From contig NC_060024.1 of assembly GCF_021134715.1 (NCBI RefSeq), positions 8,184,001-8,248,000 on the forward strand: 64,000 bases of DNA. The letters run 5' to 3'. This document shows, in pieces, positions 1 to 64,000 of this stretch (position 1 is the first letter of the stretch; each line of letters begins with the position of its first letter). Origin of the DNA: Daphnia pulex. Taxonomy: Eukaryota > Arthropoda > Branchiopoda > Diplostraca > Daphniidae. The notes under the pieces are model-generated. The model was not told where the DNA came from, did no database searches, and saw only the letters and a program-made list of their open reading frames with translations. Position numbers and translations under genes: made by a program.

Positions 1-400
1 TGATGAATGAGAGAAGGGAACATCTGTTGGGTTGCGTCGTTTCGTTGAAAAAGACACTGAAGTGTAGAGGGTAGAAAATGAGACAAATTCAAACGGGGTA
101 TTAGCCGCCGCGTTGACCAAGCGGAAAGGTGATACTGTTTTCGGGTAAAGAGAAAAAAAAATAATGAAAAAAGGGGCACTGCCCTATTCAAAGTTGGCAT
201 AATGAGAAAGATTCGACTCGACGCGCTACGTCGTCCGGCTGAGAGATCGGTGTGTAATCGCAACTCTACTCGTGACTGATGCTGTGATCAGTGATCTAGT
301 TTCTTTTTCTTCTTGCCTTTTGATTCAACGGCAGCAGACGAGGCGAAGAACCCGTACAAGACGAGCCTTCCTTGTCTACCAGCTTCCGGTTCAACCCCCT
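1..400. other. Non-coding upstream region of gene A
   Basis: I see no coding region here. The stretch is mixed-composition DNA leading into the core promoter of gene A. Confidence 0.5.
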
Positions 401-404
401 TGAA

Positions 405-412
405 TATATAAG
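405..412 (+). promoter_or_regulatory. TATA box of gene A
   Basis: TATATAAG lies about 245 bp upstream of the gene A start codon. An initiator-like TCAGATC (from 439) sits about 30 bp further on, the normal TATA-to-start spacing, so transcription probably begins near 440 and gives a 5' leader of about 215 nt. Confidence 0.6.
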
Positions 413-654
413 TAGGCCCGGTGGATAGACGAACAACATCAGATCTCATTTATCACTTGGATCGAACGTTCTTCCCCCCCACTAAATTTTGCTCATCAAA
501 TTTCCTCAACTTAAAAAAAAAATCTTGTCCTTTTTAATTCCCATTTTGTTTTCTGGTTGCCATAAAGTCACAACATTCGAGCATTAACTGTAGTAAACCC
601 CCTTACCGTTCAACCTAAGTGCCGACTGAGCCACCCAATCCCAGCAACCGCACG

Positions 655-1711
655 ATGGCATCTCGAAATTGGATCCTGTTCTCCGCTCTGTTCCTCCTGA
701 CGTTGTTGGTCCGGTCGAGTCAAGCCGAGGACTGGGAGTCGTTGCAGGACGACAGTTCTGACGACGGTGGCCAGGCGTTGGAAGAGAGCGACGACGAGGG
801 CGGAGAGCAAACGCTCGATCCTCGCCTCTTTCTCATTTTGCCGACGGGCGCCGGCAATTTGCTCAACTTGAACACGACCGGCGCCTTGTTGGCCTTGCTG
901 GGCACGGCCGCTCTCCTCTCCGCTTTGGGATTCCTCATCTATCACGTCGTCTCCAACAAGTTGATGATGAAGGGTCAGACCAGCTACGGATCGGGAGGTT
1001 ACGGCGGTGGCTCATCCGGCGGCTACAGCTCATACGGCACTGGCGGAACCGGTGGATTTGGCGCCGGTTCCGGCAGCAGTTACGGTTACGCCAGGTCCGG
1101 GTTCTTGCAAAACACATTTTAGACCTGATTATTATGCACACGAGCACTGGTTTCACAGTTGATTTGATTTTTTAAATTGTTTTAAAATTTGGCGCCAAAT
1201 GTTCAACATTTCAAAATATTTCATTTTGGTCTTTTTCCTGACTGACATTCAACATTAGATCGAGCGATGCCCCAATGGACTGGGACAGTCTCAAGATCCT
1301 CGACTACATTTCCATGATGGAAGAGATGTGGCGCAAGTTGGACGTTCACGACACCGGCTGCCAGAAGCGAATCCTCTGCGAGATCCATCAGAACGAAAAG
1401 GCTCTAGGACCTGCTGCTTCCAAGATCGTCAACGCATTCGGGTATTAAACCTCCTGTTTTTTTTTTTGTTTTTTTTTTGGCAGGCGCATAAGCCACGGGT
1501 AACTAATTTCATTGATTAATTCTGCAGATACACTCGCTACCTGTCCATGTTGAACATCCCGGACGCGCTGAAGAACATGATCGACGACTACCAGGATGCC
1601 GCTGACAAGGGGCGTTCCCTGCAGGACAAGGAATGCAAGGACGTGTTTGATTCGTGCGATTTCAGCGTCAAAGAAACATTCCTCAAGAAGCTGAAAGGCC
1701 ATCACGATTAG
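655..1711 (+). CDS. Gene A: secreted/single-pass four-cysteine protein (DM4/DM12-like)
   Basis: Three exons fit: 655-1094, 1259-1441 and 1528-1711, with both introns in phase 2, giving 268 residues. A signal peptide (residues 1-24) is followed by an acidic Asp/Glu stretch, a potential N-glycosylation site (NTT), one hydrophobic helix (about residues 75-100) and a Gly/Tyr/Ser-rich tail that ends exon 1. Exon 2 carries GCQKRILCEI and exon 3 carries DKECKDVFDSC, a C-x2-R-x2-C-E plus C-x3-F-x2-C arrangement like the arthropod DM4/DM12 family, whose function is unknown. The first donor (GTCCGG) is weak, but the frame and the homologous layout in genes C, D and E support it. The start at 655 precedes the signal peptide directly. 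The family assignment is inferred from the cysteine pattern only. Confidence 0.8.
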
Positions 1712-4700
1712 CCGCTGATTGAAGAGATACACGTGTAGAACAATATCTATCACACACACACGTATAGACACAGCAGCAGCAGTAGCACGCGATGTGGAAT
1801 TATGTCTAACATTTTCCCCAACGGGAGATTTTTTTGTTTGTTTTAATTATTTAAATTGTTGATGTTGCGTTTGCTGATTGACATATGATTTTTCCACATT
1901 TGAAATGCACGTTTCGTTTCCTATTTAACCAGCCAGCGCACCAAACTGCTAATTATTATTTTTAGTTTTTTCTTCTCAAATGCCTTCAAGACAAACGTCC
2001 CCCCCCCCCCCGTGTCCGCCTTTGCCCCCAAAAAATCCCTTAACTTCCTGTTATTGTTTGTTCCTCCTCGGGTTCATTTTATTTATTCAACCAAGAAGAA
2101 GAAAAAAAAAAGGAAGTTTCAACCTCCCTTCCTGTTAACACCACACACCTGCAGGAAAGAGCGGGAATCTAACGCCAGTGTCAAGCTGCTGGCATTTCCC
2201 TACCTCTCCCGCTAATAATTTACCAAGTGTTTGTCTTTTTTTTTTGAACCTTTCATTGTATAAAGAGAGATAAGACATGATACATAACAAATACACTTCC
2301 TTTACTGTGCACATAACTGTCAATATTATAATTTTTTTTGTTGGGGAAAAATCTAATTATTAACGCGACACAGATCAGTTTTTACGATTGCAGTCGTAAC
2401 GAGCTAATAAGGATATGCGATAAGAGTATACCGTTAGACGATGGGAGGGAATTCCTGCATAATAAAATCGCCACTTTGCATTTTTTTTTTTTTTTTTTTC
2501 GTTTCGATGTTTTAATAAATTAGAAATGAAAACATTGCATATTATTCCTAAGACAGATGATACTCCTTCATCATCTCTTTCGGTTTGTTTCTCCATCCCA
2601 AAAGCGCGTATAGCAGATGTTTTCAAAACAGAAGGACAAGCCCAGGTCTCAAGAGATGAAAAAAAAAGAGCCGTTAAATTGTTACATGAAAAACAGACTG
2701 TTGACGAGAGAGAGAAGCCAGATGGATACATTCAGGGCTTGCTTATATCTGTGTCTACACTTATTAACTTATTTAATTGCGGAGCCTTTTAGGGCACTGG
2801 TTGATTCTATTTCTGCCTCTCTCTCGTTCGAATGACACACAGAGAACAAATAAACGAGAAAAATGTAGAACGAAATTCTGTAAGTCACGAGGACAGGCCG
2901 GCAGCTGGTAAAGTCGTTCAGCGTTATGACAGGAAACTGCCCAATCAAGAGTCCTATTGTAAAAAAAAAAAATAACCCAAATGTTTGGCCAAACAAAAAA
3001 AAAATCAAGTCAAAATGATTACAGAATGATTTCCCACGACGGAAATAATTTCGGCCGGGGTCCTCGGTGACCGGAATCAGCCAAAAGTAAATGATTTATT
3101 CTGTATCCATCGTAATAATAGAGACTTTAGATGACAAGACGCGGACATTTTTACGACAGTTCTTTCAAAATTTATCGCGTAATCGGTTCAACAGATCCGT
3201 GTCATTGGGTTGAAGCGCTTTTTTGGGGGTTTTGTTCCAGGGGGGTGCCTCTCTGTGACTCTATGCGGCCTCTTGGATTCTTATATAGTGTTCTACCCGA
3301 GCGAATCCATCGATTACCGTTAGCCGAAACGAAAACTAAAAGTCTATCCCCCTCCGTGAAGTGTGTATACTATAGCATTCCGTCGTACGAATTCCGATTT
3401 TCCAAACCGATTCTGCCCCGCCAACTGGAACATTACCGCTTGCCCTACATTCCTCCGTTCCCCTCAAAAGATTTTCAAAAAATAAAATGTAGCTATATAT
3501 TTCACAAAACATAGAATAGGGGCTTGAAATATAACCCTCGTCGTACGATTCAACTGATGTTTCCAATTATTTGTCAAGATCGTCAAGTGTCGCGGTGTCT
3601 GTCCAAAAAATATTTTCCACTGTATATAAAATTGATAGTACCGGTACGTTCCAGACTGAAATGTTGAAGCTAAGCGCGTGTGTCCGTTTTAATAAGGAAC
3701 ACAGCATTCGGAGTGTGACAAAGCGCTATTTGGTTGGTTTTGTTTTCGGTTTTGTACTTTTGAAATCCCGACACACCGACCCATATTTGACGTGACCGTG
3801 TCTCTGTTTCCATCCGGGTGTGCGATCGTAAAAAAACAAAACAATGACGAGAGCGAAGGATTTTTCTTTTTTCAACGCCCTTCCGAAACTGTGTTCTCTC
3901 TATCTCTCGACTGCATCAGTTAAAATATTTACTAGCACATACACATTCAGTTGACTAGAAGCAAACAAACAACAGGAGGTGATGATGACGGAACAAAAGA
4001 GAACGGACGGAAGGCAAAGAAATAAAAAAAAAGGATTCAAAAGTATCCGGGAGAGCGCGATATCAGAGAAGGAAGACGCGCGCGGAGGATATGGGTGAGT
4101 TGTGCCGTTTTCTAGCATTCGTGGGCGGATTTTTATGCATTCAAATAATAATAATAATCAAATAGCGAATTAAATGTGTACCAAGAAACCCGGACGTCTT
4201 TTCCACCGAAATTTTTTGTTTGTTACACTTGTTCGCTTTGCTTTATTCTCTTGATTTCATTTAGGATTTCATTTTTTTTATGTCAAAGTAAAATGTTACA
4301 AAACAGGACCAAAAAGATTATAGGTTGAGGATTAGAAGAAGAAAAAAAAAACCAACCAAGTGAAAATTAAATTTAAATACTGTATTCGACAGTAGTCTAA
4401 ATATATGGTTGGGCCTTGTGGTGATTGACTATTGGGCGGCGTTATAGACCTTTATGCTGCATACAACACACATGTGTATAGACATTACGGTGTCCGTATT
4501 GAAACTCTCGCTGAGTATATATATGTACAGCTATTGTCCAGATATGCAGACAGGAAGAAGTTCGTTCAACTTATTCGATATAGAAAAAGAAACTGGTTAG
4601 AATATACACAAACGGAGAGAGAGTATAATATATTATGATGAGAGGGAGAGAATGAGAAGAAGGAAACCACACACAGCACACGAATACCGAGAGTCCATCT

Positions 4701-7700
4701 AAAAATCTAAGAAAAACGCCAGCTGCTTTCCGGTGGTGGTATGGGTATATACGGTATTGCATGTATTATTATTTCAACCGGTTCGGATGAATCACGTCGT
4801 CGATGACAATTTTTTTTTGGCCTTGTGTCTTTAGGTTTTGTTATAGTCATAAATTTCGATCGGGAGGTATAAATTACGAGTATTTAGAGAGACATTGTGT
4901 AGTCAAGTTGAATAAAATATGGTGACAGATCCCCATTAGGATCGTTTAGAGAAGCTATTCAGTTTCCAAGTTATATTCAGCCATATAGAAGTTGACGACA
5001 GACGTGTAATAGGATCTTTGTGAGTCTCGCATACAGACGAAGAGAATCAAGAGATTCCAGCACCTGCTGTCGGATGACTTTACGAGAGTCTTTGAGGAAG
5101 GAATGATAAGAAAAAGATTTGCATGATTGCACATTATTATCGTTGTTTGATTATTTTCCCCATTCTCCCTTTTCAAATTCTTTCCCTTTGTTTTTTTGTT
5201 TTTAATTTCCAGTTTTTCTTTTATTTTCTGTTTTTTTTTTTCTTTCCTGGTTACACATGATGGAACGCTATTTTTGCATCACACAAGCGCGTCCAACCAG
5301 CTGGACTGGCAGTCTTTATCCAGCCGTCCAGCCAAACACTCGGCTCCCTTTCATATACAATCGCTTGTTGTGTTACCGTGTTGTCAACTTATCGTGATTG
5401 TATAACAAAATAAAATTCTCCTCTTACACAAGTTTTCGTACAACAATATTATTGTGGCCGGCGCAAATAGACAATTTAAACCGGAGAATAAACTCTCAAC
5501 ACAGGATTTGCAACATCAATCATATCGCCAACAAGTTGTATGTCATTACCCCCTCATTGGCAACCCATTCTCCGATAACAAAAAAGTGACAGGTACGTCA
5601 GTTTAAATATACAAATTCAACTTTGCTCTAAATAGAAATGATTTCTTGCTGTGTATAATACTCTATACGCGTGAGTCAAAATGTCCATTTAAGAACTTGA
5701 GATGACTGAGAAAGGAAAAAGAAAGAAAAAAAAAGAGTTCCGTTACGTCCATCAAAGTCTCTTACATACACACACACACAGTCGGCTGGTCTCCGTGCGA
5801 TGCCACTTATTACATACCCACAGAGAGAGAGTGCACTTACCTTGCCGAGTATTTTTTTGTTTTTTTTTACCTTCCCTTATTGTCTTATATATTCTTCTTT
5901 TCTGTCAGCCTGTAACGATATTATGCATAGAGTCCTAACTATTTGACGAACAACAGCACCAAATTGTCGGGGCTTTATTTTTATGAAGTTTCTTTAGCGT
6001 ATTCAGTTTGGCTAACAGGGCGAGACAGAGTGAGAGGTTATACAATATACATAACAATGGGGTATACGAACTCTTGCGACCCTAATATAAAACAGAACGT
6101 TCATCGATGCGTGTCAACGGTGGAGAAGGGCGTAACAGCCAAAATGTTTAACACAAGACTCGCGTATATAGTATATGGAACTCGACTGGAAAAAAGGGAT
6201 TTGGCAGAGCAAAATAAAACAAAAAAAAATAACAAACAAATACGAAAAAGGAAGCGGAAAATGGCCCCAAGGGCTGGCCGTGTCGTAATAATAACACGAG
6301 AGCCTACAGCTCTGATGGGAGCCGTTTGTTTTTTTCTTTCTTTTTCTTTCAAGCTTCCAGAGCGCTCGGTGCGGAGCTATAGAAGGAGGAGGTTCCAGTT
6401 GGTTCGCCAGTGGCTCGGGCCGTGTCCTTGTGTCTTGTGCACTTGTTACCTCCAGCCCAACAGACTCTCTTGGCGGGATGGTGCGGCTGGTGTGTGCGTG
6501 GCTTAGAGGCACGAATGAAGGGGAAATAAGCAAAGGCTTCTCTCTCTCTCCAGTCGACAAGTGTCTTCCTACCGCTCAAGAGCGGACCTCACTTTTTTCG
6601 CTTACACATCCATCGCTCATTCTGAAATTCATCATACGCCGTGCTCTATCTCATTTCGGACTGTACATTTTGCTTTGTTTTTTTTTATCGTTTTTGACGT
6701 GATCATCTTCGCACACAGACATAGAAAAAAACAGAAAAAAACAGGTGCGTGAGAAGAGCCGCGCGTTCCGGACTCTCCCGTGGTGCGGTGGAAATGCTCC
6801 AGTGAACAATAACGCCACATCCGCTCAATCATCATTCGTCTATTTGAGACTGGCAATAGCGACTTGCTGTTTCACTGTCCATCCAGGGAGACGAGGGAGA
6901 CGAGAGGTATGAACATAATAAGAAAAGAAAGAAGAAAAAAAAACTGAAATAAAAGCGCAAGCGTGAACACATATTCTCTGTTGTAGTACGTCTTTTCTGA
7001 TTCGTAAATAATGTGACTTTTTTCTTTTTGTTTTCTTTCTTCTCTTTCGCCGGATCGGTTGCATATGTCACTAGCGGGACATAAAGTCGATACTTTGTTA
7101 CGCTTGCCTCATCCCCGGTGGAGAGTGTGTATTGGTCCCTATCTTTCCCTAAGAAAGTAATTAATATTAACACTTTCGGTCGATCGTTCGAGAAAGAAAT
7201 TACAAGAGAATAATTTGAAAAGGAAATTATTACAATTTTCGGGGTTGTTTTGCTTGCTTTAAGTCACATGAGGTGAGTGGGTTATTTGGCAGTCGATTTC
7301 GAAATGCTTCTTAACGGTTGGGTGAGCCTTGAAGCGTCGAAAATTCCTTGCAGCGTTTCAGACCATCAGACGATCCTCTCTCTCGTCCGTCTTGTTATTC
7401 CTTTTTCTCTGCTGGTCTATTCTTTTAGCTACAGCTCGCCAGTTGTATAATGCATAGTTTCTTCTTATTTCTTTTTCTTTTTGATATCACTGATGCATGA
7501 CGCTCATATATACCGTATACATGCTGTACAGTGATGGGAGCCTCCACATGCTAAGACGCTCAGTCGCTTTTCTCGCTTGTAGAGCAACGGTACATTTTTA
7601 TAGATCGGAGAAAAGACGACGCCATGTAGATTTTTTCTCTCACATGCATTGGCGACCGCGTTTAATACCGTGAGCCGATGAAATTATATACGTTGACTTA

Positions 7701-7889
7701 TAGGACACACTGCGTGTAGTACTGTTGCTTTTTCTCATTTTTTTTTTCGCTTATACGTATTAACTCGAAACCGGTTTTACAACATTGATGACAAAAAACA
7801 AACAAACATGATAATGGTTAATGGCATTCCGACTATAATACTGTCGATCGTTTTATTCTATTAATTCTTATTTTTTTTCTATTTTTTAG
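1712..7889. other. Long non-coding interval between genes A and B
   Basis: No convincing gene is visible on either strand. The interval is AT-rich with many homopolymer runs, including C13 at 1999-2011 and T19 at 2481-2499. Open frames here (the longest is 187 codons near 5943-6506) have low-complexity composition and no recognisable domain. At least the right part is probably intron and promoter of gene B, because a good acceptor (pyrimidine tract then AG at 7888-7889) opens the exon containing its start codon. Confidence 0.5.
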
Positions 7890-7929
7890 AGTGCCAATCA
7901 TTTATTGAACACATCACATTGATTGTTCC

Positions 7930-7956
7930 ATGAGTGGACTCGGAATCGAGAAATGA
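7930..7956 (+). promoter_or_regulatory. Upstream ORF overlapping the gene B start
   Basis: An ATG at 7930 opens an eight-codon frame whose TGA stop (7954-7956) overlaps the main ATG (7953-7955) in an ATGA arrangement. Such overlaps are known to permit or limit reinitiation, so this may tune translation of gene B. The uORF lies in the exon that begins at 7890. Confidence 0.55.
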
Positions 7957-10214
7957 GTCTGACATTTGATTATCGTCGACTTCCTTGGCTGTTGCTTTTG
8001 TTGCTGGTCAGCGAGGGAACGTCCGACTACCGGGACGGTTTCGAGTACCCGTTCATCACAACCCGCCATCCTGCGCCAGTTCGATCCTATTCAATGGCAC
8101 CGGGGTGGCGGCAGTTTTATCCGGAGGATTACGACTTTAGCGACTACAGCCGTCACATCACTCGCTCGGATCCGGCATCTCGCAACAGCGCCGCCGAGCA
8201 AATTCCCAGTGGGCCTTATTTTGCCCAGGAGCTCAAGAGGTACTACCACAAGCCGGCCGAGGAGCCGCACAAGGTGTACCAGACGTCGTGGAACATGATC
8301 GATTCGGAAGGCAACGAATATTCCACCGTCTACAATCGACCCGCAATGACCGGCTACCATCGCCCATCGTCTTTAGCTTCTTCTTCTTCCGGCATTCTAC
8401 TGCCCACCGATCAGTATCCGTTCGTTTTGGACGCCTGGCAACAGCAGCAGCAGCAGCAGCATCACGTCGAGCAGCAGCCAATAAAAGAGCGGCCGACACG
8501 CAAACCCATCAGCAAGAAACCTGTGCGCAAGAAGAACAAAGGAGTGCGGCCCATTCATCCAGGTATGACCACCACACATTATACAGCACTCGTCTATCCG
8601 CCGTGACATTTTGGCCAGACACCAAAGACTCGCGGCCGCCCAGCGTTTAATGCGGCAAATGTTGCGTGAAATTACGGTACCTCTGACAGGCCCTCGTATA
8701 TACCAAGTCGAAAAAAAAAGGGTAGGCCCGGAATAGCTCTCTCTTTCTTATTTATTTTTATAGCGCTTATACTACATCCTAGTTATAAATACCTCTAGTC
8801 GGTGGCTATATAATTATTGCCCATATTGTTTCCGCTTGACCGTGAAAACCGCCATTCGTTTAGTCGAGCTGGACAATAAAGGCTACGCACATTTTGGTGG
8901 GGCCGAGTTCGATAGTTTAATTGTCGTTTCTAATTTTTTTTTAAAAGACTAGATTTCTACATGGCGTATGATATTAAGCGATATTAAGATCGCCATTTCA
9001 CATCACGCTAATGACCTATCGCAAACCTAATGTGGAATTGAGGTTGGAACTCGGCAGACCACTAGACGCTCGTTTAGTCCAAGTTCAACCGCGTTCCATT
9101 TCCTTATTGCCGATTGAACCAGGATAACGACTTGGGAGTCGAGAAACCGGCAGGGTACAGCATAGCCAAACGTGTTATATACATTGAACACAATGAGATG
9201 TATAACCTTATTAGCTCAAATGAATTGGAAATAAGGAAATGTTGATTCCGATAGGAATGTTTGCTGTTCCAGTAACATTAACAGTATAGCTGTAACCATC
9301 GATAGATTGCTGGCTTCTTATACAAGGAAGATACGACGAGCCAATGGCGAAAACTGAAAACCCAGTTTCTGAGCTCACGTATTTTGTTACACAATCTCAA
9401 CGTTATTTTTTTCCTGTTGACTTTGTCAGTCCAGTTATAGAATCCACTATAGCGATTAACGGATTATGTTTTTTTTCTCTCTCTCTCGATCAAGCCGGTT
9501 ACCAACAGCTTGTAACCAAGATTCCGGATAAAAAACACCAGTTCGACATTGACAAAGTAGCCGACGGACTTGCACCCCAGTCGATCGCTTCTGCGTACCC
9601 GAACGGCGTCATGGGCACTTTGTCCCTTATGGCCGGTCTTGTTTGGTACCTGGTCAACAAATCGGCCACGCCCGTCATCAAAATGCGCCAGAATTCGCGG
9701 GGCTACTCCGACAGCTACAGCAACAACGAAGACGAAGAGTCGTTGACACAGACGGCCATCAACCAGCTGGCCGATTACTGGCTGGGCTCTCTCAAGCAAA
9801 CCGATTGCCAGCAAAGGGCCGTTTGCGAACTCGTCTCCCAGTCCTCCTGGCTCTCTTCAGCCACACGATGGAGTCAATCCGCTTATCGGTTAGTATACAA
9901 ACTTGAATTCAACTCGATTAGGTTCAATTCGTGACGGTAGAATATCTCCTGAATGACAAGAAAAATGGTTTGTTTGTTTGTTTTTTAATTGAATTTTCTC
10001 TTGGGGATGAATAAACAGGTCACCAATGGTGCAGAAGGCCATCGACTCGTTCATAGAAGAGGAAGAACTGGGCGTCCAGTTGGACGATGATGAGTCCAAG
10101 TTGGCCTTGCTCGTCCAAGCCGCTTCTCACGGCGAGCAGGGCGTCGACTGCGCCGCTTTCTACCCGCACTGCTCCCTGCCGTTTCACGAGGAATCGCGAG
10201 ACCGTCGGCGCTAA
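7953..10214 (+). CDS. Gene B: secreted/single-pass four-cysteine protein with poly-Gln tract
   Basis: Exons 7953-8562, 9495-9888 and 10019-10214 join with phases 1 and 2 to give 399 residues. A Leu-rich signal peptide is followed by a long Tyr/Pro/Ser-rich extracellular part, a run of Gln/His encoded by CAG repeats near 8440-8470, and a Lys/Arg-rich segment. Exon 2 contains a hydrophobic helix (LSLMAGLVWYLV) and DCQQRAVCEL; exon 3 contains VDCAAFYPHC. The cysteine pattern and the phase-2 intron between the two Cys pairs match genes A, C, E and F, so this is a divergent paralogue with an expanded N-terminal half. The first intron (8563-9494) holds no other gene. An AATAAA-rich tract follows the stop by about 200 bp. 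Confidence 0.78.
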
Positions 10215-10414
10215 ATTTTTTTTTAGAGTCGTCGCGATTGTCATGATTTTTAAAATTTGATCAGTGCTGTATAGATTTGGCCACATTGTATAAGGTGTTG
10301 ATTGATATGAAAAATACGAGTTCAAATAGCGTCACCGCACTCCGGAGTAAAAAAAAAAACAATTAAATCAATTGGCCGGAGTTGTCCGTCACGTTCGTCA
10401 CTGCTTTTATTTGA

Positions 10415-10442
10415 ATATAATAAATAAATAAATAAATAAATA
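10415..10442 (+). repeat. AATA tetranucleotide tract / polyadenylation signals of gene B
   Basis: A short (AATA)n run contains several overlapping AATAAA hexamers about 200 bp after the gene B stop, and probably supplies its poly(A) signal. Confidence 0.5.
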
Positions 10443-11757
10443 GATTATAGTCTGTACAGAGTTTCTCTCGGTCTCTTTTTATTTAAATATAAACATGTAT
10501 TGTCCCATTGATTTGTATATCCTCACCTTATGATTTGTCGCTATTGTTCACGATGCATTTTGCGATTGTTTGTTTGTCGTGTATTTTGCTGCCCGTATGT
10601 GTTAGTACTTATATAACCGAGGGCCAAAAGAATTGTTTCCTTTGTGTAGCAATTTGTAACGATCAAGTCGACAATAAAAGACATACAATTCAACATAGAT
10701 GTAGGCTACAGTTACAGCTGGTGAATTCAAGCACACACAAAGACCCCGTTACCTTATCGCATCGTAAACATACAGTACGCGGCATACCACTTGCGATTTG
10801 GTGAGCTGACTCAGCACTCGGTCACCATATAGCTAGTCATTGCGATTTATTTCGAATAAAAGCTCGAGTGAACACTCAAAATTCTCGGAAACCAATTTGT
10901 TTTCCACCAACCAGGAATATTGCTCGTACATCTACCACACTTGACAACGAATCGAATTTGAATTTACGCAATAATTCACAAAGACTTAAAGCAGCATCAT
11001 TATTGTACAGTCTTCTTTCTCTCTTTTCCAGATATTTTCCTTATGTTAACCGGCATAGAGATTTTATTTCTTGATGATAATATCAACTCGTATCTTTTAG
11101 GGGTTTTTCCCCGTCCCATTACACAACTTACGACATAGGCAGTATAAAAAAAAAGACATTTAGTATAGCCTTGTAGACTATAATAAAAGTTTGAAACATC
11201 TGATATGGACCGGTTTGTAGCTTTGTACACCATTCTTGTTCCGATGTTGACTTCCATTTCAAAAGGCGGTGGTCATGTGAATTTCAGGAGGATTTAAAGC
11301 TCACTTTCACAATCTCCGCAAACGTCGAGTTGACAAAAAGAAAATTTGAAAAGGTCACATCGTGTCTATCTATCTATAATATATGCGCGCGAAATTGATG
11401 TTGAGCAACAGATAACAGATAGACGAGAAACGCTTTTGGTTAAAAGTGGCACCGACATGATGTAGTATATTTTATATGTACAGGAATTTGATATGCATTG
11501 GAATATATTGAAACTAATATAAAGAAAGGTGGTCTACATAATTTGGCATCTTTATATTCCCCTTAAAGAATTGTATTTGAATTAAATCTGGAATAATTCG
11601 TAATAACTAGTTCAATTCGATCTTGAGAAAATTGAGCTCAAAATAAAATGTTCGAAATTTCACTAGCTGTTCAACGATCTAATTATTTCCAGTCAGGTAA
11701 ATTCGGATAATTGTCGAGTCGGAATATCTGCAATTGATTTTCATTATTGGAGCGAAG
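10443..11757. other. Intergenic region, nothing recognised
   Basis: The interval lies between convergent gene B and the AA15 gene. It is AT-rich and I see no coding region or structured RNA in it. Confidence 0.5.
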
Positions 11758-12655
11758 TTAAACGATGGCGATGTCAGCACAATTGACGAACGTCTCCTGA
11801 TAATCGCCACAGCCGACAGCACCACTACCATCCTCACAAATTCCCCAATTGTTGCCTAAAATTCGTTCACGGAACCAATGTCATCCTCAGTTGTAATATT
11901 AAACCACAAATATGTCAATAGGGTTATTGTGATATAACTTACCGGCTGTGTAACGCCACTGGAGAACGCAGTTGCTGCAAGTCAAACCCGCCGGCAATTG
12001 AACCTTCGGGTAGAAATACACACCTTGCGTTTGAATTGGGAATTTCGTGGATCCGTCTGAAAACGTCAGCAAATTCAGATCTAAACACTCTTGGGTCACA
12101 AGCTCTTGGGCGGACGTCTTCGGGCAGAGGCGGAATGTGAAGTAGCCGAAATGGTTGGCTGTCAACAGCACGGTCGTATTGATAACCTAGTAGTTCATCA
12201 GAAACGTGTTTAATTTTATTTAACCAACAAATTTTGAAAATGAATTGGTATTTGATTCTTACACTTCCTTGTTTGTAAGTTTTGCCGATAATTCCGGTAC
12301 CGTAGAGGCCTCCTTCGTCGTTAGATCTCGGACGCGGCAAACTCCATTCGTCGCCGCATTCGCCACATCGCCCTTGATTGACTCCGTTAAATTGGACCTT
12401 CAGCAATTTTTCTTTTGTTAATTTAAAAATTGACGCCAAGAAATGTTGAACCGTTGTGTAAATTACCTCTAATCCTCCGCAGTTGAGACCCATGTCGTTG
12501 ACGTTTGTCGGTGTAGAAAATCCGCCGCACTCCTTCCTCCACATGGAAGACCGGCCCGGAGGATCACAAATGTAGCCGTGGCCGCTGACGCTCGACAGTT
12601 CCGCAAGCATCACCAACACAGCGATAGAGCAGAAGTACATCATCTTCCGGAGCAT
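11758..12655 (-). CDS. AA15 lytic polysaccharide monooxygenase, secreted
   Basis: Exons on the minus strand are 12655-12467, 12397-12263, 12186-11943 and 11855-11758, giving 221 residues. A signal peptide of 25 residues ends just before HGYICDPPGRSSMWR, so the mature protein starts with the copper-binding His. The second His of the brace lies in TANHFGYF, and the conserved C-terminal QETFVNCADIAI supplies the Phe near the copper site. CGECGDEW and CSNCVLQW are the expected disulphide regions. AA15 enzymes oxidatively cleave chitin (and sometimes cellulose) and act outside the cell in digestion or cuticle remodelling. The protein is essentially the catalytic domain alone, with no chitin-binding tail. 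All splice junctions are GT/AG and keep the frame. Confidence 0.92.
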
Positions 12656-12706
12656 ATTTTGTTATTGGCACGCGTTCAGTGTTTCATTTCACATAGCCGA
12701 CAATCA

Positions 12707-12714
12707 TTTATATA
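12707..12714 (-). promoter_or_regulatory. TATA box of the AA15 gene
   Basis: TATATAAA on the minus strand lies about 52 bp upstream of the AA15 start codon, implying a short leader that begins near 12680. Confidence 0.6.
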
Positions 12715-12739
12715 TACGCGGTTATACGCTCATTTTGCT

Positions 12740-13744
12740 TATCAAGTTGTGATTCCTGACGCGTTATCTCTCACTGTACAAAAATGACACGATAGATGCT
12801 GCTGTGTTTGAACAAGCATTCCATGTTCTGACGATAAGAAAATGTTGATTCAATAACCTATTACCCTTGACGCGGTGTCGTCTTCATTTGACTATCACTG
12901 GGGAAATTTTGAAAAAGAAAATGTGTGTTAGTATAAAGGTTGCGCTATCGGCAAGCATTGTCAACAGCGTACCCCACAGTTCAAATATCGATTACTTCAG
13001 TTCCAGACGTCATTTTTGTTGAATAAACAAATCGTAACATTCCTGGTTGTGTATACATTCCTCACATAACTGTTTTAATAATAAGGACTCATTATTCTTA
13101 ATTACTTTTCTAGTTCTTTCAAATGTTACTCATACTCTATGCTGTGCTACACGAATGTATACTTAACCTACTTTCAAACGCAAGCGCGGTGTCATTATTT
13201 TTATTGGATGGCTGATTACGCGAAAGAGGCTCAATCATGCGGCAACTCTGTGTAAGTATAATTAACGTAAACAATTATTAACAAATCTCAACAACCGGAT
13301 CTAAGGGTCAAATTACTGCAGTACAATCTTACACAACTTGTTTTTTTTTAATGAATGATGCAATCGTAAAAAGTAAGTGTGATGCGACATTGCGTATCAA
13401 TTATTGTATAGCAGAATAATTAATAATCTAAAATGACCGTTTTAAAAAGAATATAAGTATGCTGGCTAACAGATAATGGCATATACCAACCAAATTTCGT
13501 TAAACGAAAACCTGTTTTTCTTCATTGAGTATATGTGTGTACATTGTTTGTGTAACATGACAACCAACATATAAAAAATGAGCCGTTAGATACGACTACA
13601 GGAGACTGGCGAATTATTTGTCAATGCGCTCGTGGTTTTTGCTTTGGTCGCTTTTAGTGTGGTGACAGTTGTGGCCGTAACAGTGTGTCTGCATGTCGTG
13701 ATCATTAAAATCAATTAAAATGAACATACACATAGTATCTACTT
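12740..13744. other. Intergenic region, nothing recognised
   Basis: AT-rich DNA with no supported gene on either strand. Confidence 0.45.
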
Positions 13745-14450
13745 TTTGGTGGCGCATTAATTCAAATCGGATCTTTTGGAAACAGGAAATTTGTATCGCT
13801 AAAATATTTATTGTGATAATATCGTTTCATGTAGCCTATACTTTTTTGTGTATTTGGCTGATGAGCCCGCTTAAAAAATGAACTATTCGATTAAACATGG
13901 GATTGGATTTCACTGGAATCAATAACAGAAACATGGAAAAAATATACTTTGCAGCAATAATCGAAAAATGTTTTTGAAAAATGTGTTACACATATACTCA
14001 GGAATGAGATCGATCCATCGGGTTAGGTTAGGTAAGTTAGGTTGGGGAGGTGCATGCATTGTTGTGATATGCTTGTATTCCCTATTTAACAGGAGAATTA
14101 CGTTGAGGTTCTAGAGCAGGGAAGATAGCCAATCCTATGCTAGAGAACTCCCGGACCGGTTGTCGATCGCCCGAAGGGTTCGCCGTAGGGATTCCGCAAC
14201 AGAACATATCACTGCATCATCAGTTGATGAAAGTCTCATATCCTAGAAATGTTAACATGGGGTGCTTTGGGACTAGCGCAACACACCTCCACCTGGTGGC
14301 GGAAGTTGTAAATTTGAATGCCTGCTTGGGGAGTCGAACTCATGGCTAGTGAGATGCCCGCCGCAGCTCTGCCACAGCAGGACACACTTTTGCCGACACA
14401 CCCAAACGTCCTCTTTGTTAACTTCAATAAATAAATCATTTTGTTTTAAA
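13745..14450 (-). repeat. tRNA-headed repeat, copy 1
   Basis: This is the first of three head-to-tail copies of a dispersed repeat. Shared blocks include AATTTGTATCGCT...TATTGTGATA near 13785-13825 and AGCAGGGAAGATAGCC near 14114-14129. The right end, read on the minus strand (about 14412-14325), resembles a tRNA, with a box-B-like AGTTCGACTCC. A short TTAGG-like stretch (14021-14044) lies inside it. It is probably a long SINE-like or composite non-autonomous element. Boundaries are approximate. Confidence 0.55.
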
Positions 14451-15470
14451 AAATTCTAAAATTTATGACATCTAATTAAATACTCGGCGATACTTCAGAA
14501 ATGAAGAAAAGTAAATTTCAGACTTGACAAGGACCGATTGTTTTCTGTACGGGGTTACATAATAGTTCCTCTCAACAACAGACGGGCGAAAAACAAATAG
14601 AAAAAAGGTGAATGTTGCGCCAAGGACGCGCTTATTTATTCTGGCCAATAATTTGTATCGCTTAATATTTATTGTGATATCGGTTTATTCTCGAGACAGG
14701 TAGTTACTTTTGTGTATTTGACCGAGGAGGTCAAATTTGAAAAAAATTTAATTTTGGCTTGGAATAAATAAACAAAAAATCCGTGATTAATGAGAATATA
14801 ATTTGTAGAAAAAAAATTAACTGACACCTACTCTACGGGAATGTACGGTATGCATTGGTGAGTCACCGATATAGGTTCATTCTCGAGACGGTATACTTTT
14901 TTGTGTATTTAGCTGATGGGCCCGCAAAAAAAATGAACTATTCGATTAAATATATGACTGGAATAAATAACAAAAACATTGGAATAAGATAATAAATCAA
15001 ATAATAAATAAATAATCACAAATTTTTTTTTTAAAGCTAAATTCTACTCAGGAATGGGACACATCGATTCATGTAACACATGCGTTGTTGTGATATATTT
15101 GTATTTCCTATTTAACAGGAGAATTACGTTGAGGTTCTAGAGCAGGGAAGATAGCCAATCCTATGCTAGAGAACTCCCGGACCGGTTCTCAAACGCCTTC
15201 AACGAAGGGTTCGCCGTAGGGAATTCGCAACATAACATACCACTTGCATAGTCATAGGTCGATGTAAGTCTCACTCCATGATATTTTTTTGGACTAACGT
15301 CACACCCTCTGGTGGCGGAACTTATAAATTTGAATGCTTTTTTGGGGAGTCGAACTCGTGGCTAGTGAGGTGCTCACCGCATACGCAGCAAGACACGCTT
15401 TTACCGACTCACCCAAACGTCCACATTATGTAATAATTAAACTAAGCTATAATTTTAAAAAATTCTAAAA
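14451..15470 (-). repeat. tRNA-headed repeat, copy 2
   Basis: The second unit begins with AAATTTATGACATCTAATTA, contains the GGGGTTACATAATAGTTCC and ATTTATTCTGGCC blocks, and ends with a tRNA-like head read on the minus strand (about 15422-15340, with boxes resembling A and B). It is about 1 kb long and joined directly to copies 1 and 3. Confidence 0.55.
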
Positions 15471-16385
15471 TTTATGACATCTAATTTAATACTCGGCGAT
15501 ATTTCAGAAGTGAAGTAAAGATAATTTCAGACTTGATAGGACTTGACGATATTTTTCTGTACGGGGTTATATAATAGTTCCTCACTTCCTCTCAACAACC
15601 GACGGACGGGAAAAAAAAAAAAAAAATAAAAAAGGTGAAGGCTGAACCAAGGATGGACTTATTTATTCAGGCTGACATGAAAATAAAGGAAAACTTATTT
15701 CTTTGTACAGAAGGGAACGAATAAATATAACGTAGATGAACATAGAGAACATAGGGAACATTTAATAACGAACAGAATTGAAATATTAACATGGTTTAAG
15801 TTTATTACTGGGGGGGAGAGGAACTTATTCCAAATTGGAATTTCGGAAACGGGAAATTTGTTTCGCTAAAATATTTATTGTGATATCGGTTCATTCTCGA
15901 GACCGTTTATTTTTTATGTATTTGGCTGACGTCGTTTAAAAAATAAAAATTGACTTTAAATTTTTCCTTGGTATAAATAGAAACAATTTTTTTGATTAAT
16001 TTAAGGAATTATTTTAATACTCACGTAATTGGATCGATATCGGGAACGCCTGCATTGAAAGATATGCTGGTGTGACGGTATATAACACCGAGACACGTTA
16101 CTAGGACGGGCTTCATACAGTTTGCAACATGGATGACGCCCTTCCCCCCCGCAGGGTAACGCAACAGAGCATATATTATCAATACATGACAATACGCCAA
16201 TGCAAGTCTCATCCGCTGATTGGCTGACACAAATTATCCATTAATGCGAACTGCAACATGGTGCATGCACTCTGGCGGCGATGTGTGAAAGTGATTTTCC
16301 TTTTATGTGGAGTCGAACTCAGGTCTGTCCGTACACGAAGCGGCGCTTTATCCAACTCAGCCAACGCCCTTCACAGTTTATTATC
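15471..16385 (-). repeat. tRNA-headed repeat, copy 3
   Basis: The third unit has the best-preserved tRNA-like head. On the minus strand a box A match TGGCTGAGTTGG (16363-16352) is followed by AGTTCGACTCC (16319-16309), a box B match. This supports a Pol III-transcribed, tRNA-derived origin for the family. Confidence 0.6.
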
Positions 16386-17433
16386 AAAAAATAATAATTT
16401 CAAATCGAATTGTTTTCGCTGTGGTCAAGTGGCGTGCAGAGTTTTGTGAATAAACCGCAAGGACACTGCTGCGGCAAATATGTGCTGACAGTTTTTGTTT
16501 TCCTAGGCCATACACATAGCAAGTGAAAATAAATCTAAACAAAAACAAAAAGTTGCAACTTGCGGCTGGGATCCGTTATCGCCATCGCAATTGTATCAAC
16601 CCCACACCGCATGCAGCGAGAGCTTGAATGCCGTTTTAAAAACGAACAATTTATGTCTTGCGCTAAACTGTGACTGAAAAGTAAACATAGCACTTTTCTG
16701 TCAAATGAGAAGAAGTTGAAATTGATAGTTTCCTGTCACGTTTAAGAAATTGACCCTATGGGAAATTATTGGCGGCAGTAAATAAATAACCTTCGTCTGA
16801 TTTTCCTTTTAGAAATAAGGAATCTTGAAAATTTTCTTTGGATTTGTGGATCAATATTTATTAATGGTTAAGGCATAATTTTATTATTTTTATAAGTTAT
16901 TAAGAGACACAACAAATAGCAATTAGCACACATAGGAGACAAGATCAAAATTCCCGTTTGCAATCAATACTGTACAGAGATCGTGGCCTTTCACAGTTTC
17001 TTATTGCTACACATACACCGGATGATAGTTTATCATATAAATTAAATAGCATAAGTTATTATTGAATTAATAATACTGACGACAAAGAGTCGATAATAAA
17101 ATAAGAATGAGTCATCAGAACAAGTGTGAAAGCAAAATGAGTTAGAGAGTCGTCGAGACAAAGTGTCGAGTGACAATCACTCAAGTATCTTCCCAGTACC
17201 TGAATGAAGGGCAGTCACACTTGAACACGAATTACTTTAAAGTATAGCTGGAAATCTTTTTTTGAATATGTACAGCTGTTTTTGTTTTTTTTTATGTCGC
17301 GTCTACAATCGTTCATTTTATAAATAAAGGGGAAACACTGGAAGAAAAAGATTCAGTTATTAAATAATTAAAAACGGCGTCTATCTTGTTATCATTGGTA
17401 ATTTGATTTGTTTTGTCTTGGAGCGGTTCGTTG
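16386..17433. other. Intergenic region, nothing recognised
   Basis: AT-rich DNA between the repeat array and gene C. No coding region is visible. Confidence 0.45.
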
Positions 17434-19306
17434 TTATTCCGACGATTGGATGAATTTCTCTATGCTGCCCTTAGTCATGGAACATTGGTCGTAGGCAGCT
17501 TTGCAAACTTTTCCTCCCTTGCCCTCGTTCCAGGCCATCAGGTAAGTTTTCGCCCGTTTGTGGTTCTCCAAGCGTTCAGTTAGCGCTTTGTGAGCGTCAG
17601 CCGAGCTGCAATTCGATTCGGTCAGCGAAAAATTCAATCACACTCTTAGGAATCACAATCGTTATAGCTAGACACTAGAGGAATAGTCGTATAGATACCC
17701 GAAGAAAGAATCGACCGAGTGTCCGAAGCTCTTTTCCGGGAATGTGGCCGGCATCTTATGGCCAGCGCCGATCTCACAGATGATTCTCTGGCGGCAAGCT
17801 GGCTCGTAAACTTGGGCGCGCTCGAAGCTGCGATGCATGTTACTGAGCATCAACGACAACGATTCAGTCCCGTCGTCGTTCAACGATCGCTATACGTTTA
17901 ACCCAAATTGTATCGCATTATTTCGGAACGGAATTGTAATAAAATTCGAATCATGATTTTGATCAGAAATGATATGAAACCAAATGCAAAATGAACTAAC
18001 CGTCGTCGTTGGAGTGTTCATTCCTGTCAATTTCTAATCGATTTTAATAAAGAAAAAGGTACCTTGATTTTGTTATCAGAGAGTGTGGTAACGTGGGCCC
18101 AGAACATGGTGGCGGCCGCCACACCCAGTCCCAGAACGAGAAGACCCGACAAGTTTAGGGTGTAATTGAGCGACGACGTCGACGGTGACAGCTGATTTGA
18201 CAGACATCATTCAAATTAAAGTGGATTGACATTGACAAAAAAAGGCGTTGTTTTTGCTTTCAACAATATAGAAGTCGGTCAGCGTCAGTCGTCAGTCGCG
18301 TCACACACACATACCAACCAAGAATTACGTCAGAGCAGACAGCGAGGATTGGCGCAATTTGATTGTGAGGCATATTCGTCCGGTATAGTAGATGCGTCAG
18401 AAAGTCATAAGTAGAGTAATAAACACTAACCTCAAGAATTCGGTGGTCATTGGTTAATTGGGCATGCGTGTAGTCCGAGTGAGAAAAATTATTTGCACAT
18501 TTTATCTAGTCCGTTTTTGTTTTTTGTTTTTTACCTTGAGCAAGTGGCTACGGCCGCGTGATGTGCTGTCCAATAAGTTATGCGTGTAAGCCCAAATGCA
18601 GACGGCCGCCGATAAGGACATGCCCAACAAGACGATGCCGCTCAGGTTGAGCGTCGAGTTGGAAGTCGCTCCGGTCAGCTGATCACGCGTGCATTTTCGC
18701 CAAATAATGGCGACATTAATAAGGAGGTAACGTCAAATGACCCAAACCAAACAGTTAATTACCACTCGACCACCACACACAACCGGTGTACGGTATATGC
18801 CTTTTCGCTATTCGCTTGTGTTTGTTATTTCACAAATAATAACCACTGCTGTCGAGTCAACTATTATTATACCGGGACATCACACACTGGTGCTAGCTAC
18901 ATGCATACCTTATTAGACTCAGTTACCTGGTAATTGTTTTTTATCCTCAACCAGCAAGTAGACAAAATTAAATAAATAAAAATAAGCAAGTTAAGCTTTT
19001 GACGAATTTAAAGTCGTGTGAAAAAGGACGTCTTTCAACTGTTTCTTTTACGCCTAGATAAGTGGTGTCTTTTTGTCATCGTCGTGAAAGTATACTCACT
19101 TATTTGAAAATAAATTTTAAAACAAAAATAATGAGGGGGAATCATATTATTACCGAAATAACTCCGTAGCGAGCTTCCTCCTCCATGTTGCCATCGTCCG
19201 GGTAAGTAGGAAAAAGGTTTTCAGCATTGGCTCCGTTCACTAGGGCGGACAGGCCAAACAGCATGAGGGCTACCGTGACCATCGCAATTCTTTCACCTCG
19301 TGCCAT
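17434..19306 (-). CDS. Gene C: four-cysteine membrane protein with two alternative helix exons
   Basis: The minus-strand exons are 19306-19154 (51 codons, signal peptide then acidic linker), one of two membrane exons (18678-18535 or 18191-18063), 17889-17699 and 17605-17434. Choosing one membrane exon gives 219 or 214 residues. The exon after it carries ACRQRIICEIG and the last exon carries VCKAAYDQCS, the same four-cysteine module as in genes A, B, E and F, split by a phase-2 intron. The ATG at 19306 lies just after a plausible acceptor (pyrimidine tract then CAG ending near 19310), which fits a non-coding first exon upstream at 20459-20595. Function is unknown; a cell-surface or secretory-pathway role is inferred from the architecture. 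Confidence 0.8.
18063..18191 (-). other. Gene C alternative membrane exon 2b
   Basis: This 129-bp exon starts after CAG and ends at GTACCT, phase 0 on both sides. It encodes 43 residues beginning LSPSTSSLNYTLNLSG, followed by a hydrophobic helix rich in Gly/Ala/Leu. It can replace exon 2a without changing the frame. Inclusion of both, giving two helices, is also frame-compatible. Confidence 0.75.
18535..18678 (-). other. Gene C alternative membrane exon 2a
   Basis: This 144-bp exon starts after CAG and ends at a GTAAAA donor, phase 0 on both sides. It encodes 48 residues beginning LTGATSNSTLNLSG, then a hydrophobic helix and a basic tail. It is clearly homologous to exon 2b (same leading Leu, Asn-Leu-Ser-Gly motif, helix position and Ala-x-x-x-Trp-Ala ending). 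Confidence 0.75.
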
Positions 19307-20458
19307 GCTCTGCATTGTAGGAAAACCAAAGATATTCATTTCCTTTTTTATAGATTCATATTGTTTTTATAGTGTCGTGTGACAGAAATTTCCCTGGAAA
19401 AATAGTTAACACGAAGAAATAAAAAGTCGAAAAGTTCAAGAGAAACAATGGGCGCGGAATATAATCAAAGACGGAAGTGCACCTTCAATTCCTCAAATTC
19501 CGTTCTGAAGACGACGAGGATAAACCTGAATTAGCGCAGACGGACTTGTGCATGTCATTTCTTTTTCGTCGCTGTCAACCATCAGGAAACATCCTCAACA
19601 ACCAAAGTAATTTCACTCGAGTACAATTATGCAATTATATGTATACGTTGACCGCAATGGCGCCAGATGTTTCTTTCGAATGCTATACCCGTCTATTTAT
19701 TGTGCATATCTAATGACTTTTTTTTTTGGTACCTAGGCCTAACGGATTTTTCGTTTGTTCGTTCGCAGAAGAAATTTAGAGGTCCCCGCACTGGATAACA
19801 AAAAAAAAATAAAATGACGGACAGTTTTGATTTACACTGGCGGATTATTTGTTGCATCACGGCGCGATCTCAATCTGACCGCGTCGTTACATTGTTTTTC
19901 TTTCGTGACCGTATCACCCTGACAACAGCAGCTGCCCGCCAGTGTGCGGCTAGTTCACGCTCCGTGGAAGATACCTTCGTATTATAGCTGCATGGCAAAA
20001 ACTATATGGCTCGATTGTTTATGATAATAGCCAGCTCAAACACAGTGGGGGTTTACGTCATTTCCATAGATTGTGCAAGTCGCTCTCTTTCAACAGGTCC
20101 AAAGATCAATGGCCGGGCGCACGATAATTTTTCTTTTTTTTTTTTTGAACAGTAGGCTACGTACGCAAGAAAAACTGGGGATAGGGTTTTCTCATAATAC
20201 AGATTGGAATTTTGATTTTTTTTTAATTATTATTTTAATTTGATTGGCCGACGCAATAAAAAATATCTGCCGGTTTATTAACAACTAGAAACCGAATCGA
20301 ATCTTTGAGAACCGAATTACAGTTATTTTCAGATATTGGCAATTTTTTAGGTTGGTTTTTCGATCCCCATCAGCCCTACCCCATCCGTAAAATTTCAGTT
20401 ATTAGAGAAAGTTTCATATTTCACACATTCCGGGGAAAGAAATAACAGATTTCCATAC

Positions 20459-20595
20459 CTTGAGTTAGAAAGGCGTATATAGAATCACCACACGGAGGTA
20501 GCTGACGATGTGTTGGACGAATGCTTCTTTGCGATGAAATTTGGGGATGGAATCGGCACAGAGACTATGATGCGGATGACTCGTACAATCGAATG
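20459..20595 (-). other. Probable non-coding first exon of gene C
   Basis: On the minus strand an initiator-like TCATTCG near 20596 lies about 30 bp below a TATA box. The transcribed stretch ends at a good donor, CAAG|GTATGG (20459/20458). No start codon in it leads into a long frame. The roughly 1.1 kb to the gene C coding start would be a 5' UTR intron. Confidence 0.5.
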
Positions 20596-20622
20596 ACAAA
20601 GAAATGTAATGCATCCGGCTAC

Positions 20623-20630
20623 TTTATATA
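20623..20630 (-). promoter_or_regulatory. TATA box, probably of gene C
   Basis: TATATAAA on the minus strand lies about 30 bp upstream of an initiator-like TCATT, at the start of the proposed first exon. Confidence 0.5.
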
Positions 20631-20785
20631 GGTACGTGTGTCACATTTGTCGGATGTACTCGTCGCGCAATGTGTGATGCCATAAGGATATATAGCGAAG
20701 GACAAATCAAGTTTTTCCTCAAATAATAAAAACTCATAAATTATTGGCCAGGGAGCAGCTGTATGTGTGCTGCATCTATCTTCTT

Positions 20786-20810
20786 TGTGTGTGTGCTTGT
20801 GTGTGTGTGT
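20786..20810. repeat. (GT)n microsatellite
   Basis: An almost pure GT run, interrupted once by GCTT. Confidence 0.7.
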
Positions 20811-20839
20811 TAACGGTAACTCATGCAAGAAGAACATAG

Positions 20840-22244
20840 ATTAAAGTCAGTTGTTTCTGTGGTTTTAATTAAAAAGTCTAGCAGTTTCATCTACATACTG
20901 GATATGGCAAATTCATCTGAGCCAAACATGGAAACAGTAAAATTAGCTTTGCAGTCGTACCTTAATTAACCGATTCGGTCCAGCTAGTTAAAGGTTTATA
21001 TGTAGGATAATAATTTGTGTTTGCCTGCTGATTATCCAATAAAATCTTAATAACGTTGTCTAATCTATCGGCCAAGACACAAAAGAAAAGCTAAAATAAT
21101 TTAGGCATTTGCGCAAAGAAATCCGTCTTACTCGTCATAAAGTTTCATTTATATTTTTGTTATTAAATTTTTTTAAGCGGATACATTTGAATTTCTGTGT
21201 TAATTTGTGTGTGCTAAATTGTTATTCTCTTCCTCTTCGTGGATAAATGTGAATTCCGTTGGGGTATTATCAACTTTCCCACTTTTGTCCTTTACCCTTG
21301 TCAATAATAATCCCAATTTATCTAGGTTATCTGGTCGTCTTCCAACTCGACGTGAATCGAACAAAAGGCATTGGAATTTTTTTATTTTACTTAAAAAAAC
21401 AAATTGGGAAAAACCCCTCATTTTCACAATAGAAGCGCTCTTTTTGTAGTGCTCTCTGAACGACAGTTTGTCTTTCTGTTGTCTACTCTATTTGACTTTT
21501 ATCGTTCTCTTTTGTCATCGTTATAAATACCGGTGAACTATTGAAGTAGGCGCTTCTGGGTGATAATGAATTGATAATGTCAGACTCATCTTACTGTTCT
21601 GTGTCGTGAGTCGATCACTGTCATAACACCGTGGTCTATAGGTAACGGGCCCGTAAAGGAGGACGTTCATGCTTTAAAACAATGCAATTGTATTCCATTT
21701 TTGCAAGCCTGCTGGCAGCCATCGCTTCTGCATCTACTTTGTGTTTTTTTTTTTCTTTTGAACCAACTTCCTGCATTTTTTTTTACTCGGAGAAATAGAG
21801 TGCACATGTTGTTTCCTTGTTCAGAAGCTCGCGTAAATAACAAGGAAATCTATCGCAGGATCATTACGAAAGTCTAGCTGCGTTGTCATACCAATAACTG
21901 GTGGCAGGTGTACTGACACATGATTACATATCCAGCGGAAATTCTATGCTCCGTTCGATGCGGAAAGCGAGATCATTAATTACTGTCGCACTGATGAAAT
22001 CTCTGCTAAGACGGGTACACATTTGTTGTATGTTGTATTGTTGCATATAATAATCACAAGGAAATCGGTCTGTGGAAAATATTCAGTTGGTTCCTCCTTA
22101 GAGATTAACACTATCTACCAAATTTTTACTCTAAGATTCGTTTATCGGGTGCTTAATAAACAGAGAATTGAACATATTGTGGATAGGAAAATCAGTTCAA
22201 AGTCTTTGGCAGTTTTCCAGAAAATAATTGTTTATACCATGTTG
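20840..22244. other. Intergenic region, nothing recognised
   Basis: AT-rich DNA with only short, unsupported open frames. Confidence 0.45.
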
Positions 22245-23195
22245 CACTGTTAAAAATGTATTTTTTTTTCGACATTATGTATATGTCTAAAATAGAGATA
22301 TGGTAACGAAAAACGATAGCATATATCGTTTTTAAAATTTTCTGATATAAGTATTGCTAAAACTGTAATAATAAATTACGTAATAAGACATTTACGAGAA
22401 AGATATATTTAAAGGCCGAAAAATGATATAATATATTACAAAATGTGATACTTTTTTATGTCGAAATTAATCTGCGTATTAAAAACAATTTATTATAGTC
22501 AAATTTGTTATTAAAATGTACTATTTTCCGATATTTAAAAATGAAATCATATTCGTTAATATGAAATCTTTACTATTGATTTAAAAAAAACAGATATTGA
22601 TACTTTTATTTAATGAAATAAAACATTTATTAAGTACCGTTTCACAACAATCAAACATTACTATAACTGGGACATAAATTCATAACCATATTATCTTATC
22701 GAGAATCGTGAGTAGTTTAATAACTTGCCCTATAGAGCTGCCCCCAAATCACCAGAACAGGTACACCAGAATCAAATTTGTTATTATAATTATCAAAGTA
22801 GCTCAGTGGTAGAGCAGTGTCCTGCCAAGCTAAGGATCAATGGTTCAAATCCAAACGTCACCTTCCTAAATTTCTGAATTAAAACAATTCGCGAAGACAT
22901 TACTTTCCCATAACTGATCGCCGCTAACAATATATTCATTAGCCGGACAGTTCTTTAATACATATGCGTAATATAATTTTTTTTTGTATGGGTCACATGC
23001 ATCTATATTAACGGTAACAGGGATTTTAAAATGTTAATAAGAGAGATAATTAAAATATCATTTTTCAATAATTATGTAATACATTTTTAGGCATAACTAT
23101 CGTTTTTTGAAAACAGTTATTTAAAAATGTCTTTCTGGCGGAAATCGGTTTTAGAGATTAAAAATATCGAAAAACGATATTCTTTTTTAACAGTG
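22245..23195. mobile_element. Non-autonomous terminal-inverted-repeat element (MITE-like), about 950 bp
   Basis: The left end CACTGTTAAAAA (22245) is the inverted complement of the right end, where TTAACAGTG finishes at 23195. Inside the ends are further inverted motifs (CGAAAAACGATA near 22299-22310 and near 23168-23179). The interior is very AT-rich and has no transposase frame. No clear target-site duplication was found, so the superfamily is unresolved. The right end stops 15 bp before the tRNA-Phe gene. Confidence 0.6.
22797..22866 (+). pseudogene. Degenerate tRNA-like sequence inside the inverted-repeat element
   Basis: TAGCTCAGTGGTAGAGCA (D arm/box A) and GGTTCAAATCC (T arm/box B) are at tRNA spacing. 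The anticodon arm gives a nine-base loop, and the acceptor strands do not pair. This is best read as a tRNA pseudogene or tRNA-derived fragment rather than a functional tRNA. Confidence 0.55.
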
Positions 23196-23210
23196 TGGGA
23201 AATATCATGT

Positions 23211-23283
23211 GCCGAAATAGCTCAGTTGGGAGAGCGTTAGACTGAAGATCTAAAGGTCCCTGGTTCGATCCTGGGTTTCGGCA
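23211..23283 (+). tRNA. tRNA-Phe (GAA anticodon)
   Basis: The acceptor stem GCCGAAA pairs with TTTCGGC, followed by discriminator A. The D arm is GCTC...GAGC, the anticodon stem TTAGA/TCTAA encloses CTGAAGA with anticodon GAA, and the T arm is CCTGG-TTCGATC-CTGGG. The gene is 73 nt with no intron and no encoded CCA. TTTT follows at about +4 as a Pol III terminator. Confidence 0.95.
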
Positions 23284-26200
23284 TACGTTTTATTTTCATG
23301 TTACAACTTATTTTAATAAATTTATTCTACGTATTGTTCTACCTTTAATTTAATAAGGAGAAGTTAATCTAAGAGATATTCACTAGACTTCGTTTAATAA
23401 ACTTAATTTCGTAATTTTTTACTCTATTTTTGTCTGCCGTTTAACCTTCCAAGCTCGCTAGTAGGAAGCCATAAAAATGAGCTACGACGAAAACAAAAAT
23501 TGTAATCCAAAAATTACTTTAAGATAAATTTCATTCTAGTGTAAAGTATAGTTGTGTTGTAGTAGATCCAAACCAGTTAGTTGATATATATTCAACTATT
23601 CTTTGAATATGTTGGATGATATGTTTTGTTTAACAATAAATTATGAACGAACGTATGTCAACGATATTGCTGAAGTTTATGGATACTAATGCCGAAACGA
23701 ATTTTTTTCTTTACATCGTAGCTAACAGTTTTGAGTAATGCAAATCTCAAACAGCTATTTTCAATGGATTGATAACATCCGCTCTTGATAACGTTACATT
23801 CACGCTAGCTGTTCACGTGGTGATGCGTTCACTTAAGAGATGGCGTCTGCTGCTCACATGTGTACCTCACTCTTTGCGCTGGCATTCGTATAACTTCTTA
23901 CTTATTATCAAATAAAAACTGCATACACAGATCATGAAGCGAACATTCCGTTGCATCCTCTAAAAATAACCGCCGGCTATGAGTAGGATTTGATACGCAA
24001 TCTTAAACGACGAGTTTACTTTCAATGCTGGAGGAATGATTTAGTCATTCTTCCAATTTTACGACCACCGGGCACCGGCTGCCAAGTTGCGCTAATGACG
24101 CATACCGTTCGTCTGTGGGGATTTCTTATGTTCTACTGCAGTGCGCGGTAGGGGGTATGCGATATCTTTCTCATCTGTACACATTGCATATAGGCCCATT
24201 CCATAACCAAGTGGATTTTAATGATGGAAAGGTAACAAAAAATCGCCGCTAACGAACACGATTACAATATAAAGTCGTGTAGACTGTCTGAGCTGAAGCC
24301 GTCAACCCCGTTGGCTCAACATGTTCACAATCTAACAGTCGGCATATCTGCAGCTTTCATGCAACTGTGACCTCATGAACGGATTCCGCTTCCCCAACAG
24401 TCCGTCCGTTCGGCTAATCAATTAGACACGACCAACGGGGGATGAAAATCGACGTCAAAATCTGTTGATCCTATTCCTCTTTATTCATGAGACAAATTGG
24501 CCGACGTAGCACGCTCACTTTCTACACACTCACGATCTTCTTTATTTACGTTTAATGACAAGTTTCTTTTTTTGCGAGAATTTAAAATGATATAACTGTG
24601 AATACAAATAGTTTGATGGATACACCAACTATTTGACCATTCGTCTCGGTGTTTATTAAGGGCGGCAAGGAGGGGTGTTTGAATAAATCAGCAGTCAAGC
24701 GATAGCTACAGACAATCTGTTAGACAATAGCACCCCGACGAAGGAACACAAAATAGGAAAAAAACGGTAACAACAGAGAAAAACGAATAAATTCGGGTCA
24801 TGTAATTGGCGCTTGTATAAGCTCTTTTGTGTGGATGATGGTGATTATTTGGGGCCACCAGCCGCGTAACGAGAACGCGGAAACGATGAGTATACACCTT
24901 CTTTTTATTTTTTTAGAAAAATGATTTGCCACAATAGAACAACTCGAACCCGCACAAGTCTTCCGTATAAAAGCATTGTGTTGAACACCGGCGCTCGCCA
25001 TCTATAGGCTCGTCTATGCCAATGCGGAAAACATGAATTGGGCACTTTTTTAACCTCGTTCTCTTGGATTTCCTTGTCTTCCTACATTTTTTTTTTTTAA
25101 ATTACAATTAAGCAGAAATAAGGAAGCGACATAACGGATGTCAGATCCTCTCCGATGAATAAGAATGACGACTCCGTCCGTCAGCCGACATGGCTCTAAG
25201 TATTTTATTGACCTTTCGTAGACGCGGATGTACGGACGCGGAATTCCCAATTTGTCGAACTCGACACGGCTGAGCGACACTCCATTATTTCGTTAGCCCA
25301 CATTTTTCGGATTAAAGCGGTTGTTATATATTATCAAATTCATTTCGTTATAACCGGAATGAAATAAATATAGTTGTTTTATGGGATATAATAATCTGTT
25401 GTATTGCATCAGTTTCATCTTCAAATGTACATCAAAAAGAATCATCTCATCTTGATTAAAATATACTGTATAGAATTTTCCTCGTTTCTTTCAAAATTCA
25501 ATTTTAGTTCTTATTATATTAGTTCTCGTGGTAGTTGTCAATTTGTCATCTAGGAAATTAGCTGTGATTATTGGGGTCGTCCGCTAACTGTTAGATTCCA
25601 TAGAAACGCAGTCAAAAAGAATGAAGAGAGAACGATCAAATAAAATCGTGTCTAGGAAGAAAGCTCGTTTTGCATATGAAATGGAATTTCGTTAGTGTAT
25701 GCGTTAAGCGTCAGTTAATAAATCGTCGCGTTAAAAATTGTCCGGTCAGTCCCGTGTGTCGTCTTGTCGTTCGTGTATTAGGCGTTAGCGTTATTATCAT
25801 TTCGTCGTGAAGAGAATGGCCTTTTGAGCGAGTCGACAGTGTTTGTTTGTGGAATGATGTTGTCAGGTCACAAAGTATGGTAGAGAAGAATGCAGGCAAA
25901 GAAAAACCCAAGGAAAAAAGAAAAACAGAAAGATCGGTCGATCAACAAAAATCCGTCAGAATGAGTCTGGAAAAGAACAAGAAGGTCTAACTGTTGGTCG
26001 TCTCGTCTGTCGAAAGGAACTAACAATCATGAAAGGGAAATGTATGGGAGATGTTATCATTCATTCTTCCTTGTCCTCTTTCTGGGGGGCGAAAATGCAA
26101 ACAGAAAGAGAAAGAAGATGAACAAAATAACTCGGGGGGTGAAAATAAAACACATTGGAGTGATACAAGAGAGATAGGAGAATAAGAAGAGGGAAACCAA

Positions 26201-26491
26201 AAAGTGTGTCGCATAAATTTGTCTCGACACGCAAACAAAATATTCCTTATACTGGAAAAAAAAATAGAAACCGTCGAATAAGTTAAAACGAAGAATTCAA
26301 ATAGATAAACAATCAGTCAACATTGAAATAGGATAGTGTCGAAATCTTGATTAGATTTGCACAAATTGGGGAAATAAAAAAAAAGGAAAATGAACTAAAA
26401 CAAAAAGGAAATCTGTTGAAATGTATGTCAGTTGGTGTATAGTATAAGTTCATTTTTTATCCAGCAGAGAGATCGTATAACTCTGTTTCAT
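23284..26491. other. Intergenic region, nothing recognised
   Basis: No supported gene. A TATA-like GTATAAAAGC near 24964 (plus strand) is not followed by a usable reading frame. Confidence 0.45.
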
Positions 26492-27150
26492 TCATTCGTG
26501 ATGCTCTTCCTCGCTTCGGCTGCTTCCGGCGCCCATCTCGTACTTTTGGTAGCTCTTGGACAGAGCTTCCATGACGGGTCCCATCCAGCTCAACGACCTG
26601 TCATTTTCCGCCCAAGTCCAGCAAAAAAAAATCAAGATGTACGTCATTTAGACATTTCAAAATGGGCACCACACCCTGCCAGTAGTCAACGACGTCACTG
26701 CACGCAAGAGAAATGATCAATTTATTACCGTTTGCTGTATGACGATCCGCCGTAAGAGGAACCATAAGACGGTGGTGGCGAACTGTCATAAGTGGTTCCC
26801 GTGTAACCTTGCTGATCCGTGTAAGCGTAGCCGTACTCCGGCTCCTGGCTACCAATGCCGATGAGACCCAGCAAGGGGAGAAGGATGGCGGCCAACACCA
26901 GGGCCGTCAAAGCGGCCAGCAAAGTGTACTGGAGGGATGTGGCGTTGAAGGTGAACGACAGCGATCCGTCCGAATTCAAATTGACGAAGGCGAAACGCGC
27001 CGTCGGCTGGACATCTTTGGTGGAAACATCTTCGAAATCTTCGTCCAGTCCGTTGTCGTCGTCCAAGCTGCTGGCCGTAGCTCTGGCGCTGACTGAGAGC
27101 AACAGCATCCAACAGCACAACATCATGGCTACGCTCCATTTGTGCATCAT
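26492..27150 (-). CDS. Gene D: short single-pass paralogue lacking the four-cysteine module
   Basis: Exons are 27150-26729 and 26597-26492 (phase-2 junction), giving 175 residues. A signal peptide is followed by an acidic linker, a potential N-glycosylation site (NAT), a strong hydrophobic helix (about residues 88-110) and a Tyr/Gly/Ser/Pro-rich segment resembling the end of gene A exon 1. The last exon encodes a short basic/acidic helix ending EEEHHE and has none of the four cysteines. The matching architecture and phase-2 intron place it in the same family as genes A, C, E and F, as a shortened member. No further exon with cysteines is visible to the left. Confidence 0.75.
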
Positions 27151-27369
27151 TTTGTTGATCCGGCTATTTGTTCTCCTGGCCCAGTGTTCAGCTTCCGTTT
27201 CCGCAGTGACAATGAAAATAAGAAAAAGAAAATAACCGAAAAAAATTCGACTCTTTAAAAAATCATTGACCCGTATTGTTGTTGTTGTTGGTGCTCGGCT
27301 GTTTTCTGGGTCACGAGTCAAAAGAATGAAAATTTGTGGCCAACAAGATCAGGGAGGATATGGATCTCT

Positions 27370-27378
27370 TATAGCCCC
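27370..27378 (-). promoter_or_regulatory. TATA-like box upstream of gene D
   Basis: CTATAAGAG on the minus strand lies about 220 bp upstream of the gene D start codon and could drive a proximal transcript. Confidence 0.4.
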
Positions 27379-28582
27379 GGCTCGTTGGGAATTCCATATT
27401 CACCGGCTGTATTTATTTCTAAGACGGAAGACGAACAACAAGAGGGAGGCGACGGGGGCTGGCTTTCAAGAAACGGATACGCCCTTATGATCTATCGGCT
27501 GCTGTGCTAAGTATTTCAGCCCGCGCTCTGCTGCGACGGTGACTGTAGGTCACCTCCTCTATAGACAGGTACGCACCGTACATACACAAATCCCTTCAAA
27601 ACTGTAAAAAAAAAAAACACTGACTGAACCGGAAGAATCTGCTCCGGGTTTCTTTTCATCCGCTCTGAGAAAGGAAAACAAATAACAACCCACAGCCGAA
27701 TGCCCTTTTTGTTTTCTTAGTCCTTTGAATTATCCCGGAAATCTTTTTTTATTTTGTTTGTTGATTCATTTGGAAAAATTATTAAATTCCAAGACGGTGA
27801 ACAACACACAAGAGCCGGAATTTTTTTTCTTTCTCTCCGTGTGTGTTTTACTCGGAGTTAAATCGTTAAGTTATGGCACGAAACTGCTGTGTTTGTGTCT
27901 ATGTTTGACAATGGTCATCCGATTTAAGTAGTGGGGTCCCACGAGTCCGTGCTGTTCATGCGCAAGTCTATATCTTGTTAGTTTTAATTTTTGAAAGGGC
28001 GTAAAAGGTTCACCAGAAAACAAAAAAACAAAACAACAAATGCCGGTGAAAAAATGAAACAACAGCTGGGCGGGTGTTTCGGAAGCTTCCGCTGGCGAAC
28101 ATACCGAAAGAAAATTCAACAACAGATTCCATCCGGTTACGAGAGCTAAGGGTTGAACATGTGGTCATGACAGTTGGCCATATACTTAGACATTTTGCGC
28201 CCGACTCGTAAGGTAACAGTTAGATCAACGACTCGCGAGTTTGCCTTATTTAATTTATTTATTTCGGGAGAAAACAAAATTTACGGGGTAGGCCAAACAC
28301 ACACGCTGGTTTGGCAATAGGAAAATGAAATGAATTTGCAATGACTTTCAAAACAAAGAAGATGGGCAGAAACTGCAGAGTGTGCATATCTGGCAGTATT
28401 CTAAACTAGAAATGACGGCACCTCACCGATTACAAATGAATATTCTATTCTCAGAAGAGTCAAGTCACTCGGCAGAATTTCGAACGAACCAAAAGTCAAG
28501 TGAAAACTAATGCCTATGTGCTATGTGAAATATTATTCACGCAAGAATTTTGAACTAACAAACAAATAATAAATAGACTTAC

Positions 28583-28850
28583 CGAATTTGGAAAGATGGC
28601 GCGTAGATTGATGAGAGACTCAAAAGGTGAACCCGAGGAAAAACAAATCAAACTAGATGATGAGTGCCCGCAGTGTTCTTCTACGACGTGTTGAAACAAG
28701 AGAAAATTGACGACGGCTCGGCGCTGAATAATGATTCAAACAAAAATACAACGACTCAAGTTTTTTGTTTTCTGTTTTCGTTATTTTTTCCTTTGCCTTT
28801 CGTCAGCGTCGATATATCAGAACTGCGATGGAGGAACCGAGACGAGAGTT
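28583..28850 (-). other. Probable non-coding first exon (distal leader, perhaps of gene D)
   Basis: On the minus strand the stretch has no ATG and ends at an excellent donor, TTCG|GTAAGTC. A pyrimidine-rich tract and AG just upstream of gene D (near 27200) could be its acceptor. The link to gene D is inferred from position only. Confidence 0.4.
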
Positions 28851-28877
28851 TGATGCTGGGGCCGGCCCCTAGCCGAG

Positions 28878-28939
28878 CTTTTTAAAGGGCAAGACACGGC
28901 AGGTCGACCGACCGTGGTCACGTGACGAGTCTCAGCCAA
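28878..28939 (-). promoter_or_regulatory. CCAAT / CACGTGAC / TTTAAA promoter module
   Basis: Read on the minus strand, an ATTGG (CCAAT type, near 28937) is followed by the palindromic E-box GTCACGTGAC (28917-28926) and then TTTAAAAAG (28878-28887), about 30 bp before the proposed leader start. The order and spacing fit a minus-strand promoter. Confidence 0.45.
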
Positions 28940-31900
28940 TCAGCGGTTTCCTTCTGGGAGCTGCGATTCCCGCAAAAATAAAATAAAATAAAAATACAAC
29001 GAAGCTTGTGAAGCAGATGCTTCTTCTTTCAGGTATAGCATATAGTCTATATGCAGCTGATGACGATGGCTGTCAGCGGCGTGAAATCCTTGTTGTCCGG
29101 AGCTCAAAAGTTCTGGAGCGCAGCGCGACGACGCTGCACACGGCCCCGTAATGAGACGAGAATCGCTTTTCTCCTCTTTTCTTGTTCATCTTCTTCTTTT
29201 TTTTTTCTTCTTCTTCTTGTCTTCACTGTGCACATTGTGTTTCGTTCATTTGCATTACATCGCCAGCCATTCCAAAACACCGGTAAAGTCCCACCTTAAC
29301 TGGGTTGAACGCTCCTTCGTCTAGCTAGTCCTTTTTTTTTTGGCTGGCCCGTAATTCTTCCTTCAATCAATGTAGGCTTGTTTCTATTATGAACGATTAT
29401 TTGAAAAACAAAAACAAAAAAAGCAATGGTTCCGACAGAAGCGCTTTGAAAAGAACGTAATCATTGATATTCTTCCAACTCTTCTGAAAAGAGCCAGTAT
29501 ATGCATGTAATAATAATAACCTAAATTATGTTTTAAATGACAATCATTATTTCTTTTTCTTCAAAATTAATTGTTCTTCTTATTTAAATAATTACTAGCT
29601 GCATAAAAACCAATGGTTATTCAGACAAAGGGCTAAGTGTTGAACTGAACTGTTACTTTTATTTTTAGATAAGACTATAGAAAAACGGTTAGTTTGCTGT
29701 ACTGGAACTTCTTGTGAGAGAGAGAGAGAGAAAATAATTTTAACAAATTCTCCGCTCATGCAAATATAGCAGCCAACAACTGTAACAGTATACGGTGACG
29801 AGAAACGTGAAACCATAACGATACGTTCGATTGCCGCCGTGCCGGGAGAGCTCGGTCACTGGGTAAAGCTCGCTGTCGTCGTCGTCCCTTTTGAAGAAAC
29901 TCAGTCAGTTGTCTCATCATCATCAAGTGGCCTGTAGTGACCGAGATTCTTATTTTCACGTTTTCTTCTTCTTCTTCTTCTTCTTTTCTTGTACTATTCT
30001 CATTTACCGAATGATGAACGAAAGCACCAAGAGGCCGTTAAAAAAAAAAAGAAAAATACTGAGAAACATACCGTCACCGTCTGCCGTGCTGCTGATGGCC
30101 TGCCAGCCAAACTGGCAAACCGTCAGAAAAACAAAAAATGCCGCTACAACTAAATGAACAAGAACGAGTTCGTAAAGTTGAAAACAATTTCCTTTTTTTT
30201 CTGTCATTATATTTCTCTTAACCGGTGTAGCTTGTGCGATGATTGACGTCATCCGATGTCACGTCTTTGGTTGATTTGGTACTTCATTTACCATAGCGAT
30301 TGAAATTAAACAACAAATCAATTAATGCGACTTGAATATTGTGTAATAAAACAAATTTGACAAACTGCAGTTACGTCGTCGTGGCGAAATTGAATTAAAA
30401 TCACTGAAACGTTTCAGTGATTTTAATTCAATTTAAAAAAAAGAAAGAAAAAAGAGGAAAGCGGGTGAGAGTTCAGTCCCGCCCAGTAGCAGAAAATATT
30501 CTAAAGGGGCGCTGGCTAACGGTAGATTCTATATCTTCTCTGTGTTCTCTCCCGTTCACGACAACAAATCTGTGTCAATCTAATGGCGGCGTCCCGGAGG
30601 AGAAAAATTCTGACGAAATACTGAGACCAAGGAATGTTGGCTATTGTTGGTGTACATTACGTATAGGTTACATTACACACTATGGCGGGTGTCTGTTATT
30701 ACCCTAACAATATGTTAATGCTTTCCCCCTTTTCTTATATGAATTCGGCTGCCTCCGAAAGGATAGGGATCATTCCCTTTGCTTTTTGTGCCTTGCGGGC
30801 CCTGCGTTGAATCACGAGACCGTGTTATGTGGCGATGGCACGCATGTGCCACCAGCAATAAGTCCCAAAGCTTCGGACCTCGTACCGAAAGAAAGGGAAG
30901 GAGGGGGCGTCTATTTTTGTTTTGTTGCTTTCGAGAATTTTTTACATACCGGTGAAGCAATAAAGTTCCCGGACTCGACAGATATTGATTGTAATAGGTT
31001 ATACTATCGCACCATTCACACCTCTATCCTGCCGGAGGTCCACCACGGGTCTGTATACAGAATTCAACGTTCAATGCAGTCCTAACAAACTGGCCAGAGT
31101 TTGAAATTGATAGGACTTTGGCTTCATTTGCCACAAAACGGTAATCAATTGTGGAAAGAGTTCAAAGTCAGTTTTTATTTTTCTTCAAAGGGGTCATCAC
31201 AGGGCCGGTCGTTATGTAGCTGCTTTTATACCCGACGACAGTTCCATCATATGGAAATAGAAAGGAACGCCCCATTTCCGTGTAAGCGCATATAAGAACA
31301 TATAGGCGTGATTCCTAAAGAGAAAAAAATGAAGATTCACCTTTCTGATTTGATTTATGAAAATTTCTTTTCTTTCACATTCCGCTTAGTATATAGGATT
31401 CAATTGTAGGATAAAACGAGTGATTATTCTAAGCAATTTCGTTTCCTTTTTTTGTTTCTTTACTTTCATTGTTATCGACTTGCAACCGCGTTCGATTTGG
31501 AAATAGTGAAATACAGTCTGTGTGTTGTGGGGTATACGAAAGTGCATGTATCTTTTGCCAAATTTACTCTTGTACTTTTTCAGACGGACCAAAATAAGCC
31601 CGGGAGTTTTTACCGTTACGAATGACATCTTTAACGGACCAAGGAAAACTGCCGAAGTCACAGCACGCATGTAGACTAACAAATTTAGAAATAAAACGTT
31701 ACCACTTTACAGATGTTTCAATCAATTATTCCATTCATCATCATTTATTACGGAATGTTTGAATATGGATTCCAATACAAGACGGTATAGTGAATAAATG
31801 GTAACCCATATTACAGTACATAGCCTTTGCGACCCGGCCAAGTTGATCGCCCTTTTTGATTGATGTAACATATGACCCACCGCTAGGCCGTCTTTTCTTT

Positions 31901-31992
31901 TTTGTCATTATTCTTCCACCAGTTTCCTGTCTTGAATGCACTTCCGTCTTACACCACTGACACACAGACGCCCAACAATTGATAATCAGTCG
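28940..31992. other. Intergenic region with a perfect palindrome
   Basis: No supported gene. The interval holds a (GA)n run (29715-29731), CTT triplet runs near 29960-29985 and a 48-bp perfect palindrome listed separately. Confidence 0.45.
30387..30434. repeat. 48-bp perfect palindrome without spacer
   Basis: The 24-base half ending in CACTGAAAC at 30410 is followed directly by its exact reverse complement starting GTTTCAGTG. There is no loop and no mismatch. Confidence 0.9.
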
Positions 31993-32832
31993 TCAAACAA
32001 AGTTAAAGTATCGGTCGTTGGTCGATTGAAAGTGTCGCCTCTGTTGCTCGAGAATCCGACGGACTGGTCTGGTCATCATTAGAAGTTGTCCAACCGATTG
32101 CGGACATTCAGTTTGATAGCGGGCTTGACAGCTCTCCCCTCCCAGTCCGTAAATGATGTCATCTTTGTAGCGCGCCACTCCGCGGATGTTTCTACTGCAC
32201 AAATCAGCAAGCAGAGGGAGAAAAGAGATCGTCAACAATCAAATTTGATAACTATTATCGATTAATTTACAAAATTAATCTCAAATTTGCTCATCTTTCG
32301 GCAGAGAGTGACCTGATGACACGGACGACGGTCTGGAGCCAAGCCGGTGCATAAGGGACGAAACTGTGAACGTGACACAAAATCTTCCGGCGACAAGGAT
32401 CTCCCAGGTCGTTCATGAATTCGAAAGCTTCTTCAACGTCCAGCGGATCGAGTAATCGATGCCACCAACTAAAAAACAAAAATCAAATTAAGCAATTATT
32501 TCTCAACTGAGTGACTGTGCTGTGAGGATTTGGTCTCACTCGACTGGAAAAATATGCCACCTAGAATTGTGATCGTCGTCGGAAGAGCGGGCCGACCACG
32601 CCGAAGTGAATTTGGGCACAAAGAGGCCGGCCACTAGGATGCCAGTGAAGGCGACGACCAGAACGAGGCTGAGCGGCCCTGCCACACTGTTCTGCAACGT
32701 GTTGGCCAAGTTGACTGGCGTGGAAAACTGGAAACCGACATCGACCGGCTGGTAGGACTCATGACGCTCTTTGGTGGCCGCACCACCAGTCGCCAACAAA
32801 ACGCTTACACACATGATCCATCGGAGCGCCAT
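31993..32832 (-). CDS. Gene E: four-cysteine single-pass protein (DM4/DM12-like)
   Basis: Exons 32832-32561, 32468-32313 and 32194-31993 join with two phase-2 introns to give 209 residues. A signal peptide (about 20 residues) is followed by a short linker, a hydrophobic helix (PLSLVLVVAFTGILVAGLF), a Ser/Asp stretch and then DPCRRKILCHV. The final exon carries Tyr-x-Asp-x4-Gly and GESCQARYQTECPQS. This member fits the DM4/DM12 consensus best (C-x2-R-x2-C, then Y...G...C-x3-Y-x2-C-P). Both donors (GTGGCA, GTCACT) are weak, but frame and homology to the other cluster members support them. Confidence 0.75.
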
Positions 32833-32959
32833 TTTTTGAAAGATGCGACTCACCACTGAAGGAGAATGACACAAATGCGGAATCAAACCGAAATGACCGA
32901 GCTTGGTGTTATTAGGGCCAGTGTAATCGATCGCGGTCAAGGATCGCGGTTGCTTTCTC

Positions 32960-33945
32960 TCGGGGTTATAATAGTTCCTCTCAACAACCAGACGGGCGAA
33001 AAACAAATAAAAAAGGTGAATGTTGCGCCAAGGACGGGCTTATTTATTCTGGCTAATTATCATGAAAATAAAGGAAGACTTTTTTCTTGTACAGAAAGGG
33101 ATGAATAAACATAACGTAGATTCAAAACAGGTTAATGGATTATTACATTTTTGTCCCACGCCCGGGATCCCGGAAATAATTTCATTAAATGAGGCTGGCC
33201 ATCAAAGTTCAACATATCTATTTGCCAATTTCAAAAATTAATAGATATGTTCAATTTTGTCTAGGAAGACAGGAATTATGGCTGTGTTATTATTTTAACA
33301 GTTTAAGCGGTTTAAGTTTATTATGGGGGGGGGGGGAGGGCGACTTATTTCCAATTGAATCTTTTGAAAATGGGCAATTTGTATCGCTTAATTATTTATT
33401 GTGATACGGTTTATTCTCGAGACCGGTACGGTAGGTAGTACTTTTGTGTATTTGACCGAGGCCAAATGGCATTTTGAAATTTTTTTTTAAATTTTGGCTT
33501 GGACAATAAATAATAATAATAACCAAAAAATCCGTGATTAATGATATAATTTGTAGAAAAAAACTCACCGAATGGGATCGATCGATGTCGGGAATGTACG
33601 GTATGCATTGGTGTGATATACTTGTACTCGGTATGTGATAACTGAATACGTCGCGGTTCTATAGCAGGGAAGATAGCCAGTCTTGTACTAAAGAACTCCC
33701 ATAGGGATTCCCCAACATAGCATATCAATGCATGGTATTATTCGCCGAAGAAAGTCTCATATAAGCGCGTGAGAGAACCAATGATATTATTACATTAGTA
33801 TGGGCTAGCTCCACACACCACCTGGTGGCAGGTGGCGAAAGTTAATATTTTGCTCGCTCGGGGAATCGAACTCGGGTCCCCAGACGCCAAGTTGTCATAG
33901 GCGACGCCTTATTCGAATCACCCGTACACCCTATATGTAATAATT
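32960..33945 (-). repeat. tRNA-headed repeat, copy 4
   Basis: This is a near full-length unit of the family seen at 13745-16385: GGGGTTATAATAGTTCC at the left, CGCCCGGGATCCCGGAA in the middle, a G-rich run near 33326-33340, then the TATCGCTT...TATTGTGATA block and a tRNA-like head read on the minus strand (about 33932-33850, with box-B-like GAGTTCGATTCC). Confidence 0.6.
32966..32974 (-). promoter_or_regulatory. TATA-like box of gene E at a repeat edge
   Basis: TATTATAAC on the minus strand lies about 135 bp upstream of the gene E ATG. It falls in the terminal block of the adjacent tRNA-headed repeat, which carries the same GGGGTTAT...ATAGTTCC motif in other copies. Confidence 0.35.
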
Positions 33946-33959
33946 ACATTTTTAATCTA

Positions 33960-34228
33960 GTCTAAACAATTCTAAAATGTTAGATCTAATTAAATATAAC
34001 AACAGACGGGCGAAAAAAAAAAGCTAAATACGCCAAGGACGGGTTTATTTTATTCTGGCTAATTACATGAATATAAAGGAGAACTTCATTCTTTGTACAG
34101 AAAGGGATGAATTAATAAATATAACGTAGATTCAAAATGGGAATAATAAATTATTGGAACGAACAGGATTCACATTTTCGTTCCGCCCGGGATTCCGGAA
34201 AGAATTTCATTGGATGAGGCTGGCCAGC
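33960..34228 (-). repeat. tRNA-headed repeat, truncated copy 5
   Basis: It begins in tandem with copy 4 (AACAACAGACGGGCGAAAAA) and ends near the shared GATGAGGCTGGCCA block, where it runs into the last coding exon of gene F. Confidence 0.55.
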
Positions 34229-35044
34229 AATTTTGTCACGGTGCATTGGTAATAAATCTGGCTACAGCTGCCCGCTTCGCGACTTTGCGGTTCCAGGCGC
34301 AACATCCTTCGTCTGTTTTTTGTTAAAAAAGAAAAACAAATTTAATTAAATGTTACGTCACAACATGAAGATAGCAGCAGTTACATCCATCGTGGGATCC
34401 ACTTGTAGAATTTAGTCGTCGAAAAGTAGCTTCTCATTTCGCACAGGCCTCGTTGATAGCAAATATCACCAACCTTACTGGTAGCCTTATCGTGAATGGT
34501 TCTTAATCTGTTGATGGAAATCAATTAATTTTTTTTTTAAACCAACTCGAAAAATTTCTGAGATCTAAATTCTTAGGATGGTGATTTATACTTTTGAAAT
34601 ATGTCATTCACATCAATTTTTGAAACCTGGAGGGCTCTTTGGACGTCGTGCTCCTTAAATTCAGCTTCCGCCTCGTCTCTGGAATTTAAATAACTCACGC
34701 CGAACGTGTAGTAGAAGACGGAGAGGACCATCCAGAAGGAATAAGCGAACCAAAAGGCCGAGATGCCTCCAAAGGCTCCTTTGTAGATGTTGATCAGGAA
34801 TTCTTGCGCTTCTATTTAAATCGGTAAAAGCAAGAAAAGAATACTCTGTATAGGCTTTTTAAATTCGTGTCAACTTATTCAACTTACTGTCGATGTTAGT
34901 TTTGAACTGATTGAAATTTGAAATTGCCACGGTCGGGTCAAACGTCGGTTGATCGGCCGCTATAAGTGTCGCCCGAACGGACGACGATGCCAGGAACATG
35001 AAAACTGTCACAACGAACAACGCGATCTGCATATTCGTCGTCAT
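34207..35044 (-). CDS. Gene F: four-cysteine single-pass protein, apparent one-base frame break
   Basis: Exons 35044-34888, 34811-34591, 34507-34385 and 34312-34207 fit GT/AG sites. They encode a signal peptide, a linker, an aromatic-rich membrane helix (SAFWFAYSFWMVLSVFYY), a charged helix, then ICYQRGLCEM and, in the last exon, GSCSQIYYQC. The exons total 607 bases, one more than a multiple of three. The frame is lost at a run of six T (plus strand, 34616-34621), after which coding resumes in the next frame. Either the base is an assembly error or the gene is recently inactivated. The last codons and the stop lie in a repeat. Confidence 0.65.
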
Positions 35045-36441
35045 TTCTTTACAAATTGGAAAAAGAATATCGCAGGACTAAATGGATAACCAAGCACCAA
35101 ACACCAGCAGCGATCGAGAGGGTCAGACGTCAACTAATGTCCATCGAATGGGAAAACGGACTCATCATGAAGATGTCGCGATCCTCCCTGTACGTGATCA
35201 ACCTACCGAATGGCTAAAAACGATGGACAGAACACTTCCGGACATTTCTGTTCATCTCCTAATTTCCAGATTCGACAGGACTCTATCGTCACAGTTTGAA
35301 AAAAAAAAAAAAAAAAACGCGATCCGTTATTGTTATAGACACAAGTCGTTAATTCCGCTCACATACGAGGTAAGGTCAGCGCCGTGCTTGTCGTAGCGCA
35401 GGTGGTGAAATCATTATCAACTTTATTGGTTTACAGAGCTATAACCGACGTCAGTCACAGAAATGAACACAACAAATAACCTAACGGAGGTTGTCGACTA
35501 GACAAACCACTATAAGCAAGCCTATATTTAAGTCTAATCTAGTCTCAACAATGTTCCCGATTTTTCATTTTTCAGTTCTTTGATGTGTACTATGTGTTTG
35601 GACAACACCTTTCGTTTTATTATCAGTCCGTTACGGATGTTCATATTCACTATCGTTTTTCCGTCTCGCCTTCGAGTCTGGTTTGGTCAATCTAAGAATA
35701 TTCTCCCACGCTCTTTATCGCTAATCTCGAAATGCGGTTCCTCAATTAGGAATGAAAGCGACGGGCAAGGTGGGTGTAGCATTAACATACCGGTATAATA
35801 CTGCTGTCAATTTCCACGTTGGCTGATGGGCTCATTCCCTTTTGGTCTGTACGACTTTTTCCGTCAACATCCCGTTGACCGTATAGTAACACTGTCTTAC
35901 GCTTATACAAATCTGCTGTACTATTGTGACCGACTTATCTCGACTCGGTTGGCCAACCGTTCAGGTCCGATGGAAAACGCGTGGCTTCTGTAAAGGTGTA
36001 ACGACAACTCGCGGAAGTACCTGGAACAATAGAAAGACTTGGATAAGAGAAGAAGAAGCCGTTAAAATGCAGATTGAGTGCGATCATTTTCACGGTGCAA
36101 ATTGGAAATCGGAGTTCTTGCATAAACATAAAAAATAAAAGAACAAGAGCTGGACGTTCCATTTAACAAGGCCCAGAAAACGGTTTTGAGTTTGATGATC
36201 TCTTCTGGAAAATAAACGCAACGTAACGCTGGACCAGGACAACAGAACCTAACATGTCATCTGGGTACAGAGAACAAACGTCTGTGTTTAAGTCAAAGAT
36301 TTGAATTTATTGGCCTACTAGCACGAACAACAACAACAAAAAAGAAGGGAAAAAAATTCTAACAAAAAATCTGTTGTGCTTTGAATGAACATTCTTTCAC
36401 ACATCACATATTGATTGTGCGATCTGACAACTCGATGTATT
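35045..36441. other. Intergenic region, nothing recognised
   Basis: No supported gene. An A-run interrupts a short open frame near 35300. Confidence 0.45.
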
Positions 36442-37426
36442 CTACTGAGCTCTTCTCGGTTTGACTCTTTTCTTCACAACAGAGTTGCCCTCGTCCATGA
36501 GAGCGAGCTCCTGCTCGCTAAAGACGGGATTGTTGGGATGACCCGACGAAGATGGCACTCCAGAAATACCGGAACCAAAGGCAAATCCACCTCGGCTGGG
36601 TTTCAGGGCGTTATTCACCATGGCCAAAGCTCGATTGAGAAGCGGGCCGAGTGATTCGCGATAGTAGACGGCCAGGCCAACAAGCAAAGCCACCAGGACG
36701 CCTCGGATGGACACTTGAGTTGTTTCGGAGGCATCGACCGTCTTCCTCCTCGGATGGAAGCGGAGAGAAAGGTGCTGAACGGAAGTATTTGCAGTAAACG
36801 AGAGCTCAGGGATTTGGTAGTCGTAATTGTGACGGCCTAAATTGGATTCCAGCTGGATGAAGTATTTACGACCATCCATGGGCAAGACGGGCAAAATGAC
36901 GAGAGGCGAGTTGTCCAGCTTGAGACTTTGCAGAACCACTCCTGGTTGATCTTCACGAAACAAATTCAACTTGATCGTCCTTAAATGCTCCGGTTCGAGT
37001 ACGTCCACCGTGATCATGACATCCGCCTGGTTGACGGCCTTGATAACGGAAAAGCGCAGACCGGACAAATCGTTGTTTTCTACTTTAATGCTTGTGCTCA
37101 GAGGCAATGTGCGTTCCACGTTTTTGTTGAAACCGTTGCCAGTCTTCATCCGTACGGTATACTCGCACTGCATAAAAGAGCAAAAGAATTTTAAAATTAA
37201 AATTAATTGATATGGTTCAAGACAAGAATACTTATAACAAAATGGACTTACACCAGGCAGCAGACCGCGGATACGGAACTGTCCATTTGCTTCGGTCGTC
37301 GCATCTTCCTGATACTCGGCGCAATGAGACGGACCCGTTCCAACTGCTTCCACACTCACGGAGCCTTCCGGTTCTCCATTGAGAGCTGTCACGGATCCAA
37401 AACAGCTGAAAGCTACCCTCTCTCCA
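36442..37426 (-). CDS. NOMO: NOMO-like ER membrane protein, C-terminal part only
   Basis: Exons 37426-37252 and 37167-36442 (phase-0 junction) encode about 300 residues. They contain FGSVTALNGEPEGSVSVEAV, GQFRIRGLLPG and an immunoglobulin/carboxypeptidase-regulatory-like beta segment, then a membrane helix (about VSIRGVLVALLVGLAVYY) and a short basic cytosolic tail ending KPRRAQ. This matches the end of NOMO (nodal modulator), a large ER protein of the translocon-associated complex with NCLN and TMEM147. The first visible exon begins at a clean acceptor in phase 2, so upstream exons are required, but none of the missing 800-900 residues is visible in this window. It may be a partial duplicate, or the 5' part may have been displaced. 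Confidence 0.8.
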
Positions 37427-37939
37427 CTATGAATAAAGAAGAAAGAATTAATTAAGAAAATAGTAGCGTATAATCCCGATATAAAATGAGAAGAAAATGT
37501 AGAGAAGGAAGGGTTGAGAGCGACCCGACCGTCTCATAAATATGCGTTGCTTCTTTACCCCAGAACGCTCTTCTCTCGTCGAGCCCTAAAATACTAATTG
37601 TACTTCCCCTCCTCCCCCCCACGACGTACTACTACGTCATTAATCAACGGCAATTTGAGGGTTTTGCATTTTCGAAAATGTGGTAGACAAGGTGCCCATT
37701 GTCTAATGAATTGCGATACTGAACCTGTTTCCCTGACACTTCTTGAAAGAGCTGTGGATAATATCAATTAGTCTAAGCAGATCTATCTCTGGGCTGGACT
37801 TATACTCAAGATTCACCCTATTAGAGTTCTATGATGATGATGATTGCAAGGCTTATTAAGATTAACAATGCAGATGCAGATGTTTCAACAACACAGCTAT
37901 TATTCTTTCATCTAGAAGCTATTGGGGGATACTGAGGGA

Positions 37940-38282
37940 AAAAAAACTCACCATTCCAAAAACAACATGACCCATTTGAAGACTCTTGTTGGCTTCCACC
38001 ATAATCTCGACTACATCCTGTAGTTGATCCAAGGCTTCTTGGATTGATGTATATAATAAACGAGTGAGCCTACAATACAATGTAGAAGCTGTGAATCTTG
38101 TGATCCAGAGAGTTTCTTCAGCTCTTGTTGAGTGCCTAAAATTCAAAATACATTTTATTTATTTGTTGATGCATTTAACGGCGAACGACCTGCAATGATT
38201 CCAACCATTTGTTGAAGAGCGGTTTCCAGCATTTTGCTCGCTTCAGCGTGAGTGCTTAATGCATTTTCAGTATGTGTGGGTT
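37940..38282 (-). pseudogene. Unidentified helical exons, probably a broken gene
   Basis: An exon at 38282-38190 encodes an Ala/Glu/Leu-rich helix (from THTENALSTHAEASKMLE to MVGIIA), followed by an exon from about 38136 continuing GTQQELKKLSGSQDSQLL. A further piece, TSIQEALDQLQDVVEIMVE, lies one frame away with no intron long enough to separate them. The pieces read like one alpha-helical, coiled-coil-like protein, but I cannot name the family. A one-base frame change suggests decay or assembly error. The flanks (37427-37940 and 38283-38990) contain no other recognisable gene. Confidence 0.4.
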
Positions 38283-38993
38283 CTGCAAGGAGAATGGAAA
38301 CAAGAGAACCGAAAGAAAACATATGAAATTAGGAACACATATTTCTGGCTTGTTGTGACGGACTGACGGAGCCAGAATAACCAACACAAAACCATGACAA
38401 AACACACGTTAAATCCTTGTTGTGTCGTCTGCTGTTGTCATTCATTTCCAACATAGACAGAAAAGAATTTTTAATACTGGCAACACCGCAACAGGAACAC
38501 TTTCGCGGGTAATTTAAACAAATTAGGTTACTACTTACTAGTTGAGAAAATTTAACAGGAATTTAACGAGAAATAATTCATTTGAACCATTATACATTTT
38601 GTGTTGATCGATTGGTGTAATAAAAGTATGCTTTTATTACGTAATAAGTAAGTAAGTTAATAAGTAAGCAATTCCATTTTTGTATAGAAAATTTAATAAA
38701 AAAACAACTCAACAGGCGAGAGGGTTATAATATTGACGATTACGTGATCAGAAATACCGTTAATATTTAGTAATTCAAATCCCTTGTTTTCGCACCATTT
38801 CATAAAGAGAGAACAAAAACTGGATTACAACACTGTTTTCTCTTATAAATTAAAATGAATCTGTGGATAAAAACGAATGCTACACAATTTTGGAACCTTT
38901 AGTCAAAAACGACCATCGACGTTTAATCAACACTTGCAAGTATTTCAATCTTAGAGCACAAAGCTATATGACACGTCACACGTGTTCTGTGAA

Positions 38994-40236
38994 ATGGGAA
39001 ATCATCAGATTGAAAATATTTTGACTTTGATTTTAATATCGTTCATTTTCCTTGAAGGGTCGGCTTACAACATTTTGTTCTTGACGCCCATCTCGTCACA
39101 TAGCCACAGCAATTTCATCAAACCGGTGGTGAGAGAATTAGTGGATCGAGGCCACTTTGTCATGCTGGAATGGAATGAAGCCAGAGCTGAACGGTAACAA
39201 CACGGCCTTTAATTTCCGTCCCTTGTATTCACCACAAATGTAAATAATCAGCATCGACCAACAGGTTGAATTCCAAAATTGACACAAGCCCTTTGACCTT
39301 TTCTTCGATTATTATCCGAGAATGTTGAAAGTCTACTGTAAGGCCATGGACCCCGTTTTCCACCAGCTCATGAACGTTTCCAATGAACATTATACGACCT
39401 AATTATCGTCGAAGGCATTTCCAACGAATGTGTCCTGCCGCTGGTCGCCATGTTCGACGTGACGTTCATCTAAATGAACGGCGTTGCCCCAATCCCCTGG
39501 CTGCTTAACGCCATCGAATCGCCACTGGCCTCCGACCATTTCTCGGTTCAAGGTTTCGGATTCACTGACGAGATTAATTTCTGGCAACGAACACTCAATT
39601 CCCTAGACAGTCTGGGTTGCGTCTATTACCGTCATTGCTTTATTACACCCGTGGTGGATCGGATGGTTCAAAAAATGTTGAGCAAAAACTTGCCCGTCAT
39701 TGCTGAGGAGATTGAACGTCATTATATGAGTTTATTGATTGTCAACACTCATTCCAGCAGCAATTATCAGTTACCATTGTCACCGGCCATCACTCAAGCC
39801 GGCGGATTGCACTGCGTCCTATGGCAATTGAAATGTCCCGGCAGAAACACTTGATTCACAGCCGCCGCGATCTCAGTTACTCGATGATAGGATGTACCCT
39901 TGATGATTCCGGGAACTTGATCAACGGTCGCAAACTTGATCGACGATTTCTGCCGGGCATTGACACTCGCAGATGGGAAACTATCCTCCCAAAATCCCCC
40001 CTGGTGGCAAGTTCCAATTTTTTTTTTCTTTTTATGGATTTCTTTGCGCTCTCCTCACACCTCTCCTCTCCAGCAAACTTTGGTTTTTCCAGCGTAGTCT
40101 GTTCGATGTTTTGCTGTTTGTCGCATTTTCTGGTCTTTTTTTGTTCTTTGTGGTCTTACGACTTTTTCGTCGCGTGTGCTCTTATATTGGTATCCGGCTA
40201 AATAAGATTAGTGACCCGAAAAACAAGAAGAATTAA
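38994..40236 (+). pseudogene. UDP-glycosyltransferase pseudogene
   Basis: A signal peptide and AYNILFLTPISSHSHSNF at the start, WLLNAIESPLASDHF and INFWQRTLNSLD in the middle, and a C-terminal membrane helix with lysine-rich end (near 40073-40236) align with the intact UGT 2 kb downstream. The copy has a stop early in the N-terminal domain (near 39196), another at the codon matching FIYM (TAA near 39471), several frame changes, and a deletion of the whole UDP-sugar-binding signature region. No active enzyme is possible. Confidence 0.85.
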
Positions 40237-42090
40237 GCTTTCTCTCTGCTGCGCTGTAAATGGAACATACCAATTGTATTATGTGAGGATTCCAATTCTG
40301 TTTTCATGTAGTATGTAGAAAATTCGCTCGTCGGTAATAAAACAGCCACTTTCTTATCAACCAACATATTTGTTTAGCCTACTGTCATTTTCTGCGCAGG
40401 ATCAAAAGTATAATAGCTTATTGTTTTAATGTGAGTTGACGGATGACTTGTATTACCACAACGCTAATATACCCAGTCTCTTTTATTAATCTTTCATTTA
40501 TATGTTTGCGTGAAATGGAATTAGAAAACAATAAGAGAAAGAAGAAATGGTTTCAAACAGGATACACCAGTTTCAATCCTGTTCCAAAATTACTAACTTC
40601 TTATTACATATCGTTTCTTTATTCAATATACTGCCAAAGAGAAGGTATTTTGAATATGGCGTCAACTAGTTTCATCACACCATTCGACTTATTATTCATT
40701 GACTGGGCACAAACGCACAATGTTGCACGCGCGGGCAAAATGAACCGCTTGCTGGCGTTTCACCAAGTGAATTGTTTCCATATACAACCCAACATCATCA
40801 GGAGTTCATCGGATAATACGTCTGAACGATACAAGCCGAGAATACAGTATATCGAGATGTATTTGAAAGTATTGATGGTGATCGAACTCGGAATATTTTG
40901 GTGGGATATATACAGTTGCCTTTAATCACTCGGCCATAGCAGCAGTGCAGCACGTTTAATCTATTCCCGAAAATTTACACCAATTTCTTGACGGATAACT
41001 TTCCCTTAGAAAGTAAATTTGCTAGCACCTTATATATACCTAATGAGGAACAGTCGGGGAACAGTAGAAGCACTTGCTCATTAATTTTACTCGCCAGTTT
41101 CGCCAATCAAGACTTTCTATATCTTTTGATTTGCTTTATACTATGAAATAGAGAAAAACAATTAAGTTTGCTGTTGGGATGAACGATAACTCGTATAAAT
41201 GGAAAAAGTTAAACCAACAATGATTTCTCTTGATTTTATGGCCTATTTCCTTATTGTATAAGGCTGCAAGTGAAGACTTTTCTGTTTTTACGTATTCAAA
41301 AAACCTTCACGCGATTGCCATTTTTGTTTAAATTATTGACGCGAAGCCCTTAACAGAAATATATTCTTCAAATGAGAGATAAAATAACTTCACATAGAGA
41401 ATACAGTGGACCATGATATCTACACATTCTTAAACACAAATTAAACTGGTCTTCAACATCACAGACTATATAAGCCTTTTAAAAAGTTTGGTATTTTAGT
41501 GATTTTGTGCAGCACCGCCCGATGGCCGATAGTGTGGGAATGCTTGATGTTAGTGCAATTTCTCGGTTGCTCTCGACTTGACTTCTTCCCTAAAAGAATT
41601 TTGAAATGTTTTTGTGATGCAAGTCATTCCACCCAGCCTGACAGCAGAGTTGGACATTTGTTGAACAACCGGTTCTAATACACTAACTTTTGTTTTGCTT
41701 AACAGGTTTCTGCTGCTTGTTTTCAAGCTCACCACCTCCTTTTGAGGGCATTGTACCAATCAAAAATAGCAGCAGAGAAATCGCACAAAGCAGAAAATTG
41801 AGTTTCACTGCCCCAGAAAATGACGAAGAAACCTACACTCCATTCCTTGATACAAAACTCGTTCATTGGTGTTGCGGACCAGACAATTGGAAAATTAGAA
41901 ATGTCTAATGTTACATGATTTTTATCTTGCGGAGTCTAGTACGTATATAGGTAGGTTATTGCCAAAAGTCGTCAAACGACATTTTATACTTTTTTTAAAT
42001 TTTCAATCAATAACTGGAGCTGCAGCTGCATATTCGACTTATAGCCTTGTAAAAACCTGTTTTTCACTTTTTCCGATGTAGACTAGCCCA
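40237..42090. other. Intergenic region, nothing recognised
   Basis: No supported gene. The 160-codon open frame near 40443-40925 has no domain or splice support. Confidence 0.45.
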
Positions 42091-42098
42091 TATATAAA
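42091..42098 (+). promoter_or_regulatory. TATA box of the intact UGT
   Basis: TATATAAA lies 133 bp upstream of the UGT start codon, giving a predicted leader of roughly 100 nt. Confidence 0.6.
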
Positions 42099-42230
42099 TG
42101 AACAGTTGCTTGGTTGTTTTTATTTCGTTGCTTTAAAGCAGCAAACGGACGTCACTATCTTTAGTCTGATTTTATAAACTTTTCAAATCAATTCGATTTA
42201 CATACTGTGCTGCTTAAATTCGAAACGAGA

Positions 42231-43888
42231 ATGAGATATGTGGCAAAGATTAGTTTGACGATTTGGTACCTACTGGTAGGTCTATTAGTGATCCCTGAAT
42301 TGTCGGCTTACAACCTCTTGTTCTTGTCGCCCATTACGACTCCCAGTCACAGCAATTTCTTCAAGCCGGTGGTGAAGGCGATGGTCGATCGCGGCCACTT
42401 TGTCACCTATTACAGCGGATTAAACCACAACAACCAGCAAATGGCGACTAATAACCAAACGATCAATTTCCGTCCATTGAGCAGCTCGCCAGCGCTGTAC
42501 AAGATCAGCACCGATCACCAAGTGGATTTCAACTTTCGAGACAAACCGCTTCTATTTCTGTCGCAACTCCCTCAGAAGATGGAGAACTATTGCACCGCAA
42601 TCTACAACGATCCGGTTTTCCAGCAATTAATCAACACGGCCGAAAAATTCGATATCATCGTCATCGAGGGCTACTTGAACGATTGCGTCCTGCCACTGGT
42701 CGCTATGTTCGACGTGCCGTTCATCTACATGAGCGGCGTTGCCCCAGTGCCGTGGCTGCTCAACGCCTTCGGATCTCCATTGGCCACCGATCACGTTCCC
42801 AATGTCGTTCACAGCTTTACCGACGAGATGAATTTCTGGCAACGAACAATCAATTCTGTTTCCACTATCAGTGGGGTTTACCTTCGTCATTGGTTAATTA
42901 TGCCCGTGGTGGATCGGATGGCTCAGAAAATGTTGGGAAAAAACCTGCCTGCCATTGAAGAGATTGAACGTCATTATATGAGTTTATTGATTGTCAACAC
43001 TCATTCCAGCATCAATTATCAGTTGCCATTGTCACCGGCCATCATCCAAGCCGGCGGATTGCACTGCGTCCCCCCTAAACCCTTGCCGAAAGATTTGGAG
43101 TCGTTTGTCGACGGTTCCGGTGATGCTGGATTCATCATCGTCAGTTTTGGATCAGTTCTGAAAGGCGTCGACATGCCGAACAACTTCCGCCGCATATTTT
43201 TGTCCACATTCGCTCGGTTACCACAAAGGATTCTGTGGAAATGGGAAGATCAACCCGGGGAAAACGATTCCATTCCATCCAACGTCAAATTGCTTCCGTG
43301 GATGCCTCAACAGGATTTACTGGGCCATCCGAAAATCCGTTTGTTCATCACCCACGGCGGATTGTTTAGTAACCAAGAGGCCGTCTACCACGGCGTCCCA
43401 TTCATCGTTATGCCCATCTTTGCCGACCAGCCCATCAACGCCCAAAAGGCTCACGACGACGGTTACGCCATTCGTGTTGATATGGACAGTATGTCGGAAG
43501 AGATTCTTTTCGACGCCATCCAGCGAATCCTTACAGATCCCAAGTAAATTTCAAATTTCTGTAAATGATAAAATCCAAATTAACAAATTTGTGTCATAGA
43601 TATGCCGAGAAAATGAAGCAAGTATCGGCCCTTGCTCGGGATCAAATGGAAAGTCCATTGGACCGGGCCGTCTACTGGATCGAGTACGTCATCCGGCATC
43701 AGGGCGCACCTCACCTTCGTATAGCTTCGCGCAAACTTTCCCTTTTCCAGCGCTATCTCTATGATGTTTTACTCTTTGTCTTGTTTTCGGCGCTTTCGTT
43801 TTTATTTCTAGTCTTTTACCTCTGCCGGAACATCATCTGTTCAAATGGCCGGGTGAAAATTAATGGCCAAAAAAAAAAGAAGAATTGA
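42231..43888 (+). CDS. UDP-glycosyltransferase (UGT), intact
   Basis: Exons 42231-43543 and 43600-43888 (56-bp phase-2 intron) give 533 residues, the normal UGT length. An N-terminal signal peptide precedes SAYNLLFLSPITTPSHSNFF. The donor-binding signature runs from FITHGGLFSNQEAVYHGVP to IFADQPINAQ, with the conserved D-Q pair. A C-terminal membrane helix is followed by a lysine-rich tail ending KKKKN, an ER-retention type signal. UGTs transfer a sugar from a UDP-sugar to small lipophilic molecules in the ER lumen, for detoxification or hormone turnover. The start at 42231 precedes the signal peptide directly. The decayed paralogue upstream implies a tandem duplication. Confidence 0.93.
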
Positions 43889-45756
43889 TTTCTGCGTCTA
43901 CGTTCTGCGTACCTTGCACCACTGTTTATTCTCCAACTGGCTGGCCCTGCATTTTGGCGACCCAATCTTTTTTTTTTTTCATTTGTAGAAATTTACTAAA
44001 ACGCCTTGAAAAATGTGCCGCTATTACTACTTGATTTATTAGAAATTCTAATTGTTTCTATTCACAAATTAAATATGGTACAATGGTATAAAGATCATAC
44101 CAAAGTAGCATTTTTATTTTAGTCATACTGGGCTGGAAATTTCCACCAAACGTCATTTTCTGGTGGCGACTATGATGAAAGGCAATTCTAAAGAAGGAAA
44201 ATTTAAATGAAAATAAATATATAAACTGGTAGAGTTAAAAATTTTATTTCTACAATAAGTAATGAATGGGGTCGAAACCCTTACTGCGGATTTCGTGAGA
44301 GAGATTGACGCCAGTGATTTCGTGAAAACAAACAAAAGCTACACGATGATAAGAAGAAACTGTTCAGCAGGACCTAATATGGTCATATCTCCTTTATAAT
44401 TCTCTAACTTAAAAATCTACAAATGCGTTGGAGTTCAAAAAATTAATACGGTAGGCCTAATAATAAAATTGAACAAATTTGAATGTTTATCTGAAAAATG
44501 TCGGTGTACCTCGTCTGCATTTGGAATAATTTTTTGAAGGCAATGAAGATGTACAATAGTAAAGAAATTTCCATCGCATCGATTTATGATCTAAAATTTC
44601 GGCAATGGGGAATTTGATCTGCTTATTAAGAAATATATTGACTGCTAGTCTGCGTTCGCTGTCTAATAGAGCAGGAGTCAATTGTTTATTGAAATTTTCT
44701 CCACCCTTTTTTTGTAATAGAAGTAATATTGATGGTTGGTTCCATGCAGAAAAGCTCCTCAATTTGTTCGCAAAGTGACTGGAGGTTTTTCCCGAATGGT
44801 TGCATTGATTTGTTTCCAAATAGAAGCATCTAATAAGTATAGAAGTTAAAAAAGGTTTACAGTGTGAAATAATTAAATGTGAGTTTATAACCTTCAACTC
44901 GAGTGACTTTCGTCCAATTAAGAGTTTTCATTTTAGCATTAATTTTCAGCGGCTTATTAATTCGAAGAACAGTTTGTAGTGGACGCAACAGCAGAAGAAA
45001 ACAGTCCGAACAGAGGTAAAACAGGCGGAATTATCGTTCCTGCTCATAAAAGTAAAATGACATAAATAATAAAAAAAAAACATTAACTTTACTTAAATTC
45101 TTGAAAATGAATTTGTACCTAGGCCACCGTGAGGAGGAGGACCAGGTGGAGAAGGTAGGCCACATATCTAATCGCAGGATGAGGCGGGGCTGTTATTGCT
45201 GCAGAAAATGGTAAGGGTGGTGGTATGATGGTTGCGGAGGGAAAGAAGCGAAAGTGATGCAAGAGATAGCTTGTAATGGCTCATTGGTTATCAATGGGAG
45301 TTGTGGGGGTGGTGGAGGTTGATTAGAAAAACTGCTTGGAATTCCAAGAAGAACGGGACAAGGAGGCATCGGCGGGAGTGGCGGTGATGGTGAACTAAGG
45401 GCATAATCACCGGATGAGGCGGAGGGGATGGGATAAAAGTTACAGGATGAGCAGGAATGCACAAGGAATAACTTCAGATCTCAAACTTCCAACAGTCTTT
45501 TAAATGTCTTTTAAATAATGTCTAAAAGAAGTCTTTTAAATATTCCGTGTCACGTTTTTCTTGGGTAAACTTTAAAATTCGCTTGCAAAAGCCGCAAAAT
45601 CTGCAATAAAGCCTCTGAAATTAGAAGCCAGGCCAAAAAACCTCGTAATATTTGTTTGTTTTTAATTAACTAGAGCTCGAGCTTTATTGGGATGTGGGTG
45701 GATGCCATTTCCGTAATTCGCGTAACTTTAAAACTCCTACTAATTTTACGGCGTCG
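43889..45756. other. Intergenic region, nothing recognised
   Basis: No supported gene. A proline-rich minus-strand frame (45193-45462) is compositionally simple and lacks other support. Confidence 0.4.
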
Positions 45757-46010
45757 AACCTGGCCCTGGAATCCTCTCAGTGGCGGCAACCATTTGAGTG
45801 GTTCATTCTGGCCGCACGCAAAGCCAAAAAAGATGAAGTGTGTTTGCTATAGGTGTGCTGCTGTCTCTGCTCGGTTGGGACATAATAAAAATCTATGAGA
45901 CTATAACATTCACTGACCCTCTGGACGCAATGAAGATTTCTCCAGTCCTTGATAAATTCACTGAATATTTTGAACCACTTAAAATTAAGTATTTAGCCGT
46001 TTTTGTTTCC
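45757..46010 (+). pseudogene. Remnant of a retroelement gag
   Basis: The frame encodes QWRQPFEWFILAARKAKKD and then, after a stop and a one-base shift, IYETITFTDPLDAMKIS and FTEYFEPLKIK. This order (W...F..a, then an IYxT motif, then F..yF.P.k) is typical of gag capsid domains of arthropod Ty3-like elements. It is too short and broken to be functional, and no LTRs were found around it. Confidence 0.5.
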
Positions 46011-46841
46011 ACAAGCGGCAGCAGCAGCCAAGCATGTCATTTGACTCATAGCTTGTCGAGTTACGAAGCATTGTTAAAACGTGCAATTATGGATTGGAGG
46101 CATCCATTGGGACATGGTGGCCAAGGAAGCGAAGTAATGCAAGAAAAACGCTCAAAATTGTAATGAAGAAAAATGAAGTAAACCACCATTAGCAAAACTT
46201 CAAGGGAAATAGTTCGAGACCCCGTGAAAAAAGTTGTCTTTTTCTTCCTAGGAAGGTTCGAACAGATTTTTTAAAATCATGGGGTGGTGGTTGTTATGGA
46301 AAGCCACGTCTGGCTCGGCACCGTGGGGGCGTTTATACGGACCTCCAAATTTGGCGTGATTTCCGATTTTGTCTGCTTGATTCCTTTAAATAAAATATGG
46401 TTAAAACATTTACAGAATGTTATGATGATATTAAAAATACTCGGCCAGATCGATACAGTAAGGCCCTTCAATTGACCAGATACGGATTTATGTAATTAAA
46501 TTGGGCCATAATGTCGTCTCACAAAGCAGCAGCTTCTGCTGCACTATGGAAAGATCCCAACTGATGAGACGGAGAATCTACCAAATGATACATGAAATAA
46601 CAACAAAATCACAAGACTCTCAAAGACCACTAACTAAAATTAACTTAACTTAATTAAAATTAAATTAAAATCAACCATTTAACCTTATCCACACATTAAT
46701 TTAAAAATACACAAGCAAAAAATACCAAAAAACACCAACCAAAAAAATAAACCCACATCCAAAAAAACATTCGACACAACACAAAAATTTTTCCAAACCA
46801 TCCACACGCACCAATTTTTCTCTCTACAAACAAACAATGGC

Positions 46842-47519
46842 TTCTCCTTCTGTCTCACAGGACGGGTCAATGGAAGACGACGACAATCGTATTGAATGGG
46901 TTGAACGGGACTTTTAAAAAGTACGGTCAATTCGAGGAGAATCGTTTACATTTGCCCAGCCCCGCCTCATTTCCTTTACACGAAAGACAGACAAGGAAGA
47001 TTTGTTTGCTGCACAATAGCAAACTTTCTTTGCCCTTTCAAACCAATCCATCTTTACACCGCCCCCGAAATCGACCAATGCATTGCCAAACCAGACCACG
47101 AAGACGAACAACACTCACACAACACACGCGGAAACTCCAAAAAATGCAACTCGGACGGACCAACTTCGGCTGAAATTGGATTACTCTATGTCAAATGGGC
47201 TATCCGAGAGGAAGCCGCCTGGAATTAAAAAAAACGCACGACCTACACAAACCGGACACGGTTGGTAGAGGCTGCCCTCAAGAAACTGAAATCCAAAGGT
47301 GTCCCCTCCCCTGAAATCATCCAAACAACCATCAAATCTTTCACAATCGACTCCGTCCAGAAGTCCGTAGAATCAGCATCTAAAAGAGCTTCGTTGGAAC
47401 AATCACCCTTACCAAACGCAAGCGCAGACATATGGGATCTAGACCTGTGGAAATCTGGATGGACAGTAGTCGCCGACTCATCTGAATCAGAACAAGACAC
47501 CGAGCCCGAACCTGCACCA
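46842..47519 (+). pseudogene. Older frame interrupted by the LTR element, left part
   Basis: From MASPSVSQDGSMEDDD near 46842 the plus strand encodes an acidic start, then, after stops and frame changes, a Lys/Thr-rich part and EAALKKLKSKGVPSPEIIQ up to an acidic SSESEQDTEPEPAPS. The last codons run straight into the LTR at 47525. The frame resumes beyond the right LTR. The family is not recognised; it is probably a gag-like or other transposon-encoded protein. Confidence 0.45.
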
Positions 47520-47524
47520 TCAAC
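47520..47524. repeat. Target-site duplication, left copy (TCAAC)
   Basis: TCAAC directly precedes the left LTR and recurs directly after the right LTR. Confidence 0.85.
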
Positions 47525-47679
47525 TGTTATGTCTTTGTTCAATCGCTAAGGGCGATCGTAATTGTATTCAGGGTAAGCACACAAATCGTGCGACTGCTTC
47601 CAGCCTCTAAGCCAAGCCAACTGCCTTCACCGGCAAGTAGCCCCTGGCGGTTGCAAGCGACGTTGCCACGTACACAACA
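47525..47679 (-). repeat. 3' LTR
   Basis: This 155-bp LTR is the 3' copy in element orientation. A short purine-rich stretch (GGGACGGG on the minus strand) just inside it may be the polypurine tract. Confidence 0.9.
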
Positions 47680-47858
47680 ACCCGTCCCAAGCGGTGAAGA
47701 CGGACAACGAGCGGCGAACCGCTTAACACAAACAAAAATAAGGGAATAAACGAATGCCGGGGCAGAGGTGGGGAAAACGGAACACACACAAAAATAAGGG
47801 CATCTAACACATAATCTGGGCCACAAAGTAAAGGAGACTGACAAAGATGGGCCCATTG

Positions 47859-49013
47859 TTAGAATCCGTCACACTCAAAATGGACTTTGTTTCTTCGTGC
47901 GCGCGTGCCGCGTCGTACAGGTGGTCTTGGATGTTGATCGCTGGCGGCCGGAACAGTTGCTACATCGGAAGGAGTGGGGGAGTCGTTCACGCCCGTTAGG
48001 CCGCAGCTCGACTCGTGGTCACCATCGCCGCTCGCCCCGCCGGAAGGAGTTGCACCGCTGTCCGGAATCGCCGACATGGGGCGGATGAAACGTCGATTGC
48101 GCCATAGGACGCTGCCGCTCGCGAATTTGATGCGGTATGACCGGTACCGACCGATGGCCACGATGAACCCAACTTTGTCCCACAGTTTGGACTTCGGATC
48201 TCGGACGCGTACGGCTGTGCCAACAGAAAGTGGCCCCAATGGCCGGGCATGTTCGTCGTAGCGGAATTTAATGACGGCGTCGAGTTCCGCTTGGCGATCC
48301 ATTGCTTCCATAACTTTCTGCCACTGGGTCGCGAAGGAGGATCGATGCGCTAGGACGATGGATCGCAGTTGGTGGCCGAACACCATCTCTGCCGGGGAGA
48401 GTCCATTTTCTCTGGGGGTGTTCCGGAACTCCAGCATCCCCTGGGCGAAAGCTTCCGACGTCACGTCGCCGGTTGGCGCAATTTTGGCTACGAGATCCTT
48501 CATGGCCGCCACCGCCGCCTCGGCATGCCCGTTGCTTTGGGAGTAGCCCGGGGTCGAATTGCCCCAAACGACTCCCCAGTTGCGTAACTTGGACTGGAAA
48601 GCATGTGCCTCAAATTGAGGGCCGTTGTCGGACCAAAGTATTGCCGGGACGCCGAGATTGGTGAAAGACTCCACGATGGCCTGAGAAACCTCGCGGGCGG
48701 ACGGATCATGGAACCATCGATGAACAACGGGCCAGCCCGATAAGCGATCCACGTACACCAAAACGTGAAGCTGACCGAACTGGAAAAGGTCCGTGGAGAC
48801 GTCCTCGAACACCCGCGTAGGCAGGGGGTCGTGCAAGAGGGGCTCCTGTTGGTGATGGGGCCGCCGCTCCTGGCATGGTTGGCAGCTCTCCACTAAGAAG
48901 GTTATTTCGTTGGAGATTCCAGGCCAATAGACCGTCTGCCGGGCCCGCCATCCCATCCCGTCATCCGCACAATCCCCTGGTGGGCCGCATGGAGCTTCCC
49001 TAATACCTTGCAC
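47859..49013 (-). pseudogene. Ty3-like element: integrase
   Basis: The segment contains the second half of the zinc-binding site (CQPCQERRP) and the catalytic triad: Asp in VYVDRLSGW, Asp in LWSDNGPQFEAH and Glu in NGHAEAAVAAMK. It ends with a chromatin-binding-type C-terminal region and a Pro/Arg-rich tail. It is in a different frame from the upstream RNase H segment, with the shift lying between the HxxxH and CxxC halves of the zinc site, so the domain is disconnected from pol in this copy. Confidence 0.85.
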
Positions 49014-50041
49014 CGGGCGGATAGTGGAACGATGATCCGGCGGCCGAAAAGGACGATTCCGTTATCGACTGATAAGGCTTCTCGGATGGCCCAATACTGG
49101 CGCACCGACTTTGACGTTTTGTCTCGAGGAGTGAGGAAACCAGACGAAATGGCCGTCACAAGGTCTCTGTAGTCGGCGTCAGCCGCGGCCGCCGCTCTCA
49201 GTTGGTCCAGCATGGGGTCCGGCAGGTGGTCGGGTTCAGTGCCGGGATCTGGCTCCGCGGTGTCGTCGGTGTTGCGTTGCAAGACCTGGATCTGACCCAG
49301 AACAACGTGTCGGGCAAAGGACGAGGCGTCCGTGTTGGCAGCTTCGTCGTCTGGGCCCAGATCGTGGACGGGAGCTCGAGATAAGGCGTCTGGAATGGCG
49401 TGATCGCGGCCTCTGCGCCACTCTGTTGTGAAGATGAAAGGGGAAAGGCGCTCTTTCAAACGCTGCAGTTTTGGATTTTCGACGGCATCTAGCGTATATT
49501 TGTCGAGGATGGTGACGAGGGCTTGATGATCAACGACAAGGCGGAAGTGAGGTAGGCCCAGCAGATACAAGCGGCATTTACTCATCGCCCACTCGACCGC
49601 CGCCAATTCTAACTCCACTATGGCGTATCTTGACTCAGTGTCGGTACACCAACGGGAGTTGGCATCCACCAGCTTCCAAATTGATCCGTGGCGCTGGAGT
49701 AGAGCGTAACCCATCCCCTGCTTGCGGGAAGCATCCACTTGGAGGGACGTTTCCAGATCTGGGTCAAAATGGGCCAAGATAGGCGGCGCTGTGAGTGCGG
49801 CTTTGACTGCCGCGAACGCGCTGTCATGGTCTTCGGTCCAAATGAATGCGTTGCGGGCGCTCAGCAGAGGACGTAGAGGGCCCTTGGCAGCGGCCACCTC
49901 CGTGGAAAATCCGGCCAGCTGCTCGACGAGCCCCATAAACGATCGGAGTTCGGTGATATTGGTCGGACGCGGGAAGTCCGAGATGGCTCGCACTTTATCG
50001 GGGTCTACAGCAACACCTCCCTGTTGGATTTGGAAGCCCAC
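48902..50041 (-). pseudogene. Ty3-like element: RT thumb/connection and RNase H
   Basis: The segment starts at the RT palm/thumb ([18 protein letters not shown]) and continues to RNase H, with acidic residues in [22 protein letters not shown] and LVVDHQALV. Next come [13 protein letters not shown] and the HxxxH half of the integrase zinc site (LHAAHQGI). It follows the upstream RT segment in the same frame after a TAA stop at 50045-50047, and ends where the frame shifts near 48960. Confidence 0.85.
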
Positions 50042-50044
50042 CCA

Positions 50045-50638
50045 TTAAACTTGCGGTTGGGCAAACTGGAATTTCTTGATGTTGAACGTAATGCCAGCGT
50101 CCCGGGCCGCCGATAGGACAGCACAGACGCCCATCACATGTTCTGGAAATGATGAATCGTACCGAAGGAGGTCGTCCACGACGCGGACGGTCTTGCCGAC
50201 ACCTTGGAACGCTAAGTCCGCCCTTCTGTTGTATTCGTCGCTGGAGCTGCTCAACCCCATAGAGGCTCGCAGGAACTTGTACCTGCCCCACGGGGTCATA
50301 AACACTGTTAAATGCTGCGATGAAGGGTGTAGTGGAATTTGAAAATACCCGCTGGCCGCGTCAAACGTTGAAAAATAGGTGGCGTCGCCGCTGATCTCGG
50401 CCACTGCGTCTCTCGGAGTCCGGGTAGGATGAGTGGGCCGCCGCACGTGACGATTCAGCTTGGTGTGATCTACACAAATACGTAAAGATCCGTCAGATTT
50501 GCGCGTGATGACCAGGGGGGCCGCCCAGTCAGACGCTTCGGTCATGGGGATGATGATACCTTTTTCCACGAGGCCGTCCAGCAATTTCTTTACTTCCGGT
50601 CGGTCTGCGAACGGGATTGGGCGAGCGCCGTTGACATT
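50045..50638 (-). pseudogene. Ty3-like element: reverse transcriptase core
   Basis: RT motifs are WAAPLVITRKSDGSLRICVD, TFDAASGYFQIPL and the active-site region with two Asp in VRVVDDLLR, where most relatives have Tyr or Phe two residues before the Asp pair. The segment is in frame with gag but separated from it by a TAA at 50639-50641, and it ends at a second TAA. Confidence 0.85.
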
Positions 50639-52510
50639 TTACGGTTCCGCATCGTCCTTCAACTCGATGACCATCTCCGGCCCTTTCATTTCGGTTAGTA
50701 TACCGGACTGGTCGAACACATCGGCATAGCCCCGGGCGATGGCGTCTCCAATCCGCAGGATCTCATCTGGGGACGGAGATAATGGGAGAGGGCCGTCATA
50801 CACGAAAGATGGTGGGGTTGCTCCGATAGAGCTGACAGACGTACCCTTTTGTGAATGTCTCCATGGACGAGGGTAATCCTCGTGCAGGATGCCCAAAGCG
50901 ACACAGTCAAACCACGACAGAAGGACGCCATCCACCTCCGGGCAAAACGTGAAGGTGATCGCTGCCGTTATCCCCTCATAACACACTGTAATCTCCTTCT
51001 CACCGACAGCCAAGAGGGGGGTAGACTTATCTGCCATTGCAAGGTCAAACGCCGCGGATGCGAGGTCTGTTTCTGATACGCCCAACGCACGCATCACATC
51101 GAGGCCCGCCACTGTAACTTCAGCCCCACCGTCGGGGGTCACGTTATGCACGGTGGTGATGACCTCCCCGGCCGAATCACAGCACTGTAGAGAGATGGTT
51201 GGAGCAGGACGACGGCGTTTTGCACAGACGTTGCCGATGACTACGCGCTGCATATGAGAACGCGCCCGACTGCTGCCGGCATCGCCCCGACTATGGGCGC
51301 CGCTACTGGAGGTGCCACCGTTGCCGTGACCGCCGCTGCTGCCACCATCCGCTCCGGCCCCTTCCGTTTTCTCCAGCTTGCGATTCTTCGGACAACACGG
51401 AGAAAAGTGATTCGTGCCACCGCATCGGTGACATTGCTTACCGGTCGCTGGGCAGGGGTCATTAGCGCGGTGCGCGGATCGTCCGCAGGAACCGCATCTA
51501 TGGTTGTCGGATGCCATATCGGGACGTTGACTCTTCGACTGGAGCTGTGCGACTGACGGCGGGTGATTCAGCGATTTCTCACTGGCCTTAGCTGACTCGT
51601 CACTGCGGCAGATGTTAATGGCCTGCTGACCGGTCGGATATGGGCTGAGTGCCAGCAGCTTCCTCCGCGTCTCCGTGTCTCGTATGCCGGCCATGATGCG
51701 GATAGCCATCCGAGAGTCCAAGCACGCGGCACACATGTCAGCTGCGTCCGCAAGCGTCCGGAGGCGGATGTAGAAGTCGTCGAAGGATTCGGACGTGTGC
51801 TGTCGGCATTCATCAAACGCCACGCGGTCCAACGCGATGTTTCGCTTAGATCGAACGTGATCCGTGATGCGGTCGATGACGTCAGAGGGCGATAAGGGCG
51901 ACGTGGGAAGGATGCCCAAAGCCACCTCCACTACCTGCTGCATGGCTGGATCCAGCGCCATCCGGAATGCCGCCATCTGCTCATTCACCGGGTAGGCGTT
52001 CAATTGGTTCAAGTGGCAAAAATCGTTCCACCGATTCCGCCAGGAGTGGAGCTGGGCCAGAGACGCGTCTCCGTGCAGTTTCTCCAAACAAGAGGTATCG
52101 ATGCGACGGCGTTGGGAAGCCCCGCCACCACCAGCGCCACCGCCGCCTGCGCCGCCGCCTGGGCCACCTCCGCCAGCGCCGCCGCCTGGGCCACCTCCGC
52201 CAGCGCCACCGCCGCCTGCGCCACCTCCGCCTGCGCCTCCTCCACCAGCGCCACCGCCGCCAAAGAGCAATAGCTGAAGTTGTTGCGCGATGCCGGTCAA
52301 TTGTAATTCGACTGCGTCAATGCGATTGGCCGCTGCCACTGCCGCATCCATAGCGTCATTTGCCGACGCCATGTTGCCGACCACCACAGGAGGACCCGCG
52401 AGTGATGAAACTGGATGCTGCTTGGTGCGTTTCCGCCTCCGCTGCACCGGGAGAGGAATGTGCGGTGGGACCGGGCCAGATGAACGTAAGTTACGAGGAC
52501 ACGTCGACAT
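50639..52510 (-). CDS. Ty3-like element: gag with zinc knuckle and protease-like region
   Basis: The open frame runs from ATG 52510 (or the later ATG at 52372, which begins MASANDAMDAA). A Gly/Ala-rich repeat tract (about 52110-52270) precedes a capsid-like region, a zinc knuckle CHRCGGTNHFSPCC (C-x2-C-x4-H-x4-C), a Gly/Ser-rich linker and a retropepsin-like region with PDGGAEVTVAG in place of the usual D-[ST]-G-A. The frame stops just before the RT. This is transposon coding sequence, not a host gene. Confidence 0.85.
   Translation of the reverse strand: MSTCPRNLRSSGPVPPHIPLPVQRRRKRTKQHPVSSLAGPPVVVGNMASANDAMDAAVAAANRIDAVELQLTGIAQQLQLLLFGGGGAGGGGAGGGGAGGGGAGGGGPGGGAGGGGPGGGAGGGGAGGGGASQRRRIDTSCLEKLHGDASLAQLHSWRNRWNDFCHLNQLNAYPVNEQMAAFRMALDPAMQQVVEVALGILPTSPLSPSDVIDRITDHVRSKRNIALDRVAFDECRQHTSESFDDFYIRLRTLADAADMCAACLDSRMAIRIMAGIRDTETRRKLLALSPYPTGQQAINICRSDESAKASEKSLNHPPSVAQLQSKSQRPDMASDNHRCGSCGRSAHRANDPCPATGKQCHRCGGTNHFSPCCPKNRKLEKTEGAGADGGSSGGHGNGGTSSSGAHSRGDAGSSRARSHMQRVVIGNVCAKRRRPAPTISLQCCDSAGEVITTVHNVTPDGGAEVTVAGLDVMRALGVSETDLASAAFDLAMADKSTPLLAVGEKEITVCYEGITAAITFTFCPEVDGVLLSWFDCVALGILHEDYPRPWRHSQKGTSVSSIGATPPSFVYDGPLPLSPSPDEILRIGDAIARGYADVFDQSGILTEMKGPEMVIELKDDAEP
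52110..52270 (-). repeat. GC-rich minisatellite coding the Gly/Ala tract of gag
   Basis: Tandem 15-18 bp variants of GGTGGCGGCGGCGCT code for repeated Ala-Gly-Gly-Gly-Gly units inside the gag frame. Confidence 0.8.
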
Positions 52511-53020
52511 AAACACACGTCGAGTATGAAAAGACAGAGGCTACACAGCTCTGTGGAGAAAGATGGCGGCACACAATATCGAGATGGTTGCTGGAGCGCG
52601 CTGCCATCGTCACCACAGATAAGAAATAAAAAGCACGTGAGCGATAAGAGCACGTCGACATACACACACGTCGAGTGTTAAAGGGCAGGGGCGACAACCG
52701 CGACACAGCTGTGTGGATAAAGATGGCCGCCCACGATATCAAGTTGGTCGCTGGGGCACACTCACTGCCGCAGTCACCATAGATAAAAATAAAAAAATCG
52801 AGCTGCCGAGGAGATAACTAGCAAGCGTAAATGCGTACGCGGTGCTCACCCGAAAACGTTTGGCCGAGAAGAAATGGTGGGGGAAAGCGTGGGACGCCGT
52901 AATGGCCGCCAACAGCGTGGGGCCCGTACACACCGGCTGTAACAACGATAGTTTCCCCGCACACAAGCACACAAAAGTTACACTGAAGGTTCGAGAAGAC
53001 GTGAAATCACGAAAGCAAAG

Positions 53021-53032
53021 CCAACTGCGCCA
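53021..53032 (-). other. Primer-binding site of the Ty3-like element
   Basis: TGGCGCAGTTGG directly follows the 5' LTR in element orientation. TGGCGCAGT matches the complement of the 3' end of arthropod tRNA-Ser (…ACTGCG-CCA), the primer known for the 17.6/297 group. Confidence 0.6.
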
Positions 53033-53187
53033 TGTTATGTCTTTGTTCGATCGCTAAGGGCGATCGTAATTGTATTCAGGGTAAGCACACAAATCGTGCG
53101 ACTGCTTCCAGCCTCTAAGCCAAGCCAACTGCCTTCACCGGCAAGTAGCCCCTGGCGGTTGCAAGCGACGTTGCCACGTACACAACA
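53033..53187 (-). repeat. 5' LTR
   Basis: This 155-bp LTR is the 5' copy in element orientation and differs from the other copy at one base (TTCGATCG versus TTCAATCG). Confidence 0.9.
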
Positions 53188-53192
53188 TCAAC
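53188..53192. repeat. Target-site duplication, right copy (TCAAC)
   Basis: Five bases identical to those left of the element. Confidence 0.85.
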
Positions 53193-53310
53193 TAGCCAGG
53201 AAAGAGAAAGATCAAGGTCCCCAAGAGCCAGAAGAACAGTTGAGGAAATATTTAGTGAACCAGTAACCCCCCTTGGATGTCTGATGGCTTTGTTGTGGAT
53301 GTAAGCATTA
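53193..53310 (+). pseudogene. Older frame interrupted by the LTR element, right part
   Basis: After the duplicated TCAAC the plus strand continues in the frame left open at 47519, with an Arg/Ser/Glu-rich stretch (QERERSRSPRARR), then VEEIFSEPVTPLG and a stop. This shows that the LTR element landed inside an existing coding-type sequence. Confidence 0.5.
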
Positions 53311-53319
53311 ATTGGTTTG

Positions 53320-55493
53320 AATAGTTTTCGTGATGCAACTGATGATGAAAATCCAAAGGGAGGAAAAGGAAAGTAAAATATGTGGTGGTGCCTTCTGCAT
53401 TCCGGATGGATGCCCCCCAAATATTTCGCATGCGATGGGTGGATCTTTTCCGAATTTGACAATTGCTTAATTCGATCATCTGCAACAGACATATTTGTTT
53501 TGTCAATAATTGGACCATCAAGCCACTTTATGAAAACAAGTTTTTTGTCAAACCACGCACGAACGCAAAAAGACAAGATTTGGACAAGTGATGCTTCTTG
53601 ATTTACCACATGTGCATATTCGATCAAAGGAGAAAAACTTTATCTACCGACCAACCTCGTCACCGATTTTGAATCCAACAACGAAGATAAGCAGCCGGCA
53701 GCAGATTCTTTCTCTTATTTCTCGTCCCTAACAAGTAACACCCCACCTTTACTTAAACTCTTCGTTTCCTACGTACGTATTTTGAGAATCAACAATTGTG
53801 GCAGAAGAAGAAGAGGTTGATTGGAGGAAAGGAAATACTTTGCATTTTTACGATTAAAGAAGATAAGAGGAACTTAGCGAAGGCACATTGTTTCGGCGGT
53901 GCAAAAGGTATTTAAAATATGAAAGTAGCTACTAAAAAATAGTTTACTTGAAAATGGAAAATGCGTTGTGGCAGAAAGAGCTTCAACAAATGAAGAAAGA
54001 AAAAGAAAATTTTTGTTGGATTTGTTTATTGTTTCAAGTCTATAGAGATCACTTTCATTGCAGGCTATATAAACTTAAAATATTTTCTTCTTAAATTAAT
54101 CATGCATTAAAACAAACAGATTTTTCGAATCATGATGACTTTCGACGTGATGGGTTGTCATTGTCAATGTTAATAATGCTACCCCATAACAGCCTTCTTG
54201 GCTCGGCTAGCACCAAGGAAGTGGTAGACCAAAACTGCCTTATAGTGGGCGTGGCGTGGGTTCCAGTATATTACCTTGGCATATTAGCTTTGAGTAAGCC
54301 CTCTAGCGAATGACACACAAACAACAGAAATTAACATTGCACAAAGACATATATAAGGATCAAATATGAATACGTAGTGGAAAATATTGAAGAAGCGAAA
54401 ATTCAAGTTTCAGAGATCGGTGTAGAGATGGCTCACTCTGTGTTAAGTTCAGCAGTCGATGTTTTATCCCTTCCTATTCCTAGCAGATGAATTTGACTTC
54501 GTCTATCGGCGAGCTCCAGAAACCTTGCTTTGCGTGATGGTTTTATTCTAACGTAACAGACGAAGTTCCATATAAAGCGAAGTTTCAGCAGCTTACCGAA
54601 AAGAACATTGCAGTCGAGGGGTAGGTGGAGGGGCAAATGTCGACTAATGAAATTTACTTTTCATCGTCATTTTCATCGTCTGCTAGGCAGCTCGTCACTT
54701 TTGAACGTCCTAGACTCTTAGGGGTAGGGGTAGGAAAGTTTGGATGATATGTGGACGTGGGGAAATGGTGGAAGTAAAAAAATGAGGAAGAACTAGTTGA
54801 AGTCCTTAAAGTGAAGTAAAGGAAGATCAAGTGTCGCTTTTAGGGGTGATTTTTTTCAGATTTCTAACGTTTCTCTGATCTTCATTCATAAAATAGTATT
54901 CTTTCAAAAACGCTTTATGAAGCACTTCATTCGACACTTAAGCCATACACCGTACTCAACGGTCCAAACTGATCGCAGACGCTCCAAGATGTTGTGGAAG
55001 TAAACAGCTCTTCAGAGATTCTGTTGTGTTTGTTTCTCTCTCGTTCCTTTCTCTCTCATACTTATCTCCCCACGGGGAGACACACACAAGTGTCTCCCAC
55101 TGGCGTGCAAAAGAAGAGGATGCAGATAAAACAAAGCGTTTTATTACACCGATTGAAATATTTTTGTTTTACTTGGAGAACCGACACACTAAGAATTAAA
55201 AGGTCTTTAACAAAAGGTCTGTCAACACTCCGGTAATTTCTGATTGTATAGCGGAATCCATTCTGCTCAGTTTCATTCTGCGCAAAGGGTGATTTTAAAG
55301 ATTATGCATCATTTCAATACCGATGCCACAAATGTTGCGTCAACTACACGATTGTAAAAGCGGCTAAACGTCGTTTGGCTGGCCCAATGGCCAGCCTTAA
55401 TACCGCATCTATAGAAAGTCCCCGCCCGACGGCCAATGATGATGCCAAGCTTCGATTCGAATGTGCGCTGAACACTGCCGTATTGATCTCTGC
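53320..55493. other. Non-coding or decayed sequence
   Basis: I see no recognisable gene. The minus-strand frame at 53115-53627 overlaps the LTR and is antisense to the interrupted frame. Confidence 0.4.
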
Positions 55494-56357
55494 CTAACTC
55501 AGAAAGTTTTTAATCTGACGGCCTCCTGTACTGCCCTTTACTGATCCAAAGGGTGCGATCATACTAATAAAAAGCATCCCTTCATTATTTGAAAGCCGGT
55601 TGGTACCGGTACAGTCCACGTAAGACCGTAAAGTTGTTACTGGACACGTGTCCGAGTCCGGGCAGGCGGGAAGTGTAAATGATTGCACTGGGTCGTTTCG
55701 CTGCGCTTTCCGAAGTTTCGATAGGGCAAATTGAACCCAATTTTCTGAAAATTTGACTGATAGAAATGGAATGGAGACCAGTTCCGACACTCTAAGAGGA
55801 GTTGCTAAGGCTAACAAGGTAGCTAATTTCCCTACCAACACGGATATTGGGAGTGCACTGTTGTTGCCCAAGGAGACCATAAAGTTAAGAACGCGATTAG
55901 GGTCCCACGTTACATTGTACTTGTGCTTGGGAGGGTTAAGGTTGTAGCATCCTTTCAAAAATCCCAGCATGGGCCTGTGAATATTTATTAAACTGTACGA
56001 TTTGCCGGTCATTTGCAATTGGGCCAGATAATCCGAAATTAAATTTACATCGCTAGAAAGGGGATTTCTATCCAGCAACAAATACCAATCACACCAACAG
56101 TCCTATGCTGATTCGTACACCACGTTGGTGTTGGCGCGCCCCCCTTCCAAGAGAAGCTCGATAGCTGGCTCTGAAAACCCTTGCAGACTGTAAGATCTCA
56201 TAAGAGTCTCCGGGCGGCCAGCTTGAGCGCCCCTGATTGGAGTAACGGGTGAGACGTGCCTTGTGCTGAAGTTGCAAGGCTTGCCGCTGGTACTATTAGG
56301 TGAGGGATATTGCATGCACGTTCCAGTAGTACCGGAAACCCCAATTGGTCTCTCCAA
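55494..56357 (-). pseudogene. DIRS-type tyrosine recombinase, broken
   Basis: The minus strand encodes a core-binding region (SLQGFSEPAIELLL, SDVNLISDYLAQLQMTGKSY) and the start of a catalytic domain (LATPLRVSELVSI, with the first catalytic Arg). An in-frame TAG (near 56100) interrupts it. The order and spacing match the tyrosine recombinases of DIRS retroelements, which use it instead of an integrase. The conserved His and the final Tyr region are not clearly present before the stop at 55494. Confidence 0.7.
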
Positions 56358-56702
56358 ATGTGGAAAATTAAAACGATTGTCGCTTGTTTTCGACTAAGCT
56401 TTTCAAAACATCTTAAAATAACGGAAGTTATTACTACAATTTTTACTACTTATTACTACGCGTATCCTTTAAATCGATTCCAGCTAACTGAAAACGCGTT
56501 GATGGCCATTGCTCCGGGCTGTGCCTTCCATGATACCAAACTTTGTAATTGGGCGTTCCACGGTGCGGCAAATAAATCCGTGTAAATACCCCAATTTTCT
56601 CGGATCTCGGAAAACACGGAAGGGTCCAGCCTGCGTCTGCTTCCGCCCAGGATTCTCGATCAGCAACAACATTTAACAAGATACACACAGATAACAAGAT
56701 AC

Positions 56703-57033
56703 TCCCACTGGCGAGGTGATCAAATTGACTTTTGATTTGAGCCTGAAAGGCGCCTCCGTTCAAGTCGTCCACGGCAGTCGCAGTCCAGTCGTCTACTTCA
56801 TCAAGCCGGGCTGGTCCGTCAGCAAAAAAATTGGACAGGCCGAAGAAGTCGTCTCCATGCAACCGGACAGAAGTGTGGTCATTCTGACTCCTTTCGGCCA
56901 CCTGACGGCGACCGAGACCAGTCCGTACGGATCCGTTTTGGGCGAATCCGACTCTTTTCTTGCCGAAACTTTCCCCGTTCCGGCCAATCAGAAAGAGGAG
57001 ATTGGCGGCGAGTTGGTCAGCCGGCTCGAATAG
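56703..57033 (+). CDS. Unidentified coding-like 3' exon
   Basis: From an acceptor-like AG just upstream, the plus strand encodes about 105 residues starting near VIKLTFDLSLKGASVQVV, with HGSRSPVVYFIKPGW and a stop at 57031-57033. Codon use and third-position GC are host-like and unlike the surrounding AT-rich transposon debris. I do not recognise the family and see no upstream exon, so it may be a duplicated gene fragment. Confidence 0.35.
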
Positions 57034-57576
57034 CGATACTTTGTTCGACGCCGGTGCCGTAATATACAAATATACCGATGACTAATATACCGTTGACTTG
57101 TTCGGTGCCGTAATATACAAGGTATACTTACTTCAGTTTTTCCATGTACCAGAATATGTTCTTTATTCTGACATTGATTAAACAGGTAAAGAAAACTGAG
57201 AAAAAACAATGTTTACAAGAAAAAGAGTAGCTGGCCATTGAAAGAGCTCAAAAGATTTCTACTTGTTAGCTGCTTTCTCGTCTGCTAACAAGACGTGGAT
57301 TTTGATGTAATCTAGGTTTACTCTTTAAAGATTGTTTTTCAAAAGAAGGTACAATAAGTGTTATTAACCAAGCATTAACCATTAATACACTTTAAAGTTC
57401 AGTCCAAAGTATCTATTTCTAATTTATGTGTCCTGTCCATCATCATTGCTCTTTTTTTTTGTTTTCATTTTATCTTGAATGTTCTTTCTTGTTCTTTCTT
57501 TTTTTCAAAAGAAAAAAATTGTGTATTTCACATTGAATTTCAAAGATTATTTTAAAAAAATTGGACAAATCAAAAT

Positions 57577-58286
57577 TCATTCATCAGTAATGGTTATTGG
57601 AATTAATTTGCCATTAACCAACGTTTTCTTGGTGTTCAGAATGATTTCCAAATTACCGTCGGAATAAAATGCATTGAGTTTTTTCAAATTGTCATCAGTA
57701 ACCAGGTTTTCCGGTAAAGGAAAATCTATTTTTTTGAATGAGGTCTCAGTGTACGGTGTTTTGCAGATATGTGTTCTTTTAACTGTTTGAACCTTTTTGA
57801 TATAGTACACTTCAACGTTTCCAGAACTATTAACACTGATTGTGATTTTAGCTGATGATACATTTGGGAGTATTTGGTGGAAGTGGTCTTCTAATTTTCT
57901 TTTTTCCCCCTTTGTTGACTGGATGCTGCGTTGGATGAATTGGCAAATTTTTCTCTTTCAAATTCTAAAAAAATAAATTCTAAGGTAAGAAAATAAGAAA
58001 TACTAGAAACGATCTTCTTAATGAAAAGTGATCGGAACGCAGTGCTTCCATATGCCGGTTAATTATCCGATGACCGGATATTTTTGAGAAATTTTCGACC
58101 GAGCGGATAAACAGACAATTTCGGATAATTGGCAATTTAACGTAAAAATGAGCGAATTTAATCATACTGATAGTAATAATAATTTTTAAAAATGTAATTA
58201 CCCATTAACTTTCCCTTTTCTGCATTTGACTTCAAAATGGAATCCACGTGGGGAACGGTAAGCCTATCAATATTCACGCGTTCCAT
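57577..58286 (-). CDS. Small alpha-crystallin/Hsp20-like protein, apparent one-base frame break
   Basis: Coding exons 58286-58202 (ATG in EM-ERVNIDRL) and 57964-57577 are joined by a phase-1 intron. The second exon contains ITISVNSSGNVEVYYIKK, FKKIDFPLPENLVTDDNL and FYSDGNLEII, a beta-strand pattern like the alpha-crystallin domain (an LP-x-V-type motif, then a Gly-x-Leu-x-Ile-type motif). Frame continuity between exon 1 and the domain fails by one base in a G5A6 run near 57905. Read strictly, translation stops after about 52 residues. Either the run is miscounted or the gene is broken. The domain call is from pattern only. Small heat-shock proteins bind unfolding proteins. Confidence 0.45.
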
Positions 58287-58390
58287 TTCGTGAATCGCTT
58301 TACTAGAACTTCGTGCCTGACTTTCCTATAGAAATGTAAGTTAAATATAAACGAAATAACTAAAAGCGGAATTTGAAATAAAAATTTACC

Positions 58391-58428
58391 TTATCCCAAA
58401 ACTAAGTAGACAAAGTCCGCAACAATTC
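58391..58428 (-). other. Probable non-coding first exon of the crystallin-like gene
   Basis: The stretch lies about 30 bp downstream of a TATA box, contains no ATG and ends at GATAAG|GTAAAT. The next acceptor (TATAG at 58326) opens the exon with the proposed start codon. Confidence 0.45.
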
Positions 58429-58453
58429 CTGTGTGATGGATATATCTAAGGCA

Positions 58454-58461
58454 TTTATATA
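58454..58461 (-). promoter_or_regulatory. TATA box of the crystallin-like gene
   Basis: TATATAAA on the minus strand, about 170 bp upstream of the proposed start codon and about 127 bp from the DIRS reverse-transcriptase remnant. Confidence 0.5.
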
Positions 58462-58587
58462 TCTACACAGCCTCTACTGAAATGTTGCACACTTCGCAAC
58501 AGGCCGCTTAAGTTTTAGCCGTAACTGTGAGAGCGCTTGATCTGGTGCCACCGCATTTGTTTACACTGAGAGGGGGCAAAAACGGAC

Positions 58588-59209
58588 TTAATTAATTATG
58601 AACCCCAATGCCTGTAGTAGCTCCACCACTTGCTTAGTATCTGCTAATAGCCCCTCTCTTGAGCCGTTCAGGATAAAAATATCATCCAGATAAATTATTA
58701 TCCGGATGCCTCGCTTACAAAGAAAGGCAATTACTACCAACAAGATTTTAGTAAAGACTCTTGGAGCCGAAGAAAGTCCGAACGGCATACATTTAAATTC
58801 AAATATGCGCTTTTTCCATCATAAACGTAAAAATTGTTGATGGGAATGGAGGATCACAACTGTAAAGTAGGCATCCTGCAGGTGTACTTTTGGAAATCCA
58901 GGCTCTCTCCCTGAAAAAAAACGAACCGATTAGAGGATTTCCATTTGAAAATGCTGATATTTGATAAAACGGTTGAGGGGGTTTAAATTAACTATTGGTC
59001 TAAATTTCCCTACCTGTTTTTTCCAAATGCAAAAAAACGCTTGTTTGTAAAGGAGTTTGTTTACTTCTTTGTCGCAGATGAACGCCATTTCTTCTGACAT
59101 AGTAATTTCGGTTGGGAGAAATTTTTGAGCTGGCTCGTCTGTGAATTCTAACCGCAAGCCTTCGCTGACTGTTTATAGGACCCAAATATCGTCTGTTATC
59201 GACGCCCAA
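58588..59209 (-). pseudogene. DIRS-type reverse transcriptase fragments
   Basis: Two frame-shifted pieces carry RT motifs: FCIWKKQVGKFRPIVNLNPL with HFQMEIL, then MPFGLSSAPRVFTKIL with the active-site YLDD. These wordings (HF-x-M-E, FGLSSAP-x-x-FTK) are characteristic of DIRS RT. RNase H is not seen downstream, where the crystallin-like gene lies instead. Confidence 0.75.
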
Positions 59210-59271
59210 TGGGAACCAAAGGTTTTTTTATCTCGAGGCGAAGCACATACTTCCCCCATTAAGACTAGAAT

Positions 59272-60587
59272 TCAACATGCGTGCTGGCTTACTGGGTGAT
59301 TGAGAGCGGGGTTTAGGGTCATCTTGAACAGAGGCCAAAGGATCAGGATTTTAATAAACGTACCTTCGTCCTTCTTGTAGCCATGCGTTTTGGCGTTGAC
59401 CTCTGCCTCTACCGCCACTTCTTCCACGGCCACCTCCCCCGCCTCTTCTTCCACGGCCACCTCTCCCGCCTTGGCTGCCTTGAATGCCGTCCTAGCGAGG
59501 GGTCTGCTGAAAGGGTTCACTACCCTGGGAGAAACGGAACCGCCTTGGATTATGGGTCTTGGGTGTGATGGCTACTCTGTCTGCTGTCGCTACTCTAGCT
59601 GCTTGAGCTAGTGTGTTATCTTGACTAGCGTCCGTCAGCATTGCCTGACGGTATATCTCTGTTAAGAGGAAGAAAAACGCCACCTTTCTACTTTCAAACG
59701 CATTAGGATCAAGCAATAAATATTCTGAAGCCGGTTCAGCGCTATTATGGCGTTGAGACGCTTCCGCATAATGTAAAATAATGCAGGGCTCCACTGCTAA
59801 AGCACGGCCTGAACCGATATTTTGGCTGCGTCACTGCCTGGAAAAGAACTTAACTGGGAGTAGAGATCAATCAGTGGTGGCGCGATGTACATTTTTTAGT
59901 TGCGCTTTAGTCAAGGAATCTTCCGTCATATTAATTGTTTTAAGGATACTTTTGTCTGGTCTCAACTGTGCACGCCGGCCGATCCACCCGCCAAGTTTGG
60001 TTGGCTTGATCGCAAAGTCCTTGTCTATAAACTCCATCGGGAATTCTTTCGAAATTGCCTTGGAGGACTCCCGTTTGTCATCCAGCCTGACATCTCATCG
60101 GAGATAGCTTTCGAGGCGGACAATGACTGCGAGACCGAACTACCTGGCAAACTTAAGCTTTGTACTAGCGGTGTCGGTAATGTCTCATCAGCCGATTCTA
60201 CTACTTCATCTACCGTTCTCGAGCTAGCTGAGTGATGGGCGAGGACGCCATGGACGACCGTCTTTCTTCAGGTTCGGCGTCTGCTACATCTACGATACTC
60301 ACGCGTGTTCTAGGTGTAGTTTCCTTAGCCCTCACGACACGAGGCGTTACTGGGTCGAGCGTGTAGGCGTCTAAATTAACACCTTTTGTCTGTTTAGGGC
60401 CCGTTGGTATTATCGAAACGCATACTGTTTTTGTCACAAGAAAACCCACCTGAATAGAAGCGACGGCCTTCTTCGGCATCGTAGTAAAAACTGTCTTCAC
60501 CGAAATGAAAATAGAAACCTTCGACATCATAGTACAGTCCATCTTCTCTTTACAAATAGAAACGTTCTTCGTCGCAACGGTACTCAC
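59272..60587 (-). pseudogene. Probable DIRS gag-like region, decayed
   Basis: Upstream of the RT on the same strand are several overlapping broken frames: EYLLLDPNAFESRKVAFFFL with a Gln/Ala-rich helix, an Ala/Glu/Val repeat, and a Ser/Thr-rich N-terminal part. The position matches gag in DIRS elements, but no diagnostic motif is visible, so this call rests on context. Confidence 0.35.
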
Positions 60588-60589
60588 GT

Positions 60590-63205
60590 GGTTCGTCTCG
60601 ATTGTCGCGCATCTTTTGCCATGGCTGCCTCCGATCGTTCACTTCGTCGTACCAGTACTGTCTTTCCTTGTCGAAGTACTTGATGCATCAAAGCGTGCTA
60701 ATAGAGTGCTCTGCTTGTGCGTACTTTTTGTTGAAATACAGCAAGCTTTTCCAACAGCGAGAATAAAATTGTTCAACCCTAAGTTTCTGAGTGGGCAAAC
60801 AATTTCATTCGTTACCTGCGATTACCAAATACGCATATTCAAATTTAAACGTTCACACTTTTAAAAAATAATCTGCAATTTCTAAAACTAGTTGAGCTCC
60901 TAATTCTTGTTCAAGATTTCGAGAGAGCGCATTTAATCAAAGACGGAAGATGACTTCTTTAAAATACAGCCATCAACAGTGCAATGTATCAACATACAAT
61001 CGACAGCAAAAAAACAGCCGACGTGAATACAAAGGCTGACAAATGACTAAACTGATCCATCGGTGAACCCAGCAGTCTGTAAAACTGAAACGAACTAAAA
61101 CAAAAAAGTTTTTAATTGGGTGTAGGTGGAACGTCAACTTCCAAATTATGTAGTGTATAAAATGGTGATGGGCGTGGGGAGGAGATAATCACACCCTTTT
61201 GGGCTACACATATTCTTCCGTCACACCAAGTGGTGCCAAGCTACCTGTTGCTCCGTAACGTTGCATTCCTGCCAGTGTTAATGAGACTTAAGCCATCTAT
61301 GTATTGGTGTAACAAAAACAAAAACTCACTATGTAATGTTACGAAAAATAAAGCCATCTATGTAGTGTTACGAAAAATAACAAAAATAAGGTAATTATTA
61401 TTGCTAATTGGTTTACGGCTCTCATCCGTTGTAGTACTGACTCAATAAGCCACTTGTGCCGTTTTTCGGCGACGGATTTGTTGTATTTTTGAAATATTAT
61501 TGCAATTAGCATTTTATTGCATTAGAACTTGTTATACTACACAGAAAAAAGGATAGCATATTAAAGAATAGACATTAGATGAAGACATTCAACAGTTAAC
61601 CATAAAACACAAGTGAGAAAAAATGAGATCGATATGATGCAAAAATGTCATCAACAACAAAGATGTTTTACACATAGCAATTACTCGTTAATCACAAATC
61701 CAAATTCTGCTTCAAAACAAGAGCTTAGTAGTAAAAAATTTATTGATATGTGTTAAAGGTAAACAAAATTTGTTTAAATTCTATTACTATATCAAGTACG
61801 TTGAAGAAATGAAGCCATTTTTTACGTACGACGACGAGAGACAAAATTCTCCCTTTTTTTCTTGAATGTGTGGGGGGGAAGATTTATTGCAAATTTACAA
61901 AACAAAGGGCTCCAAGCTTTGACTAAACAAGATGAAATAAATGAGCGTATTAACATACATCAAATTTTTCTTTATTTTCTATTTTCATCTCCTCCTGTGT
62001 CGGTTGCTATTAAGAACGCCGTTAAGATAAAGTGAAATGTAGGTCATCCATCAGAGGTAGTGTTGTCTTTTTCAAACTGATCCCGACTTTTTTGCACTTG
62101 AATATAAGGAGATAGAAGGGGCACCTTCAAAATTTCCTCAAGATGTGATCGAATTTCAATATAAGTAGCGATAAACTAGTCGTTCGCAGCCGTATCTCTT
62201 TCAAATAGCTTAAAACAGAAGAAAAAAAAAACAATTCTCGAAAAGTTTGATTTTTTTTAAATATGAGACATATACAGAAAACGATAAATTCTCTCTTTCC
62301 ATTACATCGAGAATATTATTAAGCTTTGGAAGCAAAATTAAAAAAAACTTATAATTTACTTAAAAAATTCATGATATGCACACACAGGTGGAAAGGAGTT
62401 ACTTAAAGAGTACTTATTTCGCCACAGCGCTTTAATCCAAAATATACTTTTAAGTGAATATTGTAAAGAAAACCTGATGAAAAAAACAAAACTTTGTTAT
62501 AGTTTGGTAAGAGCAGCATCTCCAATCGTGAATAAGGAACATTCCCGCACCCAATGAAGAACGTAAAAAAAACTTTTTTTACATTTGCGAAAGTTTACAA
62601 ATTCGCCATCTTCTTTACAGCTTAGTTCCCTGATGACCTTATTCAAGGCAGTAAAACTAAGGCAGTAAAAACATGATGAAAAAGCAAAACGTGGGTTGCT
62701 TGGTAAGTTCAATGTAATGGTAACATAAAAAAGTTACCAGGAGCAGCATCTCCAGTCCATTCCAGAAGTTTCCTAAGTAATGTTTTCATGGAACTTCCAT
62801 TTGTTAGAGCTAATAACAAAATGTATTGAAGTGTTTCGAATAATTTTTCAAACTGAATCCCTTGCTGCACGCGCGAGTTTCCTGATAGGGCGTTATTTTA
62901 AGTAATTTTTTTAAAATGTTTATTCATGCATTGTCTGTTGTCGTTTCTTGTTAGTTATTTCTTTGTCTTGTTTTTTGAATGGTGTGTATTGTGAGAAGTC
63001 CCTTCATCGTCGGGGTAATTTTGGCGTTTGATATGGTTTGCCTCGTAGTAATACTATCCCATTAAAAGATTCAAAGTGGACCTATTATGTCATCGTGCAT
63101 TTTTGGGATGTGAATTGATACCGATTATTTTCTCTAAATTAAAAATGATAAAAATTTCAATTAATTTATTCAAGATTTTTAATAATAGTTGGTAAAAATC
63201 TTTAC
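60590..63205. other. AT-rich non-coding region
   Basis: No supported gene. There is a short direct repeat (TATGTA-x-TGTTACGAAAAATAA near 61330-61381). A word shared by 62513-62523 and 62740-62750 (GAGCAGCATCTCC) lies around a weak open frame at 62497-62712. Confidence 0.4.
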
Positions 63206-63616
63206 CTTCACTAACGTAAATTGCAGTGCCGTCATCTTGTATTATGGAATAAAAATGGCTTTTCAAATCACATTTTCCAATGTTTTCATGCCAAATATGT
63301 TTTCTCGCGCAATAATAATCCCAATCGATAATCACTCCATTTCCCAACCTGTAACCTTGAGGCTCTCTATCTAAGAAAACGACCATTCCAACAGCGTTTT
63401 CATTGAACATATGGCCCCGCATCTTGGGAATGATTGGTTTCTGAAATTAATAAAAGTTAATTTTTTTTAAGTTTCTGTTTACTTTAGAGATAAATTTTAT
63501 AAATAGTTTCGACTGATTTTAATTGGTGGAGGTTGATTCGTTCGAACTTTCACGCTACCCAAATATTTTGGAGAAAGCTCTTTAAGCAGTTTCAAATGAG
63601 TACCAGCCAACGACAT
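63206..63616 (-). CDS. YccV/HspQ-like (hemimethylated-DNA-binding type) domain protein, partial
   Basis: An exon at 63440-63206 encodes NAVGMVVFLDREPQGYR, then NGVIIDWDYYCARKHIW and HFYSIIQDDGTAIYVSE. This is the order G-x-V..., GVI-x-x-WD-x-x-C, W, FY-x-x-x-DDG, YV-x-E of the YccV domain known from bacterial HspQ and from eukaryotic FBXO21-type proteins. A likely first exon starts at ATG 63616 (MSLAGTHLKLLKELSPKYLG), but its best donor does not agree in phase with the acceptor at 63441, so the junction is unsettled. The exon ends at a good donor (GAAG|GTAAAG), so at least one more exon is expected to the left and was not found. Confidence 0.6.
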
Positions 63617-64000
63617 GTTTCAGCAGCAAAAACAGGCAAAAGACTAATCAGACAAAAACCTAGCAGATGAAGACGATAAAGTTAAATGACGGTCATAAAT
63701 CGTAATCATCAACGTTCTCCTACCGCAGAATTTTTTGGAATTTGGCCATCAGTTACATCGGAAAAACATTTGCAGATTGTTCCATCGTAAACCTAGGACA
63801 GTTAGGGGAAGAAAGTCCCAGCTGGGAAATCAGATTACTCATCATCTTCTATCATTACCCTACAAAAAACCATAAGCAAGAAAAACGTAGATTGAAAAGT
63901 TTGATCAAAGTTTAACTTTATTGAATGAAATGCACATGGAGCTATTTTGGTGTATGATTTGTGCAATCTACAGTCCTTCTCTTAAATGGATACATGGTTT
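63617..64000. other. Window edge, nothing recognised
   Basis: This is probably upstream sequence of the YccV-like gene. No coding exon is supported. Confidence 0.4.

What the first reader, a model, noticed from the sequence alone, without database searches (positions are those of the whole stretch)
17434..19306. Two homologous, phase-compatible membrane-helix exons in gene C
Exons 18678-18535 and 18191-18063 are both phase 0/0, both start after CAG with Leu, and both encode an N-L-S-G motif followed by a membrane helix with an A-x3-WA-type end. They are diverged duplicates of the same structural unit. Mutually exclusive use would switch the transmembrane segment and its flank while keeping the extracellular Cys module, a regulated topology or partner switch. 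Use of both would add a second helix.
Basis: partly seen in the sequence, partly recalled or inferred. Interest (0 to 1): 0.8.

Follow-up and report, generated by a model that had tools for sequence, protein, structure and literature searches.

The report
Swappable membrane-anchor exons in water fleas
A water-flea gene carries two different versions of the exon for its membrane anchor, and each of its two current reference isoforms uses one of them; a neighbouring gene of the same family also seems to swap its anchor, by a different route that lobsters and shrimps appear to share.

Summary
The window is Daphnia pulex (gene C protein 100% identical). Exons 18678-18535 (2a) and 18191-18063 (2b) are phase 0/0, homologous, and the only membrane-type exons a scan of the gap found. 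RefSeq models one isoform with 2a (X1) and one with 2b (X2), so one-or-the-other use is already annotated. Both exons are the best-conserved parts of the protein against other Daphnia (79-91%, other exons 65-78%). Two of seven models hold both exons, so double inclusion is not excluded; no RNA reads were available.

Gene C is a PF07841 (DM4_12) protein. New here: gene A in the same cluster has two alternative first exons, each with its own hydrophobic anchor (window 655-1094 and C8:8182564-8182973). Homarus and Palaemon isoforms repeat both anchor types on an identical module.

Closest precedent: Dscam exon 17. Function and regulation remain untested.

The parts
19154..19315 (-). Gene C exon 1: signal-peptide-like segment (by hydropathy) and acidic stretch; RefSeq start at 19306, further in-frame ATG at 19315; donor TCG|GTAATA, phase 0
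   Evidence: matches P0001/P0003
18535..18678 (-). Exon 2a: alternative membrane helix and 18-aa juxtamembrane linker, phase 0/0
   Evidence: RefSeq isoform X1
18063..18191 (-). Exon 2b: alternative membrane helix and 11-aa juxtamembrane linker, phase 0/0
   Evidence: RefSeq isoform X2
17699..17889 (-). Exon 3: first Cys pair (C-x5-C) of the DM4_12 module
17434..17605 (-). Exon 4: second Cys pair (C-x6-C) of the DM4_12 module and stop codon
655..1094 (+). Gene A first coding exon A1: its own signal-peptide-like segment and membrane helix; donor phase 2
1259..1441 (+). Gene A common exon: first half of the DM4_12 module (PF07841 E = 2.7e-6 for the spliced protein)
1528..1711 (+). Gene A common last exon: second half of the DM4_12 module
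7953..8562 (+). Gene B exon 1 (hydrophobic N-terminus, long polar region)
9495..9888 (+). Gene B exon 2 (hydrophobic segment and first Cys pair; PF07841 E = 0.0047 for the spliced protein, below the curated cut-off)
10019..10214 (+). Gene B exon 3 (second Cys pair, stop)

Best explanation
Gene C encodes a small membrane protein with a DM4/DM12 (PF07841) four-cysteine module. Its anchor exon was duplicated in tandem before the D. pulex and D. magna lineages split. Each mature mRNA normally takes one of the two copies, so the same N-terminal region and the same module are joined to one of two membrane helices with different juxtamembrane linkers (18 aa with 2a, 11 aa with 2b in D. pulex). The choice most likely sets where the protein sits, or with what it pairs in the membrane, as in Dscam exon 17. 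Shown: duplication, frame compatibility, conservation of both copies in D. magna, separate RefSeq models. Inferred: mutual exclusion in vivo, its regulation, and its effect on sorting.
For: Homology of 2a and 2b. RefSeq X1 and X2 differ only in this exon and share an identical 121-aa C-terminal stretch. Between D. pulex and the three other species, 2a is 79-81% and 2b 81-91% identical, against exon 1 75-78%, exon 3 65-68%, exon 4 70-75%. The two copies stay distinct in D. magna (15 of 41 aligned identical) as in D. pulex (18 of 41), with no sign of homogenisation. 5 of the 7 models that cover the region carry exactly one of the two exons. Lengths within 5 aa, equal phases and homology meet the criteria of PMC3228551; in its Drosophila X-chromosome count only 0.56% (90 of 16,180) of the exons not mutually exclusive shared those features (section 13 read). 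The neighbouring gene A appears to swap the same part of the protein.
Against: No RNA reads were seen. Two of seven models carry both exons: P0002 (old D. pulex) and P0004 (D. magna). 2a+2b keeps frame and the intron between them is 343 nt, so neither frame nor, presumably, size enforces exclusion. No docking/selector arrangement stood out: one 14-nt, 86% complementary pair joins introns 1 and 2; the intron 1-intron 2 duplex is 1.9 s.d. stronger than its 30 shuffles on average and equals the strongest of them, the other two intron pairs are unremarkable.
Confidence: 0.8

Rival explanations
1. Both exons are cassette exons and a 2a+2b isoform with two helices is a main product, which would move the Cys module to the other side of the membrane.
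For: P0002 and P0004 hold both exons; the combination is in frame.
Against: The two RefSeq D. pulex isoforms among the hits carry one exon each, and so do P0005 (D. sinensis), P0006 (D. carinata) and P0007 (D. magna). P0002 also carries 11 extra residues, 9 of 11 identical to a 33-nt stretch (18033-18001) that lies in an intron of the RefSeq models, so it may be a loose model.
Confidence: 0.15
2. One of the two exons is a decaying relic that is rarely used, and its isoform is an annotation artefact.
For: No expression data could be seen; the stretch -20 to -4 before both acceptors is pyrimidine-poor (0.35 and 0.47). 2b was not seen in D. sinensis, nor 2a in D. carinata.
Against: Both exons are the best-conserved parts of the gene across the Daphnia models, and each has models of its own in at least two species (2a: D. 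pulex, D. sinensis; 2b: D. pulex, D. carinata, D. magna). The acceptors of exons 3 and 4 are similarly pyrimidine-poor (0.41 and 0.47).
Confidence: 0.05
3. The anchor swap controls release: the exon 2/3 junction makes a basic site, and only 2b supplies a basic P4 residue (KIKR-S in D. pulex, RLKR-S in D. magna and D. carinata; LLKR in D. pulex and LFKR in D. sinensis with 2a), so a furin-like protease would free the Cys module from the 2b form only.
For: P4 is basic with 2b in 3 of 3 species and with 2a in 0 of 2 species whose models join 2a to exon 3; the D. magna 2a end would give FNKR, also not basic at P4, but no D. magna model with that join was seen. In gene A relatives, 7 of the 8 proteins compared have K or R within three residues of the join.
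Against: It needs the junction on the luminal side, whereas one helix after a signal peptide predicts the cytosolic side. The last K of exon 2 is partly fixed by the splice consensus AAG|GT. The furin rule is recalled, not run.
Confidence: 0.15

Closest known systems
Dscam exon 17 (17.1/17.2), arthropod Dscam1
   Same: Two tandem, mutually exclusive exons encode alternative transmembrane segments on a constant protein; TM1 forms are largely restricted to dendrites and TM2 forms enriched in axons (passages of PMC2566808 and PMC1397879).
   Different: Unrelated protein; here a small DM4_12 protein with no known function. Sorting roles are untested, and a second gene of the cluster seems to swap its anchor by alternative first exons instead.
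Tandem duplicated exon substitution events
   Same: Homologous neighbouring exons, one per transcript, mostly ancient (passages of PMC9741552; passages and section 13 of PMC3228551).
   Different: The swapped unit is a whole membrane anchor in a small protein of unknown function; the enriched groups named in those passages are ion channels and nerve or muscle genes.
DM4_12 / DM4-DM12 family, PF07841
   Same: Both isoforms and gene A pass the curated Pfam cut-off and have the four cysteines.
   Different: Here a membrane helix precedes the module, and the helix is interchangeable. How common a preceding helix is in the whole Pfam family was not tested.
Osiris family (DUF1676)
   Same: Most planthopper Osiris proteins have a signal peptide and a transmembrane region; two (Osiris17, Osiris24) were reported with a DM4_12 domain (passages of PMC12825958).
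   Different: No DUF1676 match in gene C, gene A or gene B.

Membership tests
Mutually exclusive tandem exons | Neighbouring internal exons of similar length | tested here: met
   48 and 43 aa
Mutually exclusive tandem exons | Same splice phases and reading frame | tested here: met
   Phase 0/0 for both
Mutually exclusive tandem exons | Sequence homology between the exons | tested here: met
   0 of 20,000 shuffles in each of two controls reach the score; genome-wide E = 5.9e-4
Mutually exclusive tandem exons | Transcripts carry one exon and not both | tested here: inconclusive
   Gene models only: 2a alone 2 of 7, 2b alone 3 of 7, both 2 of 7; no reads available
DM4_12 (PF07841) | Score above the curated Pfam cut-off | tested here: met
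   28.8 and 28.9 bits for X1 and X2 against 22
DM4_12 (PF07841) | Four conserved cysteines | tested here: met
   C131, C137, C197, C204 of P0001; C178, C184, C241, C248 of gene A relative P0011, invariant in 18 of 18 aligned proteins
Osiris | DUF1676 domain | tested here: not met
   Pfam scans with E up to 10 for gene C and up to 1 for genes A and B
Dscam exon-17-type sorting switch (works like) | The two anchors send the protein to different membranes | not testable with these tools
   Needs tagged isoforms in cells

The most novel reading that the evidence does not exclude
A pancrustacean DM4_12 family in which the membrane anchor is a standing, regulated cassette. Gene A swaps N-terminal segment plus helix by alternative first exons, with both anchor types kept from Daphnia to lobsters and shrimps. 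Gene C in the same cluster reached the same kind of protein choice by duplicating an internal exon. The anchor would decide membrane retention, sorting or release of one shared Cys module.
Probability: 0.4. Interest if true: 0.7.

Novelty: new member of a known kind. Interest (0 to 1): 0.5.

Why it matters
Dscam exon 17 is the only anchor-swapping exon pair with a worked-out sorting role that I met in the passages read. This locus offers two neighbouring paralogs that seem to change the same part of a small protein by two different genomic routes, one of them apparently older than the branchiopod/decapod split. That makes it a compact test of what a transmembrane segment does besides anchoring, and gives the DM4_12 domain, called function-unknown in PMC12825958, a concrete experiment.

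Tried and rejected
AlphaFold models were too weak to use: mean pLDDT 39.8 for isoform X1 with 5 sequences and 57.1 for gene A relative P0011 with 18 sequences (74 of 265 residues at 70-90, none above). The Foldseek PDB search of the latter gave 141 matches, 0 of them at E <= 0.001; the profile search of solved structures gave none at E <= 1. Cysteine pairing and topology therefore stay open. No signal-peptide or topology predictor was available; 'signal-peptide-like' rests on hydropathy.

Competing RNA structure: pairing of intron 1 with intron 2 gave -130.9 against a mean of -117.4 (s.d. 7.1) and a minimum of -130.9 in 30 single-base shuffles; the other two pairs were -57.7 (mean -65.1) and -62.4 (mean -57.0). 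The repeat search gave 3 inverted pairs, one of them between two introns. Suggestive at most, and without related DNA neither proof nor disproof.

A wider search with a profile of five gene C proteins scored 7,993 candidates (capped) and returned 9 proteins at E <= 1: the 8 already known and P0010 (E = 4.4e-12, 28% of the query covered), which was not examined.

Other tandem anchor exons in the genome: searches with 2a and 2b found none. The Pfam model gave 17 exon-level matches in the genome at E <= 1, none on C8, presumably because the module is split by introns; those loci were not examined for anchor exons.

Similarity of the gene C anchors to the gene A anchors: not detectable (2a z = -0.3 and -1.2, 2b z = 1.0 and -0.3), so common origin of the two swaps is not claimed.

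Literature: no paper found naming these loci or holding 'DM4 DM12'; PF07841 and related words led to one relevant paper, PMC12825958. Further searches. Only open-licence PMC papers are held. PMC7318467 (Daphnia splicing) was looked at in passages only; the term DM4 does not occur in its main text, and its supplements were not read.

Full report
What was checked. The window is C8:8184001-8248000 of a 133 Mb genome. The gene C protein is identical to D. pulex RefSeq LOC124200304, so the species is Daphnia pulex. Gene C lies on the minus strand: exon 1 19315/19306-19154, 2a 18678-18535, 2b 18191-18063, exon 3 17889-17699, exon 4 17605-17434.

More than chance. The two exon peptides align at score 83, with 0 of 20,000 full shuffles (maximum 62) and 0 of 20,000 block shuffles (maximum 78) reaching it. 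In the whole genome each exon finds only itself and the other at E <= 10, 2 candidates scored in each search. A scan of the 1,264 nt between the exon 1 donor and the exon 3 acceptor for open phase-0 AG..GT spans of 90-213 nt with a membrane-type segment returned 3 spans: 2a, 2b and a shorter part of 2b.

Use of the exons. The protein search returned 8 proteins at E <= 10. Seven are Daphnia models covering the region; P0008 is a partial unnamed protein without it. 2a only: P0001 (RefSeq X1) and P0005 (D. sinensis). 2b only: P0003 (RefSeq X2), P0006 (D. carinata), P0007 (D. magna). Both: P0002 (old D. pulex model) and P0004 (D. magna). That RefSeq X isoforms normally rest on transcript evidence is recalled; the evidence itself was not seen. 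The proteins show both exons readable in D. pulex and D. magna; whether 2b is intact in D. sinensis and 2a in D. carinata was not seen, since no DNA of these species was available.

Conservation. Against D. pulex, 2a is 38/48 identical in D. magna and 39/48 in D. sinensis; 2b is 36/43 and 35/43 in the two D. magna models and 39/43 in D. carinata. Exon 1 is 75-78%, exon 3 65-68%, exon 4 70-75%. The fifth row of that call, the old D. pulex model P0002, is left out of these ranges because it is nearly identical (94-100% over all exons). The three other species are close relatives of one another, so these are not independent comparisons. The swapped exons are nevertheless the best-conserved parts of the protein, and each copy keeps its own identity in D. 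magna. The duplication therefore predates the split of the D. pulex and D. magna lineages (put above 100 million years by recall).

What differs between isoforms. Helix core: NLSGIVLLGMSLSAAVCIWA against NLSGLLVLGLGVAAATMFWA. Linker from helix to module: 18 aa with 2a (25 in D. sinensis), 11 aa with 2b. Two N-x-S/T sequons sit directly before the helix in both forms; at that distance glycosylation is unlikely by recalled rules, so they may serve as a helix cap. The exon 2/3 junction reads K-R-S in both forms, but a basic P4 residue occurs only with 2b.

Topology. A signal peptide, cleaved or kept as an N-in helix, followed by one helix leaves the C-terminal module in the cytosol (recalled rules; no predictor was run). 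Charges flanking the helix point weakly the same way: in the 25 residues before it K/R 1 and D/E 3-4, in the 25 after it K/R 3-4 and D/E 0-4 (five proteins). Four conserved cysteines and a basic junction would suit the outside better. The structure models could not settle it. A double-helix form would place the module on the opposite side from the single-helix forms.

The family around it. Gene C and gene A (655-1094, 1259-1441, 1528-1711, plus strand) both pass the PF07841 cut-off; gene B (7953-8562, 9495-9888, 10019-10214) is a sub-threshold relative, E = 0.0047. A search with gene A returned 31 proteins at E <= 0.01; I read 23 of the 31. Among them P0011 and P0014, from unnamed sources, share an identical 123-aa C-terminal stretch but have different N-terminal halves, each with a hydrophobic start and a helix. 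The P0014 half lies in the D. pulex genome at C8:8182564-8182971 at 72% identity, about 2.1 kb upstream of gene A's ATG on the same strand. Its donor CCG|GTAAGA (exon end 8182973) is phase 2, like that of exon A1, and joining it to gene A's common exons gives an open protein. Gene A's module occurs once in the genome apart from a weak relative on C7, E = 3.7e-4, so A2 has no other close module to join. P0011 and P0014 run through positions that are introns in D. pulex, which suggests transcript sources; that is inference. Of the other proteins read, several are exon A1 running on into what would be intron, as unspliced genomic contigs would give.

Decapods. Comparing helix regions, I used 13 of the 31 proteins: 8 match A1 (Palaemon X4, Homarus X1, Procambarus X4, Cherax X1, two Petrolisthes, P0011, P0012), 4 match A2 (Palaemon X3, Homarus X4, P0014, P0020) and 1 (P0030) is undecided. 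For the 8 decapod proteins, 0-5 of 400 shuffles reach the score with the matching type, and the other type is at noise level (z from -1.5 to 0.6). A1 and A2 are themselves weakly alike (z = 2.9; 2 of 400 shuffles reach the score), and P0011, P0012 and P0014 show the same weak cross-likeness. With 400 shuffles per pair these are supports, not proofs. The decapod gene structures were not seen; alternative first exons there are inferred from the shared C-terminus and isoform names.

Reading. Two genes of one cluster swap the anchor and keep the module: gene C by an internal tandem exon pair, gene A, it appears, by alternative first exons. The anchors of the two genes are not detectably related, so this may be convergence. 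The closest known case is Dscam exon 17, where two alternative transmembrane exons direct the protein to dendrites or axons (passages of PMC2566808; PMC1397879). Gene C is a new member of that kind of switch; the pattern across paralogs is the newer part.

What stays open. Exclusion in real transcripts, tissue or stage regulation, membrane topology, cleavage, and the biochemical function of DM4_12. No convincing regulatory RNA pairing was found.

Noticed in passing
C8:8182564-8182973 (+), 1437 to 1028 bases before window base 1; fetched locus L030: Alternative first coding exon of gene A with its own hydrophobic start and helix, phase-compatible with gene A's common exons.
   Followed up: yes
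window 18033-18001 (-): 33-nt open AG..GT span, phase 0, between 2b and exon 3, reading KLTGMNTPTTT; old model P0002 has an 11-aa piece here identical at 9 of 11, so it could be an optional micro-exon or a loose prediction.
   Followed up: partly
window 18555-18571 and 18673-18689: 17-nt inverted pair, 82% complementary, whose second arm spans the acceptor of exon 2a and whose first arm lies inside exon 2a; it could hide that splice site, but was not tested against chance.
   Followed up: no
window 13837-15626: Roughly 1-kb unit present twice in tandem (six segments 83-94% identical, spacing 1009-1055), with a related piece at 15870; probably a repeat element.
   Followed up: no
window 48001-52000: G+C rises to 0.585 against 0.34-0.46 in the other 4-kb steps of the window.
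   Followed up: no
window 34461 (-): An isolated C-x2-R-G-L-C-E motif matched the Cys-motif scan; stops nearby, not examined.
   Followed up: no
G000 C7:2736178-2740534 and C7:8992376-9030774: Other clusters of exon-level PF07841 matches in the genome, not examined for swappable anchors.
   Followed up: no
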